Origin: Marinobacter sp.
GTDB lineage: Bacteria > Pseudomonadota > Gammaproteobacteria > Pseudomonadales > Oleiphilaceae
DNA: 64,000 bases
Direction of reading: 5' to 3'
NCBI GenBank assembly: GCA_018402255.1
Contig: JAGYIS010000009.1
Location: 310,001-374,000 of the forward strand
Below the pieces are notes generated by a model. It searched no databases, had not been told where the DNA came from, and saw only the letters and a list, made by a program, of their open reading frames with translations. Every line of letters starts with the position of its first letter. Positions within the stretch are counted from its first letter, which is position 1. Shown here piece by piece: positions 1 through 64,000 of the stretch. Made by a program: the position numbers and the translations under genes.

Positions 1-1172
1 GTGGTCACGTTGGAATCCAGAATGGTGCTGTAGGCACGGCCGAAACCTTCCCGCAGCGCCATCCAGGCGACTTTGCCTTTGCGGGATTCTTCCCGGATGC
101 GTTCGTTGATCAGGATGTTGGCATCGACCGCCATGCCAATGGTGAGGATGATACCGGCAATGCCGGGCAGGGTCAGGGTGGCGCCGAGTATGCTGAGCAG
201 CCCCAGAACCAGGCCGATGTTGATGGCCAGGCCGGTACAGGCGATCAATCCCCAGCGGCCGTAGATGCCAAGCATGAAGGCGATCACCATTGCGGCGCCC
301 AGCAGGCCGGTGCTCACCCCCATGGCGATGGCATCGCTGCCGAGGTCCGGGCCTACGGTGCGTTCTTCTATGACCTGCAGAGGGGCGGGCAGGGCGCCGG
401 CTCTCAGCAACAGCGCGAGGTTGCTTGCCTCGGCCGTGGTGAAGGAGCCGCTGATTTCGCCGCTGCCGCCGGCGATGACGCTGCGAATGACCGGTGCAGT
501 GATGACATGGTTATCCAGAACAATGGCCAGTGGTCGGCCGATGTTCTGGCGGGTCATGTCGCCGAACAGGCGGGTGCCCTCGGAGTCGAGTTTGAAGTTG
601 ACCACCGGTTCGGTGGTGTCCTGGTTGAAGGCCATCTGGGCATCGCTGATGTGCTCGCCCTGCATGGCTACCCGCTTCTCCAGCACGTATTCCTGTTCGC
701 CGGTGGCGTCGGTTAGCCGGAGAACAGCGGAGCGCCGGCTTTCATCCGGCCTGGCAACCCAGTGGAAGGTCATCTGGGCGGTGGTGCCCAGCAGCTCCCG
801 GATATGGGCCGGGTCGGCCACGCCGGGCATCTGCACCAGGATATGATTCTTGCCCTGGCGGGTAATGCTGGGCTCCACCAGGCCGGTTTCGTCCAGGCGC
901 CTGCGTACTACTTCCAGGCTGCGTTCTACGGCATCCTTGAGGAGCAGGTCTTCGGGTTGGCCAGGGTTGTTGGCGAGCAGTTCGGTGGCGTCAACTTCCA
1001 GCAGCAGGTGCGAGCCGCCCTGCAAGTCGAGCCCGAGGGCAAGGGTGTTCTCCAGGTACCAGTCCGGGAACTTGTCGGCCACGCTGGCCGGCAACAGATT
1101 CGGCATTGCGCTCAGCAGCCCGAGCACAATCACCAGGCCATACACCATGGCCCGTGAACGTAATGATTTCAT
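1..1172 (-). CDS. secD: Protein translocase subunit SecD, short type (3' end outside window)
   Basis: Inner-membrane SecDF subunit that uses proton motive force to help complete Sec-dependent export. Translating the minus strand from ATG at 1172 gives an N-terminal membrane segment (VYGLVIVLGLLSAMPNLL), then the SecD signature LGLDLQGGSHLLLEVD by about residue 50, LLRAGALPAPLQVIEERTVG, and the transmembrane block with VDANILINERIREE. The frame is still open at base 1. E. coli SecD is 615 residues with a long P1 region before LGLDLRGG; here most of that region is absent, so this is the short SecD type. tgt and yajC, the usual upstream partners, are missing; a small secreted protein gene is 74 bp upstream instead. 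It may be a second, accessory SecD. SecF would be expected just outside the window. Confidence 0.93.
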   Translation of the reverse strand, partial: MKSLRSRAMVYGLVIVLGLLSAMPNLLPASVADKFPDWYLENTLALGLDLQGGSHLLLEVDATELLANNPGQPEDLLLKDAVERSLEVVRRRLDETGLVEPSITRQGKNHILVQMPGVADPAHIRELLGTTAQMTFHWVARPDESRRSAVLRLTDATGEQEYVLEKRVAMQGEHISDAQMAFNQDTTEPVVNFKLDSEGTRLFGDMTRQNIGRPLAIVLDNHVITAPVIRSVIAGGSGEISGSFTTAEASNLALLLRAGALPAPLQVIEERTVGPDLGSDAIAMGVSTGLLGAAMVIAFMLGIYGRWGLIACTGLAINIGLVLGLLSILGATLTLPGIAGIILTIGMAVDANILINERIREESRKGKVAWMALREGFGRAYSTILDSNVT

Positions 1173-1246
1173 CGGTAATCCTTGATAAACAGGGTCGCGT
1201 CCAGACGGGCGTTATCGCCGGTCTGCGTGATGTTCTGTGCAGGGGA

Positions 1247-1624
1247 TTACGCGATGGGCGGTGCCCGCAGGGGCGGCGTGGTGAAATCAGCGAGGGACGC
1301 TGCTCGCTCGGTGCGGTGATCGGCTGCCGGTACCGCAGAGCGGGACTGCGACCAGAGCACAGCGCCAAGAAGCCGGGCCAGGTGCTCCGGGGTGTCGATA
1401 AGGGGCTCGTCTTCCGCTGAGCCGGTTTCTGCCACCGCCAACGCCGGGTTGTGGCTGGCAACCACCAGATGGTCCAGGTGATTGATAACAACCTTGCCTG
1501 CCGGGCTCGGTTGGGCGTGCGCTTGGGTGATCGAACACAGAAGAACCAGCGCAAACACCGCCACGGCAAAGCAGGACGCCATCTGGCGCCAGGGCGTTAA
1601 CTGCGTTGCAAGGTTTCTGTTCAT
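1247..1624 (-). CDS. Small secreted or membrane-anchored protein of unknown function
   Basis: About 125 residues from ATG 1624. The ORF track extends 18 codons further upstream, but that part looks like leader and this ATG follows a GGGA-type ribosome site. The N-terminus holds a hydrophobic stretch (SCFAVAVFALVLLCS) ending in AHAQP, which fits a signal peptide. The remainder is polar, Ala-rich and without recognised catalytic motifs; it ends in a Pro-rich tail (TTPPLRAPPIA). It lies 74 bp upstream of secD on the same strand, so co-transcription is possible. I do not recognise the family. Confidence 0.55.
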   Translation of the reverse strand: MNRNLATQLTPWRQMASCFAVAVFALVLLCSITQAHAQPSPAGKVVINHLDHLVVASHNPALAVAETGSAEDEPLIDTPEHLARLLGAVLWSQSRSAVPAADHRTERAASLADFTTPPLRAPPIA

Positions 1625-1681
1625 GGAAATGTTCCCGGGAGGTTTCTGCATTATTGGGGCGGTGTCTCCGGGATTCAAGTT

Positions 1682-1843
1682 GGGGTCAGACCCCAGTTAC
1701 AAAGATGGCGAGGCAGGTTGGAGAATGGCGCTGGCAGAAGGGTGGGGTCGTACCCCCGCTTGGGGTACGACCCCTTTGTAGCCTGCTGGCGGATCAGACC
1801 CCGGTACATTTGGTGAGGGGAAATCTGTCGGGGGTCTGACCCC
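1682..1843. repeat. Cluster of GGGTCTGACCC-type intergenic palindromes (REP-like)
   Basis: Four related palindromic units lie between the small secreted protein gene and the PLP enzyme gene: GGGGTCAGACCCC at 1682, GGGGTCGTACCCC at 1744 paired with its exact reverse complement GGGGTACGACCCC at 1762, GATCAGACCCC near 1792, and GGGGTCTGACCCC at 1831. The last two frame an ACATTT/AAAT inner stem like the element at 3045-3097. The right end of the second unit, CCCCTTTGTAGCC, recurs near 6890. REP-like extragenic elements are the best explanation. Confidence 0.75.
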
Positions 1844-1846
1844 GAA

Positions 1847-3019
1847 TCAGGACAGAGCCTGATTTAGGTCGGCGATCAGGTCTTCGGCGTCTTCCAGGCC
1901 GACGGACAGGCGCAGCATGCCGTCGCCGATGCCGCGTTTGACGCGTTCTTCCCGGCTCAGGCCATGATGGCTGGTGGCGCTGGGTTGGCTGACCAGGCTT
2001 TCTACGCCACCCAGACTGGTGGCGAGAAGGAAGATTTTCAGGGAATCTGCCACCTTTTCGGCTGCTTGCTGTCCACCTTCCACTTCAATACTGAGCATGC
2101 CGCCAAAACCGGTCATTTGCTGTCTGGCCAGTTCATGGCCCTCGAACGATGGCAGGCCGGGGTAGTGGACTTTGCTGACTTTCGGGTGCTGCTCCATGGC
2201 CCGGGCTACGGCCATGGCATTTTCATTATGCTGGCGGATTCGTACCGGCAGGGTGCGCAGACTGCGGGAGAGCAAAGCGGCGGTTTCCGGGGCGATCAGC
2301 TGGCCCAGATTTTTGCGCCAGGCGGCAACCGGTTTGGCCAGGCTGGCAGATGTCATCAGTGCCCCGGCGGTGATGTCGCTGTGGCCGCTCAGATATTTGG
2401 TCGCGCTGTGAAGCACCAGATCTGCACCCAGGTCCAGAGGCTTCTGATTGATAGGGCTGGCGAAGGTGTTGTCCACCGCTACCAGGGCCTCATGCTCATG
2501 AGCGGTTTTGGCCAGATCGCGAATGTCGAGAATGGCCATGTTCGGATTCGCCGGGGTCTCAAAATAGACCAGCTTGCCTGGTTCGGCCAGGTGCGCAGCC
2601 AGTTGGCTCTGCTCCTCACGGAACAGGAAAATCACCGGAATACCCAGCGCCATGCAGTGACTTTTCAGCAACTCCTGAGTGCCACCATACAAATCACCCA
2701 CGCAGACAATGCCTTTGCGGCCATGGGCCAGCATTGTCGCGGATATCGCAGCCATGCCAGAGCCAAATGCCAAGGCTGCCTCTGCCTGCTCCAGCCCCGC
2801 CAAACCGAGTTCCAGCTCTTTGATGGTGGGATTGGTGCCCCAGCGAGTGTACAGATTGCCCTCGGTGCGACCCTCGATCACATCCAGCAACGCCGCGGTA
2901 TTCTCGAACCGGTAAGTGGTGGTGTTGTAAACCGGTGAGTAGGGACTGCCGAACGCATCCTTGTGGCGGCGGTTGTGAATGATGCGTGTTGCCGGTCCGT
3001 GATCGTCTGGCTTGCTCAT
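1847..3019 (-). CDS. Cystathionine gamma-synthase/beta-lyase family PLP-dependent enzyme
   Basis: Cytosolic PLP enzyme of the Cys/Met metabolism family (MetB/MetC/MetZ/methionine gamma-lyase). About 390 residues, normal for the family. The PLP lysine is in SATKYLSGHSD; YTRWGTNPT, GSGMAAISA and DLYGGTQ are cofactor-site motifs, and VDNTFASP carries the conserved Asp. I prefer ATG 3019 (MSKPDDHGPATRIIHN), preceded by AGGAAAG; the longer ORF-track start reads into the upstream repeat (MSSGLTPDTK comes from GGGTCTGACCCC). Sequence alone does not separate gamma-synthase from gamma-lyase or sulfhydrylase activity, so no symbol is given. REP-like elements flank both ends. Confidence 0.9.
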   Translation of the reverse strand: MSKPDDHGPATRIIHNRRHKDAFGSPYSPVYNTTTYRFENTAALLDVIEGRTEGNLYTRWGTNPTIKELELGLAGLEQAEAALAFGSGMAAISATMLAHGRKGIVCVGDLYGGTQELLKSHCMALGIPVIFLFREEQSQLAAHLAEPGKLVYFETPANPNMAILDIRDLAKTAHEHEALVAVDNTFASPINQKPLDLGADLVLHSATKYLSGHSDITAGALMTSASLAKPVAAWRKNLGQLIAPETAALLSRSLRTLPVRIRQHNENAMAVARAMEQHPKVSKVHYPGLPSFEGHELARQQMTGFGGMLSIEVEGGQQAAEKVADSLKIFLLATSLGGVESLVSQPSATSHHGLSREERVKRGIGDGMLRLSVGLEDAEDLIADLNQALS

Positions 3020-3044
3020 GAGCTTTCCTGCTTGCTTTGTATCG

Positions 3045-3097
3045 GGGGTCAGACCCGATGACATTTGGAGGCTTGAAATGTATTCGGGTCTGACCCC
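3045..3097. repeat. REP-like long hairpin
   Basis: A nearly perfect inverted repeat with arms of about 21 bp: GGGTCAGACCCGATGACATTT against AAATGTATTCGGGTCTGACCC, with a short GGAGGCTTG loop. It fills the gap between rnk and the PLP enzyme gene. It belongs to the same family as 1682-1843, 6756-6964 and 60438-60465. Confidence 0.8.
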
Positions 3098-3102
3098 GCC
3101 TT

Positions 3103-3489
3103 TTAGGCTTTGCGGGTAACGCTGACCACTTTAAGGTGAATCGGTTTGCGGCCTTTCATTGGCCATTCGATGCTGTCACCAATGCTCAGGCCCAGCATGG
3201 CGGCACCGGCCGGCGCCAGGATTGATACTTTGTGGTCGGCATCGCCCACTTCGTGTGGATACACCAGCATCATTTCGTGTTCTTTGCCGGCGTCTTCGTC
3301 GACAAAGCGCACCATGGAGTTCATGGTGACGACGCCCTCGGGCATGTCTGCCAGTGGTATGAGGTCAGCGCGGCTTAGTTCGTCTTCAAGGCCATCGGCC
3401 ACGTCGGATTTGCCAGCCATACGCTCAAGCAGGGTGCTCAGGCGGTTGTAGTCTTCTTCGGCAACGGTAATAGCGGGTAATTCAGACAT
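3103..3489 (-). CDS. rnk: Regulator of nucleoside diphosphate kinase (Rnk)
   Basis: 128 residues, close to the usual Rnk size. Rnk resembles the GreA/GreB C-terminal domain and binds RNA polymerase. The C-terminal FKBP-like domain is evident in VYPHEVGDADHKVSILAPAGAAMLGLSIGDSIEWP, the usual GreA-family ending. The N-terminal half is a short helical region without the long Gre coiled coil. It stands alone between the REP-like hairpin and a gap of about 290 bp before znuA. Confidence 0.9.
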   Translation of the reverse strand: MSELPAITVAEEDYNRLSTLLERMAGKSDVADGLEDELSRADLIPLADMPEGVVTMNSMVRFVDEDAGKEHEMMLVYPHEVGDADHKVSILAPAGAAMLGLSIGDSIEWPMKGRKPIHLKVVSVTRKA

Positions 3490-3779
3490 AGTAATCTCCG
3501 GGAAAATAGATGTCGTGATTTCAGTAAGCGCTGAATCCGGGAAGGTGCTAGAGAGGATTCAGCGAGATCAGAGACGGATAGAAGCCCTGCCGGTGTTCTC
3601 AAGAGAAGACCGCAGTGCCGGAAGGGATGTGTGAGTGCTGGTATTCGGGCTGTTCACGATGAATTCATCACACGGAATTAGACAGTAAACTGAAATCTAC
3701 CCGCTGTGTCTGAAAAGAGCAACGTGCAATTGAGGCCCGGCCGGTTTCTACGGATGGCCGGGCCTTGAGGCAGGAAGGG
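3490..3779. other. Non-coding gap between rnk and znuA
   Basis: About 290 bp with no credible ORF. The only structure seen is the GC-rich inverted repeat at 3733-3765 near the end of znuA. Confidence 0.5.
3733..3765. terminator. GC-rich inverted repeat downstream of znuA
   Basis: Perfect 10-bp arms AGGCCCGGCC and GGCCGGGCCT around a 13-nt loop, just past the znuA stop. No clear T tract follows on the minus strand, so intrinsic termination is only possible. Confidence 0.45.
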
Positions 3780-4784
3780 TTACCTGGGCAGGCAGCTGGC
3801 GACTGCGTCTGCGATGCTGTTCTGGAAATTGATGTAGCCGTCGGCATTGCTTTCAATGTCGGTTGCCAGCGGGTCCCAGGTACTGAAGGTGATGTCCAGG
3901 CCTGCGGTAATCGAACGCCACCATTGGCGGTCAAACTGAGGCTCTGTGAGCAGGCAGGGCTGGTTGGCTTGCTGCAACCGGTTTTGCACTTCGGCAATGT
4001 GGCGTGCCCCGGGTGACAGTTCCGGGTTTAACGTCAGCACGCCGTCCAGGGTCAGGCCATAGTGGTCGGCAAAACGGCTGAAGGCGTCATGGTAGGTGAA
4101 CAAGCTGATGTTTTGGGCGGGCGCAAGGCGCTTGCGAATGTCCTGTTCTGTCGAGGCCAGGGTCTTTTCAAAATGAGCGAGGTTGGCGTCAAGTTGTTCC
4201 GGGTTGACACCTTCCAGTGTGGACAGGCGGGCGTGAATTTGTCTCGCCATGTCCAGAGCGAGAGCCGGATCTATCCAGATATGGGGATCTTCACCGTCAC
4301 CATGATCATGGGCGTGGACATCTCCGTGACCTGAGTGATCCTCATGATGGTCTTCGTGTTCGTCATGGTGTTCTTTGTGGTCATGATGGCCATGGTCGCT
4401 GTGATGATCCTGGTGATCGTCTCTGTGGTCATGCTCGTTATGCTCGGAATCATGACCTTCCTCCGGAGCGTCCAAAAATGCCACGGACCGGGCGTTGAAC
4501 TCCCGACCGCTCAGCAGTCGGTTGAGGAAGGTTTCCATCTCTGGTCCTACCCAGAAAATCACATCTGCCTGCTCCAGAGCCCGCCGTTGGGAGGGTTTCA
4601 TGGTGTAGCTGTGGGGGCTTGAGCCCGCAGGCACCAGAGTCGAGACCTTGGCTTCATCGCCGGCGACCGCCTTGACGATCAGCTCCAGCGGCTTTATCGA
4701 GGTGACAATATTGGCGGCTGAAACGGGGGCAGCCGCTATCAGGGTGCTGAGGCCCAGGGCGAGGTAACCGGATTTTGCTTGCAT
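3780..4784 (-). CDS. znuA: Zinc ABC transporter substrate-binding protein ZnuA
   Basis: Periplasmic zinc-binding component of the ZnuABC high-affinity uptake system, 334 residues. A signal peptide (YLALGLSTLIAAAPVSA) is followed by the cluster 9 binding-protein fold with metal-ligand histidines in SSPHSYTMKPSQ and FTYHDAFSRF. From about residue 110 to 165 there is a very His/Asp/Glu-rich loop (repeated HDH, EDHHEDH), typical of zinc-specific members. A Zur-box-like palindrome lies 28 bp upstream. zur, znuC and znuB, normally divergent from or next to znuA, are not here; gltX is the divergent neighbour. Confidence 0.95.
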   Translation of the reverse strand: MQAKSGYLALGLSTLIAAAPVSAANIVTSIKPLELIVKAVAGDEAKVSTLVPAGSSPHSYTMKPSQRRALEQADVIFWVGPEMETFLNRLLSGREFNARSVAFLDAPEEGHDSEHNEHDHRDDHQDHHSDHGHHDHKEHHDEHEDHHEDHSGHGDVHAHDHGDGEDPHIWIDPALALDMARQIHARLSTLEGVNPEQLDANLAHFEKTLASTEQDIRKRLAPAQNISLFTYHDAFSRFADHYGLTLDGVLTLNPELSPGARHIAEVQNRLQQANQPCLLTEPQFDRQWWRSITAGLDITFSTWDPLATDIESNADGYINFQNSIADAVASCLPR

Positions 4785-4812
4785 GATGGCGAAGGGTCCT
4801 GATGGAGTAATC

Positions 4813-4835
4813 GAAACGTTATAATATTACATATC
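4813..4835. promoter_or_regulatory. Candidate Zur box upstream of znuA
   Basis: GAAACGTTATAATATTACATATC matches the gammaproteobacterial Zur consensus (GAAATGTTATANTATAACATTTC, from memory) at most positions and has dyad symmetry. Its position in the znuA leader, 28 bp before the ATG, suits repression by zinc-loaded Zur. Confidence 0.8.
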
Positions 4836-4929
4836 TAGTGCGGCGTGCAAAACCCAATCATGCGAAAACATTGTATGGCCGTTATAATGCCGCTTTTATT
4901 CACTGGCCACATATCTTCAGGATGGTTTC

Positions 4930-6411
4930 ATGACTGTACGCACCCGAATCGCTCCGTCGCCCACTGGCGACCCACACGTTGGCACCGCCTACGTGGCCTT
5001 GTTCAATCTGTGCTTTGCGCGCCAGCACGGTGGCCAGTTTGTTCTGCGCATTGAAGACACCGACCAGGCCCGCAGCACGGCGGAATCGGAACAGGATATC
5101 CTCAAGGCGCTACGCTGGCTGGGTCTGAACTGGGATGAAGGCCCTGACGTGGGTGGCCCGCACGGCCCGTATCGCCAGTCTGAGCGTAAGCACATGTACG
5201 GCCAGTATGCCGAAGATCTGGTCACTGCTGGCCACGCTTTTTACTGCTTCCGCACCCCGGAAGAGTTGGACGCCATCCGCGAAGAGCGTAAGGCGCAGGG
5301 CCTGAACCCGGGCATAAAAGGTGATCTGGAACTGACCCAGGAAGAAGTAAAGCGCCGCCTGGACGCGGGCGATCCTTATGTCATCCGCATGAAAGTGCCC
5401 GATGAAGGTGTATGCGAGATTCAGGACATGCTGCGTGGCACGATCGAGATTGACTGGGCTCAGGTGGATTGCCAGATTCTGCTGAAATCCGATGGCATGC
5501 CGACCTATCACCTGGCTAACGTGGTGGATGACCACCTGATGGAGATTACCCACGTGCTGCGGGGCGAGGAGTGGATCAACTCCGCGCCCAAGCATAAGCT
5601 GCTGTATCAGTACTTCGGCTGGGATATGCCGGAGCTGTGCCACTTGCCGCTGCTGCGGAATCCCGACAAGAGCAAGCTTTCGAAGCGCAAAAATCCGACC
5701 AGCATCAACTTCTATGAGCGTATGGGCTTTTTGCCGGAAGCGGTCACCAATTACCTCGGTCGGATGGGCTGGTCCATGCCGGATGAGCGCGAGAAGTTTA
5801 CTCTGGATGAGATGATCGAGAACTTCGACATCCAGCGGGTATCACTCGGCGGCCCGGTGTTTGATGTGGAGAAGCTGCGCTGGCTGAATGGTCAGTGGAT
5901 TCGTGACGAGCTGAGCGATGAGCAGTTTATGGCGCGGATGCACCAGTGGTGGTTCAATCGTGACGATCTGCAAGCGCTGGTGCCGCACATCAAGGGTCGG
6001 GCAGAGGTGTTCTCTGACGTGGCGCCGATGGCGCAATTCATGTTCAGCGGCATGTTGAGTCTGAAGCCGGAAGACTTCACCCATAACAAGCTGGATGAAG
6101 CCCAGGTTCGCCGGGTGTTGCAGTTCACTCTGTGGAAACTGGAAGCTCAGCGCCACTGGAGCAAGGACACCATCTTCGCCGACATCAAGGCCCTGGCCAA
6201 AGCGATGGATCTGAAGATGGGGGATTTCATGTTCTCGATCTTTGTGGCCATCGCCGGTACACCCAACTCCTGGTCAGTAATGGACTCCATGGCGCTGTTG
6301 GGGCCGGACATGACCCGCGCCCGTTTACGCAGCGCGCTGGAAGTGATGGGTGGGTTTTCGAAGAAAGAAACCAAGAAAGTGGAGAAGGAATACGCGGCTC
6401 TGGATATTTAA
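4930..6411 (+). CDS. gltX: Glutamate--tRNA ligase
   Basis: Class I aminoacyl-tRNA synthetase charging tRNA-Glu, 493 residues as for canonical GltX. The HIGH-type motif is in [15 protein letters not shown] near the N-terminus and the KMSKS equivalent is KLSKRKNP near residue 250. The ATG at 4930 is preceded by AGG in CTTCAGGATGG, and a TATAAT box lies at 4883-4888. A tRNA-Ala and its own substrate tRNA-Glu follow directly, an arrangement also known in pseudomonads. Divergent from znuA. Confidence 0.97.
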
Positions 6412-6485
6412 TAAACGGTTTGATGGTTAATTGAGCGGTGCGAACAGGGATGTTCAAAAAACTTTAAAAAAAGCGGGCGCAAGTG

Positions 6486-6514
6486 TTGACGCCCCAAGGG
6501 CGGATCCTTAATAT
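6486..6514 (+). promoter_or_regulatory. Promoter of the tRNA-Ala/tRNA-Glu unit
   Basis: TTGACG (6486-6491), 17-bp spacer, TAATAT (6509-6514), ending 12 bp before tRNA-Ala. An A-rich tract (AAAAAACTTTAAAAAAA) lies just upstream, as in UP elements of stable-RNA promoters. The same hexamers and spacing occur before the tRNA-Pro block at 61513. Confidence 0.8.
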
Positions 6515-6526
6515 ACGCATCCGTTG

Positions 6527-6602
6527 GGGGCCATAGCTCAGCTGGGAGAGCGCAACACTGGCAGTGTTGAGGTCAGCGGTTCGATCCCGCTTGGCTCCAC
6601 CA
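6527..6602 (+). tRNA. tRNA-Ala (anticodon GGC)
   Basis: 76-nt cloverleaf with CCA encoded. The acceptor GGGGCCA pairs with TGGCTCC (one G-U). The anticodon arm is CAACA-CTGGCAG-TGTTG, giving GGC, and the T loop TTCGATC is present. Confidence 0.97.
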
Positions 6603-6609
6603 ATTTCTA

Positions 6610-6685
6610 GTCCCCTTCGTCTAGTGGCCTAGGACTCCGCCCTTTCACGGCGGCAACAGGGGTTCGAACCCCCTAGGGGACGCCA
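6610..6685 (+). tRNA. tRNA-Glu (anticodon TTC)
   Basis: 76-nt cloverleaf with CCA encoded. The acceptor GTCCCCT pairs with AGGGGAC. The anticodon arm is CCGCC-CTTTCAC-GGCGG, giving TTC. It is 7 nt after tRNA-Ala and shares its promoter and terminator. Confidence 0.97.
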
Positions 6686-6721
6686 ATACGGCTTGACGGT
6701 TTAGTCCACCGGATAGCCATC

Positions 6722-6749
6722 AAAAAAACCGCCTTCGGGCGGTTTTTTT
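6722..6749 (+). terminator. Rho-independent terminator after tRNA-Glu
   Basis: AAAAAAACCGCC-TTCG-GGCGGTTTTTTT: a strong stem with a UUCG-type loop and a seven-T tail. Confidence 0.93.
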
Positions 6750-6755
6750 GTGTCA

Positions 6756-6964
6756 GGGTCTGTCCCAGGGGTCTGTCCCCGAACGGGGACTTACCCACTT
6801 TTGCCCGTCTATTGCACCACACCAGAGCCCATGGGATTTTCAGAGATCGGCGCCAGCAGAAGGTTGGGGTCAGTCCCTTAGGGACAGACCCCTTTGTAGC
6901 CTTCCGATTTTGTGCCATAAAAAGGGTCAGTCCCCATGCGGGGACAGACCCCTGGGTCAGACCC
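6756..6964. repeat. REP-like palindrome cluster
   Basis: A tandem set of GGGTCTGTCCC variants: GGGTCTGTCCC at 6756, GGGGTCTGTCCCC at 6768, GGGGTCAGTCCC paired with GGGACAGACCCC at 6866-6892, GGGTCAGTCCCC paired with GGGGACAGACCC around 6924-6952, and GGGTCAGACCC at 6954-6964. The block GGCGCCAGCAGAAGGTT plus the ending CCCCTTTGTAGCC matches the cluster at 1682-1843 with small differences. The last unit overlaps the 3' end of the QueD-like gene. Confidence 0.75.
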
Positions 6965-7811
6965 GTTTAGCAATCGCGCCCTTACCAACCCCCTCATAAG
7001 CCTTCACCCGAATCTCATCCTCCGGAAACTCTGTCTTGAGCTCGTCAGCAATATGAGCGGCAATCAGCTCCACGGTGGTGTCGGTGTTAAGCATATACAC
7101 GCGGTTTTCGGGCAGGGTCAGGCCAAACTCACCCTGGTTGGCTTCGTATTCGAAGCTGATGTAGGCAACACCGTCTTCACCGACATAACGACGGACGACG
7201 TCTTCTTCAGTACCCACGTAGATGTCCTGCCACAGTTTGGCCCAGCGGTGCTCGAGCTCGTAATCCCGGTGGCCATTACGGTCGATGCGGATTGGCGATC
7301 TGTGGCCGTGGGCAATGCGCTGGCAGTTGCCCAGGTGTTTTTTCAGGCCGTGTACGTAGTGGTAATAAGCGCCTTCGATCACATCTTCCCGAAGGTTGAT
7401 TTCTACCGAGGTGACGTTACCGGGGAGCACGGTCTTGAGTTCTTTTTCCAACAGGGCCGCGACGGCGGAGGGCACCACCCGGTCTGCCGATAGCCAGACC
7501 ACCGCTTCATCCGGCGAACGATGCTCAATGCGACCGCCACCGGTCAGATCCCAAACAAAGGTGTCTGGCGTTGCTTCGTCCCAGTTCAGGCCCTGATAGC
7601 CGCGCGGTATCACCAGTCGGTGATCTACACGCTCGTCGATCACCCGCTTGATGGTGCGTTTCACCAGGCTGAAATCAAATACCATACCCTGGTCATCCAG
7701 ATCGCCCCCCAGCACCACGTCGGTAATCCAGCTTTCACCGACAAGGCCCCGGGTAGGGTCCAGATAGGCGAAGTCAATCACGGTGAGGTTGTCGACAAAG
7801 AGCTGATTCAT
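6957..7811 (-). CDS. 6-pyruvoyl-tetrahydropterin synthase/QueD-like protein (double-length)
   Basis: Member of the 6-carboxytetrahydropterin/6-pyruvoyl tetrahydropterin synthase family, probably a pterin or 7-deazaguanine pathway enzyme. About 284 residues from ATG 7811 (MNQLFVDNL), roughly twice the length of QueD. The N-terminal half has GMVFDFSLVKRTI and the DHRLVIP motif of the family; the C-terminal half has a CQRIAHGHRS zinc/catalytic motif, then DTTVELIAAHIADEL and a KAYEGVGKGA ending. The last codons and the TGA stop (AAA CGG GTC TGA) lie inside a REP-like palindrome. The exact substrate cannot be told from sequence. Confidence 0.8.
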   Translation of the reverse strand: MNQLFVDNLTVIDFAYLDPTRGLVGESWITDVVLGGDLDDQGMVFDFSLVKRTIKRVIDERVDHRLVIPRGYQGLNWDEATPDTFVWDLTGGGRIEHRSPDEAVVWLSADRVVPSAVAALLEKELKTVLPGNVTSVEINLREDVIEGAYYHYVHGLKKHLGNCQRIAHGHRSPIRIDRNGHRDYELEHRWAKLWQDIYVGTEEDVVRRYVGEDGVAYISFEYEANQGEFGLTLPENRVYMLNTDTTVELIAAHIADELKTEFPEDEIRVKAYEGVGKGAIAKRV

Positions 7812-7879
7812 GAAGGGTCCGGCTGATGTGGTTGCATGATGGCGGAATTCTAGCAAAAATCGCGTGATTCAGCAGTTTA

Positions 7880-8524
7880 GTGCGGATATCCGCAAAAGGA
7901 GCGAGCATCTTAAATCGTGACGGGGCGTCCCTCGATCAGCAATTTCCGGCATTGGTGCTGGCGGCGGGGCGTGCAGCCCGCATGGGATGCCGCAAGCAGC
8001 TGCTGGTTTTGCCGGGGCGCGGAACGCTGCTGAGCCATGCGGTGGCGCAGGCCCGCATCTTGTCTCGGCATGTGCACGCGGTGGTGGGTTGTGGTTACCC
8101 GCTGGTTCGTTATCGCTGCCGTCAGCAGCCATCCCGCTGGATCTATCATCCGCATTGGCAACTTGGTCTATCCGGGTCTTTGATTGCCGGTGTTCATGCG
8201 CTGAGCCCGCAGGCGCTGGGTTTTTTTGTGTTACTCGGAGATCAGCCTCTGCTCGGTGAAACGGGGCTCACAGAGCTGGCCCGCAGTGCCCGACTGAGTC
8301 CCGATATTGCCTGGGCGGCGGATTATGGTTCAAGGGTTGGTGTGCCTGCCTGGATACCCAGATCGCTCTGGCCAGAGATCACCAATCTGGAGGGAGATGC
8401 CGGCGCCGGGGTCGTCTTGAACACAGTGGGTGCCCTTGCCGTGGCGATGCCGGGGGTACAACAGGACGTTGATACCCCGGCGGACTGGCAATCCATCAAG
8501 CGACGTTTAGCCGAACAAGCCTGA
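7880..8524 (+). CDS. MocA-like nucleotidyltransferase (molybdenum cofactor cytidylyltransferase family)
   Basis: NTP-transferase fold of the MobA/MocA type, which attaches a nucleotide to molybdopterin. 214 residues. The signature ALVLAAGRAARMGCRKQLLVLPG is near residue 24-45, and LLGDQPLL carries the metal-binding Asp. The ORF opens with GTG at 7880; an AAAAGGAG lies inside the first codons with no standard start at the right spacing after it, so the true N-terminus is uncertain. Its end overlaps the convergent small ORF at 8507 by 18 bp. No other moco gene is nearby. Confidence 0.75.
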   Translation: MRISAKGASILNRDGASLDQQFPALVLAAGRAARMGCRKQLLVLPGRGTLLSHAVAQARILSRHVHAVVGCGYPLVRYRCRQQPSRWIYHPHWQLGLSGSLIAGVHALSPQALGFFVLLGDQPLLGETGLTELARSARLSPDIAWAADYGSRVGVPAWIPRSLWPEITNLEGDAGAGVVLNTVGALAVAMPGVQQDVDTPADWQSIKRRLAEQA

Positions 8525-8761
8525 CAGCCAGGCAATACCGACACTGAAGACACCCAGGCTGATGGCCAGGCCCAGTGTGTATAGGCGGGAGTTGGCAGAG
8601 CGCTGCTGCGTTACGTAAAGGTCGATGGTGCGCTGCGCAATATCCTCAGCGGTTTCGCGGGATATGTCATGGGCCTGCTGGATGGCTTCCGACTGCAGGG
8701 TTTGCCAAAACTCGGTATCGATGGTTTGCACGCTGGTGATGTGGTCTTTCAGTTCGGCCAT
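8507..8761 (-). CDS. Small membrane-tail ORF, probably the C-terminus of the adjacent response regulator
   Basis: 84 residues: a helical region ([22 protein letters not shown]) and one C-terminal transmembrane segment ([24 protein letters not shown]). It overlaps the end of the response-regulator ORF by 13 bp in another frame. Restoring one A in the five-A run at 8798-8802, or a -1 slip there, joins the two into one protein of about 362 residues ([21 protein letters not shown]). The combined span plus one base is divisible by three. Read as a separate gene it would be a small tail-anchored protein. Confidence 0.55.
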
Positions 8762-9594
8762 GTGCTCACTGGTAAAGCCGGCACTCTTGGACAGCTCTTT
8801 TTCAGGGATGCCAGCTCTCGCCCCAGGTTCAGGTTTACTTCCGCTGCAACCTCGTCCCGCAGATTGCGGGTGCGATCATCAAGTAATTTACTGAACGCAT
8901 TGAGGCGTTCGTCGATGGCGGCGTCCTGTTTGTTGCGGTTTTCGTCCAGCGCTCGCTTGAGGTGATCAAACTGCTCGTCGAAGAGCGAGCTGAGCAGTTC
9001 ATGAAGACGGTTGTTGATGTGTGTCTTCACCGCAGAGCGCGCAATCTGTTCAATCAAGTCGCTGGTCAGCGGCACTACATTCGGTGAGCCGTGGCCATTC
9101 AGATGGCTCTCGGCTTTGGCTGACATTTCAACCGAAGCGTTTGCCGGGATGTCCGTGAAATCGTCTTCAAAAGCGTCCGCCGCCGCGAAGTTAAAGGTGT
9201 CGGGGAGGGTCCCCTGAGCCACATCGTTGGCAAGTTGGTCCAGTACCAGGCCGAGGCCATCGGTTTGAGGTGGCTTGGTCAGGATGTTGTACACACCAAA
9301 ATTCTTGGCCTCTTCTGTAAAGGATGAGGACTTTTTCGAGGTGCACATGATGATTGGTATGCCCGCGGTTTCCGGATTGCCCTTGATGGCTTTAGTGGCC
9401 TCGACACCGTTCATGCCTGGCATCAGGTGATCCATAAAGATCACATCCGGGCGGTCATGGCTTTTCAGAAAGTCCAGTGCTTCCTCAGCAGAGCCTGCCA
9501 TGTTCACTTCCATGTTCCGACCCTCAAGCAGCTTGCTCAAGGCAAAACGTGCCACCTTGGAGTCGTCCACCAGCAGAGCATTTTTGATCGCCAT
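8749..9594 (-). CDS. Response regulator with coiled-coil region; apparent frameshift at 3' end
   Basis: The N-terminal receiver domain (about residues 1-120) has the acidic pair in LLVDDSK, the phospho-acceptor Asp in [13 protein letters not shown], the Thr/Ser switch MCTSKK and the Lys in ILTKPP. A linker and a long helical region follow ([28 protein letters not shown]), with no DNA-binding domain. The last 14 or so residues ([15 protein letters not shown]) look out of frame; the -1 frame continues the helix into the 8507-8761 ORF and a transmembrane anchor. RBS GAGG precedes ATG 9594. It was probably a membrane-anchored receiver protein. Confidence 0.8.
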
Positions 9595-9645
9595 GTCACT
9601 ACCTCAACCTGTTACTACAAACGCGTGGTTACTGAGACCGGATTG

Positions 9646-10986
9646 TTACCAGCCTTCCAGTTGCGGGCATTGCGTTGCCCGATAGCTCTTGTCCCGATAG
9701 CACACACCAGGTTCTGTGGTACGTGCGGTGAACACTTCACCAGCCGCCGTCGTTAAGCGAACCTGTCCATAAGGCTCGCCATGACGGAAGGTTGTTTCGA
9801 TAGAGCTGCCGTTGGGGTTGCGCAGCAGGCCGTTGCCGTGGAATTTACCTTCCATGTACTGGCCATCGTATTTTTTGCCATCCGCAAAGACTTCAGAGCC
9901 TTTGCCGTGAAATTCTCCGTTCGAAAATTCGCCCTCGTAAGAGCGACCGTCAGGGTAGGTGAGTGCGCCCTGACCGTGGAATTCGTCGTTGCGAAAGCCA
10001 CCAACGTAGAGCATGCCATCGGCGGTGGTCAGTGAGCCATGGCCGTTCATGCGGCCGCGTACCCAGTTTCCGGTCAATATGTCGCCTTTATCGAGGGTCA
10101 GTGTGCCTTTGCCGTGAAAATTGTCGTTCTCAAACTGGCCGGTGTAGGCCGAGCCATCCCCACTGCGCCATTGGCCTTCACCATCGCGCTTGCCGTTCGC
10201 CCAGTCGCCCTCATAGCGGCTGCCATCCGGGTACCAGGCCTTACCAGTGCCATGAAATTCGCCATCTACAAAGTGGCCTTCGTAACGCAGGCCAGAGTCG
10301 TCCTGCCAGCTGCCGTCGCCAGTCGTGACGCCCCCGAGCCATTCGCCGTTGCGATAGTTGACCGTTGTATAGGCCTCCAGACGCCCTACTAATGTCAGTT
10401 CTTGTCCTGCTCTGAGGGCGACGGAGTTGGTCCAGGGCTGATAGCCGGGTTTTTCGATGGTTACTTCATAACGCCCGGGGTCAAGCTCCAGGTCGAGCCG
10501 TGTGGCACCGTAGGATTTGCCATTGATGGTGACCCTGTCGTCCACGACGTTGGACCGCAGCACCAGTGTGCCGGTGGTGACGGGGTCTGGCTGTGGCTGT
10601 GGATCGGCGACTGGGGCATCAACACGTGAGGTCATGGCGCTGACCGGCTCGGCCACTGCGAGCAACTCGGGATCCTCAGGCATGGGGGGCAGGGTGAACT
10701 GTTCGGCGCTTGGCACGGACGGAGTCTTTACCTCCGGAGCGATCGGCTCCGGAGTCGCAGCAGGTGCGTCGGCGATGGCCGGTGCCTGTGTTGGTGCGGG
10801 TTCTTCGGGCATTGCCGGTTGCTCAGCGGTCTTAGCTGAGGTGCCCGAGGTGGTCGCCACAATGGTATCGCTCAGCGCTGGGGTGGCCAGCTCGGGCAGA
10901 TCCTTGCGGACCGAGGCAAAGCCGGCTGTCACCAGGAGCATTAATGCGAGGGCGTTGACAAACAGTAGTGGTCTGAAATCGACCAT
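9646..10986 (-). CDS. PEGA-domain, MORN-repeat membrane-anchored protein
   Basis: 446 residues. One N-terminal membrane segment (LLFVNALALMLLVTAGFA), a long Pro/Ala/Glu-rich linker to about residue 135, a PEGA-like domain (LVLRSNVVDDRVTINGKSYG to AYTTV, about 140-205), then about eight MORN repeats of the form YEGxFxxGxFHGxGxxxxxDG up to about residue 400, and a short tail with two cysteines. MORN arrays form extended beta structures that often bind lipid or act as scaffolds; location here is probably periplasmic. It lies 51 bp upstream of the response-regulator ATG on the same strand, so the two may be co-expressed. No specific function is recognised. Confidence 0.8.
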   Translation of the reverse strand: MVDFRPLLFVNALALMLLVTAGFASVRKDLPELATPALSDTIVATTSGTSAKTAEQPAMPEEPAPTQAPAIADAPAATPEPIAPEVKTPSVPSAEQFTLPPMPEDPELLAVAEPVSAMTSRVDAPVADPQPQPDPVTTGTLVLRSNVVDDRVTINGKSYGATRLDLELDPGRYEVTIEKPGYQPWTNSVALRAGQELTLVGRLEAYTTVNYRNGEWLGGVTTGDGSWQDDSGLRYEGHFVDGEFHGTGKAWYPDGSRYEGDWANGKRDGEGQWRSGDGSAYTGQFENDNFHGKGTLTLDKGDILTGNWVRGRMNGHGSLTTADGMLYVGGFRNDEFHGQGALTYPDGRSYEGEFSNGEFHGKGSEVFADGKKYDGQYMEGKFHGNGLLRNPNGSSIETTFRHGEPYGQVRLTTAAGEVFTARTTEPGVCYRDKSYRATQCPQLEGW

Positions 10987-11100
10987 GATGGAACCTCTTG
11001 ATCCAAACCTTCCGGATGCTTTGTTATGGTTTCATCTTACCCACTGTCTGCAACGTTATGTAACAGAAAGTGTCTGAACATGACGAGAATGCTGGCCAAA

Positions 11101-11556
11101 TCACACTTTGTCCGGAAGCTGGTCATGGTTAAGCTGCTCCCAGGACTTCATGTACACATCGGCTTCATATTGGTAGGGTGACCGGAACGGCGTCAGCACA
11201 AAATCGAACACCAGAAAAAATGAGCCGATGGACAGCCAGGCAATGGTGAGGGTGCTGATGGTGTTGGCCTGCTGCTCCGGATTGGAAGCAACAAAGGCCT
11301 GGAAAACCGGAATAAGATCTGACGCCATCACCACTGGATTAAAGCTGGATAGCACAAATGGCAGCCAGAAGGCGATAAACACCGGGAAAAACCCATAGGA
11401 CCAAAGCAGTCGCCGCAGCAGATAAATGGCAACTTCTCGCCAGAATCGATGTCTTATTTCCGGAACCTTGCGGATGCGTTCCAGGTATTGGCGTCGCTCG
11501 GCCCACCAGGCGGCGACCTCCGGGGCGTCGATGTGCTTCTGGGTTCGGTCTGTCAT
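11101..11556 (-). CDS. Two-transmembrane protein of unknown function
   Basis: 151 residues from ATG 11556 (MTDRTQKHIDAPEV); the longer ORF-track start runs through the promoter region of the divergent protease gene. A basic, Trp/Arg-rich N-terminus is followed by hydrophobic segments FFPVFIAFWLPFVLSSF and LTIAWLSIGSFFLVFDFVL. No family motif recognised. Confidence 0.55.
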   Translation of the reverse strand: MTDRTQKHIDAPEVAAWWAERRQYLERIRKVPEIRHRFWREVAIYLLRRLLWSYGFFPVFIAFWLPFVLSSFNPVVMASDLIPVFQAFVASNPEQQANTISTLTIAWLSIGSFFLVFDFVLTPFRSPYQYEADVYMKSWEQLNHDQLPDKV

Positions 11557-11656
11557 AATTCGGCAGGCTACCTTGTAGAGTCCGTTCGGTGCATCATATC
11601 TGATACTACGTGTTACTCTGTAATTCTCCAATTGTTCAATACAAAGGAACGCATTA

Positions 11657-14580
11657 ATGGCTGCAGTTACCGACAACGCAATTCATCCCGCTTTCGAGAA
11701 ACTTCGCAGTCACCGGATCAGCACCCTTAACGTTGACGTTGAGGAGTATCGCCATAAAAAACCGGTGCCCGCCACCTTCACCTGGCCGCAGATAACGAGG
11801 AGAACGTCTTTTTCGTCGCGTTGCGCACGTTCCCCATGGACTCGACCGGGGTGGCTCATATTCTGGAGCATACCGCACTGTGCGGCAGTGAACGTTATCC
11901 GGTTCGTGATCCGTTTTTCATGATGATCCAGCGGTCACTCAACACCTTTATGAACGCCTTTACCAGCAGTGACTGGACGGCCTATCCGTTTGCCAGCATG
12001 AACCGCAAGGATTTCGACAATCTGTTGTCGGTGTACCTGGATTCGGTGTTTTTCTCCAAGCTGGATCCGCTGGACTTTGCCCAGGAAGGGCATCGCCTGG
12101 AATTTGAGAAGCCGGACGACCCGTCCAGTGAGCTCGTTTACAAGGGCGTGGTTTATAACGAGATGAAGGGGGCCATGAGTGCGCCCACCTCCCAACTCTG
12201 GCAGAGCCTGACCAGCCACCTGTTCCCGACAACAACCTATCACTACAACAGCGGCGGCGAGCCAGACCATATTGTCGATCTGAGCTACGAAGATCTGGTG
12301 AAGTTCTATCGCCACCATTACCACCCCAGCAACGCCATTTTTGCGACCTACGGTAATATTCCGGCCCGGGAACATCACGAGAAGTTCGAGGAGCTGGCCC
12401 TCAAACGCTTTGACCGTCTGGACATCGAGCTGCCGGTGCACGATGAGAAGCGGATGTTTGCCCCGCTGCGGGTAGAGCAGGGTTACGCAGTGAGCGAGGG
12501 TGAAGGCACAGAGAACAAAACCCACATTGTGACAGGCTGGTTGCTGGGCCACAGTTTTGATCTGCAGGAAAACCTGGAAGGCCAGTTGTTGTCTGCGGTG
12601 TTGCTTGAGAACAGCGCCTCACCGTTGATGCGGGCACTGGAGACCTCAGACATCGGGCATTCGCCGTCACCGATGTGTGGTCTGGAAGATTCCAACCGGG
12701 AAATGACCTTTGTTTGCGGTATCGAGGGTAGCGAGCCGGAGCGTCGTGGTGATCTGGAAGCGCTGATTGAGTCCACGCTCGAGAAAGTGGTGGCCGAGGG
12801 GGTCAGCCACGAGCGGCTGGAGGCCATCCTGCATCAGCTGGAGCTGCATCAGCGAGAGATTGCCGGAGACAGTTTTCCTTATGGTCTGCAGTTGATCATG
12901 AGTGCCATTGCGCCGATGGTTCATGGTGGCGATCCGGTCGAATTGCTTGATCTGGAGCCTGTGCTGGCGACCCTGCGAGAGCAGATCAAAGATCCGGACT
13001 ACGTGCCGGGGCTGATTCGTCGCAAGCTGCTGGATAATCCGCACCGGGTAACGCTGACTCTGCGCCCGGATGAAAAACTGGAAGGCCATCACCAGCAAGC
13101 CGTGCGGGAGGCGCTGGCCCGCCGCAAGGCAAGTCTGACCGAAGCCGAGGTGAATGCCATCATCGAGCGTGCCAAAGCGCTGGAAGAGCGCCAGTTGCGC
13201 AAAGATGACGATTCCATTCTGCCGAAAGTGGGGCTGGATGATGTCCCTCTGCAGATGCCGGAGCCTGAAGGTAGCTACGACGCCGAAACCGGCGCAACGG
13301 TCTATTCCCGCGGTACCAATGGTCTGATTTACCAACAGATTGTGTTACCGGTGCCGGCTCTGACTAGCGATGAACTGTTGTTGCTGCCTTACTACACCAC
13401 GCTGATCTCAGAAGTGGGTTGTGGCGACCTGGATTACCTGCAGATGCAGGACCGGATTTCTGCGGAATCCGGTGGTATTGGCGCGTCGTTTTCAGCCAAG
13501 GGCCGCATCGACGACGTTCAGAATCTGTCCGGTTACCTGATCTTCAGCGGAAAGGCGTTGTCCCGTAACAGCAAGGAGCTGACCCGGTTGCTGAAGGATG
13601 TTTACACCGGCGTGCGCTTTGACGAGAAAGAGCGCATACGGGAAATCATCGCCCAGATTCGTGCCCGCCGAGAGCAGGCAGTCACCGGCAGTGGCCATGG
13701 TCTTGCCATGGGCGCAGCTGCTCAGGGCTTGAGTGTCGGGTCCTGGCTGTCCTTCCGGCTTGGCGGCTTGGCAGGTATCCGTGGTACCAAGGAGTTGGAC
13801 AAATCGCTCAAAGATGAGAGCACCCTGGACGCCTTCTGCGCCAGCCTCGCGGCATTGCATGACAAGATCCGCAAGCAGAGCCGTCAGTTCCTGCTGATTG
13901 GTGAAGATGGTCAGCTGGCTCCCATGCTGGACGATCTGAAATCCGCCTGGGCAGGGGATACCGGCCAGACCAGCGAGGACTGGTCCATGGCGCCGGTGAG
14001 CTACAACACCCGTGAAGCCTGGTTGACGTCGACCCAGGTGAACTTCTGTGCCAAGGCATACGCTACCGTTGCGGTCGATCATCCAGACGCTGCGGCGTTA
14101 ACCGTTCTGGGTGGATTTTTGCGCAATGGCTACTTGCATCGCGCTATCCGTGAAAAAGGCGGTGCCTATGGTGGCGGAGCTGGTCAGGACAGCGTAAACG
14201 GTGTGTTCCGGTTCTTCTCATACCGGGATCCGAGACTGGCGGAAACGCTGGATGATTTTGATGCAGCGCTGGCCTGGCTGCGCACAGAAAACCATGAAAC
14301 CCAGTCTCTGGAAGAGGCGATCCTGGGTGTGATCGGCCAACTGGACCGGCCCCGGTCGCCGGCTGGCGCGGCTCGCCATGCGTTTCATAATCAGTTGTTC
14401 GGGCGGTCTGCCGAGCAGCGCGCCCGGTTCCGTGAACGGGTGCTGTCGGTCACCCTGGATGAGCTTAAACGGGTGGCTGACACCTGGCTGAAGCCGGAAA
14501 ACGCCAGCGTTGCCGTAGTGACCAGCCCGGACAATCGTGCCGTCGCTGAAAGTCTCGATCTGGACATCCAGGAGCTCTGA
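11657..14580 (+). pseudogene. M16C-family metalloprotease (insulinase/PreP-like), interrupted by a one-base frameshift
   Basis: Large zinc peptidase of the presequence-protease type. The start ATG 11657 (MAAVTDNAIHPAFEKLRSHRIS) is followed by a six-A run at 11756-11761 after which the frame is wrong. With one extra A, or a -1 slip, it reads HKKTGARHLHLAADNEENVFFVALRTFPMDSTG and joins the 919-residue ORF that starts at 11821. The total would be 974 residues, normal for PreP. The inverted zinc motif HILEH is intact, as are the late R-E-K-G-G-A-Y-G residues of M16C enzymes. The uninterrupted downstream frame suggests the gene is real and the missing A recent or an error. Confidence 0.85.
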
Positions 14581-14590
14581 CCGCGGAGAG

Positions 14591-14636
14591 ACCGTTGATC
14601 GCCTGCGGCCAGATGCTGCTGCAGGCGATCAACGGT
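14591..14636. terminator. Perfect 16-bp inverted repeat between convergent genes
   Basis: ACCGTTGATCGCCTGC and GCAGGCGATCAACGGT flank a 14-nt loop. It sits between the M16 protease stop and ppsR and includes the last codons and stop of ppsR. It has no T tract, but its position suits a bidirectional terminator or mRNA 3'-end hairpin. Confidence 0.5.
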
Positions 14637-15444
14637 GCCGTTTAAGGCCTGTGCTCACCATAATCCGCGTGGAAATTTCTTCCACCGAGTAAGCGGTGGT
14701 GTTCAGGTACGGAATGCGCTCTCGTTTGTACATCAATTCAATTTCTTCCACTTCGTGCATGCACTGCTGTATGGACGAGTAGCGGGAGTTTGGTCGCCGT
14801 TCATTGCGAATGGTGGCCAGGCGCTCGGGCTCGATCGTCAGTCCGAAAATTTTCTCTTTGTGGGGCCGCAGGGCCGCCGGCATTTTCTGGTCGTCCAGGT
14901 CTTCTTCGGTGATCGGATAATTGGCCGCCTTGATGCCGTATTGCAGGGCAAGGTACAGGCACGTCGGTGTTTTACCGCTGCGAGATGCTCCCACCAGAAT
15001 CAGGTCTGCCTCGCTGTAATGTCTTGTGCGGGCGCCGTCGTCGTTGTCCAGGGCAAAGTTGACGGCGTGGATTCTGCGCTCGTAGCTGCCGGCATTGCTG
15101 ATCGCATGGGATTTTCCGACCGAGTACGAAGACGACGAGTTGAGCTCTTGTTCCAGGGGGCTCAGAAAGGTGCCGAAGATGTCGATCATGAAGCCTTCGG
15201 CGGTACTGATGATGTTCCGGACACTGTTATTGACGATGGTGTCGAAAACCAGTGGCTGGGCGCCATCCACTTCGGCGGCCTTGTTGATGCGCTTGACCAG
15301 CGTATGGGCCTTTTCTTCGTCGTCGATGTAAGGCACGGTGACCCGCTCAAATTCGATTTTTTCAAACTGGGCGAGCAGCGCATGGCCGAGCGCCTCGGCC
15401 GTCAGGCCTGTGCCGTCAGAGATAAAAAAAGCAGTTCGTTTCAT
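14629..15444 (-). CDS. ppsR: PEP synthase regulatory kinase/pyrophosphorylase PpsR
   Basis: Bifunctional enzyme that phosphorylates a Thr of PEP synthase with ADP and reverses this with Pi (DUF299 family). 271 residues, full length. The N-terminus [18 protein letters not shown] and the P-loop [10 protein letters not shown] near residue 150 are diagnostic. It is divergent from ppsA, its substrate, with about 110 bp between them. Confidence 0.95.
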
Positions 15445-15555
15445 GATTTGATCCGGTCCGGTTTTAGGCGAGTCCCTAGGTAATTCCCGCAGCTTACAGT
15501 ATCATACACGCCATATTCGAGACTCTGCGCCATCAAGAATCAAGGGAGACAGGCT

Positions 15556-17928
15556 TTGGAAGATTACATCATCTGGTTTGACCACCTGGGAATGTCCGAT
15601 GTTGACCGGGTTGGAGGCAAGAATGCTTCTCTCGGTGAAATGATCAGTAATCTGGCCAATGCAGGTGTGACTGTCCCTGGCGGTTTTGCCACCACGGCTC
15701 ATGCGTATCGTGAGTTCCTGGCGACCGATGGCTTGAAAGGGCGTATTGATGAAGCCCTCGACGCGCTGGATGTCAGCGACGTAAACGAGCTCGCCCGGGT
15801 GGGTTCCAAAATCCGTCAGTGGGTGATCGACACGCCATTCCCTGATGTGCTCGATAATGCCCTCAAAGAAGCATTCTCGAAACTTCAGAATGGCAACGAA
15901 GACATGGCGGTTGCGGTGCGCTCTTCCGCCACCGCCGAAGACTTGCCCGATGCCTCCTTTGCCGGACAACAGGAAACTTTCCTGAACGTGGTGGGGTTTC
16001 AGCAAATCCGCACGTCGGTAAAAGAAGTGTTTGCCTCCCTGTTCAATGACCGCGCGATTTCCTACCGGGTACACCACGGCTTTGATCACAAGCTGGTGGC
16101 CTTGTCTGCCGGTATTCAGAAAATGGTTCGCAGCGAAACCGCGTCCAGCGGGGTTATGTTCACCCTGGATACCGAATCCGGTTTCCGCGACGTTGTCTTT
16201 ATCACCTCATCTTACGGCCTGGGCGAAACGGTTGTGCAGGGCGCCGTGAATCCTGACGAATTTTACGTACACAAGCCCACGCTTGAGGCCGGCCGTCCGG
16301 CGGTGCTGCGCCGTAATCTGGGCAGCAAAGCCATCAAAATGATCTACCACACCGAGCCTGGTGAAGGGCAGCTTGTGGAGACCGTCAAGGTAGAGCAGGA
16401 AGACCGCAACCGCTTCTCGATCACCGATGCAGAAGTGGAAGAGCTGGCCAAGCAGGCCATGATCATTGAAAAACACTACGATCGTCCGATGGACATCGAG
16501 TGGGCCAAAGACGGCGACGACGGCAAGATCTACATCGTTCAGGCCCGCCCTGAGACTGTAAAGAGTCGCTCCTCCGCCAACGTGATGGAGCGTTATCTGC
16601 TGAAAGAGACTGGCAAGGTGCTGGTGGAAGGTCGCAGTATCGGCCACAAGATTGGCAGCGGTCCGGTCAAGATCATCACCAGCATCAATGAAATGGATCG
16701 TGTGCAGGCTGGAGACGTTCTGGTTACCGATATGACGGACCCGGACTGGGAGCCGGTGATGAAGCGCGCTTCTGCCATCGTCACCGACCGTGGCGGGCGT
16801 ACCTGTCATGCCGCCATCATTGCCCGCGAACTGGGCATTCCCGCTGTCGTGGGTTGTGGTGATGCGACCGAGCTGCTGAAAGACGGTCAGGCGGTGACGG
16901 TATCCTGCGCCGAAGGCGACACTGGCATGATTTATGAGGGCGCGCTGGATTTCGAGCTGCGCGAAAACACAGTGGATTCGATGCCCAATATTCCGTTCAA
17001 GATCATGATGAACGTGGGTAATCCGGATCGGGCCTTCGATTTCCAGGCGTTGCCCAACGAAGGCGTCGGCCTGGCGCGTCTGGAATTTATCATCAACCGG
17101 ATGATCGGTGTACACCCGAAGGCCCTGTTGAACTACGACGGCCTGCCCCGTGACATCAAGCAAACGGTCGACAAGCGCATTGCCGGATACTCGTCGCCGG
17201 TGGATTTCTATATCGACAAGCTGGTTGAGGGTATTTCAACACTGGCAGCGGCATTCGCTCCCAAGAAGGTTATTGTGCGTCTGTCAGACTTCAAGTCTAA
17301 CGAATACGCCAACCTGATTGGTGGCACCCTGTACGAGCCGGACGAAGAAAACCCGATGCTGGGCTTCCGTGGTGCTTCTCGCTATATCTCGGAAACCTTC
17401 CGCGATTGCTTTGAGCTGGAATGTCGTGCCCTGAAAAAGGTGCGCAATGAGATGGGCTTGACCAACGTTGAGGTGATGGTTCCTTTTGTGCGGACCGTGG
17501 GCGAGGCAGAGCAGGTGGTCAGCCTGCTGGCGGAGAATGGCCTGAAGCGTGGCGAAAACGGCCTGCGCGTGATCATGATGTGCGAACTGCCGGCCAACGC
17601 CATATTGGCAGAGCAATTCCTGGAGCACTTTGATGGTTTCTCCATCGGCTCCAACGACCTGACGCAGCTGACGCTGGGTCTGGACCGGGACTCCGGCATC
17701 ATCGCCCACCTGTTTGATGAGCGTAACGACGCCGTCAAGGCGTTGTTGTCCAACGCCATCCAGGCGTGCAAGAAGGCCGGCAAGTACATCGGCATCTGTG
17801 GACAGGGTCCCTCGGATCATCCGGATCTGGCCAAATGGCTGATGGATGAGGGTATCGATACGGTATCCCTGAACCCGGATTCCGTGCTGGATACCTGGTT
17901 CTTCCTGGCTGACGAGAAGATTGACTGA
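15556..17928 (+). CDS. ppsA: Phosphoenolpyruvate synthase
   Basis: Makes PEP from pyruvate and ATP for gluconeogenesis. 790 residues, as for E. coli PpsA. The N-terminal ATP-binding domain has [25 protein letters not shown]; the phospho-histidine domain has [21 protein letters not shown]; the C-terminal TIM barrel has [17 protein letters not shown] and [12 protein letters not shown]. The start is TTG at 15556, placed 7 nt after an AAGGGAG site; no ATG is near. ppsR is divergent and rraA follows. Confidence 0.96.
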
Positions 17929-17960
17929 GCACGAACATTTCGGAAAAGGAGAGTAGCAAG

Positions 17961-18440
17961 GTGAGCAAGATCATTACGCCAGATCTGTGCGACGAGTTTC
18001 CGGAAGTACAGGTGGTTGAGCCTGGCTTCAACAATTACGGTGGCGTGCGCCAGTTTGGTGGTGAAATCGTCACGGTGAAGTGCTTTGAAGATAACTCCGT
18101 GGTCAAGGAGCAGGTCGGCCTGCCGGGCAATGGCCGGGTGATGGTGGTTGATGGCGGTGCGTCAAAGCGCAATGCCTTGCTGGGTGACATGCTGGCCGAG
18201 AAAGCGGCAGAGAATGGCTGGGCTGGTCTGATTATTTACGGCTGCATCCGGGATGTGGACGAGATTGGTCAGACTCACCTGGGGGTTCAGGCGCTGGGCA
18301 CCGTGCCCCGGAAAACCGACAAGCGTGGTATCGGTGACCTGAATATTCCGGTCACGTTTCACGGTGTCACGTTCCGGCCCGGCCAGTACGTGTACGCTGA
18401 CAACAACGGCATCATTGTGTCGGAGAAGCCGCTGGTCTGA
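17961..18440 (+). CDS. rraA: Ribonuclease E activity regulator RraA
   Basis: Protein inhibitor that binds RNase E; 159 residues, trimeric fold. GTG start at 17961 follows AAGGAGAG. Family residues seen: [20 protein letters not shown] and [14 protein letters not shown], with [19 protein letters not shown] near the end. The gene follows ppsA by 32 bp and ends at a bidirectional terminator. Its target, rne, is about 3 kb away. Confidence 0.95.
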
Positions 18441-18470
18441 TCCGCAAGCGGGCAGGCACTGAGCGCAAAC

Positions 18471-18500
18471 AAAAACGGCGGCCATTGGCCGCCGTTTTTT
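18471..18500. terminator. Bidirectional terminator between rraA and the PilZ gene
   Basis: AAAAACGGCGGCC-ATT-GGCCGCCGTTTTTT, a long GC stem with A and T tracts on both sides, serving both converging genes. Confidence 0.93.
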
Positions 18501-18789
18501 ATTGGGTCACTTCTATGATGTTAATGCCGACCAGATAGCCGTCACCGTCAGGCTCACATCGAACCACCTCACAAACGGTTTCCAGCGGCGGAAACTGCTC
18601 GTCAGCGGCCTCCAGGCGCGTTTTCAACTCCTCTCCCACTGTGAACGGGCTGTCCACGAAGAGCTGCATTCCTGCGGCGCTCAGGTCCCGACAGATACCG
18701 ATCACCGTGTCGCCGTCAGCGTTGGAGATTTCAATGCGGCTGTTCACCTGCATTCTGTGAAAGTCGCGTTTCTCTGAGTAATCTTTCAT
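18499..18789 (-). CDS. PilZ-domain protein
   Basis: 96-residue single-domain PilZ protein, a likely c-di-GMP receptor. The binding signature is present: an Arg-containing N-terminal stretch EKRDFHRMQVNSRIEI and the (D/N)xSxxG element DLSAAGM, followed by the beta-barrel. It is 4 bp downstream of the SH3-domain gene, so the two probably share a transcript. The GGDEF/EAL protein at 39-41 kb could belong to the same signalling network, but nothing links them directly. Confidence 0.85.
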   Translation of the reverse strand: MKDYSEKRDFHRMQVNSRIEISNADGDTVIGICRDLSAAGMQLFVDSPFTVGEELKTRLEAADEQFPPLETVCEVVRCEPDGDGYLVGINIIEVTQ

Positions 18790-18793
18790 CGGT

Positions 18794-19462
18794 TTATGCC
18801 CAGTTGTCGGTTTTTCTTGTTGGTTTCAGCATGGGGATGAGCAAAGCAAGCAGCACGCCCCCAAGCACCAGGCCGGCCCCAAGCAGCATGAAATCAGAAT
18901 CCTTGCTGGCTTCGAGCCGTTCGTTTTCTGCAGTCAGGACTTCCAGGTCGTTGCGCAGTCGTTGATTGTCTTCGAGCAGTTCGCGATTTCGGCGCTCCAG
19001 ATTGATGGAGTCTGAGGCAATATTCTGGATGCGCTGCAGTTCTTCCTGAAGCTCTTCGGAGCGATTGGACAGGCTGCTCTCTGAATTCTGCAGATTGTTG
19101 CGCTCTTCGGTGACTGTGGCAAGCTGCTCGCGCACCTGGTTTAGTTCAGTGCGGGCCTCCTCTAACTGACGGGTAGCGGTTCTCAGGCGATCGGCTGCAA
19201 TGGGTTGGTTGCTCAGGTACTGGCTTGATACCCAGCCTTCGGTTCCCTTAGGTGTGCGCACCTTGGTATAGCTTTCGCCAACTTCGAGCACTTCGAGGGG
19301 GGTCCCGCTGGGAACGGCGTTCTCTATGATCCGGAACTGGGTGCCAGCACCGGAGCGCACCGGTAAATAAAGTTGGTCATCTACCCACACCGTACGCGCC
19401 TGGGCGACCGAGATCGAGCTGATAATAAGTAGAAGGCTGAAAACAAGACGGAGCGGTGTCAC
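18794..19462 (-). CDS. SH3-domain and membrane-anchor protein (YgiM-like, TIGR04211 type)
   Basis: About 222 residues from GTG 19462, placed after AGGGAAC; the ORF-track ATG 25 codons upstream lacks a good site. Signal peptide (LVFSLLLIISSISVAQA), a bacterial SH3 domain with YLPVRSGAGTQFRIIE and GTEGWVSSQYL (about 25-95), a coiled coil (LEEARTELNQVREQL onward, about 105-185), and a C-terminal transmembrane segment (LLGAGLVLGGVLLALLIPML). This is the YgiM architecture, anchored in the inner membrane and facing the periplasm. Confidence 0.8.
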   Translation of the reverse strand: MTPLRLVFSLLLIISSISVAQARTVWVDDQLYLPVRSGAGTQFRIIENAVPSGTPLEVLEVGESYTKVRTPKGTEGWVSSQYLSNQPIAADRLRTATRQLEEARTELNQVREQLATVTEERNNLQNSESSLSNRSEELQEELQRIQNIASDSINLERRNRELLEDNQRLRNDLEVLTAENERLEASKDSDFMLLGAGLVLGGVLLALLIPMLKPTRKTDNWA

Positions 19463-19598
19463 GGATTTCGTTCCCTGATATTGTCTGTTATTGATGATGC
19501 AAAAGAGCAATTCTGTCACAGAGTGACCGGTATTCAAGCAATTGCGGGTTACAATCCGCTCATGCTCGCTACCCGCCCGGGCAGGCCCCCGGAGCGGC

Positions 19599-19898
19599 TC
19601 AAGGCAAGGTGATTTTATAGGGCTTTACCTTGACCGACTGGTAGACGCCCGCGGCGATGTAGGGATCGTCGTCTGCCCAGGCTGTGGCCTGTTCCAGCGA
19701 CTCAAACTCGGCAATAACGAGGCTGCCACTGAAGCCGGCTTCGCCAGGATCCGGAGAGTCGATGGCCGGGTGCGGGCCAGCCACAAACAGTCGACCGTCC
19801 GCCTTGAGCGCTTCAAGCCTGGCCAGGTGCGCCGGGCGGGCTTCGAGTCGCGCGGACAGGCTGTTGGGTACGTCTTCGCTGATAATGGCGTAATACAT
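19599..19898 (-). CDS. YciI-family protein
   Basis: 99 residues with the ferredoxin-like YciI fold: [35 protein letters not shown], and [18 protein letters not shown]. Family members are small putative dehydratase-like or isomerase-like proteins of uncertain role. Confidence 0.85.
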
Positions 19899-19985
19899 GG
19901 GTGCTCCGTTAGAAATCAGGCTTTGGTTACGGCCAGGTAGCCAACACTGTTACACTGCAGGCTACCGCCTCATTCAGGAATGTTC

Positions 19986-20852
19986 GTGACTATACCTCAA
20001 GACCAGAAACCGTGCATTGATCTGCATTGCCATACCACCGCTTCAGACGGTGCCCTGGATCCAGAGCAGCTGGTTGCCCGGGCCGCAGAGAAGGGGGTTA
20101 GCCATCTGGCGATCACCGATCACGACACCATTGATGGCCTGGCCAGGGCCCGGGCCGCATCGGCGGTATTGGGGCTGGAATTGATTAACGGTGTGGAATT
20201 GTCGTGTGTCTGGCGGAGTCATACCATTCATGTGGTGGGGCTGGATTTTGATCATGCTAATGGCGACTTTCTTGAGGCGCTTGCCCGCCAGAATGACAAT
20301 CGCTGGCAGCGAGCGAGATTGATCGCCGACAAACTGCACAAATTGAAGGTCGACAACTTGCTTGAACGAGCCACCGCCATGGCCGGTGGTGATGTGCCGG
20401 GGCGGCCTCATTTTGCTCAGGTTCTGGTTGAGGCGGAGGTGGTCCCGAAAGTAGCCCATGCGTTCAAACGTCATCTCGGCGCCGGCAAACCTGGCGATGT
20501 GAAAGCCTGTTGGCCGGAACTGGACGAGGTGGTTCAGTGGATCAATGCCGCTGGCGGTATCGCGGTGTTGGCACACCCCCGCAAGTACCGGATGACGGCG
20601 ACCCGGTTGCGTGACCTGACCGCTGACTTTCGCAGGGCAGGGGGGCGGGCTATCGAAGTGTCGGTTTCCGGGCAGTCCAGCGGTGATCTCGGCTTTGTGG
20701 CAGAGCTGGCAAGGCGGGAGCAATTACTGGCATCACAGGGGAGTGATTTCCACTTTCCCGGCGCGCCCTGGTGTGAGCTGGGCAAGATAGTAAAAATGCC
20801 AGAGGGGCTTGAACCCGTCTGGCATCATTTCAGGCAACCGGTAGGCGTTTAA
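19986..20852 (+). CDS. PHP-domain phosphoesterase, YciV/RNase AM-type 5'-3' exonuclease
   Basis: About 288 residues. PHP-domain metal residues are in IDLHCHTTASDG, AITDHDTIDG, NGVELS, VLAHP and QGSDFH. The E. coli homologue YciV acts as a 5'-3' exonuclease on short RNAs and 5S/16S/23S ends and as a 3',5'-pAp phosphatase. I prefer GTG 19986, since AGGA at 19975-19978 is 7 nt away; it directly abuts ATG 19980. The UPF0149 gene converges on it with a 3-bp gap. Confidence 0.85.
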   Translation: MTIPQDQKPCIDLHCHTTASDGALDPEQLVARAAEKGVSHLAITDHDTIDGLARARAASAVLGLELINGVELSCVWRSHTIHVVGLDFDHANGDFLEALARQNDNRWQRARLIADKLHKLKVDNLLERATAMAGGDVPGRPHFAQVLVEAEVVPKVAHAFKRHLGAGKPGDVKACWPELDEVVQWINAAGGIAVLAHPRKYRMTATRLRDLTADFRRAGGRAIEVSVSGQSSGDLGFVAELARREQLLASQGSDFHFPGAPWCELGKIVKMPEGLEPVWHHFRQPVGV

Positions 20853-20855
20853 CGC

Positions 20856-21398
20856 TCAGTCCGGTGCGTGGAACAACAAGTACAGATCGGTCAGGGAATC
20901 CGGAATGGCTTCCGCCATCCGGTCCGACAGCGTCGCATCGTTGCGCACATTCTGAAAGTCTTCATCCTCAAACAGGCCTGAAAGCGTGAGCATCGGCACC
21001 ATCAGGTCCGCGACTTCGTCTTCATCAGCCTCTTCGAGCCAGGACTCCTCGTGTTCGAGGAAGGTGTCCACAAAGCCCGCGCACCAGTTCTCCAGTGCGT
21101 TCATCGGGTCGCCGTCTTCTGGCTCCGGAAGCTCCAATGGCTGGCCCATGTCCAGTGCCTGGGCCATATCTCTCGTCATCTGAGTGATGCAGCGCGTGAA
21201 AATCTCAGGCACTTTGCCATCAGGAAGTTCGTCTGCGCCAGTGGCAAGGCGGAAGAGATCTTCCGTCCCCAGGCTGACCGGACCAACAACGCTGGCGCAA
21301 ACCACTCCGTGAAGCCCGAAAAAATCCAGAGCGTCGTCGCCCCAGGGCTCAGCGAAGAGGATGTCTTCCAGCGCTTCGATGTCCGAGTTTGTCAGCAT
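20856..21398 (-). CDS. UPF0149 (YecA/YgfB) family protein
   Basis: 180 residues, acidic. The pattern LHGVVCASVVGP near the N-terminus, an ENWCAGFVDTF segment and a C-terminal helical half fit the YecA/YgfB family, without the SEC-C zinc motif of YecA. It begins 2 bp after the rne stop and probably shares its transcript. Function unknown. Confidence 0.75.
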   Translation of the reverse strand: MLTNSDIEALEDILFAEPWGDDALDFFGLHGVVCASVVGPVSLGTEDLFRLATGADELPDGKVPEIFTRCITQMTRDMAQALDMGQPLELPEPEDGDPMNALENWCAGFVDTFLEHEESWLEEADEDEVADLMVPMLTLSGLFEDEDFQNVRNDATLSDRMAEAIPDSLTDLYLLFHAPD

Positions 21399-21400
21399 AA

Positions 21401-24400
21401 TCAGTTGCTCCCGGATTTTTTGGCAGCTTCGGCTGCTCGCTGGCGCTTGCGGACTTCCCGTGGGTCGTTGTAAGCGCGGCCTGGTGTGACCGGCACGTCG
21501 GTTGGGGCAACGTAAGGCTCTGGCGCCGGAGCCTCAGGCTTTTTGGCCGGAGCTGGCTTGGCGTTTGCCGGCTCTTGTTCGGGCTCGGGCCTGGATTCAG
21601 CAGCTGCCTGGGTTGTCTCCGGTCTGGCTGGCTGGGTCTCGGACTCTGCCTTCGGCTGCTCATCGGCGGGTGCCGCTTTTTCAGGAGCCTCCGGCTTGTC
21701 AGCTTTAGCGGGCTCGGCGCTCGGCGTTGGCTCGGTTTCCGGAGCGTCTGCCTTGCCTGCACTCTCAGTTGGAGTGGCAGGTGTCTCAGCACTAGCGCTG
21801 TCAGCGGGCTTTTCTGCGCTTTCGGCAGCTTTCGGCTTACGCTGACGGCTGGCAGGCCGAGTCTTGCGCGGCTCAGGGGCTTCTGCTGGTTGCTCCGCCT
21901 TTTCTGGCGCGACCTCAGCTTCGGTCTTTTCAGCCTCAGCTTTGACTTCCGGTGTTGCTTCCGGCTTGGCCTTGGTCTGCTCTTCAGCCTGTGCCGCATC
22001 CGCTGCTGGTGCGACCTTGTCCTGCGCAGCCTTGGGTGCCTCAGCGTTGACCGGCTGCTCGGCAGGCTTCTGCTGGGGCGCGGTCTCTTTTACCTCGACA
22101 GCGCTGGCGTCGGAACTCTTTTCTGGCTGAGTATCCTTCTGATGCCTTTCGCTGCGCTCGGCTTTGCGTTCTGCCGCTGTGCTGGCTGGTGCTTCTGCAG
22201 GTGAGCCATCCCGGCCGCGCTGACGACGAGGCTTGCGACGCTTCTCGTCACCGCCTTGTTTGTCGTTGCCTGGCTTATCGTTGACCGGAGCTTTCTGGCT
22301 GTCCTGTGGCTCCCGGTTTTCTTTCTGGTCCTTGGGGTCACGCTGGGGGCGGTTGCGGTTTTGGTTGCGCCCTTGTGTGTCTCTGCGGCCATCGCGGCGA
22401 CCGTCGCCGGACTTGTCAGCACCCTTGCTGTCAGTCTTGGTATCGGTAGCCTTGTCTTGCGGGCTCTGGCGATTCTGGCCGGTGCGCGACTGCTCATCAT
22501 TGCGACCGCGATTACGACCGCGATTGTCGTCGGTGCGACCCTGCTGGCCACCCTGGCGACGTTCGTTGCCACTGCGGTTAGCACCCGGGCGCTGGTCGTC
22601 TCTGGCGACGCGTGACTTGCGGCGGTCCTGTCTGACCTGGTTGCGGCGTTCTTCGTCGCGATCGCGGCTTGTGGCCGTGCGATCCTGGCCGCTTTGTTCC
22701 TGCTCATCGCGGAAGAAACAGGCGATTTTCTTGCCGAGCTTGCGGAACAGGCCTTCTTCGGGCTCTGCGTTGGCAGCTGGTGCCGCAGTTTGCGTTTTCG
22801 TCGCAGAAGGTACCGGGGCAGAAGGGCGGATCGCCTTGACGGCGGCCTGTTCACGCACTGGCTTCTCGGTGCTGGCAACTTCCGTCGGGATCTCTTCCCG
22901 TTCGTTGTATTCGTGAGCCACCTGATGGCTGGCAACGTGTTCCGGGGCTGTTTCGTCCAGTCGCATCCGAACAATTTCGAAATGCGGTGTTTCCATGTTG
23001 GGTACGGGCACGACAACCACGGCCACGCCCTGTCGAGCCTCGATATCGGCCAGCTGCTTGCGCTTTTCATTCAGCAGGAAGGTAGCGACAGACACCGGCA
23101 CAACGGCCCGAACTTCTGCGGTTTTTTCTTTCGAGGACTCTTCATAGATCAGGCGCATGATGCTCAGCGCCAGGGACTCGATACCACGAATCGTGCCTTG
23201 TCCTTCACAGCGCGGGCAGACTTCGCTGCGGGTTTCGCCGAGCGAGGGGCGCAGACGCTGACGGGACATTTCCAGCAGGCCGAAGCGGGAAATCTTGCCC
23301 ACCTGAACGCGGGCACGGTCAATTTCCAGTGCTTCGCGCATTTTCTGCTCGACTTCGCGCTGATGCTTGGCCGGTGTCATGTCGATAAAGTCGATGACAA
23401 TCAGGCCGCCCATATCGCGCAGGCGCAACTGACGAGCGATCTCTTCCGCCGCTTCGAGGTTGGTCTGCAGGGCAGTTTCCTCGATGTCGTGGCCTTTGGT
23501 GGCCCGGGAGGAGTTGATGTCGATAGAAACCAGGGCCTCGGTAGGATCGATGACGATGGAGCCACCGGAGGGCAGTTTCACTTCACGCTGGAACGCAGTT
23601 TCGATCTGGCCTTCGATCTGATAACGGCTGAACAGGGGGATCTCATCCTTGTACAGCTTGATCTTGTTTTCGAATGTCGGCATGACCGCGCGCACAAAAC
23701 TGAGCACGTCTTCGTAAACGCTGTCGGCATCAATCAGTACTTCGCCGATGTCCTGGCGAAGGTAGTCGCGCACGGCACGGATGATGACGTTGCTTTCCTG
23801 ATGGATCAGGAACGGCGCTTTGCGCTCACCGGCGGCCTGGGTAATGGCTTCCCAGAACTGCACCAGGTAGTCCAGGTCCCATTGCAGCTCTTCTGCGGTC
23901 CGGCCGATACCGGCGGTACGCACGATGATACCCATCGACTTGGGCACCTGAACGCCGTTCATGGCGTCTTTAAGCTGGGCCCGGTCTTCGCCTTCGATGC
24001 GGCGGGAGATGCCGCCGGCGCGAGGGTTGTTCGGCATCAATACCAGGTAGCGGCCGGCCAGGGAGATAAAGGTGGTCAACGCGGCGCCTTTGTTGCCGCG
24101 CTCTTCTTTATCGACCTGGATGATCACTTCCTGGCCTTCGGAAACTACTTCTTTGATATTGACCTTGCCTTCAATCTGGCCAGGAGATTTCTTGAAGTAT
24201 TCCTTGGAGATTTCCTTCAGGGGGAGGAAGCCGTGGCGGTCCGCACCGAAATCGACGAATGCAGCTTCAAGGCTTGGTTCAACGCGGGTGATCCGGCCTT
24301 TGTAGATGTTGGCTTTTTTCTGTTCGCGGGTGCTGGATTCGATATCCAGGTCAAACAGCCGTTGTCCATCTACCAGAGCTACGCGCAACTCCTCGGGGTG

Positions 24401-24427
24401 AGTCGCATTTATCAGCATTCTTTTCAT
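21401..24427 (-). CDS. rne: Ribonuclease E
   Basis: Endoribonuclease and degradosome scaffold, 1008 residues. The N-terminal catalytic half (about 1-510) includes the S1 domain ([23 protein letters not shown]), catalytic Asp residues in [11 protein letters not shown] and LIVIDFIDM, and the zinc-link CPRCEGQG. The C-terminal half is disordered: an Arg/Gln/Asp-rich RNA-binding region (about 590-740) and then an Ala/Glu/Pro/Lys-rich tract, ending [19 protein letters not shown] leader region of over 400 bp precedes it. Confidence 0.97.
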
Positions 24428-25015
24428 GGAAAGAAAGGGTTCCTGTCGTTTGTTAGTGACAGAAAACCGGGGGGAACTACATCAGCGAAGCAGGATGTGC
24501 GTGCCGCGGGCCCTGATACAGCAGGGCGGGCCGGCGGCCAGACGGATCAGGCCTTGTTAGGGCGCGATCCTGTATGTCTGAGACCACCGCCTACGTTGCG
24601 CCTGCCTGAAAGCAGGGGCGTGTTGCATAGGGTGAGTGTCTGTTGACGCATAGTATCCGTTTTCAGGTTCACACAAGCCCCTGGGTCTCACGTCGTATTA
24701 GTAAGCTGACGGCCCGGGTTCGCGTGGTAGTGATTCTCGCGATGTCGCCCGACGGTTTTCCGGTCGGTTTTTCCTCTCCCGGGCAGATTGCAGCCTCTCT
24801 GGGTCTGACCTGTTAGTCCGGGAGCTTGTCTCACGCCGTGCCCGATAATGATTGGGCTAACGGCGTTCAATCTCTTAATCAGTGTCGGTATACTGCTGCC
24901 GCTCCGGCTTCTGACCAGAGTTCGTCAGGCCGTAGACAAACGGCAGAGCACGTCGGAATATAACAGTAATACTCTGACCATTCAATCCTGCATTTATCCA
25001 TCGAAAAGGTACGTC
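24428..25015. promoter_or_regulatory. rne-rluC divergent intergenic region with long rne leader
   Basis: 588 bp without a credible gene between rne (minus) and rluC (plus). In E. coli the rne leader is about 360 nt and folds into hairpins that RNase E cleaves for autoregulation; the size here allows the same. Local hairpin-forming pieces are visible (for example CGACGGTTTTCCGGTCGG near 24750, and CCTGAAAGCAGGGG near 24605). A TATACT box at 24889-24894 could serve rluC. No start sites could be fixed. Confidence 0.5.
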
Positions 25016-26095
25016 ATGTCGCGCAAGCCAGCCGCTCGTAAAAAACCGCTTCCACGCGGCAAATCGCGCCATCAGGACATCTCCGGGTCTGCCCGCTCGG
25101 GCGACGCAGGGCATGCACGAGCGGAGCCGCCAGCGGGGCAGGTCCAGAAGGGCGTTCAGCTGGTGCCTGTTGACGAGGACATGGCGGGGCAGCGGGTCGA
25201 TAATTTCATTCTGGCCCGCTTGCGGGGCGTGCCCAAAAGTGTTGTGTACCGCATTGTCCGTAAAGGTGAGGTCAGGGTTAATAAAGGCAGGGTGAAGCCA
25301 GATACCCGTTTGAAAGCCGGTGATGTGGTGCGTATTCCGCCGGTCGTACAGCAGACTAAGCCAGAGCAGGTGGCACCGGGTGACCGGGTCAAGTCGGTCA
25401 TGGAAGCGGCGGTGGTGTTCGAGAACGATGACATGCTGGTAGTGAACAAACCCTCCGGAATAGCGGTTCATGGCGGGAGCGGGTTGAGCTTCGGGTTGAT
25501 CGAAGTGCTGCGCTCGGCCCGGCCGCAGGCTAAATTTCTTGAGCTTGTTCACAGGCTTGACCGTGACACGTCCGGTCTGGTGATGGTTGCGAAGAAGCGT
25601 TCGGCGCTTCGGGTGTTGCAGGATGAACTGCGTCAGAAGCGCATACGTAAACATTACCACGCGCTGGTGACTGGAACCTGGGTCAGCTCTGTCGGCCGGG
25701 TGAACGAGCCGCTGTTGCGTTATGAAATGCCCAATGGCGAACGCCGGGTGAAGGTTAGTGCCGAGGGCAAAGAATCCCTGACCCTGTTTCGCTGCTTGCA
25801 GCGGTTTCAGGGATACAGCCTGGTTGAGGCTTCTCCGGTGACCGGGCGAACCCATCAGATCCGAGTGCACAGCGCTTGGGCCGGGCATCCGATCGCCGGT
25901 GATGACAAGTACATGGATGAGGCCAGTCTGAAGGCTTTTCGCGCCGTTGGCGGGCAGCGTTTGATGCTTCATGCCCGGGCCCTTGAGTTCACGCTGCCCG
26001 GATCGGGTGAGGCAATGAAACTGGAAGCGCCGTATGATGAGGCCTTCGCCAAGGTGCTCAAAGAGCTTGAGCAGCGCAGTAAGGGAGCCTGTTGA
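25016..26095 (+). CDS. rluC: 23S rRNA pseudouridine synthase RluC
   Basis: Isomerises U955, U2504 and U2580 of 23S rRNA (E. coli numbering). About 359 residues from ATG 25016, 6 nt after AAAAGG; the ORF-track start is too far upstream. Basic N-terminal extension, an S4 domain (GQRVDNFILARLRGVPKSVVYRIVRKGEVRVNKGRVKP), then the catalytic motif HRLDRDTSGLVMVAKK and VTGRTHQIRVHSAWAGHPIAGD. Divergent from rne, the same arrangement as in E. coli; overlaps the next gene by TGATG. Confidence 0.93.
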   Translation: MSRKPAARKKPLPRGKSRHQDISGSARSGDAGHARAEPPAGQVQKGVQLVPVDEDMAGQRVDNFILARLRGVPKSVVYRIVRKGEVRVNKGRVKPDTRLKAGDVVRIPPVVQQTKPEQVAPGDRVKSVMEAAVVFENDDMLVVNKPSGIAVHGGSGLSFGLIEVLRSARPQAKFLELVHRLDRDTSGLVMVAKKRSALRVLQDELRQKRIRKHYHALVTGTWVSSVGRVNEPLLRYEMPNGERRVKVSAEGKESLTLFRCLQRFQGYSLVEASPVTGRTHQIRVHSAWAGHPIAGDDKYMDEASLKAFRAVGGQRLMLHARALEFTLPGSGEAMKLEAPYDEAFAKVLKELEQRSKGAC

Positions 26096-26742
26096 TGGAC
26101 GTAAAAGTAGTTATTTTTGACTGGGACGGAACGCTGATTGATTCCGTTGACCACATTGCCGATAGCCTGCATCAGGCGGCAACCGATCTGGGTTACCCCG
26201 AACTCGAGCGCGAAGCCTATCGGGATATTATCGGGTTGGGCATGATCGAGGCTCTTGAGCGCCTCTATCCTGGGTTGAGCCGAGAGGAAATTGTTCGGAT
26301 TCGTGAGGGTTATGCGGGGTATTTTTTCCAGAAAGTGACCACGCCACAGAATGTGTTTGAGGGTATGGCTACCATGCTGTCGGATCTTCGAGGCGCTGGT
26401 CGTGGCTGCTCGGTTGCCACTGGCAAAAGCCGGCGGGGCCTCGAAGGCGCGCTGACCTCGAGTGGTCTGGGGGTGCACTTTGATATCACCCGTTGCGCCG
26501 ATGAGACCCGATCCAAGCCGGACCCGTTGATGCTGGAAGAGATTTTGTCATTTTACGGTTACGCGCCAGAACAGGCGGTGATGATTGGTGATACTCGTTA
26601 CGACCTGGATATGGCGCGGCGGATTGGTATGCCTGCCATTGGCGTTGAATGGGGTGTGCACAAGCGAGATGTGCTTGAACAATACGATCCCCACGCGGTG
26701 GTGAGCTCTGTTGACGAGCTCAGGCGTGTGTTGGGGCTTTGA
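26095..26742 (+). CDS. HAD-superfamily hydrolase (phosphoglycolate phosphatase-like)
   Basis: 215 residues. HAD motif I is DWDGTLIDS, motif II is the Thr in VATGKS, motif III is SKPDPLMLEE, and motif IV is IGDTRYDLDMA. Its ATG overlaps the rluC stop, indicating translational coupling. Position between rluC and a S49 peptidase matches pseudomonads. Substrate not determinable. Confidence 0.88.
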   Translation: MDVKVVIFDWDGTLIDSVDHIADSLHQAATDLGYPELEREAYRDIIGLGMIEALERLYPGLSREEIVRIREGYAGYFFQKVTTPQNVFEGMATMLSDLRGAGRGCSVATGKSRRGLEGALTSSGLGVHFDITRCADETRSKPDPLMLEEILSFYGYAPEQAVMIGDTRYDLDMARRIGMPAIGVEWGVHKRDVLEQYDPHAVVSSVDELRRVLGL

Positions 26743-26767
26743 TCTATACGCAGTAAAGGAATGAAGG

Positions 26768-27823
26768 ATGAGTGACTGGGATTCAGATAAAGAGTCTGGC
26801 TGGGGCGATAAGCCGGCAGAGCGCGGTCAGACCGAGGCCCCGCGCAAGCGCGGATTCTTTGGTGGCAAGCAGCCGGCCATGCCCCCGGAATCCGGTCGGG
26901 ACTGGCGCCTTATTGAAAAGCTGGTCATGTCCTTACAGGCGGAGCAGCGCCGAAGCCGGCGTTGGGGTATCTTTTTCAAGTTTCTGACGTTTGGTTATCT
27001 TTTTGCGCTGCTGCTGTTGATCAAGTCACCGCTTGGCGGTGGCGTTGACTCCATGACGGGTAGTCACACCGCGCTGGTTGAAGTGACCGGTACCATCGCA
27101 GCTGACGAGTTGGCCAGTGCCGATAATCTGGTTGGGTCACTCAGGTCAGCGTTTGAGGCGGAGGGTTCAAAGGCCATCGTTCTCAGGATCAACAGCCCGG
27201 GCGGTAGCCCCGTGCAGTCTGGTTACGTTTACGATGAAATCCGGCGTCTGCGAGAAGAGTATCCGGAGAAAAAGGTCTACGCCGTGATCTCGGATGTCGG
27301 TGCGTCCGGGGCGTATTACATCGCCGCGGCCGCCGACGAAATCTACGCAAACCGCTCCAGCCTGGTGGGTTCCATTGGAGTGATTGCCGGGGGATTCGGG
27401 TTCAGTGAGATGCTTGAAAAGATCGGTGTGGATCGTCGCCTGTATACCGCGGGTGAGAGTAAGGGTTTTCTGGATCCCTTTTCGCCAGAACGCGAAGAAG
27501 ATGTGGCTTTCTGGCAAAGCGTGCTGGAAAACACCCATCGCCAGTTTATCGATGCCGTTAAAGAGGGTCGGGGTGATCGGCTGGTAGAGGATGAACGATT
27601 GTTCAGTGGCTTGATCTGGAGCGGTGAGCAGGCGGTGGAGCTGGGTCTGATTGATGGGCTTGGCAGTGCGTCCTGGGTTGCCCGCCAGTTAGTGGGCGAG
27701 GAGGAGTTGGTCGATTACAGTCGTCGTCGGTCGCCATTCATGGACGTGGTGGATCAACTCGGTGTTGCTGTTGGTGATGGCGTGGCAACGCGTTTGCTGG
27801 AATCGCGCCTGGAGTTGCGCTGA
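26768..27823 (+). CDS. S49-family signal peptide peptidase (SppA-like)
   Basis: 351 residues. Charged N-terminus, one transmembrane segment (FFKFLTFGYLFALLLLI, about 74-90), then a single ClpP-like S49 domain: VLRINSPGGSPVQSG, the serine in DVGASGAYYIAAAAD, SLVGSIGVIAG, and a candidate Lys in GESKGFLDPFSP. It is the short, single-domain SppA form, expected to degrade cleaved signal peptides at the inner membrane. Confidence 0.9.
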   Translation: MSDWDSDKESGWGDKPAERGQTEAPRKRGFFGGKQPAMPPESGRDWRLIEKLVMSLQAEQRRSRRWGIFFKFLTFGYLFALLLLIKSPLGGGVDSMTGSHTALVEVTGTIAADELASADNLVGSLRSAFEAEGSKAIVLRINSPGGSPVQSGYVYDEIRRLREEYPEKKVYAVISDVGASGAYYIAAAADEIYANRSSLVGSIGVIAGGFGFSEMLEKIGVDRRLYTAGESKGFLDPFSPEREEDVAFWQSVLENTHRQFIDAVKEGRGDRLVEDERLFSGLIWSGEQAVELGLIDGLGSASWVARQLVGEEELVDYSRRRSPFMDVVDQLGVAVGDGVATRLLESRLELR

Positions 27824-27848
27824 GCCGCAATAAGCATGGCCCGCGGCT

Positions 27849-28445
27849 TCAAGGCTGAAGCAGCGGGTTCAGGCCGCACCGGGCCAGGATGTCGGTGAGG
27901 GCGATCAGTGGCAGGCCGATCAGGCTGTTGGGGTCTCGCCCCTCAAGGCTGCTGAACAGCGTGATGCCAAGTCCTTCCATTTTGAAGCTGCCGGCGCAGT
28001 CGTAGGGCTGCTCTTTATGCAAGTAGTTGCTGATCTCCTGCTGGCTCAGATTTCGGAAATGAACGGTATAGGTTTCGCAGCAGCTTTCCAGTGCGCCGGT
28101 GCGAGTGTCGAGTACCGCGAGCCCAGTCAGGAAACGAACGCATTTTCCGCTGCTCTCGCTCAGTTGTTGTTGGGCCTGCTCATGGCTGCCCGGTTTGTTG
28201 AGCAACGAGCCGTCCGGCAAGGCAGCAACCTGGTCGGAACCAATGATGATGCGCCCGGGGTACTGGTGTTCCAGTGCGCGTGCTTTGGCGACCGCGAGTC
28301 GGAGAGCCAGTGCCTCTGCCTTTTCGTTGGGGCGGGGTGTTTCGTCGATGTCCGGGCTGGCGCAGTCAAAGGGCATGCCGAGTCGTTCCAGCAGGCTTTT
28401 CCGGTAGGGTGATGATGATGCCAGCACTAGCTCGGGTTTTGTCAT
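27849..28445 (-). CDS. Maf-family nucleotide pyrophosphatase (YceF-like)
   Basis: 198 residues. Maf signature LVLASSSPYRKSLLERLG at the N-terminus, DIDETPRPNE, and IIGSDQVAALPDG. The YceF subgroup prefers m7GTP. It is divergent from yceD-rpmF, a conserved arrangement in gammaproteobacteria. Confidence 0.92.
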   Translation of the reverse strand: MTKPELVLASSSPYRKSLLERLGMPFDCASPDIDETPRPNEKAEALALRLAVAKARALEHQYPGRIIIGSDQVAALPDGSLLNKPGSHEQAQQQLSESSGKCVRFLTGLAVLDTRTGALESCCETYTVHFRNLSQQEISNYLHKEQPYDCAGSFKMEGLGITLFSSLEGRDPNSLIGLPLIALTDILARCGLNPLLQP

Positions 28446-28543
28446 GACTGTCTTTTGCTCGGATTAAGGGGGCGTTCCGCGGGCCTGTATCGTAAAATAC
28501 CCTTACACAGAGCGAAAGCCCCGGCAGAAAGTAGATTAAGTCT

Positions 28544-28572
28544 TTGACAGCGGCGGGTCTCGTCCCTAAAAT
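28544..28572 (+). promoter_or_regulatory. Near-consensus promoter for yceD-rpmF
   Basis: TTGACA (28544-28549), 17-bp spacer, TAAAAT (28567-28572). The yceD ATG lies only 9 bp past the -10 box, so the mRNA would have a leader of about 2-4 nt. Confidence 0.8.
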
Positions 28573-28581
28573 TGCGCGCCT

Positions 28582-29139
28582 ATGTCCAAAGCACCGAACG
28601 CCGAACTGCCGAAATCCGTTGACCCTAGCCGGTTGGCAGAGCAAAACACGACACTTGAGGGGGTAATTCCACTCGAGGGTCTTGTTCGTTTTCGAGAAGC
28701 GGTGCCGGGTTTGCAGGGTGGCAGTGAATGCCGCGTGAAACTGGCCTTTTATCAGGACAGTGAGCGCCGGAGAGTTGTGTCAGGTGAGCTGTCTGCACCG
28801 GTTATTCTGGAGTGTCAGCGTTGCATGAACGATATGCAGGTCACGCTTACGTCCAGTTTTGATCTGGGTCTGGTTATCAGCGATGAACAGGCTCAACGGT
28901 TGCCCAAGACGCTGGAGCCGTTCCTCTTTGAGGATTTCACAGCGGATTTGTGGGCGATGGTGGAAGACGAGCTGCTTCTGGTATTGCCACCGTTCCCTCT
29001 TCATGAAAGGGACGAGTGCCCGGCAAAAGAAGATCTGGAGGCGCTGGAGCCGTCAAAGGCACCCAGCGAACCCGAAGTAAAGAAAAGAGAAGATAACCCG
29101 TTCAGTGTACTGGCGGGTTTCAAGACGACTAAGCACTAA
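28582..29139 (+). CDS. yceD: YceD (DUF177) family protein, 23S rRNA accumulation-associated
   Basis: 185 residues. CQRC motif with [28 protein letters not shown] in the centre and [10 protein letters not shown] at the end fit DUF177, linked to 23S rRNA levels. The N-terminus [13 protein letters not shown] lines up with the E. coli start region, supporting ATG 28582. No Shine-Dalgarno is visible. Followed by rpmF. Confidence 0.9.
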
Positions 29140-29170
29140 CGTTTTCGTTAATAGGTCAGGAGCTTATACC

Positions 29171-29350
29171 ATGGCTGTACAGAAGAATCGCAAGACCCGT
29201 TCCAAGCGCGGCATGCGCCGTTCACACGACGCGCTGCCTACATCCGCTCTGTCAACCGACGCGACCACTGGTGAAGTGCATCGTCGCCACCACGTGTCTC
29301 CGGACGGTTTTTATCGTGGCAAGCAGGTTATTGAGGCTCGCGACGAGTAA
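29171..29350 (+). CDS. rpmF: 50S ribosomal protein L32
   Basis: 59 residues, standard bacterial L32: [20 protein letters not shown] at the start, with a C-terminal part rich in His/Arg. The ORF track starts it upstream at 29105; the ATG at 29171 has AGGAGC before it. The zinc-binding cysteines found in some L32 forms are absent (C-minus type). Confidence 0.97.
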
Positions 29351-29393
29351 AATCGTCGGGAACTCTTTCTAACCCGTGACGCATGGACGAGCG

Positions 29394-30398
29394 GTGAATA
29401 AACCGGTCACCGTCGCCATCGATGCCATGAGTGGCGATCGTGGCGCCGAGGTGGTTGTCCAGGCATCGCTGGAAGCAGTGCGTGAAAATGAGGCCTTGAG
29501 TCTTGTTCTGGTGGGAATCCGGAGCGAGCTCGAGGCCTTGTTGCATCAAGGCCACTCCAGAATCCGCATCGTTGAAGCGGCCGATGTGGTGCGCATGAAC
29601 GAGCGTCCGTCTCATGCGTTGCGGCATAAAAGAAATTCTTCCATGGCCATCGCCCTTGGCCTGGTTCGCGACGGTGAGGCCCAGGGCTGTGTCAGTGCTG
29701 GCAACACCGGGGCTTTGATGGCGTTCGGGCGCTCGATTATCCGTATGTATCCGGGCATTGAGCGGCCAGCCATCGCCAAACTGATCCCTTCGCTTCGTGG
29801 CCGCTGCCACGTTCTTGATCTCGGCGCCAACGTCGATTCCAGCGCTGAAAACCTCTACCAATATGCCCTGATGGGGTCGTTGATGGCGTCGGCTATCTGT
29901 CATCAGCCGGAGCCGAGGGTGGCGCTGCTGAACGTGGGTGAAGAGGAAATCAAAGGTAACGAACAGGTTCGTCTTGCCTCTCATATGCTCGCTCAATGCG
30001 ACACCATAAACTACATTGGTTATGTCGAGGGTAGCGACCTTTTTCGGGACGTGGCAGATGTTGTAGTGTGTGATGGCTTCGTCGGCAATATCGCCTTGAA
30101 AACCGGTGAGGGTGTTGCCGGCCTGTTGATCGAGTTGCTCGAGCAGGCGTTCACGCGCTCCTGGTATGGCCGATTTGTGGGTCTGCTGGCCCGTCCGATT
30201 ATCGGTCGTTTGCTGCAGTTGATGGATCCGTCCCGTCATAATGGCGCCAGCCTTCTGGGCTTGCAGGGTGTGGTCATAAAAAGTCATGGCAACGCCAACG
30301 AGCGTGCGATGCTTGCGGCCATCCGCCAAGCGGTTCGCGAAGTAGAGCAGGAAGTGCCGAGCCGTATTAATGAGCGACTCGACGATTTGATGCTCTGA
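29394..30398 (+). CDS. plsX: Phosphate acyltransferase PlsX
   Basis: Converts acyl-ACP to acyl-phosphate for phospholipid synthesis. About 334 residues. IDAMSGDRGAEVVVQASLEA, SAGNTGALMAFG, VLDLGANVDSS and CDGFVGNIALKTGEG are PlsX signatures. Start chosen at GTG 29394 (MNKPVTVAIDAMSGD) over GTG 29376 because of GGACGAG just upstream. Beginning of the fab cluster. Confidence 0.95.
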   Translation: MNKPVTVAIDAMSGDRGAEVVVQASLEAVRENEALSLVLVGIRSELEALLHQGHSRIRIVEAADVVRMNERPSHALRHKRNSSMAIALGLVRDGEAQGCVSAGNTGALMAFGRSIIRMYPGIERPAIAKLIPSLRGRCHVLDLGANVDSSAENLYQYALMGSLMASAICHQPEPRVALLNVGEEEIKGNEQVRLASHMLAQCDTINYIGYVEGSDLFRDVADVVVCDGFVGNIALKTGEGVAGLLIELLEQAFTRSWYGRFVGLLARPIIGRLLQLMDPSRHNGASLLGLQGVVIKSHGNANERAMLAAIRQAVREVEQEVPSRINERLDDLML

Positions 30399-30525
30399 TC
30401 CCTCGGACTATTAGCGATTGAGACTAAAGTAGGCCCGCATTTGTCGCGATATTCACGGATAATTGGCCCGAGTTGTACTATTGGCTAATCTCCAGAAACC
30501 CTTCAATAACGATAAGATTCCGCCC

Positions 30526-31464
30526 ATGAAATCAGCGTTTGTTTTCCCCGGACAAGGCTCTCAATCGGTTGGCATGCTCAAGACAGCTGCCGACCTGTGG
30601 CCAATGATCAGCGAAACCTTCGATGAGGCGTCCAACGTTCTTGGTTATGACGTCTGGCATCTGTGTCAGCATGGTCCGGTCGAAGAACTGAATCAGACCG
30701 CGGTGACTCAACCCGCTTTGTTGACCGCCAGTATTGCCTTGTGGCGGCAATGGTGTGTGGCCGGTGGCCCCCGGCCGGACTATATGGCTGGTCACAGCCT
30801 TGGCGAATACAGTGCACTTGTCGCTGCTGAAAGTCTGGATTTTATCGAAGCGGTCAAGCTGGTTCAGCTTCGCGGTGAGTTGATGCAAGACGCGGTACCG
30901 GCAGGCCAGGGCCGAATGGCGGCGATTCTGGGCCTTGAGGATGATGACGTTGTGGCAGCGTGTAAAGAAGCTGCCAACGGTGAGGTGGTTGCCGCCGTCA
31001 ATTTTAACGCACCCGGGCAGGTTGTTATTGCCGGGTCAGCTGCGGCGGTAGAACGCGCCATTGAGGCGTGTAAGGCCAGGGGTGCTCGTAAGGCCATGCC
31101 ACTGCCTGTCAGTGTGCCGTCCCATTGCGCTTTGATGAAAGGTGCCGCTGAGCAGCTTTCGGAAGCGCTGGAAGATATCCGTTTTAACGATGCTGTCATC
31201 CCGGTGGTGCAAAATGTTAATGCGGCGGAGGCCAGGGATGCAGAGACTCTGAAAGCCAATCTCCTCAAGCAGCTATACTCTCCTGTCTTGTGGACGGATT
31301 CGATTCGGTCACTGACCGGTCAAGGTGTTAGTGTTGCGGTTGAATGTGGTTCTGGCAAAGTGTTGGCGGGATTGGTAAAGCGCATTGACCGCGACCTGCC
31401 GGTACACAGCATTGAAGATCCCGATTCTCTGGCTAATGCCATGGCGGCATTCGGGAAGTCTTGA
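30526..31464 (+). CDS. fabD: Malonyl-CoA:ACP transacylase FabD
   Basis: Loads malonate onto ACP for fatty-acid elongation. 312 residues from ATG 30526 (MKSAFVFPGQGSQSVGM). Active serine in GHSLGEYSALVAA; the catalytic His is in VPSHCALMKGA, and QNVNA is conserved. The ORF track adds 21 upstream codons that have no family support. Confidence 0.97.
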   Translation: MKSAFVFPGQGSQSVGMLKTAADLWPMISETFDEASNVLGYDVWHLCQHGPVEELNQTAVTQPALLTASIALWRQWCVAGGPRPDYMAGHSLGEYSALVAAESLDFIEAVKLVQLRGELMQDAVPAGQGRMAAILGLEDDDVVAACKEAANGEVVAAVNFNAPGQVVIAGSAAAVERAIEACKARGARKAMPLPVSVPSHCALMKGAAEQLSEALEDIRFNDAVIPVVQNVNAAEARDAETLKANLLKQLYSPVLWTDSIRSLTGQGVSVAVECGSGKVLAGLVKRIDRDLPVHSIEDPDSLANAMAAFGKS

Positions 31465-31479
31465 TAGAGGGAGTGGTTT

Positions 31480-32223
31480 ATGTCTTTGGAAGGCAAAGTG
31501 GCGCTGGTTACCGGCGCAACCCGCGGTATTGGTCAGGCCATTGCCCATGAGTTGGCAAAGCACGGCGCTGAAGTTGTCGGCACGGCAACCAGTGCCGAAG
31601 GCGCTGAGTCGATCACCAGTGGCTTGCAGGCGGCCGGTTACAAAGGGTACGGCATTGTCATGAACGTTGCCGAGCCTGACAGCATTGAGGCAGGGCTCAA
31701 GCAGATTGCTGAGCAATCCGGCGCTCCGCTGATTCTGGTCAACAACGCGGGCATTACCCGTGATAACCTGCTTATGCGTTTGAAAGACGACGACTGGTCT
31801 GCAGTGCTGGAAACCAACCTGTCGAGTGTTTTTCGCACCAGCAAAGCTGTACTTCGTGGTATGGCCAAGGCGCGTTGGGGCAGGATCATCAATATCAGTT
31901 CGGTGGTTGCCGGCATGGGGAATCCCGGCCAGGGCAATTACTGTGCTGCGAAAGCTGGTGTTGAAGGGTTTACTCGAAGCCTGGCAAAGGAAATGTCCAA
32001 TCGCGGCATTACCGCCAATTGCGTCGCACCCGGATTTATTGACACAGATATGACTAAAAAACTGGACGATAAGCAACGTGAGGCTATGCTGGAAATCATA
32101 CCGGCAGGCCGTTTGGGAGAGCCCGGAGAAGTCGCCTCGGTGGTGGCCTTCCTGACTTCTGACGGCGCTGCTTATGTAACCGGCGAAACCATTCATGTGA
32201 ATGGCGGCATGTACATGGGTTGA
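31480..32223 (+). CDS. fabG: 3-oxoacyl-ACP reductase FabG
   Basis: NADPH-dependent SDR of fatty-acid synthesis, 247 residues. Cofactor motif VTGATRGIGQAIA, NNAGITRDNLLMR, catalytic Ser in NISSVVAGMGNPGQ, Tyr and Lys in NYCAAKAG, and the C-terminal GETIHVNGGMYMG. 15 bp after fabD. Confidence 0.97.
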   Translation: MSLEGKVALVTGATRGIGQAIAHELAKHGAEVVGTATSAEGAESITSGLQAAGYKGYGIVMNVAEPDSIEAGLKQIAEQSGAPLILVNNAGITRDNLLMRLKDDDWSAVLETNLSSVFRTSKAVLRGMAKARWGRIINISSVVAGMGNPGQGNYCAAKAGVEGFTRSLAKEMSNRGITANCVAPGFIDTDMTKKLDDKQREAMLEIIPAGRLGEPGEVASVVAFLTSDGAAYVTGETIHVNGGMYMG

Positions 32224-32355
32224 GCCCGTTTCCGGGCTGTTGTGCAACCCCTTGTCGTACAACATGTTTACAGAATCCCTGCTTGTTTGCAGGTAGGGTT
32301 TAAACTAAACTGGCAATTATTGGATTGCTTGGTTGACACATAAAGTGAGGACATT

Positions 32356-32589
32356 ATGAGTACAGTTGAAGAGCGCGTTAAGAAGATCGTTTGTGAACAG
32401 TTGGGCGTTAAAGAGTCCGAAGTTCAGAACTCATCTTCTTTTGTAGAGGATCTTGGCGCTGACTCACTGGACACTGTTGAGCTGGTTATGGCCCTTGAAG
32501 AGGAATTCGAGACTGAAATTCCTGACGAAGAGGCCGAGAAGCTGGGCACAGTTCAGAACGCGATCGACTACATCGTCGCGCACACCTGA
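32356..32589 (+). CDS. acpP: Acyl carrier protein
   Basis: 77 residues, highly acidic. The phosphopantetheine serine is in [23 protein letters not shown] lies before the ATG. The gap from fabG holds a short GC hairpin (AGCCCGTTTCCGGGCT) just after fabG, and acpP probably also has its own promoter. Followed by a terminator. Confidence 0.98.
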
Positions 32590-32615
32590 TACTCTGCTAG
32601 TCAGATAGCCAGGCC

Positions 32616-32654
32616 AAAAGCCGTCCTTTGAATCTCAGAAAGGGCGGCTTTTTT
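32616..32654 (+). terminator. Rho-independent terminator after acpP
   Basis: AAAAGCCGTCCTTT ... AAAGGGCGGCTTTTTT; an extended stem with a few mismatches, and a T run. Confidence 0.85.
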
Positions 32655-32715
32655 ATTGCCTGAATGAATGCCATATTGGGTAGAAGTTACACAGAATAAT
32701 CAGGTGAACAGCGTT

Positions 32716-33963
32716 ATGAGCAAGCGGCGAGTTGTGATCACGGGTATGGGGATGCTTTCTCCGGTGGGGAACGATGTGGAATCCTCATGGAGCGCTATTC
32801 GTGCCGGGCGCAGCGGAATCGGATTGATCGATCGCTTTGATACGACCGACTACAACACCCGTATCGGTGGGGCGATCCGTAACCTGGATATCGAGCCTTA
32901 TCTGTCGACCAAGGAGGCGCGCAAGCTGGATCCCTTCATTCACTATGGCCTGATAGCGGCACAGCAGGCAGTGGATGACAGTGGTCTGGAGCAGTATGGG
33001 CAGCTCGACAAGGAGCGAGTGGGCATAGCCATTGGCTCTGGTATAGGCGGTCTGGAATACATCGAGAAGAACGTGCTCCTGATGGAGAAGTCTGGCCCCC
33101 GCAAGGTATCACCATTTTTTGTGCCCGCCTCTGTCATCAACATGATTTCTGGTAACGCTGCCATTCGATTTGGCTATAAAGGGCCAAATATTGCCATTGT
33201 GACGGCCTGTACAACCGGTACCCATAATATCGGCTATGCGGCCAGGACCATCGCCTATGGCGATGCCGATGTTATGTTGGCTGGTGGTTCCGAGATGGCG
33301 ACGACCCGCTCTGCCGTTGCGGCGTTCTCATCGGCCCGCGCACTGTCGACCCGAAACGACCAGCCCGAACAGGCGAGTCGCCCCTGGGACAAGGATCGTG
33401 ATGGCTTTGTGCTTAGTGATGGCGCCGGCGTTCTGGTCCTGGAAGAGCTTGAACACGCCAAAGCCCGCGGCGCCACCATACACGGGGAGATTGTCGGTTT
33501 TGGTATGAGTGATGACGCCCATCACATTACCTCGCCCCCCGCCGACGGTGACGGAGCGGCCCGTTCCATGCGCAACGCCGTTCGCGATGCAGGCCTTGCA
33601 CCGGAGCAGGTTGATTACATTAACGCCCATGGCACGTCCACGCAGGTGGGTGACATTGCCGAGGTGGCCGCCGTGAAGTCGGTTTTCGGTGCACATGCCA
33701 GCAAGCTCTCGATGAGCAGTACCAAATCAATGACTGGTCACCTGTTGGGAGCAGCCGGCGCCGTTGAGGCGATCTTCTCGATTCTGGCCGCGCGAGATGG
33801 TGTGTTGCCGCCCACCATCAACCTGGACAATCCGGATGAAGGCTGTGACCTGGATTTTGTGCCGCACAAGAGCCGGCCATCTGATGTGCGTGTGGCGCTG
33901 TCAAATTCGTTCGGCTTTGGCGGCACCAACGGTACGCTGATCGTCGCCCGCTACGAAGGCTGA
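32716..33963 (+). CDS. fabF: 3-oxoacyl-ACP synthase II FabF
   Basis: KAS II condensing enzyme, 415 residues from ATG 32716 ([18 protein letters not shown]), 7 nt after AGGTGA. Cys-His-His triad: [22 protein letters not shown] and [16 protein letters not shown]-terminal [13 protein letters not shown]. The 16-codon extension in the ORF track is not supported. Confidence 0.97.
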
Positions 33964-33970
33964 GACTGCC

Positions 33971-34789
33971 ATGTTCCAATTGGTTTGGTCGGACGAAGAT
34001 GGCGTACCGGCTGGTGATCGTGGACTGGCTTACGGGGACGGTCTGTTTGAAACCCTTTTGGTGACCGGTGACCGGCCGTACTTATTGAGTTATCACCTGG
34101 ACCGAATCAGCCGGGATGCGGGTCGCCTGGCAATCCCGGTTGCACGGTCGGAACTGGACCGTGTCTGTAGTCAGGCCGTGGCCCGATATTCGAGTCTTTA
34201 TGACTCTGGTAACTGGGTTCTCAAGCTGACCCTTACCCGGGGTTCGGGTGGGCGTGGCTATCGCCCGGATCCTCGCGCTCAGCCCAACCTGATTATTTCC
34301 CACTCCGCCGCCCCTGCCATGACCGGACCGGGTGGTGTCGTGGTGGATTTTTCCCGGATTACGCTGACCGTTAACCCTTTATTTGCCGGTATCAAATCCC
34401 TGAACCGTCTGGAGCAGGTGATGGCGGCGCGGGAGTTACGCGGTGAAATATTTGAGGTGTTGATGAGTAATCGAGACGGCCACGTGCTGGAGGGAACACG
34501 AACCAATGTGTTTGTCCGCTCCGGTGACGTCTGGATCACACCGCCGTCGGCAACGCTTGCGGTCGCCGGCGTGATGCGCCGACATGTGCTGGATCGTTTG
34601 CACAGCGCCGGCCATCAGGTCAGGGAGGCTGCGTTGCAGCTGGAAGATCTGGTGGGCGACCGGTGCCAGGGCGTATGGCTGACCAACAGTGTGCTGGGCG
34701 TGGTACCGGTTCGCAACCTGGCGGGTCATGATTTGCCTGTCGACCAGCGACTTGCGACAATCGTGGGCTCACCGGCAATACTGGATTGA
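33971..34789 (+). CDS. pabC: Aminodeoxychorismate lyase PabC
   Basis: PLP enzyme that releases 4-aminobenzoate for folate synthesis, 272 residues. DRGLAYGDGLFETLLV at the N-terminus, IKSLNRLEQVMAARE around the PLP lysine, and EGTRTNVFV and LTNSVLGVVPV. It starts 7 bp after fabF and overlaps the start of mltG, which is the gammaproteobacterial order. Confidence 0.93.
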   Translation: MFQLVWSDEDGVPAGDRGLAYGDGLFETLLVTGDRPYLLSYHLDRISRDAGRLAIPVARSELDRVCSQAVARYSSLYDSGNWVLKLTLTRGSGGRGYRPDPRAQPNLIISHSAAPAMTGPGGVVVDFSRITLTVNPLFAGIKSLNRLEQVMAARELRGEIFEVLMSNRDGHVLEGTRTNVFVRSGDVWITPPSATLAVAGVMRRHVLDRLHSAGHQVREAALQLEDLVGDRCQGVWLTNSVLGVVPVRNLAGHDLPVDQRLATIVGSPAILD

Positions 34790-34794
34790 ATCGC

Positions 34795-35859
34795 GTGCTA
34801 AAGAAGTTACTGGTTGTTTTGATTGCTGCGGGCGTGCTCCTGACGGCTGGCACCGGCCTCTGGGCCTGGCAGGGTTTGCAGACGCTGCAGCAGCCGGTTG
34901 CCCTTGAAGAACCGGTGCTCTTCTCGGTCGCCCCGGGGACCGGATTCAGTCACTTGGCTCATCGCTTTGAAAGTGAAAATTATGTACCGGACGCTCTCTG
35001 GCTCAGGCTTTATGGGCGACTGAACCCGGAACAGACTCGAATCAAGGCGGGTGATTACGAATTTGTGCCAGGGATGACACCACGTGCCATGATTGAGACC
35101 ATGGTCGAGGGTAAAGTGAAACTGTGGTCCGTGCAGTTTATCGAGGGCTGGACCTTCCGGGATCTGCGTGCTGCCCTGGCGCGCAACGAGCGCCTGAAAA
35201 AACTGACGACTGAATGGACCGATGAGCAGGTGATGGAGGCCGTGGGTGCCGAGGGTCAACACCCCGAAGGCTGGTTCTTTCCTGACACTTATCTGTTCAG
35301 TGGTGGCGAGTCGGATCTGGATATTCTCAAGCGTGCTTATAATCGCATGACGGCAGTACTTGACGAGGAGTGGCAGAACCGGTCCGAGGGTTTGCCCTAT
35401 GACTCGCCCTACGAAGCCTTGATCATGGCTTCGATTGTGGAGCGTGAAACCGGAGTGCCCTGGGAGCGCCAGGAAGTTGCCGGGGTGTTCGTGCGCCGGT
35501 TGCACAAAGGCATGCGCCTGCAGACCGATCCTACCGTTATCTACGGTATGGGCGATCAGTATCAGGGGCGTATCCGCCGCAGCGATCTGAGGGCCTACAC
35601 GCCCTATAACACATACCGTATCAATGGTTTGCCGCCGACACCGATTGCTTTGTCTGGTCGGGAGTCGATTCACGCCGCGCTCAACCCGGAAGATGGCGAC
35701 ACCTATTATTTCGTGGCCAGGGGTGATGGCAGTCATAAGTTCTCCAGAACTCTGGCCGAGCACCAGCAGGCGGTCCGCGAGTATCAGTTGAATCGCCGGC
35801 AGGACTATCGGTCGTCTCCTGCACCAGGCACGCTGAATGAAAACAGCCGGGAAGAATGA
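34795..35859 (+). CDS. mltG: Endolytic murein transglycosylase MltG
   Basis: Cleaves nascent peptidoglycan at the inner membrane and may set strand length. About 354 residues. One N-terminal membrane segment (LLVVLIAAGVLLTAGTGLWAW), LysM-like region, then the YceG domain with the catalytic Glu in MASIVERETG and RLQTDPTVIYGMG, YNTYRINGLPPTPI. GTG 34795 is 9 nt after GGA; TTG 34786 is also possible. It overlaps tmk. Confidence 0.92.
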   Translation: MLKKLLVVLIAAGVLLTAGTGLWAWQGLQTLQQPVALEEPVLFSVAPGTGFSHLAHRFESENYVPDALWLRLYGRLNPEQTRIKAGDYEFVPGMTPRAMIETMVEGKVKLWSVQFIEGWTFRDLRAALARNERLKKLTTEWTDEQVMEAVGAEGQHPEGWFFPDTYLFSGGESDLDILKRAYNRMTAVLDEEWQNRSEGLPYDSPYEALIMASIVERETGVPWERQEVAGVFVRRLHKGMRLQTDPTVIYGMGDQYQGRIRRSDLRAYTPYNTYRINGLPPTPIALSGRESIHAALNPEDGDTYYFVARGDGSHKFSRTLAEHQQAVREYQLNRRQDYRSSPAPGTLNENSREE

Positions 35860-36500
35860 TGCAAGCCAGAGGTCGATTTATTACGTTTGAGGGCACTGAG
35901 GGCGTTGGCAAATCCACGCAGCTTGAGAACGCTGCCAACACCCTCAAACAGCTGGGTATCGAGTTTGTTGTGACTCGCGAGCCGGGCGGTACGCCCATGG
36001 CGGAAAGCATTCGGGAATTGCTGCTGGCACCCCGTGAAGAGCCGGTTCATGAAACCACCGAACTGTTGCTGATGTTCGCTGCCCGTGCCCAGCACCTGCA
36101 TAACCGTATTCTGCCGGCTCTTGACCAGGGCAAGTGGGTCTTGTGTGACCGCTTTACCGACGCAACGTTTGCTTATCAGGGCGGGGGGCGCGGGGTGCCC
36201 AGAGAGCGGATCGCGTTGTTGGAAGCGCTGGTGCAGGGCGATATCCGACCTGATCACGTTATCTTGCTGGATGCGCCGGTTGAGACCGGCATGTCCAGGG
36301 CTCGTAAGCGGGGCGAACTGGATCGCTTTGAGCGCGAGGCCCAGGCGTTTTTTCAGCGCATCAGGGATACCTATCTGGAGCGGGCGACCGCCCAGCCATC
36401 AACCTATCACATCGTCAACGCCGCGCTTCCCCTTGAGCAGGTGTCGGCCAGTGTGTCTGCTTTACTGGCGGCACTGGCAAAAATGCCGGCGCAGGTCTGA
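35856..36500 (+). CDS. tmk: Thymidylate kinase
   Basis: Phosphorylates dTMP to dTDP, 214 residues. P-loop FEGTEGVGKST, TREPGGTPMAESIR, and DRFTDATFAYQGGGRG. The start ATG (35856 or 35859) overlaps the mltG stop. Pseudomonads continue with holB, but here a short gap and an AraC regulator follow. Confidence 0.95.
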   Translation: MMQARGRFITFEGTEGVGKSTQLENAANTLKQLGIEFVVTREPGGTPMAESIRELLLAPREEPVHETTELLLMFAARAQHLHNRILPALDQGKWVLCDRFTDATFAYQGGGRGVPRERIALLEALVQGDIRPDHVILLDAPVETGMSRARKRGELDRFEREAQAFFQRIRDTYLERATAQPSTYHIVNAALPLEQVSASVSALLAALAKMPAQV

Positions 36501-36587
36501 TACCGTCGTTTTTAGTTGCTTTCGTGCACTTTTTGTAATGATCTGCTTTAATTGATGTACATTCTCAGTTAACGGCCGGCAGCATTG

Positions 36588-37367
36588 ATGCTCAACGCAA
36601 AACTCCTGAAACTTCCTATCGCTGCTCACCAGCATCGGCATGAACACCACCAGATTGTTATCGGGGTGAGGGGAGAAGCCGAGCTCAGTGTTGATGGAAC
36701 CGGCGCTAGCCTCGATACCTGGCGCGCCTGTGTGGTGCCGACCGAGGCCAGCCACGATTACTGTGGCGATGACCAGAACCACGTGCTGGTCATCAATCTT
36801 GATCCACTCGCCCCTGCCATAAACACCCCCGCCCATGCGGATTACGAACGGATGATGCGGGTTTTCGAGCGACCTCGCACCTTGCAGATGGACAGCAAGC
36901 TGCAAGGCCTGGTTCAGTTTGTCGCCAGTGAATTTGACCGGGCTCCGGACAACATCACACTTCAACAGCATCTGGGCGCCAGCGTGCTGTATTGCATGGC
37001 TGATCGTATTGTTGACCGCCAGGTCCACGCGACCCATCGAAGCGTTATCAGCCCTGAGGCCATACGCCGCTACATTATGAGCAATCTGCACCGGAAGGTT
37101 ACCGTCGAGGACATGGCGAGCGAAGCCTGCCTGAGTGTCAGCCGGTTTCATGAAGTATTCCGCGATGTGGTCGGTACCACGCCCCACCAGTTTCTTTTGC
37201 AAACCCGTCTTGAGCAGGCGGTTCACCTTTTAGCCTCATCGCCTCTGTCGGTGTCTGAAATCAGCTATCGGACCGGGTTTTCGTCACAAAGTGCTCTGAC
37301 CAATGCGTTGCGCAAGCACAGGGGTACCACGCCGTCAAAATTGCAGAGTAACGAGAGAGTTGCCTGA
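36588..37367 (+). CDS. AraC-family transcriptional regulator (candidate regulator of putP)
   Basis: About 259 residues. An N-terminal cupin-type sensing half (HQHRHEHHQIVIGVRGEAEL) and a C-terminal double helix-turn-helix domain (about 160-255: VTVEDMASEACLSVSRFHEVFRDVVGTTPHQFLLQTRLEQAVHLLASS, then SVSEISYRTGFSSQSALTNALRKHRGTTPS). It precedes putP on the same strand, as PruR precedes or neighbours putA/putP in pseudomonads; the 21-bp-spaced repeats between the genes may be its operator. PruR identity is inference. Confidence 0.85.
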   Translation: MLNAKLLKLPIAAHQHRHEHHQIVIGVRGEAELSVDGTGASLDTWRACVVPTEASHDYCGDDQNHVLVINLDPLAPAINTPAHADYERMMRVFERPRTLQMDSKLQGLVQFVASEFDRAPDNITLQQHLGASVLYCMADRIVDRQVHATHRSVISPEAIRRYIMSNLHRKVTVEDMASEACLSVSRFHEVFRDVVGTTPHQFLLQTRLEQAVHLLASSPLSVSEISYRTGFSSQSALTNALRKHRGTTPSKLQSNERVA

Positions 37368-37391
37368 AATAGTTCGTAAATCCGGGAGTCC

Positions 37392-37427
37392 CGTAGGATT
37401 CTGTAAAAGAATCGTAGGATTTTGTAA
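37392..37427 (+). promoter_or_regulatory. 21-bp-spaced direct repeats upstream of putP (candidate AraC-type operator)
   Basis: CGTAGGATTCTGTAA at 37392-37406 and CGTAGGATTTTGTAA at 37413-37427 match at 14 of 15 bases, with exactly 21 bp between starts (two helical turns). A further half-site CGTAGG is at 37430. They lie between the AraC gene and putP. Direct repeats at this spacing are typical of AraC-family sites. The rest of the 299-bp gap holds no gene. Confidence 0.65.
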
Positions 37428-37666
37428 GCCGTAGGTCCGTAGTAATACTAATTTAATGTATCTGTAGATTCGTCTTCTTTCGCGGCATATGTGGCCAGGA
37501 GTGAGACGAGATTAACGGTGTTTTTCAGGAGTTTTGCGGGGGCCTGCCCCGCTCCAGTTCGGATGGATATTGGGTACACAAGAACAACGGCACAGCAAGC
37601 AGGCATTTTGCCAGGCCTGTGCCTTAAGAGCGGATGTTATCCGACTCATTAAACCGGAGGAGCCTT

Positions 37667-39157
37667 ATGGCTATTGGTGTTTGGATCAGTCTATTTGCTT
37701 ACTTTGCGGTCATGATCGGCATTGGCATATACGCCATGCGCAGATCTACATCGTCATCGGAAGATTACATGCTGGGCGGGCGAGCTCTGAGTCCAAAAGT
37801 GGCGGCCCTGTCGGCTGGCGCTTCGGATATGAGTGGCTGGTTGCTTCTGGGCTTGCCCGGGGCACTGTTCGTATCCGGCCTTGCTTCCGCCTGGATTGGT
37901 ATCGGCCTGTTCGTAGGTGCTTTCGTTAACTGGACCCTGGTTGCGCCGCGTCTTCGTGAACAGACTGTCCATTATGGCAACGCTATTACCATCCCGTCTT
38001 TCCTCGCGAACCGGTTCCCGACTCAGGCGCTTTCGTTGCGCACGGTGTCGGCCATCGTTATCGTTATTTTCTTTGCGGTCTACACTGCGTCTGGCCTGGT
38101 TGCCGGCGGCAAGCTGTTTGAAAGTGCGTTTTCCGGCATCTTCAACTTCGGTGGCTTGAGCGACTACGGCGTGGGCATTGTCATCACTCTGGGCGTGGTG
38201 TTGGCCTACACCGTGGTTGGCGGCTTCCTCGCGGTGAGCATGACGGACTTTGTTCAGGGCTGCATCATGATGTTTGCGCTGATCATCATGCCGGCGGTTG
38301 TTCTGTTTGGCGAAGGCGGTGGTGGCTTTGCTCAGGCATCAGAGACCCTGAACAGTGTTGATCCGACGCTGCTCTCATGGACCGAAGGGCTGACCTTTAT
38401 CGGCTGGCTGTCTGCGGTTACCTGGGGTCTGGGGTATTTTGGCCAGCCCCACATCATCGTGCGCTTCATGGCAATTCGTACGCTGAAAGACGTTCCCATT
38501 GCCCGTAACATCGGCATGGGCTGGATGGCGGTTTCCCTGATTGGTGCCATCTCCCTGGGTGTTTTTGGCCGTGCTTACGCGATCCGCAATGGCATGGATG
38601 TCGCTGACCCTGAAACCATCTTTATCATTCTGGCAGACCTGCTGTTCCATCCGCTGATCACAGGCTTCCTGTATGCGGCGTTGCTGGCTGCGGTCATGAG
38701 TACCATTTCCAGTCAGTTGCTGGTGTCGTCGTCTTCTCTGACGGAGGACTTCTACCGCCTGTTCCTGCGTAAGGAAGCGACCGATAAGGAATGCGTCAAC
38801 GTGGGCCGGGTTTGTGTTGTCCTGGTTGGTCTTGTTGCCGCTGTCATTGCGTCCGATGAGAATTCTCAGGTTCTGGCTCTGGTCAGTAACGCCTGGGCAG
38901 GCTTCGGCGCTGCCTTTGGTCCGCTGATTATCCTGTCGCTGATGTGGTCACGCACCAACGGTGCGGGCGCGATCGCAGGTATGATCGCCGGTGCCGGTAC
39001 CGTTATGGTCTGGATCTCTCTGGGCTGGAACGGCAGCTTCATGGGCGGCCCTGGCGTCTATGAGATCATTCCGGGCTTCATTATCGCCATGATCGCTATT
39101 GTTGTGGTCAGCCTGGCGACCAAGGATTCCGGTGAGTACCAGCACATCACTCGGTAA
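37667..39157 (+). CDS. putP: Sodium/proline symporter PutP
   Basis: Na+-coupled proline uptake, 496 residues from ATG 37667 after a strong GGAGGAG. Solute:sodium symporter family with about 13 transmembrane segments. GGRALSPKVAALSAGASDMSGWLLLGLPGA is the SSS motif, and WGLGYFGQPHIIVRFMA and SSQLLVSSSSLTEDFYR are typical of PutP. Terminator follows. Confidence 0.93.
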   Translation: MAIGVWISLFAYFAVMIGIGIYAMRRSTSSSEDYMLGGRALSPKVAALSAGASDMSGWLLLGLPGALFVSGLASAWIGIGLFVGAFVNWTLVAPRLREQTVHYGNAITIPSFLANRFPTQALSLRTVSAIVIVIFFAVYTASGLVAGGKLFESAFSGIFNFGGLSDYGVGIVITLGVVLAYTVVGGFLAVSMTDFVQGCIMMFALIIMPAVVLFGEGGGGFAQASETLNSVDPTLLSWTEGLTFIGWLSAVTWGLGYFGQPHIIVRFMAIRTLKDVPIARNIGMGWMAVSLIGAISLGVFGRAYAIRNGMDVADPETIFIILADLLFHPLITGFLYAALLAAVMSTISSQLLVSSSSLTEDFYRLFLRKEATDKECVNVGRVCVVLVGLVAAVIASDENSQVLALVSNAWAGFGAAFGPLIILSLMWSRTNGAGAIAGMIAGAGTVMVWISLGWNGSFMGGPGVYEIIPGFIIAMIAIVVVSLATKDSGEYQHITR

Positions 39158-39189
39158 CCAAGAGCGGTAATAATGCTCTGAACAGAATC

Positions 39190-39216
39190 AGGGGCTCCTT
39201 CGGGGGCCCCTTTTTT
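39190..39216 (+). terminator. Rho-independent terminator after putP
   Basis: AGGGGCTCCTTCGGGGGCCCCTTTTTT: GC stem, short loop, six T. Confidence 0.9.
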
Positions 39217-39230
39217 GTTCTGGCGCCGGG

Positions 39231-41354
39231 TCAGGAAGGGTTTATCTGGCGATCCCGGGTCAGCAACTCCGCGAAATCGTCCTGGCTAACAGGCCGGGAG
39301 AACAGAAAACCCTGCGCATAGTCGCACCCGGCTGCGCTGAGGAATTGGAGCTGCTCGACCCGCTCAACACCGACACCAATCACCTGCACGTTGATTGCGT
39401 GAGTCATGGCGATGATCGCCTCCAGTACGTCATCCGCATTGCCACCCTGGCCAACGTCTTTGATCAGGTTTCGGTCTACTTTGACACTTTCCAGCTTGAA
39501 CTCCTGAAGTGCCGACAGCGAAAAGGGCTCGATACCAAAATCGTCGATGGCCAGGTGCAGTCGCAAACCGGCCAGGCCCAGGCTCCTGATCGGATTGAAG
39601 CCGGAGGCACTGATGTTTCTTAACGACTCCGGGGTAAGTTCCAGAGTGATCTGGCTATCATCCAGGCCAATGTGGGTCAGCCGAGAGCGCCATTGGTCGA
39701 CCAGGCTTCGGGTGACAAAGGAGGCCGGTGATTCGTTGATGTTGATCGGAAACGCCTGGTCGTGCAGATCACGCCACAGGAGCGAGCTGGTCACCGCCTG
39801 CTCCAGTACAAAAGCGGTGATCTGGTCGGTCATGCCACTGTGCTCGGTAATGCTGAGAAAGGCGTCCGGTGTCAACAGCCCCTTGCGCGGATGGTTCCAC
39901 CGGAGCAAGGCTTCTGCCCGGGAGATGGCACCGGTGCGTATGTCGATGATCGGCTGGTAGTAGACCTCCAGCTGATTGTCTCTGAGGGCATCGTTCAGTT
40001 CTCTGTTCAGGCGCATATGCTCTGATTCGCTTTCCGCCATCCAGGGCTCGTAGACTTGCACCTGCTGGCCACCGTTCTCTTTGGCGGTGTACATGGCCTG
40101 ATCCGCATTGTGCATCAGCTGGCTGACTGTCAAGCCGTCCTCGGGGAAAAACGTCAGGCCGATGCTGCCGGAAATGTGTACCCGGTGAGAATCAACCTCA
40201 AATACCTGTTCAAGACTGGTCAGCAGGGCTCTGGCGGCTTCCTTCGCGCCACTTCGGCCGGTGTCTTTCAGGATCAGGGTGAATTCGTCTCCGCCAAGAC
40301 GGGCCAGGGTGTCTATCGCCCTGACGCTGCTGCCGATGCGTTTGGCCACCAGCGCCAGAAGCCGGTCGCCGGCCTCGTGCCCGAGCTGGTCGTTGGCCTG
40401 TTTGAAGCGGTCCAGGTCGATGAACAGCAGGGCAAAGGTGCTGCTGTTTCGTTCGGCCTCGAGCAGGGTCTGCTCAAGACGATCGATAAACAGTCGCCGA
40501 TTGGCGATGCCGGTCAGGGAATCGAAATTGGCGTTTCGCCAGGCCTCGTAGTCCGTTTTCTTGCGTTCAGTGATGTCCCGCGAGGTCTTGATGATCGCTT
40601 CGATCTCGTTCCGGTCGTTATAGACCGGTACCAGCTGGTAGTCCAGGTACAACTCGTAGCCTGACGGTGAGTGATGATGATACTCCCGGCGCTGAGTCTG
40701 ACCGGTGGTGACGGCTGTGCCGATTGCCTCGAGCAAGTCCGAGGCCAGATCCGAACCGAGCTCCTGCGGGGTTTTACCCACAGCGTCCCGGGGTGTCGAA
40801 CTGACCAGATCGGCCATCGCCTTGTTGAGGTACAGGTACTTGCCGTCGGGTTCAAATATAGCGGCGGGGTCAGGAGAGGTTTTCAGCATGGCTTCCACCA
40901 GGCGGGAAACCTGATCCTTGATGGCGGAGAAACTGGTGATAGATGAGATGATCAATTGATCGATGGCCTCGTTGAACCGCACCAGTTCGTCGACGTCCTT
41001 CTCCGTGAGGCCCTGCTGTTCAACGCCCCAGGCTTTGGTAACCCGCGCCCGCAGGGCCCGGAGTTCCTGTACCACCTGGAGCATCGACATGCCCTGCCGG
41101 AGACGGTGTGTGCCATGCTGTCCGCCAGTGTCCGCAGTGGAGGGCTTGCCTTTGCCGAGGGCCTTGCTGGCCGACTCGTCCTGAGTCTGGGCGGTGGCGA
41201 GATCTTCGGAGATGAATTTCAGCATTGATCGGGCATGATCCCTCAGCGCCTCGGGGTTTTCACCCTCCAAGTCCGGAGCGATTTCCAGTACCGCTTCTTC
41301 CCATTCTTCAAGCAGCTGCTCTGTATTGGTCTGGATGAATTGGGCGAGTCGCAT
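39231..41354 (-). CDS. RsbRD-like/PAS/GGDEF/EAL c-di-GMP signalling protein; EAL domain looks degenerate
   Basis: About 707 residues from ATG 41354, after GGAGGAG. Cytosolic, no TM. Order: an N-terminal helical region resembling RsbRD_N/globin-like sensors (about 1-145), PAS (155-265), GGDEF (275-435) and EAL (450-700). The GGDEF site is complete (RLGGDEFT) with the inhibitory RxxD five residues upstream (RAID). In EAL, the EALLRW motif is intact, but DDFGTGYSSL has become DDFGIEPFSL and AEGVE has become GVGVE, so the Glu equivalent to E352 of RocR is Val. It is likely a cyclase, or a binding-only EAL protein. Confidence 0.88.
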   Translation of the reverse strand: MRLAQFIQTNTEQLLEEWEEAVLEIAPDLEGENPEALRDHARSMLKFISEDLATAQTQDESASKALGKGKPSTADTGGQHGTHRLRQGMSMLQVVQELRALRARVTKAWGVEQQGLTEKDVDELVRFNEAIDQLIISSITSFSAIKDQVSRLVEAMLKTSPDPAAIFEPDGKYLYLNKAMADLVSSTPRDAVGKTPQELGSDLASDLLEAIGTAVTTGQTQRREYHHHSPSGYELYLDYQLVPVYNDRNEIEAIIKTSRDITERKKTDYEAWRNANFDSLTGIANRRLFIDRLEQTLLEAERNSSTFALLFIDLDRFKQANDQLGHEAGDRLLALVAKRIGSSVRAIDTLARLGGDEFTLILKDTGRSGAKEAARALLTSLEQVFEVDSHRVHISGSIGLTFFPEDGLTVSQLMHNADQAMYTAKENGGQQVQVYEPWMAESESEHMRLNRELNDALRDNQLEVYYQPIIDIRTGAISRAEALLRWNHPRKGLLTPDAFLSITEHSGMTDQITAFVLEQAVTSSLLWRDLHDQAFPININESPASFVTRSLVDQWRSRLTHIGLDDSQITLELTPESLRNISASGFNPIRSLGLAGLRLHLAIDDFGIEPFSLSALQEFKLESVKVDRNLIKDVGQGGNADDVLEAIIAMTHAINVQVIGVGVERVEQLQFLSAAGCDYAQGFLFSRPVSQDDFAELLTRDRQINPS

Positions 41355-41517
41355 GGGAAGTGGTCTCCTCCGTGATCTGCAGGTGAAGACCACTGTGAAT
41401 CAATAGCCATCGGGATATGAAAAATGAGTGGCGCGTAGGTTACATCCTAGGCCCGCAGGCAACTTTGCTCTGTGCGGTAACAGACGATGGAGGTGTCAGT
41501 GGGTCAGCGTTCGCGCT

Positions 41518-41550
41518 AAAAAAAACGCCAGCCCGAAGGCTGGCGTTTTC
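41518..41550 (-). terminator. Rho-independent terminator of acnB
   Basis: On the minus strand: AAAACGCCAGCCTTCGGGCTGGCGTTTTTTTT, a strong stem with a T8 tail, 28 bp after the acnB stop. Confidence 0.93.
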
Positions 41551-41577
41551 ATGGTGCTAAACCTTGAAGGTTAGTGC

Positions 41578-44171
41578 TTAGGCAACGTTCGCTTCAGCGG
41601 CCTTCTTGGTGTAGTTCTCCATCTGGTCGAAGTTGAGATACTTGTAGATCTCTTTCGACATACTGTCCAGGTCCTTGGCGTACTCCATGTACTCCGCAGC
41701 GGAGGGCAGTTTGCCCAGCACCGCGCCCACAGCTGCCAGTTCCGCAGAGGTCAGGTACACGTTGGCACCGTCGCCCAGGCGGTTCGGGAAGTTGCGGGTA
41801 GAGGTAGACAGAACGGTAGACTTGGCGGCCACACGCGCCTGGTTACCCATGCACAGGGAGCAGCCCGGCATTTCGGTGCGAACACCGGCAGTGCCGTAGA
41901 TGTTGAAGTAACCTTCTTCCATCAGCTGAGCCTGGTCCATCTTGGTGGGGGGGACATCCACAGACGGGTCTTCAGGGGTTCCTTGTTCTGCGCCAGCAGT
42001 TTACCTGCGGCACGGAAGTGACCAATGTTGGTCATGCAGGAGCCGATGAATACTTCGTCGACTTTGTCGCCAGCCACTTCAGACAGAGTGCGGGCATCGT
42101 CCGGATCGTTCGGGCAGCACACGATCGGCTCTTTGATGTCGGCCAGATCAATTTCCACCACGTGAGCGTATTCTGCGTCTTTGTCGGCACGCATCAGCTT
42201 CGGATTGGCAATCCACTCTTCCATTTGCTGGGCACGACGCTCCAGGGTACGCGGATCGCCGTAACCTTCGGCAATCATCCAGCGCAGCATGGTGATGTTG
42301 GAGCGCAGGTACTCGGCCACAGACTCTTCAGACAGGTTGATGGTACAACCGGCAGCAGAGCGCTCGGCAGAGGCGTCAGACAGCTCGAAAGCCTGCTCAA
42401 CGGTCAGCTGTTCAAGACCTTCGATTTCCAGGATACGGCCGGAGAATTCGTTGATTTTGCCTTTCTTCTCAACGGTCAGCAGGCCTTGCTTGATGCCGTA
42501 CAGCGGGATGGCGTGTACCAGGTCACGCAGGGTGATGCCCGGCTGCATTTCGCCTTTGAAGCGAACCAGAACGGATTCTGGCATGTCCAGCGGCATAACA
42601 CCGGTTGCTGCGGCAAACGCCACCAGGCCAGAACCGGCCGGGAACGAGATGCCCATCGGGAAACGGGTGTGGGAGTCACCACCGGTACCCACGGTGTCTG
42701 GCAGCAGCATGCGGTTCAGCCAGGAGTGGATGATGCCGTCGCCCGGACGCAGGGAAACACCGCCACGGGTGCGGATGAAGTCCGGCATGGTGTGCTGCAT
42801 TTCAACGTCAACCGGCTTGGGGTAAGCGGCGGTGTGACAGAAAGACTGCATCACCAGGTCAGCCTGGAAGCCCAGACACGCCAGATCTTTCAGTTCGTCA
42901 CGGGTCATCGGACCGGTGGTGTCCTGAGAGCCAACGGTGGTCATGTGAGGTTCACAGTAAGTGCCTGGGCGAACGCCCTGGCCTTCATCCAGACCGCAGG
43001 CCTTGCCGACCATCTTCTGGCCCAGGGTGAAGCCCTTGGTGCCAGCTTCCGGATCTTTCGGCAGACGGAACAGGTCGGTAGCGCCCATGCCCAGTGCTGT
43101 GCGAGCCTTGGCGGTGAGGCCACGGCCGATGATCAGCGGGATACGGCCGCCAGCCTGAACTTCGTCCAGGATCACGTCAGACTTGAACTTGAACTCGGAG
43201 ATGGTCTCGCCAGCTTCGTTCAGGATCTTGCCTTCGTACGGGCGGATGTCGATCACGTCGCCCATGTTCATGTTGTCTACGGGTGCTTCGAATACCAGGG
43301 CGCCAGCGTCTTCCATGGTGTTGAAGAAGATCGGGGCAACCTTGTTACCGATGCAGACACCACCGGCACGCTTGTTGGGCACGCCTGGAATGTCGTCACC
43401 GAAGAACCACAGAACCGAGTTGGTGGCAGACTTACGGGAAGAACCGGTACCCACAACGTCACCGACGAAGGCAACCGGCAGACCCTTGGCTTTGATTTCT
43501 TCGATCTGGCTCATCGGGCCAGTAACGCCGGGCTCTTCCGGCTTCAGGCCGTCGCGTTCCATTTTATAGGCGGCGCGGGCGTGCAGCGGGATGTCCGGGC
43601 GGGACCAGGCATCCGGAGCGGGGGACAGGTCGTCCGTGTTGGTTTCGCCAGTCACCTTGAAGACGACCATCTTGGTGCTTTCAGGGACCTTGTTCTTGTT
43701 GGTGAACCATTCGGCGTTGGCCCAGGATTCAACCACAGACTTGGCGACGGCGTTGCCGGCGTCCATTTTTTCTTTAACGTCGTTGAAGGCGTCGAACATC
43801 AGCAGGGTGTGCTTGAGTTCTTCACCGGCCAGTTCGGCCAGCTCTGCGTTGTCCAGCAGATCAACCAGAGTGGCAATGTTGTAGCCGCCCTGCATCATGC
43901 CCAGCAGCTGCACGGCTTTCTTGCTGTCGATCAGCGGGGAGCTGGCTTCGCCTTTGACAATGGCGGTCAGGAACGCGGCTTTTACGTAAGCGGCTTCGTC
44001 GACACCCGGCGGAACGCGGTTTTCGAGCAGGTCAACCAGGGTTGCTTCTTCACCGGCGGGCGGATTCTTCAGCAGTTCGATCAGACCAGCAGTCTGTTCG
44101 GGATTCAGGGGCTTGGGCGGAATACCCAGGGCTTCACGTTCAGCAACGTGTTCACGGTAGGCTTCTAACAC
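41578..44171 (-). pseudogene. acnB: Bifunctional aconitate hydratase 2/2-methylisocitrate dehydratase AcnB, one-base frameshift
   Basis: TCA-cycle aconitase B. The main ORF (44171/44186 to 41922) ends out of frame as [12 protein letters not shown], and the last 110 or so residues follow in another frame ([19 protein letters not shown] onward, with GCSLCMGNQARV cysteines for the 4Fe-4S cluster). The break is a seven-C run (G run 41947-41953); eight C gives [13 protein letters not shown], as in E. coli LWVAPPTRMDAAQL. Restored length is 864 residues, matching the 865 of E. coli. GTG 44171 ([13 protein letters not shown]), 8 nt after AGGG, fits the family start better than ATG 44186. Probably a functional gene in the organism. 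Confidence 0.9.
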
Positions 44172-44406
44172 GATATGGACCCTCATCAGTTGGAATGTCC
44201 CTCGCCGGTGGCATGGTGCCTGGCGGGAGTTTTTTGGCGAAAAGGCCGCAGGAGCCTCTGAATAACACCTAAAATCACCGACGAGGGCTTCAGGATTTAT
44301 TCAGAGACTCCTTGATCTGGCGCTGCATTCTATAGGAAAGCACTTACAAAGTTAAGTTGGACAGAGGTCGGAGAGATCTGTTAGCTGCGCTATACTGCGC
44401 GCTTTC

Positions 44407-45039
44407 ATGAACCTGACCCGACCGAATGATATGAGCGACGCCCTGCAAGAGATACATGATTTTCTGCCGTGCCGAACGCCGGCAACGTGGATTGAGAATG
44501 CGTTGGCCAATCAGGATTTACTGCTGATTGATCATGCCCACTGTGAAAAGAAGGCCGCCTCAACCGCGCTCAGTCTGATGTACCGGTACGTGGACAACAC
44601 CAACCTGCTTAACAAGATGTCCCGGCTGGCCCGAGAGGAGCTGCGGCATTTTGAGCAGGTACTGGCGATCATGGTCAAGCGGGGTGTGGCCTATACCCAT
44701 CTGACGCCTTCGCGCTACGCGGCCGGACTGCGAGAGCCGGTGCGCAAGGATGATCCGGGCCGTCTGGTGGATGTGCTGATCGTTGGTGCCATCATTGAGG
44801 CCCGCTCTTGCGAGCGGTTCGCAGCGCTGGCGCCGTTTCTGGATGAAAAGCTGGCGGATTTCTACAATAGTTTGCTGAAATCCGAAGCTCGACATTATCA
44901 GGATTACCTGAAGCTCGCCGAGCAGGCCAACGGCGGGCCGGTGAGTGGGCGGTTGGCGGAATTTCTAGCCCTGGAGCAGCCGCTGATCGAGATGCCAGAT
45001 TCTGAGTTCCGGTTCCACAGCGGCCCCGTTTTGGGTTGA
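44407..45039 (+). CDS. miaE: tRNA 2-methylthio-N6-isopentenyladenosine hydroxylase MiaE
   Basis: Nonheme diiron monooxygenase that hydroxylates ms2i6A37. About 210 residues. The diiron ligands appear as two ExxH-type motifs, REELRHFEQ and KSEARHYQDY, plus EARSCERF; KAASTALSL is typical. ATG 44431 (MSDALQEIHDFL) fits pseudomonad MiaE starts better than 44407; neither has a clear ribosome site. A TATACT box is at 44391-44396. Confidence 0.9.
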   Translation: MNLTRPNDMSDALQEIHDFLPCRTPATWIENALANQDLLLIDHAHCEKKAASTALSLMYRYVDNTNLLNKMSRLAREELRHFEQVLAIMVKRGVAYTHLTPSRYAAGLREPVRKDDPGRLVDVLIVGAIIEARSCERFAALAPFLDEKLADFYNSLLKSEARHYQDYLKLAEQANGGPVSGRLAEFLALEQPLIEMPDSEFRFHSGPVLG

Positions 45040-45043
45040 TGGG

Positions 45044-45925
45044 TCAGAGCTCTTTGCACAACGTCATCCAGCGGTCGATGCCGGCGCTGCGGTACTTCTG
45101 TTTGTGCAGGATAAAGTAGAACTGGCGATCAAACTTCCGGTGCTCTGGAACGGTCAGGGGCACCAGGCTGCCGCGTTTGAAGGCGTCTTTCAGCACCAGT
45201 TGTGACAGGCAACCAATACCAAGATTGGCCTCCACCGCTCTTTTGATCGCCTCGGTGTGTTCCAGCTCCAACAGAACCGTGAGATCTGGCAGCAGGCCGT
45301 GCATGCCACGATCAAAACTCTGTCGGGTGCCGGAACCCTGTTCCCGCATAATCCATATGGCCTGCCGAAGATCCTCGTCTGTCAGGGCCTCTTTGCTGGC
45401 CAAAGGATGGTCAGGGGAACAGAAGGCCACCAACTGATCACCGCGCCAGGGTATCACTTCAAGTTCGGTGCTTTGCAGTTCGCCTTCAATTAGTCCGATG
45501 TCCAGCTCGAAATCTTTGACACGACGGGCAATGGCGCTGGTGTTGGCAACCTCCAGTGAGACTCTGGGGTGGTTAGGTGAATTCATATACTCAGCCATAA
45601 CCCCTACTGCAAGATAATTCCCAATGGTCAGGGTTGCTCCAACCTTCAGCGCGCCCACTTCAGAATGTTTGCTGAAGGCCTGTTCCAACTCGGTGGCCTG
45701 AGCAACGAGAGCCTCTGCCTTGGGTCGGTAGAGCCTGCCCAGCTCGTTCAGCTGCAGGCGTTTGCCAACCCGATCAAACAACTGGATATCAAACTGGCTC
45801 TCCAGCTCTTTGAGTGCACTGCTGGCCGCGGACTGCGACATGGCAAGGGATTCCGCGGCCCGGGTGATGTTCTGGTAGTGGGCGGCGGCGAGGAAAACCT
45901 CGAGTTGTCGAAAGCTGTACTTCAT
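45044..45925 (-). CDS. LysR-family transcriptional regulator, FinR-like
   Basis: 293 residues. N-terminal winged HTH (FRQLEVFLAAAHYQNITRAAESLAMSQSAASSALKELESQFDIQLFDR) and a two-lobe effector-binding domain. In Pseudomonas the LysR protein FinR is divergent from fpr and activates it under oxidative stress. Here a truncated Usp gene has come between, but fpr is still next on the opposite strand. FinR assignment rests on this context. Confidence 0.82.
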   Translation of the reverse strand: MKYSFRQLEVFLAAAHYQNITRAAESLAMSQSAASSALKELESQFDIQLFDRVGKRLQLNELGRLYRPKAEALVAQATELEQAFSKHSEVGALKVGATLTIGNYLAVGVMAEYMNSPNHPRVSLEVANTSAIARRVKDFELDIGLIEGELQSTELEVIPWRGDQLVAFCSPDHPLASKEALTDEDLRQAIWIMREQGSGTRQSFDRGMHGLLPDLTVLLELEHTEAIKRAVEANLGIGCLSQLVLKDAFKRGSLVPLTVPEHRKFDRQFYFILHKQKYRSAGIDRWMTLCKEL

Positions 45926-46024
45926 AATCGATCAGGCCGGATAGAGGAGGGAGTGTGTCCTGTCTGATCGATACGTTAGCGTTTCGAATACTGGAAGACA
46001 ACAGAGTGCGCCTGTGCGGAACCC

Positions 46025-46420
46025 TCAGCGTGTCTGGTGCTCCGGATTCTGTGACGCGACCGTAACTGATATCCACTTTGCCCTGTTATCTTTACCAACC
46101 CGGTGGCTGCGATTGCAGGCTATGACACCGTCGGCTGCCAGACGTCGGGCCAAGGCCTGTACTTCCTGGGCAACAAAACCGCTCGCTACATGCGTTGAGG
46201 TTTCCACCCCCAGAGCCCCGGCCAACGTCTCGCCAATCGTGCGTAGACGCTCGGTTGCGGCGCCTTCAGTGTCGTTCCGGTGCAGGCGCTTGTGAGTTTG
46301 CAGAACATAGGTGAGGGTTACTTTCTTGGTGCCCAATAGCCGGAGTAATGCTGGCAGCTGCTCCATGGCTTGCTCCCACTCTTTGGTGTAATCCACGGTC
46401 AGAATCAGGTGTTCAAGCAT
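46025..46420 (-). CDS. Universal stress protein, truncated
   Basis: 131 residues: beginning of a UspA domain (MLEHLILTVDYTKEWEQAMEQLPALLRLLGTKKVTLTYVLQ ... TIGETLAGALGVE ... LARRLAADGVIACNRSH). After ACNRSH the reading turns into RVGKDNRAKWISVTVASQNPEHQTR, unrelated to the fold, and the C-terminal ATP-binding GxxGxnGS motif and any second domain are missing. No alternative frame restores it. It is probably a remnant after a deletion between finR-like and fpr. Confidence 0.6.
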   Translation of the reverse strand: MLEHLILTVDYTKEWEQAMEQLPALLRLLGTKKVTLTYVLQTHKRLHRNDTEGAATERLRTIGETLAGALGVETSTHVASGFVAQEVQALARRLAADGVIACNRSHRVGKDNRAKWISVTVASQNPEHQTR

Positions 46421-46644
46421 GGTGTTCTCCTTTGCAGTGGTTCAAGTCTTGCGCTGATACCATCAAGGCTAGACCAGTATCGGAATGCAGGCCATGACGC
46501 TGGTCAGTTTGCCGAGCGCGCATATTGATTAAATCGAACAGCCATATGGGTATTGCCTGTTTTGTCGATTTAGAGGGCTAAGGTAAACTTTGGTCATCGA
46601 ATCTTCCTATAACTGTATGTGACGTCTTAGTAGCGAGGGCTCCC

Positions 46645-47415
46645 ATGAGCAACCTGATGAAAGAAACGGTCACCAGTGTGCATCACTGGAACGATACCTT
46701 GTTCAGTTTCAAGACCAGTCGCGACCCAGGGTTCCGGTTCAAGAACGGGCATTTTGTCATGATTGGTCTGGAAACCGACGGCAAACCTTTGATGCGCGCC
46801 TATAGCATTGCAAGCGCCAACTATGAGGAGGAGCTTGAGTTCTTCTCTATCAAAGTCGCCGACGGCCCGCTTACGTCCCGGTTGCAGAAAATCCAGGTGG
46901 GTGATGAGATTCTCGTCAGCCGCAAGCCGACCGGCACGTTGGTCCTGGATAACCTGTTGCCCGGCCGCAACCTCTGGCTGATCAGCACCGGTACCGGGTT
47001 GGCTCCGTTCATGAGCATCATTAAAGATCCGGAAGTGTATGATGCTTTTGATAACGTGATCCTCACCCACGGCGTTCGTTATGTCTCCGAGCTGGCTTAC
47101 CAGCAGGACATTGAAGATCTGCCGGCGAACGAGTTTTTCGGTGAGATGGTAGAGGGTAAGTTGACCTACTACCCCACGGTCACCCGTGAACCGTTCCGTA
47201 ACCAGGGGCGCCTGACCGATGCCATGGAAACCGGTAAAATTACCCGGGATCTCGGCTTGCCGGACTTCGATGTTGAGCAGGATCGCTTTATGATCTGTGG
47301 CAGCCCGAGCATGCTCAAGGACACCTGTGCGATCCTTAACAACATGGGTTTCCGTGAGGCGCGCGGCGGTGACATGGGGCATTACGTCATTGAACGGGCC
47401 TTTGTTGAACAGTAA
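46645..47415 (+). CDS. fpr: Ferredoxin--NADP+ reductase
   Basis: FAD flavoenzyme exchanging electrons between NADPH and ferredoxin or flavodoxin, 256 residues. FAD-binding RAYSIASANYE, NADP-binding STGTGLAPFMSI, CGSPSMLKDT, and the C-terminal ending HYVIERAFVEQ. RBS GAGGGC before ATG. The 224 bp upstream carry its promoter but no -10/-35 could be fixed. Confidence 0.95.
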   Translation: MSNLMKETVTSVHHWNDTLFSFKTSRDPGFRFKNGHFVMIGLETDGKPLMRAYSIASANYEEELEFFSIKVADGPLTSRLQKIQVGDEILVSRKPTGTLVLDNLLPGRNLWLISTGTGLAPFMSIIKDPEVYDAFDNVILTHGVRYVSELAYQQDIEDLPANEFFGEMVEGKLTYYPTVTREPFRNQGRLTDAMETGKITRDLGLPDFDVEQDRFMICGSPSMLKDTCAILNNMGFREARGGDMGHYVIERAFVEQ

Positions 47416-47436
47416 TTCGGATCACTGACAACCTGG

Positions 47437-49248
47437 TCAGCGCAGCCAGTTTCGAACCTGCATGACCAGTCTCTCGCTTTCCGAGCGGGCCTCCCGCTCC
47501 GCAAGCAGTTTGGCGAGGACGTCCGGGCGGTCAGTGATAATGTTGTCAACGCCCATGTCCAGAAAGCGGGCCATGTCTTGCGGTTGGTTGACTGTCCACA
47601 CGTGCAGTTCATTATCGGCTTTGTGGGCTCTGGCAACAGCCGCCGGGTTGGCCCGGTTCATACGCAACGCCAGAATGTCGTAACGGTCTTGCCACAGTGG
47701 CCCTACCACAAACTGGGCCAGCAGTGCGGTTTTCAGTCTGGGCTCCATGTTCTTGGCTTGCTCCAGAACTGGCCAGTCCGCTGCCGCCAGTATGGTCCCC
47801 TCCACGGCGTCTTTGTCTTGTAAGGTTCGGATAACCTCCGCCACCAGTGCTTCCTCGTTCCGGTTCGGCTTCAGATCGACGAACAGTCGGGACTGGCCGC
47901 GCACGGCGTCAATGGCTTGCGCCAGCGTGGCGATGCTTTCGCCGGCGAAACTGACATCAAACCATGAGCCTGCATCCAGCGCCTGGATGTCTTCGAAATC
48001 GACGTCGGTGATACGTTCCGGTTTTCCGAAAATGCGCTGCATGTCGGCGTCGTGCCAGAGCACAGCGACGCCATCACGGGTCAGTTGGACATCTATCTCA
48101 ATATAATCTGCACCGTCCCTGACCGCCTGATGGATGGCGCTCAGGCTGTTTTCCGGCGCTTTGAAGGCGCTGCCGCGGTGGGCGGTAATGGTCGCATGGT
48201 CGTTTTGCTCCAGCGATGTGACCACCCAGAAACCTTGAAGGAGTACCAGTACGATGACCAGTCCCTCCAGTAACCAGGCCTCCAGGCCGGTTCTCGTGCT
48301 GGGTGGAGTTACCGATGGCTGCAGCCAGTGCGCCTGGTGACCGGTAATGCTCTGATACCGGGCGACGATCAGCGTACCAAGAGCTGAGCTGGCCAGAAAG
48401 GTCAATGCAAGGCCTGTCAGCAGGTATCCACCTATCAGCAGGATGACCGTTGGCAGCAGAACCGGCATGGTCTCTGGCAACACCTGAAACAGGCTCGCCG
48501 CCAGCAGGTTAAAAGTCAGGGTCACCAGTGCTGGAGCCAGAAAGATCGCCAGTATGCCTAGGGCCAGAGTGCCAGCAGCTGTCCGTGGCGTGCCTGCAGT
48601 GCGTTGCAGGCTTTGCCGAAGCGCAGGAATTGGTGGCACTCCCTCTAACATCAAAATCGGTATGGCCAGAATCCAGCGGAGGAACAAGGCTCCGTTTACC
48701 AGTGTAAGGCCTGCGAACATGACCGCACAGAAGCCCGCAAACCACCATAGAATGGCCGGGCGCTCAAGGTTAAGAAGGTAGGGGTCGTAATGTGTCAGCA
48801 ACAGATGCCAGGCAATTCCGACCCCTGTGATAAAGGGCAGGGCCAGCACAAGATGGGCTGCGGTCTGCAGGGTGGCCAAGGCTGCCAGTGCTGGAAAGCG
48901 TCGGCCAACCCCCCAAAGGGCCCGGGTGGTGGCTCGCAGTGAATGGTCTTTTGGTTGGGCGGCGATCAGGGTAATGCTGGCCTGCTGGAGTATGATCAGT
49001 AGCGCCGTGAACAGCACGGTAATCAATAACCAGAGTGCACCGCCAGCAGAGGTCAGGAATTCGAGTAAGCCGCCGGTGGTGATGGCAGCATCCCCGGTCA
49101 AAGGCCGGAGTGCGGACAGGGCTGCGGTCACCAGCGGCGTGATCACCGCAATAGAAAGCCCGGTGAAGGTCAGATAGAGCACCAGTAACGAGCGATGGTG
49201 ATGCCTGAGAAGTGCCATCGCCTGTCGTGTCAGGGCGTTCAGGCTCAT
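47437..49248 (-). CDS. Membrane-domain glycerophosphodiester phosphodiesterase
   Basis: 603 residues. Residues about 1-345 form a membrane region of about 7-8 hydrophobic segments, as in the GPDPase membrane-domain family, with a last TM GLEAWLLEGLVIVLVLLQGFWVVTSL. The C-terminal GDPD barrel follows: ITAHRGSAFKAPENSLSAI (His-Arg), EIDVQLTRDGVAVLWHD, LFVDLKPNRNEEA, VWTVN and DNIITDRPD. It would release glycerol-3-phosphate from glycerophosphodiesters, presumably outside. Its ATG overlaps the LtaS-like stop by 4 bp, so the pair is coupled. This architecture is best known from Gram-positives. Confidence 0.88.
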   Translation of the reverse strand: MSLNALTRQAMALLRHHHRSLLVLYLTFTGLSIAVITPLVTAALSALRPLTGDAAITTGGLLEFLTSAGGALWLLITVLFTALLIILQQASITLIAAQPKDHSLRATTRALWGVGRRFPALAALATLQTAAHLVLALPFITGVGIAWHLLLTHYDPYLLNLERPAILWWFAGFCAVMFAGLTLVNGALFLRWILAIPILMLEGVPPIPALRQSLQRTAGTPRTAAGTLALGILAIFLAPALVTLTFNLLAASLFQVLPETMPVLLPTVILLIGGYLLTGLALTFLASSALGTLIVARYQSITGHQAHWLQPSVTPPSTRTGLEAWLLEGLVIVLVLLQGFWVVTSLEQNDHATITAHRGSAFKAPENSLSAIHQAVRDGADYIEIDVQLTRDGVAVLWHDADMQRIFGKPERITDVDFEDIQALDAGSWFDVSFAGESIATLAQAIDAVRGQSRLFVDLKPNRNEEALVAEVIRTLQDKDAVEGTILAAADWPVLEQAKNMEPRLKTALLAQFVVGPLWQDRYDILALRMNRANPAAVARAHKADNELHVWTVNQPQDMARFLDMGVDNIITDRPDVLAKLLAEREARSESERLVMQVRNWLR

Positions 49249-51116
49249 GGGTCTTGCGGCGTCTGAAGCGTTGCACTTTCGGTCAGTGCAAAACGCTCCT
49301 CAATGGTCAGAAATGGATCGCCTTCGACTTCCTGCAGACTACCAAACAGACGGTCCGGATCGAATGACCAGGTACTGCACCGAGTCATCAGTTCTGTGCA
49401 GGCGAGCAGGGTGCCGGTTTCCCGCAGGAAGTACTTCATCCCGGTGTAGGTGTCGGCAAGCATGATGTCTCGTGATTTTGCGATATCGGTAGTCAGCAGG
49501 CTGCGGCCAATCATGCGGCCGGCCTTGTCACCATGACCGGTCACATCGAGGATGGTGATGGGTATGTCCAGTTGCGTGACTATCCGGTTGTCAGGTGCAA
49601 GTTGGTCCAGATACGCTTTACTGGGCGGGCGAATGGCGAGCACACCTAGATTGCTGTTGAGTGGCAAGGATTCGTGGTCGTCCCGGATAAATCCGCCGGA
49701 CTCATCGGAGCTGACAATAACCAGTGTGTTGTCGAGCACCCCTTCTTGCTCAAGGTCGACCAACAGACGCTCCAGAGATTGAGCCATCACTCTCATGGCA
49801 TTGCGACGCGGGGTTTGAGCTTGAGGAAGTGCCAAACTCGCGTCTTCTGATGCCAATTGCTGGGCAGCGAGTTCTTGCTCTGCCTGCTCGCCGATTTTGA
49901 ATGGGTGATGTGTGCCCACATTCAACGTTGTCACAAACCACGGCGCCTCCTCCTCATTCAGCTGGCGCAGGCGCTGTGTAATGTTGCTGAAAAACTCGGG
50001 GTCTGGCGGCCCCCATCCATCGGATTCCTTGCCCTCGATAAATATTTTCGCGCCGGTAACGTCGTCATAGCCGGCCTGTGACATAAACGCATCTTTGTTC
50101 ATGTATTCGATCGGGGCCGCCTGCCAGTATGCGGTGTGGTAGCCCTGATCCCGGAGTTTTTCGGGCAGGCAGTCGGGCGTGACTGAGCTGCTTGCAACCG
50201 ACTGCAGTTTTTCGGACGGTCTGCGCAGATCCGGGTAGCGACCGCACACCAGAGTGTAGGTTCCGCGATCAGTTTGTCGCTCCATGCTGAGCATGTTTTT
50301 GTAGATACGGAATCCGAACTCATCAAAGGTCGCCTCCAGGGTTTCCAGAGACACTGCCGGAGCAAGGTTATGGTAATTGCTGACGGAGGGCAGATAACCC
50401 CCAGATAGTCCCTCGATCAGAATCAGCAGCACGTTGGGCCGGGATGACGGAGTCTGATTGCTGACTTCCTGGTGAAAGAAGTTCGTCCGGTTTTTGAGTG
50501 GCTCACTGATTTCGGCGGTTTCATCGCCAATGGCGGTGCCTACCGGATTCAGGATGGCGCCCGGTATCTGTGCCAGGGTGCTGGCCACGACGTTGTTTGC
50601 GGGCGTGGTCAGGCTGGGAAACGATAACGAATAGGTGATGGTCACCAACACCGTTCCGGCAAGCAGCAGCGCCGGTCGACGCTTCGACACCGGTACCCAC
50701 CGACGGTGCAGTCGATGCAACAGCCACGCGAGAGCGAGGTAGCCGGGCAGGGTCAACAAATGCATGTTCAGCAGGCTACCGGTAATAAATGTGGTGTCCA
50801 TGCCTTTGCTGGCAAAGGCAAGCTTGAACAGCGTGCCATGGGTGCCAAGGTGCATGCCGGCAACGTAAAGTGCGAAGCCAAGCACTGTGATCAGTGCACC
50901 CCGCATAATTCCGCCAGACAGCTGAAGCAGAACCGCCAGTATGAATGCGCCGGCGATGTCGCCGCCGAGACTGCCCGGCAGGCTGGGGACCACGCCGCTC
51001 TGGGCGATCAGCAATCCCCGGACGATTAACAGCCAGACCAGCGCGAGAAAAAACGTCTGTGTGATACCGGCGAGAGAAAAAGCCCGGTTCCTTTCCATTG
51101 GTGTACCTGTATGCAT
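49245..51116 (-). CDS. LTA synthase-family (alkaline phosphatase superfamily) membrane enzyme
   Basis: About 617-623 residues. About five N-terminal TM segments to about residue 185, then an extracytoplasmic sulfatase-like domain: VLLILIEGLSGG (metal Glu), nucleophile Thr in MERQTDRGTYTLVCG, NVGTHHPFKIG, and VIVSSDESGGF where the family normally has an Asp-His pair. LtaS and OpgB transfer glycerol-phosphate; EptA-like relatives transfer phosphoethanolamine. The coupling to a GDPD makes glycerol-phosphate transfer the better guess. Start ATG 51116 or the M at codon 7 (MERNRAFS). Divergent from the PQQ fusion gene. Confidence 0.82.
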   Translation of the reverse strand: MHTGTPMERNRAFSLAGITQTFFLALVWLLIVRGLLIAQSGVVPSLPGSLGGDIAGAFILAVLLQLSGGIMRGALITVLGFALYVAGMHLGTHGTLFKLAFASKGMDTTFITGSLLNMHLLTLPGYLALAWLLHRLHRRWVPVSKRRPALLLAGTVLVTITYSLSFPSLTTPANNVVASTLAQIPGAILNPVGTAIGDETAEISEPLKNRTNFFHQEVSNQTPSSRPNVLLILIEGLSGGYLPSVSNYHNLAPAVSLETLEATFDEFGFRIYKNMLSMERQTDRGTYTLVCGRYPDLRRPSEKLQSVASSSVTPDCLPEKLRDQGYHTAYWQAAPIEYMNKDAFMSQAGYDDVTGAKIFIEGKESDGWGPPDPEFFSNITQRLRQLNEEEAPWFVTTLNVGTHHPFKIGEQAEQELAAQQLASEDASLALPQAQTPRRNAMRVMAQSLERLLVDLEQEGVLDNTLVIVSSDESGGFIRDDHESLPLNSNLGVLAIRPPSKAYLDQLAPDNRIVTQLDIPITILDVTGHGDKAGRMIGRSLLTTDIAKSRDIMLADTYTGMKYFLRETGTLLACTELMTRCSTWSFDPDRLFGSLQEVEGDPFLTIEERFALTESATLQTPQDP

Positions 51117-51248
51117 TGGTTAACTTATAGAGTATGAGGCAAAGTCGGGTAGCTTCAACCGCTGGTATCCGAATGAATATCCGACTAGATTGTCTCGAGG
51201 TTTAAGGAAATGCCCGGAATTTCATGGGGTTTGCAATGAGGAAACGGA

Positions 51249-53582
51249 ATGGAACGCAGTCTGTTAACGAAAAAACCTGTCCGGATCGTAATCGCCGGTG
51301 CGGTGGCTGTGCTGTGCGGCGCCTTCCTGGGCAGTCTGGTTCAGACTCAATTTAATCTGGCGGCGCTTTCTGGGCTGGGGGCATCGTTCAGTCTGGGCGA
51401 TCGGTTGTCGGCTATGGCAATGGATCTGCTGAGCTTTGCTCCGGTTTATGCCGGCTTGCTGACTGCTGCGCTGGTTCCTGGTTTTCTGGTGACCGCAGGT
51501 TTGTTGCGCCTGTTGGGGTTGCCTTGTCGTGAGTGTTGGTTCGCGTTCGGTTCCGCCATGGCCTTGTGGGCGACGCTGACCCTGGTCGACAGCCTGGCGC
51601 CAATGCCTACGTTGATTGCGGCAACACGTTCGGCGCCTGGCTTATGGGCCATGCTGGCGACAGCGGCGGTTGCGGGCTGGGTGTTCGCCCAGATCACCAA
51701 ACTAAGGTTCACGGGCGGCAGCGGTCGGATGTCGTTGGCCATTATGGTGTTAACGGGCGTTGCGGCCAGTCCGGAACCGGCCCTGGCGGAAGTACCTGGT
51801 CAGGCGGATTACGAAGTCGAGGTGGTAGCGCAGGGCCTCGATCACCCGTGGTCGATTGCTTTTTTGTCGGGTGGCGCGGCCCTGGTGACAGAGCGCGGTG
51901 GCGTGCTCAAGCATCTGTCACCGGATGGTGAGCAAACAGTGATCAGCGGGGTGCCGGCAGTGTTTGCCTCTGGCCAGGCGGGTCTGTTTGATGTGCTGGT
52001 GAGGCCGGTTGGCGATGACCCGGTTCGAGTCTTCCTGAGCTATGCCTGTGGTCAAAGTAGCGCCAATCATTTGTGTGTCGCCAGTGGTGATCTGACCGGA
52101 ACTGAGTTGACCGATGTGCGCGAGATCTTTCGGGCCAAACCCGCGAAATATGGCAATGCCCATTATGGCGGTCGAATGGCCTGGCTGGGCGATGGCAGCT
52201 TGTTGGTTACGCTGGGCGATGGCTTTGACTTCCGGGAGGAGGCGCAACGATTATCCAGCCACATCGGCACCATCGTGCGGTTGAACCCGGACGGCTCCGT
52301 GCCCAAGGATAATCCGTTTGTAAACCATGACGGAGCGCAGCCCGAAATATTCAGTCTTGGCCACCGCAACGTGCAAGGGGTTATCTACGATGGTCGGCAA
52401 GACCGCATCATCGCCCATGAACATGGCCCCCGCGGGGGTGACGAGATCAATCTGATTCGCGGTGGTGGTAATTATGGTTGGCCCCTGGCCTCGGATGGCG
52501 TGGACTACACCGGTGCCCTGGTCACGCCGTTCCGGCGTTATGAAGGAACCATCGCACCTTTGTGGTTCTGGACGCCGTCCATTGCGCCTTCGGGGATGGC
52601 CCTTTACCACGGCCACCAGTTTCCGCAGTGGCGTGGCAACTTGTTTGTGGGCGCGCTTGCGAACAAGAGCGTACACCGGATGGTTCTGGTGGACGGCAAG
52701 GTGGTTGCCACCGAACGGCTTTTTGACGAACTGGATGAGCGCATTCGCGATGTGCGGGAGGGCCCGGACGGCGCGCTCTATCTCCTGACGGACTCGCCGG
52801 AAGGCCGGCTGCTGCGGGTGGTGCCCCGTGAGCCTCCGCAGGTTGAGATCATGGCGCTGGAGCCCGAGGCCCTGGCCTGGGTGGGTGATCAGATTTTCCG
52901 AAATGAATGTGCGGCTCGGCATCAATGCCTGGTGCACTGGAACGAGGGCGAAGCGTTTCCCTCGTTAGGTATTGGTCACTTCATCTGGTATCCCGAGGGC
53001 CAAACCGGTCGATTTACCGAGAGTTTCCCGGCTCTGCTGGCATTCATGGTTGACCAGGGCGTTGAGTTGCCGGCCTGGTTAGACACTGCCCGTCACGAGG
53101 GTGCGCCCTGGCCGGACCGGGCTGCTTTTCTGCAGCAGGCCTCCGCATCTTCTCAGGTAGAAGCGTTGCGGGACCTGCTGTATTCCACTCGGGGGCTTCA
53201 GGTGCGCTTTATCCGGGAGCGAGCGGATCAATCCCTGGCGGCGGTGGTGGCGGCTGTGCCAGGGGCCAGCCAGGCGATCGTCAGGGAGCGCTTATGGCAG
53301 TTGGGGCAAACACCGGGCGGCGTTTATGCCTTGATGGATTATGTGAATTTCAAAGGCGAAGGGCTGGCGGACACCGAGCGGTACGAGGGCGAAGGCTGGG
53401 GTCTGCTCCAGGTGCTTGCGGGGATGGAGGAGGGCGACGCTTCGACCGTGCTGGATCGGTTTCGTGAATCGGCGGGCGAGGTGCTCTCCCGTCGTGCGCA
53501 GTTGGCTGAAAATCCGATCGAACGTGAGCGCTGGTTGCCTGGCTGGCTTCGACGTCTGGAAAGCTATCGGGAGCCGGAGTAA
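51249..53582 (+). CDS. Fusion: N-terminal membrane domain, PQQ-dependent aldose dehydrogenase, uncharacterised C-terminal domain
   Basis: 777 residues. Residues 1-180 hold about five hydrophobic segments. Residues 185-530 are a six-bladed soluble-type PQQ sugar dehydrogenase (Asd/GdhB type): GLDHPWSIAFL, the His in NAHYGGRMAW, LGDGFDFREEAQRL, GSVPKDNPFV, LGHRNVQG, EHGPRGGDEINL, WTPSIAPSGMALYHG and DERIRDVREGPDG. Residues 540-777 are a conserved-looking region with FRNECAA, WNEGEAFPSLGIGHFIWYP, NFKGEGL and ERWLPGWLRR; the spacing E to GIGH recalls T4-type lysozymes, but this is weak. The whole would be periplasm-facing. PQQ and Ca are expected cofactors. Confidence 0.8.
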   Translation: MERSLLTKKPVRIVIAGAVAVLCGAFLGSLVQTQFNLAALSGLGASFSLGDRLSAMAMDLLSFAPVYAGLLTAALVPGFLVTAGLLRLLGLPCRECWFAFGSAMALWATLTLVDSLAPMPTLIAATRSAPGLWAMLATAAVAGWVFAQITKLRFTGGSGRMSLAIMVLTGVAASPEPALAEVPGQADYEVEVVAQGLDHPWSIAFLSGGAALVTERGGVLKHLSPDGEQTVISGVPAVFASGQAGLFDVLVRPVGDDPVRVFLSYACGQSSANHLCVASGDLTGTELTDVREIFRAKPAKYGNAHYGGRMAWLGDGSLLVTLGDGFDFREEAQRLSSHIGTIVRLNPDGSVPKDNPFVNHDGAQPEIFSLGHRNVQGVIYDGRQDRIIAHEHGPRGGDEINLIRGGGNYGWPLASDGVDYTGALVTPFRRYEGTIAPLWFWTPSIAPSGMALYHGHQFPQWRGNLFVGALANKSVHRMVLVDGKVVATERLFDELDERIRDVREGPDGALYLLTDSPEGRLLRVVPREPPQVEIMALEPEALAWVGDQIFRNECAARHQCLVHWNEGEAFPSLGIGHFIWYPEGQTGRFTESFPALLAFMVDQGVELPAWLDTARHEGAPWPDRAAFLQQASASSQVEALRDLLYSTRGLQVRFIRERADQSLAAVVAAVPGASQAIVRERLWQLGQTPGGVYALMDYVNFKGEGLADTERYEGEGWGLLQVLAGMEEGDASTVLDRFRESAGEVLSRRAQLAENPIERERWLPGWLRRLESYREPE

Positions 53583-53616
53583 GTCTGGCAGGGCAGGCGA
53601 GACAGCCGCTGGAGCG

Positions 53617-54348
53617 TTAAGGCTCCAGGGGCTGCTGCTTTAACTCTAACTCTTTGCCAGCTTGTGCCACCAGCCACCAGACGTGGCTGTGCCAGTCGCC
53701 GAGCACGATCCGGCGTGCCGGCTTGCCGTTGGCCTCAAGCTCATGAATGGCAGGTCGATGGGTGTGGCCGTGGATCATCAACTGAACATCGTGGGCTTCC
53801 AGTTCCTTGACCACTTCCTCCGGGGTGACATCCATGATCGCCTCGGCCTTGCCCTGATTTTTCGCCATCGAGACTTCCCGTAACTGGCGAGCCATTTGCT
53901 GGCGGTCTTTCAGAGGGCGGGCCAGCATCATCTGTTGCATCTGCGGATTGCGCATGGCGTTGCGGAATCTCTGGTATTCGACATCGGCCGTGCACAGACT
54001 GTCGCCGTGAAGTAACAGGGCTGGTGTGCCGTGCAGATCGATCACCGTGGGGTCGTTGAGCAGGGTGGCGCCAGCACGCTGGCAGAAGTCGTCACCGATC
54101 AGAAAGTCCCGGTTGCCGTGCATCAGAAAGATGTCGGTGCCAGTGTTGCTGAGCCCTTTCAGGGCGCTGGCCACCTGCTCCTGAAGCGGGGTGCGTTCGT
54201 CGTCGCCAATCCACGCTTCAAAAAAATCCCCCAGGATGAACAGGCGTTCTGCTCCGGGCGCTTTTTCGTTCAGGAACGCCAGAAACGCGCCCGTGATGTC
54301 TGGGCGCGATTCCTCAAGATGAAGGTCTGAGATAAACAGCGTGGTCAC
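53617..54348 (-). CDS. lpxH: UDP-2,3-diacylglucosamine diphosphatase LpxH
   Basis: Lipid A pathway hydrolase producing lipid X, at the inner membrane surface. 243 residues, calcineurin-like fold: [53 protein letters not shown]. It overlaps ppiB by 4 bp, the pseudomonad arrangement. Confidence 0.95.
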
Positions 54349-54845
54349 GCGTCCTCCAGAACCTCGGCTTTCTCGATAACAACGTCCTCAGCAGGGACGT
54401 CCTGATGGCCTGCCCGCATGGTAGTGCGCACGCCCCGGATTTTGTTAACCGTGTCCATGCCTTCGGCAATTTTACCAAACACGCAGTAACCCCAGCCTTC
54501 GGCGTTCTTTGCGGTGTGATCCAGAAAGCCGTTGTTTTCAACGTTGATGAAGAACTGAGCGGTCGCCGAATGCGGATCCATGGTGCGGGCCATGGCGACG
54601 GTGCCAACCATATTGCTCAGCCCGTTGTCGGCTTCGTTCTGAATCGGATCGCGGGTTTTGCGAGGGGTCATGCCCGGCTCGAAACCACCGCCCTGAACCA
54701 TGAAGTTGCTGATCACGCGGTGAAAAATCAGACCGTCATAGAAACCATCGCGAACGTACTGTTCGAAGTTCTTTGCGGTTTCTGGTGCTTTCTCGTAGTC
54801 CAGTTCCAGTTTGATATCACCGTGGTTGGTTTGCAGCAGAATCAT
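54345..54845 (-). CDS. ppiB: Peptidyl-prolyl cis-trans isomerase B (cyclophilin)
   Basis: 166-residue cytosolic cyclophilin without signal peptide: [48 protein letters not shown]. It is upstream of lpxH in one transcription unit and divergent from glnS. Confidence 0.95.
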
Positions 54846-54938
54846 CAGGGCTTCCTGTAATGAAGGTTAGGTAGGTTTAAAGATTGTATTGTACGCAAGA
54901 GTTTCGTCCTGTGCATGAGTCCGGCAAGGATTTGTGAG

Positions 54939-54944
54939 TATAAT
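54939..54944 (+). promoter_or_regulatory. Candidate -10 box of glnS-cysS
   Basis: TATAAT 61 bp before the glnS ATG. No good -35 hexamer is seen at 17 bp, so this is only a -10 assignment. Confidence 0.45.
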
Positions 54945-55004
54945 AGGCGGTTTAAGGGAGCGCAGCTGTGCTTCCAGGTCCCATTCCCTGTTAACAGAGA
55001 TTGT

Positions 55005-56683
55005 ATGAGCGCCGAGTCGAAGAAAGCCCATAATTTTATTCAGAGCCTGATCGAGGACGCCATCACCAAAGGTGAGCATTCTGGCAAGGTTGTTACCCGT
55101 TTTCCGCCAGAGCCTAATGGCTACCTCCACGTCGGGCATGCCAAGTCTATCTGCCTGAACTTTGGCATCGCCGAGACCTTCGGTGGTGAGTGCAATCTTC
55201 GTTTTGACGACACCAACCCGGAAAAAGAGAGCCAGGAATACATCGACGCGATCAAACAGGATGTCGAGTGGCTGGGCTATAAGTGGGCCGATGAGGTGCT
55301 GTACGCCTCGGACTATTTTGATCAGATTTATGCCTTTGCCGAGGAGTTGATCGAGAATGGCAAGGCTTATGTGTGCGCTCTGAACGCCGAGCAGATGGCG
55401 GAGTACCGTGGCTCGCTGAAAGAGCCGGGCAAAAACAGCCCGTATCGTGATCGTCCGGTGGACGAAAGCCTGCGCCTGTTCCGGGACATGCGCGCGGGCA
55501 AGTACCAGAATGGTGAGCTGGTGCTGAGGGCAAAGATTGATATGGCCTCGCCGAACATCAATCTGCGCGACCCGATTCTGTACCGGATTCGCTATGCCGA
55601 CCACCACCAGACCGGTAACAAGTGGTGCATCTACCCGATGTACGACTTCACTCATCCGATTTCGGACGCGCTGGAAGGCATCACTCACTCTTTGTGCACA
55701 CTGGAATTTGAGGATCATCGGCCGTTGTACGATTGGGTGCTGGATAACATCACCATTCCGTGCCATCCGCGCCAGATCGAATTTGCCCGGCTTAACCTGA
55801 ATTACACCATCACCAGCAAGCGCAAGCTAAAGCGCCTGGTGGACGAGGCCGTGGTGGAAAGCTGGAACGATCCGCGCATGCCGACCATCTCCGGCATGCG
55901 CCGCCGTGGCTATACCCCGGAATCCATTCGCAGCTTCTGCGACATGATCGGGGTTAACAAGGCGGGCGGTACCGTCGATGTTGGCATGCTTGAGTATGCG
56001 ATTCGGGAAGACCTGAATGCCCGCGCGCCCAGAGCCATGTGTGTGATGCGCCCACTCAAAGTGACTCTGACCAACTACCCGGCTGATCAGACAGAAACTC
56101 TGACGCTGCCGGTGCATCCGCAAAATCCGGACATGGGTGAGCGGGCAGTGCCCTGGAGCCAGGTTCTTTATATCGATCGCGAAGATTTCGAAATGGAGCC
56201 GCCACGGAAATGGAAGCGGCTGGCCCCGGATCAGGCGGTGCGCCTGCGCGGCGGTTACGTGATGACCTGCAGGGAAGTGATTCGCGACGCCAGCGGCGAG
56301 ATTGTCGAGCTTAAATGCGAATACGATCCTGCCACGTTGGGTGTTAACCCGGAGGGCTACAAGCCCAATGGCGTTATTCACTGGGTATCCGCCGCTGACA
56401 GCGTTGAAACCGACATCAATCTGTACGATCGGCTGTTCAACCACGAATCGCCAGACAGCGATAAAGAGGGTGATCTGATGGATCACCTGAACCCGGAATC
56501 CCTGGTCGTCCTCAAAGGTGCCCGGGTTGAGAAAAGTCTGGCGCATCCCCGCACCGATCTGCCTTACCAGTTTGAGCGTGAAGGCTATTTCTTCTGTGAT
56601 CAGGAGTTGACGGCCAGTGCCGGCAAGCCCGTGTTCAACCGCACCGTCACCCTGAGAGATTCCTGGGCCAAGGGAGGCAAATA

Positions 56684-56684
<1 letters not shown>
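55005..56684 (+). CDS. glnS: Glutamine--tRNA ligase
   Basis: Class I synthetase for tRNA-Gln, 559 residues from ATG 55005 ([19 protein letters not shown]); the 30-codon extension in the ORF track is leader. HIGH motif in [22 protein letters not shown] region in [10 protein letters not shown], and [21 protein letters not shown]. Its stop overlaps the cysS ATG (TAATG). Confidence 0.97.
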
Positions 56685-58069
<1,385 letters not shown>

Positions 58070-58109
58070 GCCAGGAAATTCGCAGAAAGTCGCATTGTGC
58101 TGTCCGGGA

Positions 58110-58138
58110 ATGACCTTGTAGGGATTCTCACGTATAAT
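58110..58138 (+). promoter_or_regulatory. Promoter upstream of glcB
   Basis: ATGACC (58110-58115), 17-bp spacer, TATAAT (58133-58138). Gives a leader of about 75 nt before the glcB ATG. Confidence 0.6.
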
Positions 58139-58220
58139 GCGGCGCTCAAATTAAAGTGCCCCTGCGCTGAAAGGTGCGAAAAGGGGAGTCGGGAAACGTA
58201 ACCCATTGAGGCAGACAACG

Positions 58221-60392
58221 ATGACAGAACGCGTACAAATTGGCGGCATTCAGGTCGCGAAGAATCTGTATGATTTCGTAACCAACGAAGCGATCCCGGG
58301 CACCGGTATCGACGCAGATAAATTCTGGGCCGAGTTTGACAAGATTGTAAACGAGCTGGCTCCGCGCAATCGCGAGCTGCTTGCCAAGCGCGACGCCATT
58401 CAGGAAAAGCTGGACACCTGGAATCGTGACCATAAAGGTCAGAAGCTGGACATGGCCGAGTACAAGGCGTTCCTGAAAGAGACTGGCTATCTGGTTGACG
58501 AGCCCGGCGAGTTCAAAATTTCCACCTCCAATGTCGATCCGGAAATCGCCACCATGGCTGGCCCGCAGCTGGTTGTGCCGGTGATGAACGCCCGGTTTGC
58601 CCTGAACGCAGCAAATGCCCGCTGGGGCAGCCTGTACGACGCACTCTACGGTACAGACGCATTGTCTGAAGAGAACGGTGCCGAGAAGGGTCGTGGCTAC
58701 AATCCAGTCCGTGGCGCCAAGGTTATTGAGTGGGCCCGAAATCTGCTGGACAGCTCCGCGCCTCTGGCTGCTGGCAGCCACAAAGACGCCGCCAAGTATT
58801 ACGTTGACGGTGGCAAGCTGGCGGTCAAGTTGCAGAATGGCGATGTGACCGGCCTGAAAGACGAGTCGGGTTTTGTCGGTTTTGTCGGTGCAGCCAGCGA
58901 GCCCACCGGTTTGTTGCTGGTCAAGAACGGCATGCACTTTGAAATCCAGATCGATGCCAGCCATCCGATCGGCAAAGACGACGGCGCGCACGTGAAAGAC
59001 GTTTTGATGGAGTCGGCTCTGACCACCATCATGGACTGCGAAGATTCCGTCGCCGCCGTTGATGCAGAAGACAAGGTGCTGGCCTATAAGAACTGGCTGG
59101 GCCTGATGAAGAGCGATCTGGAAGAGTCGTTCGAGAAGGGTGGCAAGCAGATGACTCGCCGGATGAACCCTGACCGTGCCTACACCGCGGCAGACGGTGG
59201 CGAGCTGACCCTGAAGGGCCGCAGCCTGATGTTTGTGCGTAACGTGGGCCACCTGATGACCAACCCGGCTGTTCTGCTGCAAGATGGTAGCGAGATTCCG
59301 GAAGGTCTGATGGATGGTCTGGTAACCTCGCTGATCGCCATTCACGATCTGAAAGGCGGTGGTCAGTTGCAGAACAGCACCAAAGGTTCTGTCTACATTG
59401 TTAAGCCAAAGATGCACGGTCCGGAAGAAGTGGCGTTTACAAACGACTTCTTCGGCCGCGTTGAAGATGCTCTTGGCCTGCCGCGCTTTACCCTGAAAGT
59501 CGGCATTATGGATGAAGAGCGTCGTACCACGGTTAACCTGAAGGCCTGTATCCACGCAGCTAAAGAGCGTGCGGTCTTTATCAATACCGGCTTCCTGGAC
59601 CGTACCGGGGACGAAATGCACACCTCCATGGAGCTGGGCCCGTTCATCCGCAAAGGTCAGATGAAGCAGGCAGCCTGGATCAACTCCTACGAGCAGTGGA
59701 ACGTCGATATCGGACTGGAAACCGGCTTTTCCGGTGTTGCCCAGATCGGTAAAGGCATGTGGGCCATGCCGGATCTGATGGCCGGTATGCTTGAAGCCAA
59801 GATTGGTCATCCGAAATCCGGCGCCAACACCGCCTGGGTTCCGTCGCCAACCGCAGCTACCTTGCACGCCACCCACTATCATCAGGTGAACGTGTTTGAC
59901 GTCCAGAAAGAGCTGGCTAACCGTCAGCGCGCGGCTCTGGACGACATCCTGACTGTGCCGGTGATGGACGATCCGTCGTCACTGACCGCTGAAGACATCC
60001 AGCAAGAACTGGACAACAACGCCCAGGGTATCCTTGGCTACGTTGTGCGCTGGATTGATCAGGGCGTGGGTTGTTCCAAGGTTCCGGACATCAACGACGT
60101 TGGCCTGATGGAAGACCGCGCAACCCTGCGTATCTCGTCCCAGCTGCTGACCAACTGGCTGTATCACGGCATTTGCACCGAAGCGCAGATCATGGAAACC
60201 ATGAAGCGCATGGCGGCCGTTGTTGATCGCCAGAACGCCAGCGATCCGGCTTACCGCCCGATGGCTCCAGGCTTCGACGGCATCGCCTTCCAGGCGGCGC
60301 TGGACCTGGTTCTGAAAGGTCGTGAGCAGCCAAACGGCTACACCGAGCCGCTTCTGCACGCTTACCGCCTGAAGGCAAAAGCGAGCCAGTAA
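58221..60392 (+). CDS. glcB: Malate synthase G
   Basis: Condenses glyoxylate with acetyl-CoA. 723 residues, the large monomeric isoform. Start at ATG 58221 ([20 protein letters not shown]); the five upstream codons lack support. [48 protein letters not shown] and AGANTAW-type [11 protein letters not shown] motifs are present. Monocistronic, with promoter and terminator of its own. Confidence 0.96.
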
Positions 60393-60406
60393 GAAACTCT
60401 GCCAAT

Positions 60407-60436
60407 AAAAAACCCCGCTCCGGCGGGGTTTTTTTT
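60407..60436 (+). terminator. Rho-independent terminator after glcB
   Basis: AAAAAACCCCGCTCCGGCGGGGTTTTTTTT, strong stem with T8. Its A tract could also serve folD from the other side. Confidence 0.93.
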
Positions 60437-60437
60437 A

Positions 60438-60465
60438 GGGTCTGACCCCGAACGGGGGCAGACCC
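60438..60465. repeat. Minimal REP-like hairpin
   Basis: GGGTCTGACCCC-GAAC-GGGGGCAGACCC, arms with one mismatch and a GAAC loop, between the glcB terminator and the folD stop. Same family as the clusters at 1.7, 3.0 and 6.8 kb; the GAAC spacer also occurs near 6781. Confidence 0.8.
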
Positions 60466-60478
60466 GTTTGTTCACTTG

Positions 60479-61336
60479 TCAGACGCTGTGCAGCACATCC
60501 GCAGCGTAAAGGGTGTTCTCCAGCAGGGTGGCGATGGTCATGGGGCCTACGCCGCCAGGGACCGGGGTGATGTAGGCGGCGCGTTCGGCGGCGGCCTCGA
60601 AGTCCACATCGCCGCGCAGTTTGCCGTCGTCCATTCGGTTGATGCCCACATCAATCACGGTGGCGCCGGGTTTTACCCATTCGCCTTTGATGATGCCGGG
60701 TTTGCCAACGGCGGCAACCAGGATATCGGCTTCGCCCACAAACTTCTCGAGGTTGTCGGTAAAACGATGGCAGACAGTGATCGTGGCGCCTTTAAGCAGG
60801 AGCTCCATGCTCATGGGGCGGCCAACGATGTTGGAGGCGCCCACAATGACCGCGTGCTGGCCTTTATAGGGGGTGCCGATGGAGTCGAGCAGGGTAATCA
60901 CGCCAGCGGGCGTGCAGGGGCGCAGAGTGGGCTTGCGCTGCATCAGGCGGCCGATGTTGTAGGGGTGAAAGCCGTCAACGTCTTTGTCAGGCCGGATTTT
61001 TACCAGTATCGGATCTGCATCAAGGTGCGCTGGCAGGGGTAGCTGCACCAATATGCCGTCGATTGCGGGATTCTCGTTCAGTTCATCAATCAGCGTTTCC
61101 AGGGCTTGCTGAGATGTGTCTTCCGGCAGATCGTAAGACAGCGACAGGATGCCCGCCTCATCACAGGCTTTACGTTTATTGCCCACGTAGACGTGCGAAG
61201 CGGGGTCGTTGCCGACCAGAACAACCGCCAGGCCGGGTGCTCTCAGGCCCTTGTGTTTGCGGGTCTCAACGCCGGCAGCAACACGTTGCCGGACCTGGGC
61301 GGCGATTTCTTTTCCGTTAATCAGTTTGGCGCTCAT
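60479..61336 (-). CDS. folD: Bifunctional methylenetetrahydrofolate dehydrogenase/cyclohydrolase FolD
   Basis: 285 residues from ATG 61336 ([17 protein letters not shown]); the longer ORF-track start reads through the leader. [14 protein letters not shown] with the catalytic Lys, [14 protein letters not shown], and NADP motif [28 protein letters not shown]. Ends next to a REP-like hairpin. Confidence 0.96.
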
Positions 61337-61512
61337 GATTCCATCTTGTCGGTTGGGCATGAATAATGGGGAAGTGAAGGCCGGGCATTGTCTCATGCTT
61401 CGGCATGAACGCCAACGTGGCGTCCGGGTAGCTGGTGTCTTGATCAAGAGGGTTTTCGGGTAGGGCGCCGGCCACCAGAATCACTGTTTTATCGATCTTT
61501 TTAAAATCCGTG

Positions 61513-61541
61513 TTGACGGATGCCGAAGCCGCCGGTAATAT
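61513..61541 (+). promoter_or_regulatory. Promoter of the tRNA-Pro/Arg/His/Leu block
   Basis: TTGACG (61513-61518), 17-bp spacer, TAATAT (61536-61541), followed by a GC-rich discriminator GCGCGCC of the kind seen in stringently controlled promoters. T/A-rich sequence (CTTTTTAAAA) precedes it. Same hexamers as the promoter at 6486. Confidence 0.82.
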
Positions 61542-61579
61542 GCGCGCCAACTTTGCTGAAGCACTTGTTGTTCAGTTTA

Positions 61580-61656
61580 CGGGGTATAGCGCAGTCTGGT
61601 AGCGCGCCTGCTTTGGGAGCAGGATGTCGGGAGTTCGAATCTCTCTACCCCGACCA
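61580..61656 (+). tRNA. tRNA-Pro (anticodon TGG)
   Basis: 77-nt cloverleaf with encoded CCA. Acceptor CGGGGTA pairs with TACCCCG; anticodon arm CCTGC-TTTGGGA-GCAGG gives TGG. Confidence 0.97.
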
Positions 61657-61688
61657 TTTTCTGAATGTTCAGGTGGGCGAACGGTCAA

Positions 61689-61765
61689 GCGCCCGTAGCT
61701 CAGCTGGATAGAGCACCCGCCTTCTAAGCGGGTGGTCGCAGGTTCGAGTCCTGCCGGGCGCGCCA
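61689..61765 (+). tRNA. tRNA-Arg (anticodon TCT)
   Basis: 77-nt cloverleaf with encoded CCA. Acceptor GCGCCCG pairs with CGGGCGC; anticodon arm CCCGC-CTTCTAA-GCGGG gives TCT. Confidence 0.97.
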
Positions 61766-61855
61766 TTAAGTCGTCGGTCTGGTCAGGACCGAAATCGCCA
61801 AACCAGCAAAGTTGTATTGAGCAGATTAGGTGCTGAAAGGCACATCTCTGATGTG

Positions 61856-61931
61856 GTGGACGTAGCTCAGTTGGTAGAGCTCAGGATTGTGACTCCTGCG
61901 GTCGAGGGTTCGATCCCCTTCGTCCACCCCA
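61856..61931 (+). tRNA. tRNA-His (anticodon GTG)
   Basis: 76-nt cloverleaf with encoded CCA. Acceptor GTGGACG pairs with CGTCCAC, discriminator C73, and a G at 61855 supplies the histidine-specific G-1. Anticodon arm CAGGA-TTGTGAC-TCCTG gives GTG. Confidence 0.97.
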
Positions 61932-61988
61932 CTTTTCCCCTGTTATGATCTCCGCATGTTCTGAAGGTATAAGAACAGCGCCGGATAC

Positions 61989-62073
61989 GCGAGAGTGGCG
62001 GAATTGGTAGACGCACTGGATTTAGGTTCCAGCGGGGAAACCTGTGAGAGTTCGAGTCTCTCCTCTCGCACCA
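61989..62073 (+). tRNA. tRNA-Leu (anticodon TAG)
   Basis: 85-nt class II tRNA with a variable arm (CGGGGAAACCTG) and encoded CCA. Acceptor GCGAGAG pairs with CTCTCGC; anticodon arm CTGGA-TTTAGGT-TCCAG gives TAG. A T-rich stretch (TTTCTTTTTTTCG) follows. Confidence 0.97.
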
Positions 62074-62292
62074 CCCTTTCTTTTTTTCGTTTTGCCCCCA
62101 TTGTTTTTTGCAACTCCGGTTGTGGTCCTGGTCTCAAACCATTGCTGCGATTCACCGGGTGATTCTCTCGGCGGGGTAAACCGTGATAAACTACCGGCTT
62201 TTAATTTTGCGTCCCTTTGGGGTAAATCGCTCCGTCCGGGATTTGTTTTTAATTTTCATTCACATACAGAATCTGTAATTTGAGGAATCTCC

Positions 62293-63597
62293 ATGCAAGT
62301 GTCTGTTGAAACGACCTCTAACATCGAGCGTCGCATGACGATTGGTGTGCCCGCCCAGGAAATCGACCAAGCGGTTCAGAAACGCCTGCAGGATACTGCT
62401 CGCACGGTTCGCCTGAACGGTTTCCGTCCTGGCAAGGTGCCCATGAGCGTGGTCAAGCGTCGTTTCGGTGAAAGCGTTCGCCAGGAAGTGGTTGGTGAAG
62501 CAATGCGCGACAACTACATCAAGGCACTGCAGGAGCAGGACGTCAACCCGGCTGGCTGGCCCAAGTTTGAGCCGAAGACCATGGAAGAGGGCAAAGACCT
62601 CGAGTTCGTGGCGATCTTCGAAGTGTTGCCAGAGATTGAACTGGGCGACCTGAGCAAGGTTAAGGTCGAAAAGCCGGTTGCTGAAGTTGCCGACAAAGAT
62701 ATCGACACCATGATCGATAATCTGCGTGGTCAGCAAGCCACCATGAAAGAAGTCAAGCGCAAGTCCAAGAACAAGGACATTGTGACCATCGACTTCAAAG
62801 GCACTATTGACGGTGAAGAGTTTGAAGGTGGCGCCGCTGAAGGGCATCGTTTGACTCTGGGTTCTGGCCAGATGATTCCTGGCTTTGAAAAAGCCATCGT
62901 AGGTGGCAAGACTGGCGAAGAACTGGAAATCGAAGTGGAGTTTCCAGCGGATTACCACAGCGAAGACCTGGCTGGTAAGCCTGCCAAGTTCGCCATTACC
63001 ATTCACAAAGTTGAAGAGCCTCAGCTGCCAGAGCTGAACGAAGAGTTCTTCAAGAAGTTTGGTATCGAAGCTGAAGACGAAGCCGCGTTCCGCGAAGAAG
63101 TGAAGAAGAACATGGAGCGGGAGCTCAAGCAGGCGGTATCCAACAAGGTCAAGAATGACGTTGTGGAAGGTTTGCTGGAAACCACAGAGCTGGAGATCCC
63201 GGCGGCACTGGTTGATCAGGAAATTGATCGCCTGCGCCAGGATGCGGTTCAGCGTTTCGGTGGTCAGGTTGATTTCCAGCAACTGCCGAAGGAAATCTTC
63301 GAAGAACAGGCCAAGCGTCGAGTCAAGACTGGCCTGTTGTTCCAGGAAGTTGTCAAAAAGAATGACCTGAAAGCAGAGCCTGCCCAGGTAGAGGAAAAGA
63401 TCCAGGAGATCGCCTCTACGTATGAACAACCTGAAGAAGTGATTGCGCACTTCAGCAGCAACCCGGATCAGAAGGCTCAGATTGAGGCCTCCGTACTTGA
63501 AGATGCCGTGGTTGACTTCGTATTGGGTCAGGCCAAGGTGACAGAGAAGAAAATGAAGTACGAAGAAGCGGTTCAGGCTGGTCAACCCCAGCGTTGA
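62293..63597 (+). CDS. tig: Trigger factor
   Basis: Ribosome-bound chaperone and prolyl isomerase, 434 residues. Ribosome-docking loop in RLNGFRPGKVPMSVVKRRFG, FKBP-type domain about 150-245 (DIVTIDFKGTIDGEEFEGG ... MIPGFEKAIVGGKTGEE), and a helical C-terminal chaperone region. GAGGAATC precedes the ATG. clpP follows, as in most gammaproteobacteria. Confidence 0.97.
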   Translation: MQVSVETTSNIERRMTIGVPAQEIDQAVQKRLQDTARTVRLNGFRPGKVPMSVVKRRFGESVRQEVVGEAMRDNYIKALQEQDVNPAGWPKFEPKTMEEGKDLEFVAIFEVLPEIELGDLSKVKVEKPVAEVADKDIDTMIDNLRGQQATMKEVKRKSKNKDIVTIDFKGTIDGEEFEGGAAEGHRLTLGSGQMIPGFEKAIVGGKTGEELEIEVEFPADYHSEDLAGKPAKFAITIHKVEEPQLPELNEEFFKKFGIEAEDEAAFREEVKKNMERELKQAVSNKVKNDVVEGLLETTELEIPAALVDQEIDRLRQDAVQRFGGQVDFQQLPKEIFEEQAKRRVKTGLLFQEVVKKNDLKAEPAQVEEKIQEIASTYEQPEEVIAHFSSNPDQKAQIEASVLEDAVVDFVLGQAKVTEKKMKYEEAVQAGQPQR

Positions 63598-63630
63598 TTG
63601 TTCCGGGCGTCGCCCGGAATCGCTTTCTGG

Positions 63631-63656
63631 AAACAGCCGGCGTGTCCGGCTGTTTT
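63631..63656 (+). terminator. Hairpin between tig and clpP
   Basis: AAACAGCCGG-CGTGT-CCGGCTGTTTTC: a good stem with a short T run; a partial terminator is likely. Confidence 0.7.
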
Positions 63657-63760
63657 CATCTGGGCTCAGTGGTGGCAGAGTATGAAGGTATTCCGACAAT
63701 GACTTCCGGATACCCTGCCGAGGGGTCCATGCCCACAGTTCATAAGGAGTTCAGGCGCAC

Positions 63761-64000
63761 ATGACGCAGAAACCGTTTGATGGCCCTACAATGATAACCA
63801 GCGCCGGCCTGGTGCCGATGGTAATTGAGCAGACGGCGCGCGGAGAGCGTTCCTTCGACATCTATTCACGTCTTCTCAAAGAACGTGTGATCTTTCTGGT
63901 GGGCCAGGTCGAAGACCACATGGCCAACCTGGTGGTTGCCCAGCTGCTGTTCCTGGAATCCGAAAATCCGGACAAGGACATTCACCTGTACATCAACAGC
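63761..64000 (+). CDS. clpP: ATP-dependent Clp protease proteolytic subunit (5' part only)
   Basis: The first 80 codons from ATG 63761, still open at the window end: [80 protein letters not shown]. This is the ClpP N-terminus and head region; the catalytic Ser-His-Asp lie beyond the window. AAGGAG is 12 nt upstream. Confidence 0.96.

Follow-up and report, generated by a model that had tools for sequence, protein, structure and literature searches.

Introduction

Glycerophosphate transfer in Gram-negative bacteria is known mainly through OpgB and the periplasmic glucans. Escherichia coli OpgB (MdoB, phosphoglycerol transferase I) carries a periplasmic PF00884 domain with a catalytic threonine, and its relatives LtaS and LtaP (lipoteichoic acid synthase and primase) combine five transmembrane (TM) helices with an extracytoplasmic domain. 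The chain-binding site of LtaS is a Ser/Asn/His triad (PMC4192460), and YejM (PbgA, LapC), a Gram-negative relative of LtaS, has the equivalent of LtaS His476 replaced by arginine (Arg451; PMC7576196). Among diester-cleaving enzymes, the characterised GlpQ-type glycerophosphodiester phosphodiesterases (GDPDs) are strict for sn-glycerol-3-phosphate, and LtaS-type products carry sn-glycerol-1-phosphate (PMC7086022). Titles and abstracts of the open-access literature contained no description of a GDPD/OpgB or GDPD/LtaS pairing, and searching the same literature for the name or accession of the Pfam membrane domain of the GDPD described below returned nothing relevant. Here, we analysed a 64,000-nucleotide stretch of a Marinobacter genome (hereafter the window), in which an LtaS-like gene overlaps a gene for a membrane-anchored GDPD.

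Results

The locus comprises the following features, with the evidence for each in brackets:
47437-49248, minus strand: gene for a membrane-anchored GDPD, 603 aa (PF03009, E=9.1e-40; PF10110, E=3e-10)
49245-49248, minus strand: ATGA, 4 bp in which the GDPD start codon overlaps the stop codon of the LtaS-like gene (sequence)
49245-51116, minus strand: gene for an LtaS/OpgB-superfamily membrane enzyme, 623 aa (PF00884, E=3.8e-19; alignments; predicted topology)
51117-51248, no strand: divergent intergenic region, 132 bp (sequence)
51249-53582, plus strand: PQQ-dehydrogenase fusion gene, 777 aa, divergent neighbour (PF07995, GSDH)
52842-53579, plus strand: C-terminal part of the fusion, ~245 aa (conserved as a protein of its own in most Marinobacter)

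Re-checking the sequence reproduced exactly the coordinates, reading frames, 4-bp overlap and 132-bp spacing given by the initial annotation of this locus, which had been made from the sequence alone. A stretch of 132 bp separates the start codons of the fusion gene and the LtaS-like gene, and no match to the sigma-70 consensus was present in this divergent region. Similarly, no Pho-box-like site was found near the LtaS-like and GDPD genes, and the total number of such sites in the window equalled the chance expectation.

We surveyed 81 Marinobacter genomes, among which 24 carried both genes, one carried the LtaS-like gene only, none carried the GDPD gene only and 56 carried neither (Fisher p about 1e-19 for co-occurrence, a figure that ignores shared ancestry). 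Orthologous pairs lay on the same strand with an intergenic gap of -4 to +48 nt in the 17 loci compared, and dN/dS values of about 0.10-0.15 for both genes alike indicated that the two are under purifying selection. Two close relatives, G061 and G095, retained the same locus (L143 and L144) without either pair gene; conversely, a genome of another genus (G623) carried the pair, with a 36-nt gap, and neither the PQQ gene nor the C-terminal protein. Collectively, these comparisons indicate that the pairing of the LtaS-like gene with the GDPD gene is genuine and that the two are retained or lost as a unit. The coupling proposed in the initial annotation was thus borne out by co-occurrence, tight gene order and purifying selection; the outcome it had named as refuting, a neighbourhood not conserved in relatives, did not occur for the pair, and of the three-gene neighbourhood it had envisaged, the pair was conserved and the PQQ gene was not. 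Given that the LtaS-like gene stands alone, without a GDPD gene, in the Marinobacter genome G006 and that the GDPD family is found without an LtaS-like gene in other genera, each enzyme can act by itself. Marinobacter is a common marine genus, and the pair offers a tractable two-gene system within it.

No other protein of the genome matches PF00884; the LtaS-like protein does so with 69.6 bits against a curated cut-off of 25 and is predicted to possess five TM helices followed by the PF00884 domain on the periplasmic side. Profile comparison supported the assignment to the LtaS/OpgB family, with matches to LtaP (1.3e-11), OpgB (2.9e-10) and LtaS (1.5e-8), and the best match to a solved structure was LtaP. 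The protein scored below the equivalog cut-offs for OpgB (NF003000 and NF009027, 33.8 and 47.1 bits against 574 and 572) and LtaS (NF053595, 40.4 bits against 970). With hhalign, the phosphoethanolamine transferases EptA (E=0.07) and OpgE (E=0.19) aligned over a stretch outside the catalytic domain. The protein fell outside the OpgB clade in the tree; the wide tree left out four wrong-frame ORFs (L184, L195, L197 and L207), two duplicate rows and three long-branch rows (L024, L132 and L209). A constrained tree joining the protein to EptA/OpgE was not formally rejected (p-AU 0.105). The firm grouping with phosphoethanolamine transferases that would have spoken against the family assignment did not occur (OpgB 2.9e-10 versus EptA 0.07 and OpgE 0.19), and by its profile matches the protein is of the phosphoglycerol-transferase and not the phosphoethanolamine-transferase kind. 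Structure models were built from shallow alignments of sequences from the window and related loci only; the model obtained for the LtaS-like protein was too low in quality for use (mean pLDDT 45), and its Foldseek matches to YejM, LtaS and sulfatases give superfamily placement only.

Residues E235, T282 (the nucleophile position) and D471 were the same in all 16 orthologues and 10 wider members compared, and the protein shares with LtaS and LtaP the metal-site Glu and Asp as well as the Thr. Furthermore, K341, W368-G369 and H403 are conserved positions aligning with OpgB motifs, with which the protein has in common a WGxxD-type motif, a THHP motif and a GKD/NKD segment. In contrast, the invariant E472 occupies the His position of LtaS and OpgB (LtaS His476), and the alignment places His at the equivalent position in OpgB, EptA, OpgE and other relatives; the metal site reads DE in every correctly read clade member, whereas that of LtaS and OpgB reads DH. 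YejM likewise has this histidine replaced, but by Arg and not Glu, gives a weak profile match and has a different role. Also unlike LtaS, the protein has no conserved equivalent of the Ser/Asn/His triad in the alignment, and its host is Gram-negative. Owing to the exchange of a metal-ligand His for Glu, metal and substrate may differ. The LtaS-like proteins with DE form a separate clade within the LtaS/OpgB superfamily, one that provides a natural test of the role of the metal-site His.

The membrane GDPD architecture proposed initially was confirmed by scores above cut-off for both PF10110 (39.8 bits; cut-off 29.6) and PF03009 (137.7 bits; cut-off 23.6); the UgpQ-type model NF006989 gave 140 bits, under its 264-bit cut-off. 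The prediction comprises a PF10110 membrane domain with seven TM helices and a UgpQ-like GDPD domain in the periplasm. In the alignment of 13 orthologues H357, E384 and H399 were invariant, as was K460, and the first three are spaced as H51, E78 and H93 of Staphylococcus aureus LpgD (PMC10404611). The protein therefore resembles UgpQ/GlpQ-type GDPDs and LpgD in fold family and catalytic residue spacing, and differs from them in its seven-helix membrane domain and its fixed pairing with an LtaS-like gene. The positive-inside pattern placed the catalytic domains of both pair proteins outside, in agreement with the expectation that both work in the periplasm.

The source genome encodes OpgG and an OpgH-like glycosyltransferase. 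OpgG was present in 20 of the 25 genomes with the LtaS-like gene versus 40 of the 56 without it (p=0.58), and five pair-bearing genomes lacked it (G005, G013, G031, G071 and G074). The look-up of opgG and opgH suggested by the initial annotation found OpgG and an OpgH-like protein, but OpgG did not track the pair. Because the pair occurs without OpgG and shows no association with it, periplasmic glucans are unlikely as an obligatory acceptor.

Discussion

The genes, their coupling and co-inheritance, the intact catalytic residues, the family placement and the predicted topology, all read from the sequence, point to a two-gene envelope module for phosphatidylglycerol-dependent glycerophosphate transfer and glycerophosphodiester cleavage, a reading that we hold to be probable with modest confidence. 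The LtaS-like enzyme would reside in the inner membrane with a periplasmic catalytic domain and work like OpgB and LtaS: Thr282 would attack the head-group phosphate of phosphatidylglycerol, diacylglycerol would leave, and glycerol-phosphate would be passed to an acceptor that need not be a periplasmic glucan. The co-translated GDPD, with its seven-helix anchor in the same compartment, would hydrolyse glycerophosphodiesters and may trim or recycle either the product of the LtaS-like enzyme or by-products of the same phospholipid turnover. The enzymatic activities, the phosphatidylglycerol donor, the acceptor and the action of the GDPD on its partner's product are what we infer. A co-inherited transferase/diesterase pair independent of OpgG points to an unrecognised route, either of glycerophosphate modification in the envelope or of lipid turnover.

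The initial annotation had one enzyme transferring glycerol-phosphate and the other cleaving the diester; the first part is in keeping with the phosphoglycerol-transferase kind, but it is doubtful that the bond made by the LtaS-like enzyme is the very one cleaved by the GDPD, because the product would be of the sn-1 type and characterised GlpQ-type GDPDs are strict for sn-3 (PMC7086022). Free of this stereochemical conflict, though somewhat unlikely in our judgement, is a phospholipid turnover pair sharing a process (membrane remodelling or salvage) and not one bond. The LtaS-like enzyme would then mainly remove the phosphatidylglycerol head group by hydrolysis, yielding diacylglycerol plus glycerophosphate. 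The GDPD would act on lysophospholipids or deacylated phospholipids, as does the membrane-anchored LpgD, which converts lysophosphatidylglycerol to lysophosphatidic acid (PMC10404611). The phosphatase activity of YejM, with its changed His position (PMC7576196), and the occurrence of the GDPD without an LtaS-like partner are consistent with turnover; however, the conserved K341, W368-G369 and H403 fit transfer, and beyond the lack of a Pho-box-like site near the genes, no further sign of phosphate-starvation control was seen. Rather improbable is a Gram-negative glycerophosphate cycle, wherein the altered-metal-site clade would load a non-glucan envelope or soluble acceptor, possibly glycerol itself to give diglycerol phosphate, and a GDPD cutting sn-glycerol-1-phosphate diesters would unload it. 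Diglycerol phosphate is a known osmolyte elsewhere. We consider it decidedly improbable that the LtaS-like protein is the organism's OpgB, transferring phosphoglycerol onto osmoregulated periplasmic glucans from which the GDPD removes it: the sole PF00884 match, the OpgB profile similarity and the co-resident OpgG and OpgH-like proteins argue for this, but the protein lies outside the OpgB clade without the DH metal pair, and glucans as acceptor are not supported by an OpgG whose presence is independent of the pair and which five pair genomes lack. A phosphoethanolamine transferase of the EptA/OpgE kind would share the superfamily and the layout of five TM helices with a periplasmic domain, and by the AU test alone it would not be rejected; the profile comparison nevertheless does not support it, with no catalytic-domain match versus strong OpgB, LtaP and LtaS matches, making it exceedingly unlikely.

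The initial annotation had counted the PQQ fusion as a third enzyme of the set. The fusion protein consists of a membrane segment, a GSDH domain of the PQQ-dependent sugar dehydrogenase family (PF07995, residues 197-523) and the 245-aa C-terminal protein. Its divergent position in the window, at a distance of 132 bp, and a divergent and close arrangement in L029, L030 and L145, would fit a three-gene module with the dehydrogenase as functional partner, but the neighbourhood data already contradict this highly implausible reading. Only 6 of the 81 genomes encode the fusion, and in two of them (G061 and G095) the pair is absent; in most genomes that do carry the pair, just the unfused C-terminal part lies nearby, with no adjoining GSDH gene. 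Because the fusion is lineage-limited and is retained in genomes lacking the pair, the PQQ gene was ruled out as a module member, and the two-gene module remains the preferred reading. The C-terminal protein of ~245 aa, separate in most Marinobacter and as a rule encoded divergently beside the pair, matched no Pfam or PHROGs family and showed weak fold similarity to GH46 chitosanases. An MscK-like mechanosensitive channel was also ruled out as a module member, as its association was not significant (20 of 25 versus 35 of 56 genomes, p=0.13). The channel gene adjoins many pair loci, either downstream of the GDPD gene or beside the C-terminal protein; in the source genome it lies away from the pair (G000:C7).

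Conservation of the LtaS-like and membrane GDPD genes

The initial annotation had placed the LtaS-like gene, the membrane glycerophosphodiester phosphodiesterase (GDPD) gene and the divergent PQQ fusion exactly, including the ATGA overlap of the first two (49245-49248) and the 132-bp gap between the LtaS-like gene and the fusion.

Genes at the locus in the window
49245-51116, minus strand: LtaS-like gene, 623 aa; Pfam Sulfatase (PF00884)
47437-49248, minus strand: membrane GDPD gene, 603 aa; Pfam GPDPase_memb (PF10110) and GDPD (PF03009)
51249-53582, plus strand: PQQ fusion, 777 aa; Pfam GSDH (PF07995)

The window is Marinobacter DNA, and the nearest named record found was that of M. excellens HL-55 (LtaS-like protein at 92% identity). 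Among 81 Marinobacter genomes, 25 carried an LtaS-like orthologue and 24 a membrane-GDPD orthologue; all 24 GDPD-bearing genomes also had the LtaS-like gene (Fisher p ~1e-19 over the 81 genomes, uncorrected for shared ancestry), and only G006 had the LtaS-like gene without GDPD, at a different site. Across 17 compared loci, both genes lay on one strand, with spacings of -4 to +48 nt. Co-occurrence, shared strand and tight gaps thus bear out the coupling first proposed, and the two genes constitute one unit. In most genomes with enough contig the unit occupies one chromosomal region, flanked by lpxH and an FNR-type reductase gene, and dN/dS is ~0.10-0.15 for each gene. In one genome the GDPD orthologue occupies two overlapping frames (G079:C119:3155-4947; residues 7-399 and 399-603), through either gene fission or a frameshift. 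G623, from another genus of the same order, also carries the pair, at 53% and 45% identity, with a 36-nt gap and in other surroundings; its LtaS-like protein falls within the Marinobacter ones in a tree that leaves their branching order unresolved, a position that would fit transfer between genera.

The PQQ gene, initially read as a third module member, is instead a neighbour of the pair: the fusion occurs in 6/81 Marinobacter genomes, and in the close relatives G061 and G095 it is kept at the same locus, directly adjoining the reductase gene, with neither LtaS-like nor GDPD gene. In other genomes, the GSDH and C-terminal parts are separate genes, near each other without the pair in several (e.g. 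G009, G064 and G096). At the same locus in G009 (L150, 8379-11302), a membrane-GSDH gene is followed by an unfused C-terminal-protein gene, probably the arrangement from which the window's PQQ fusion arose.

The LtaS-like protein represents a distinct clade

A profile built from 16 orthologues matched the solved structures of LtaP (1.3e-11), VP1736 (4.4e-10) and LtaS (1.5e-8). The firm grouping with phosphoethanolamine transferases that the initial annotation had considered did not emerge: profile comparison gave E=2.9e-10 (probability 96.8) against E. coli OpgB, no match to EptA (0.07) or OpgE (0.19), and a weak match to LapC/YejM (5e-4). The tree alone did not reject placement with EptA/OpgE (AU test, p=0.105), and the separation rests on the profile comparisons. 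Judged by sequence, the protein is related to the OpgB, phosphoglycerol transferase I and LtaS families and belongs to none, because it scores far under the equivalog cut-offs of their NCBIfam models.

E235 (metal-site Glu), T282 (nucleophile Thr) and D471 are invariant. D471 is followed by Glu (E472) throughout the orthologues and the correctly read members of the wider clade, whereas LtaS (His476), OpgB and EptA have His at this position; the Listeria equivalent, His-482, binds metal (PMC4192460). Since YejM carries Arg451 here (PMC7576196), replacement has precedent, with Glu being the distinctive feature. This Asp-Glu clade (18 rows, support 97/83, in 98% of bootstrap trees) takes in longer proteins of other families in the order and members beyond the class. 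Five longer members (744-963 aa) have C-terminal extensions (L134:7635-10526, L135:7509-9743, L136:8047-10326, L138:8470-11076, L141:7760-10534), and no relative of the window's GDPD gene was detected near these five. Unlike LtaS, the LtaS-like protein lacks a conserved counterpart of the Ser/Asn/His triad at the second glycerol-phosphate site, which argues against a lipoteichoic-acid-type polymerase.

Proposed function of the pair

What we infer of function is read from sequence. Family-averaged hydropathy and the positive-inside rule predict five TM helices in the LtaS-like protein (K+R 2.2, 1.4, 3.6 in inside loops versus 0.1, 1.2, 0.1 outside) and seven in the GDPD (3.8, 4.9, 5.8, 4.3 versus 1.2, 1.6, 1.2, 1.9); both catalytic domains are predicted to be periplasmic. 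On the model of LtaS (PMC4192460), the LtaS-like enzyme would react with phosphatidylglycerol to form a glycerophospho-threonine intermediate, setting free diacylglycerol and handing glycerol-phosphate to an acceptor. The GDPD, whose conserved H357/E384/H399 are spaced like H51/E78/H93 of S. aureus LpgD (PMC10404611), should cleave glycerophosphodiesters on the same membrane side. A direct make-then-break reading runs into a difficulty: the glycerol-phosphate in LtaS-type products is sn-glycerol-1-phosphate, and those GlpQ enzymes that have been characterised accept sn-glycerol-3-phosphate alone (PMC7086022). Either the specificity of this UgpQ-like GDPD might differ from that of GlpQ, or it might target other diesters or lysophospholipids arising from the same turnover. 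Diglycerol phosphate is an osmolyte known elsewhere.

Within the Marinobacter genomes searched, the membrane GDPD occurs only where the LtaS-like gene is present; in other genera of the order its family occurs without that gene, often near acnB, and so it also functions independently. Loci L170, L171, L173, L174, L176 and L179, from a different family within the order, have the membrane GDPD gene near acnB and no LtaS-like gene, so this position may be old.

OPG genes and other neighbours

The search for opgG and opgH proposed initially found opgG in the window's genome, with an opgH-like glycosyltransferase gene adjoining; the LtaS-like protein is that genome's sole PF00884 match. An osmoregulated periplasmic glucan (OPG) role for the pair is not supported: five genomes that carry the pair lack OpgG, whose presence is not associated with the pair (20/25 versus 40/56, p=0.58). 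In the same opg locus, a 513-aa membrane-protein gene (L180:7406-8947; G000:C4) overlaps the opgG end. Its product, without match in Pfam or NCBIfam and with nothing above chance level in PDB, carries an LGDHQP motif late in its sequence that recalls enzymes of the alkaline-phosphatase superfamily, and is a candidate glucan-modifying enzyme.

The pair's usual divergent neighbour is the gene for the ~245-aa C-terminal protein, which in G720, a genome without the LtaS-like gene, is divergent to the GDPD gene alone. This secreted or lipoprotein-like protein (window 52842-53579; L031:6954-7820; L048:5684-6514; others), with a match in most and perhaps all of the Marinobacter genomes searched, has an invariant signature, NEC...HWNxGExFPSLGxGHFIWYP...DYVNFKGEG, and no match in Pfam or PHROGs. 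Its predicted structure, of moderate quality (pLDDT 72, pTM 0.77), gave weak Foldseek matches, the best four being chitosanases (E 0.26-0.85) that we take to be GH46. The protein has a conserved segment NEC...WNxGExFPSLGxGHFIWYP. It may be a lysozyme-superfamily glycan hydrolase, as a lead only. An MscK-like mechanosensitive channel gene adjoins the pair or the C-terminal protein gene in many relatives (L031:4267-6951, L039:11915-14578, L041:12389-15139); the window's genome has its own elsewhere (G000:C7:679423-681963).

Follow-up and report, generated by a model that had tools for sequence, protein, structure and literature searches.

A Marinobacter fusion gene joins a membrane domain and a PQQ sugar dehydrogenase to a widespread secreted domain with a predicted lysozyme-superfamily fold

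The window, a 64,000-nucleotide stretch of a 3.51-Mb, 99.2% complete Marinobacter genome, carries one long gene in which a membrane domain, a glucose/sorbosone dehydrogenase-type (GSDH) domain and a C-terminal domain (CTD) are joined in a single polypeptide of 777 amino acids (Table 1). An earlier note, made from the letters of the window alone, had described this gene as a continuous open reading frame (ORF) encoding about five N-terminal transmembrane (TM) segments, a complete PQQ aldose-dehydrogenase propeller and some 240 C-terminal residues that it could not assign, and this outline is borne out. The frame runs without interruption from ATG to TAA, and the count of TM segments was a fair one, given that the four TM helices are followed by another hydrophobic stretch (residues ~160-180), a remnant of the dehydrogenase signal peptide. 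Pfam recognizes the GSDH domain alone, matching all 332 of the 332 positions of the PF07995 profile (E 2.5e-118), and residues 1-183 have no match in Pfam or NCBIfam. Likewise, the last 240 residues match nothing in Pfam, NCBIfam, PHROGs or the PDB sequences, and their conserved islands lie where the note had placed them (GIGH at residue 574, NFKGEG at 700 and ERWLPGWL at 760). The linker before the CTD stands at the position where stand-alone CTD proteins carry a signal peptide or lipobox. Because the membrane domain contains no histidine, it offers no obvious haem ligand, and the binding of haem b by this domain was rejected.

Table 1. Positions of the fusion gene and its parts in the window (all on the forward strand).
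Feature	Coordinates	Strand	Evidence or comment
Complete three-part fusion gene, 777 aa	51249..53582	+	Intact also in L028, L029 and G018 (L004/L137)
N-terminal membrane domain, residues 1-152, ~4 TM helices, no Pfam family	51249..51704	+	Homologue is a separate 168-aa ORF in G029
Fifth hydrophobic segment, residues 160-180 (...ALA/EV...), GSDH signal-peptide remnant	51726..51788	+	Sequence; GSDH ORF of G029 begins here with its own signal peptide
GSDH domain, residues 197-523, YliI/Asd-type PQQ aldose sugar dehydrogenase	51837..52817	+	PF07995; PDB alignments
Linker, residues ~526-539, weakly conserved	52824..52865	+	dN/dS 0.2-0.88 versus ~0.1 in the domains
CTD, residues 538-777, predicted lysozyme-superfamily (GH46-like) fold	52860..53579	+	Sequence family and two AF2 models
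Codon of E553 (domain E16), end of helix 1, predicted general acid	52905..52907	+	Invariant, 65/65; helix 2-17
Codon of E568 (domain E31), predicted general base	52950..52952	+	Invariant, 65/65
SLGIGHFIWY, residues 572-581, most conserved 10-residue window, predicted beta-hairpin	52962..52991	+	Conservation; strands in both models
Codon of D697 (domain D160, within DYVNFKGEG), sole further invariant acid	53337..53339	+	65/65 sequences

Divergently oriented from the fusion gene, on the minus strand (47437-51116), are genes for a membrane-domain GDPD (PF03009 and PF10110) and for a membrane protein of the sulfatase family (PF00884), the latter having the size of LTA-synthase/OpgB-like enzymes. 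In many Marinobacter, one or both of these genes also adjoin the CTD gene where it stands alone, and in two Saccharospirillum loci the GDPD gene does so by itself. Together with the CTD gene, the pair possibly constitutes an envelope-glycan cluster.

The middle domain is, by its sequence, a YliI/Asd-type PQQ aldose dehydrogenase and is predicted to carry out PQQ-dependent sugar oxidation. It aligns with PDB entry 7cdy (E 1.2e-80) and with the Escherichia coli protein in 2g8s (E 6e-79), and both alignments reveal that the catalytic and PQQ-site motifs HYGGR, GHRN-QG, EHGPRGGDE and NYGWP are retained. YliI itself is a periplasmic PQQ enzyme of broad sugar specificity (PMC13088180). The genome holds two PQQ-type sugar dehydrogenase genes, the second of which lacks any extra domains. 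No PqqE homologue above the NCBIfam family cut-off was found in this genome or in two further genomes (G002 and G015), and PqqE is present in 22 of 24 other Marinobacter genomes; a search for PqqC carries no weight here, since it returned no match even in the control genomes. With PqqE absent, the oxidase may lack a home-made cofactor and may rely on external PQQ. E. coli likewise relies on PQQ taken up from outside.

Relatives of the CTD proved to be numerous: GTDB species genomes contain at least 567 confirmed stretches that encode one, and 80 of these stretches were examined as a sample of loci. A profile search of 399 Pseudomonadota genomes located the domain in 50, and 43 of these belong to a single family. 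Among the matches listed are Marinobacter, Saccharospirillum, Hahella, Thiothrix, Mariprofundus, Verrucomicrobiota (Chthoniobacter) and one Fusobacteriota bin; the hosts among these matches are exclusively diderm, and most genomes carry one copy. The stand-alone form that the earlier note had suggested looking for thus exists, and every such protein examined (78/78) begins with an N-terminal hydrophobic signal, including 34 with a lipobox as judged by a simple pattern. To judge from these signals, the CTD is normally a separate secreted protein, and the family is both widespread and extracytoplasmic. Exceptions to the single-copy rule include Thiothrix, where two family genes lie in tandem (L085:8001-9750 and L107:8001-9808), and Marinobacter mangrovi, where two copies are ~28 kb apart (L063 and L072).

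Apart from the Marinobacter fusion, no fusion of the CTD to another recognized domain was encountered among the checked loci of the 80 sampled, and no gene neighbour is conserved across phyla, synteny being lineage-specific. An origin as a phage endolysin was rejected, as phage records, plasmids and viral contigs yielded no convincing relatives. Two other leads were likewise dismissed. A weak match of 19 members to NCBIfam TIGR03865 (PQQ_CXXCW) is a coincidence over a motif of ~30 residues and falls far below the cut-off. PDB matches of the CTD profile to TRIM5/T4-lysozyme chimeras derive their score from the TRIM5 coiled coil, and in the T4 lysozyme part the alignment of LvsWnegedfpslGiGhf with LKIYKNTEGYYTIGIGHL has an insignificant score. 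A search of open-licence literature found no account of the CTD family or of a fusion of GSDH with a lysozyme.

Structure prediction by AlphaFold2 (AF2) gave confident models of the CTD, one from 65 sequences (pLDDT 92.4, pTM 0.88) and one from an alignment headed by a Chthoniobacter sequence that is 46% identical to the CTD of the window (pLDDT 93.1, pTM 0.86); the two are not fully independent, because their alignments have most rows in common. When compared with the PDB by Foldseek, the first model has GH46-type chitosanases as all of its top eight matches (best 4ily, E 0.014, probability 1.00, TM 0.50), and the top seven matches of the second are the same chitosanases (best E 0.019, probability 0.99, TM 0.47). 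No match reaches E 0.001, and rmsd values are 6.6-8 Å. These modest E-values, with TM scores at the edge of what is expected for a shared fold, indicate that the relationship to GH46 is distant. Viral fold matches include annotated lysozymes and endolysins, although these are weak.

Profile comparisons place the CTD in neither of the two candidate families. The Pfam GH46 profile matches none of the 65 members, and hhalign assigns a probability of 0.1% to GH46 and 7% to GH24, each represented by an alignment of five sequences; PF00959 (GH24) also has no Pfam match. GH19 is represented neither by a PF00182 match among the members nor by a chain among the fold matches listed. The suggestion in the earlier note that the CTD is lysozyme-like therefore holds at the level of the superfamily, where it is supported by the GH46 folds that head the matches of both models, an invariant pair of glutamates and an exceptionally conserved hairpin. 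The nearest family is predicted to be GH46, rather than GH24 or GH19, with which the note had proposed to compare the modelled fold, and membership in either of the latter is not demonstrable.

The arrangement of conserved residues resembles the anatomy that Wohlkonig et al. (2010) described for the superfamily, which comprises a core helix bearing the catalytic glutamate and a most highly conserved beta-hairpin that holds a serine or threonine (PMC2976769). In the first model, helix 1 of the CTD (domain residues 2-17) ends in an invariant NE, whose glutamate, E553, is the one that the earlier note had suspected. The only invariant acids among the 65 sequences, which come from three phyla, are E553, E568 and D697, and the two glutamates are 15 residues apart, compared with 16-17 for the corresponding acids in the GH46 alignment made here. 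The SLGIGHFIWY segment (domain residues 35-44) is the most conserved window in two alignments and is predicted to form a hairpin in both models. Its serine, S572 (domain S35), is at least 90% conserved, with alanine in some members such as L091, and is a candidate for positioning the catalytic water, with E553 predicted as acid and E568 as base. A Glu:Glu lysozyme has a precedent in DslA (PMC7511926).

The fusion is not unique to the window, as the ORF is intact in four genomes, namely those of the window, M. excellens HL-55, M. halophilus and a fourth Marinobacter (G018). The CTDs of the three other fused proteins are 75-95% identical to that of the window, the closest being M. excellens HL-55 at 95%. 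In the three genomes whose flanks were compared (the window, M. excellens HL-55 and M. halophilus), the gene adjoins lpxH-ppiB-glnS-cysS at the same site. The four fused CTDs form a single clade (support 100/98) that was recovered in 100% of 200 bootstrap trees. Values of dN/dS lie at 0.07-0.20 in the membrane domain, 0.09 in GSDH and 0.08-0.13 in the CTD, and at 0.2-0.88 in a 20-residue linker; all three domains are under purifying selection. The intact frame in four genomes, the single clade and the dN/dS values together establish that the fusion is real, that it arose once and that its three parts are selectively maintained, although it is confined to one clade of one genus. An assembly artefact or a frameshift is ruled out as its source by the four genomes and the constrained ORF.

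Intermediate arrangements are preserved in relatives. In another family of the same order (G029; L148:977-1483), the membrane domain is encoded by its own 168-aa ORF, whose 3' end runs into the beginning of a 377-aa GSDH ORF that has its own signal peptide. The membrane domain, which has no Pfam match in its fused form, may be a partner dedicated to YliI-type dehydrogenases. Ten Marinobacter genomes encode the membrane domain and GSDH (TM-GSDH) as a single protein of ~540 aa without the CTD, 55-57% identical to the corresponding part in the window. Among the 24 other Marinobacter genomes in the relatives search, 23 encode the CTD on its own, in open frames of 277-400 codons that often specify a lipoprotein. 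The TM-GSDH gene is found upstream of the stand-alone CTD gene, on the same strand, in M. flavimaris, M. sediminum, M. guineae and strain EhC06 (loci L042, L045, L050 and L051). In M. flavimaris, Fpr is followed by TM-GSDH (5764-7344), then by a 4HBT thioesterase (from 7413) and the CTD lipoprotein (7839-8726). The fusion was built stepwise from neighbouring genes on the same strand, with one origin.

We consider it reasonably probable that the product of this stepwise fusion of neighbouring genes is a bifunctional protein, anchored in the inner membrane and facing the periplasm, that combines a PQQ dehydrogenase with a glycan-cleaving CTD. Its N-terminal helices would serve as the anchor, and the basic N-terminus, the four helices and the former signal peptide imply that GSDH and the CTD should face the periplasm. 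The GSDH domain would oxidize C1 of free sugars or of oligosaccharide reducing ends, whereas the CTD would hydrolyse a beta-1,4-linked glycan of amino sugars with inversion, cell-wall peptidoglycan being the most probable substrate; E553 would act as acid and E568 as base, and the hairpin with S572 would hold the water. Such cleavage would leave a reducing end, and a YliI-type propeller could oxidize reducing sugars at C1. The fullest version of this model, a 'cut then oxidise' enzyme in which the CTD cuts the cell wall or a related glycan, the propeller of the same periplasmic polypeptide oxidizes the new ends or the released sugars, and the CTD founds a new glycoside hydrolase family across several diderm phyla, is, taken as a whole, improbable.

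Several alternatives bear on the CTD itself. The domain could have a lysozyme-type fold and yet be a GH46-like hydrolase of chitosan, deacetylated peptidoglycan or an exopolysaccharide rather than of ordinary peptidoglycan. Marine bacteria encounter many polysaccharides, and the nearest folds are all GH46 chitosanases. Furthermore, a Glu:Glu pair is noted for the chitosanase group GH80 and for DslA, a lysozyme that acts specifically on deacetylated peptidoglycan (PMC7511926). However, a usually single-copy protein of the periplasm or lipoprotein class, restricted to diderms among the matches listed, better fits a substrate in the cell envelope, and no recurrent neighbour gene marks a cluster for polysaccharide use, so that we regard this alternative as unlikely, if quite conceivable. 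That the CTD is a non-catalytic domain with a lysozyme fold, binding glycan or serving a structural role, such that the fusion merely anchors the dehydrogenase at the wall, or a wall domain at the inner membrane, is a decidedly improbable explanation. Members of the superfamily of this kind are known, including alpha-lactalbumin and a sperm lysozyme-like protein (PMC7511926), and the hairpin serine is substituted in some CTDs, but the invariance of two glutamates and one aspartate and the extreme conservation of the hairpin are typical of active enzymes. It is more doubtful still that the fold match is misleading and the CTD adopts a distinct fold with an unrelated function. TM scores of ~0.5, Foldseek E-values above 0.01 and the lack of a match to GH24 or GH46 profiles are in keeping with that idea, whereas two models with different lead sequences both return one family as all of their top matches, the anatomy of helix glutamate and hairpin agrees independently, and the viral lysozymes and endolysins, though weak, also appear.

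A further explanation concerns the fusion rather than the CTD and is compatible with the bifunctional protein proposed above. A deletion might have joined neighbouring genes whose products continue to work alone, without functional coupling, and we give this slightly less than an even chance. The partners are neighbours in some relatives and separate in most species, the fusion has one origin and few hosts, and the linker is unconstrained. Conversely, the gene is intact in four genomes with every part constrained, and the inner-membrane anchor has replaced the lipoprotein or signal-peptide form, an exchange that should change the location of the CTD.

The more important result is the unannotated, widespread secreted CTD family itself, as hundreds of members from Pseudomonadota, Verrucomicrobiota and a Fusobacteriota bin have no Pfam or NCBIfam entry. 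A secreted, unnamed family with a predicted fold of the lysozyme/chitosanase type probably represents a new family of glycan-cutting enzymes, of which the Marinobacter fusion is one natural example joined to a sugar oxidase. The predicted fold and the invariant residues open a glycan-cutting activity to direct testing. If the prediction is true, the CTD would represent a new family of envelope enzymes within the lysozyme superfamily, and the fusion would be a genetic hint of a link between YliI-type sugar oxidation and glycan turnover.

Each part of the protein can be set beside a known system. YliI/Asd-type dehydrogenases (PF07995; 2g8s and 7cdy) share the full-length beta-propeller domain and all main motifs with the fused GSDH domain, but YliI is a free soluble protein, whereas the Marinobacter domain is preceded by a membrane domain and followed by a lysozyme-like one. 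For the CTD, the T4-type lysozymes of GH24 offer an N-terminal helix ending in glutamate followed by a hairpin of the form T/S-x-G-I/Y-G-H, the resemblance on which the earlier note had drawn. This specific link is not borne out, since the glutamate lies 21 residues from GIGH in the CTD rather than 17, the domain has 240 residues rather than ~165, the GH24 profile comparison is negative and the fold search favours GH46. DslA of Bdellovibrio is similarly an extracytoplasmic Glu:Glu enzyme of the lysozyme superfamily that stands outside the classical families, but its authors place it nearest to GH23 (PMC7511926), and the search of PDB sequences returned no match between it and the CTD. The GH46 chitosanases (4ily, 1chk and 1qgi) differ in that they have no sequence or profile similarity to the CTD and use aspartate rather than glutamate as the second acid, and the hairpin SLGIGHFIWY is the CTD's own. 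Nevertheless, they are the top fold match of both models and share with the CTD a helix-borne glutamate, a second acid at nearly the same spacing and a hairpin that comes next.
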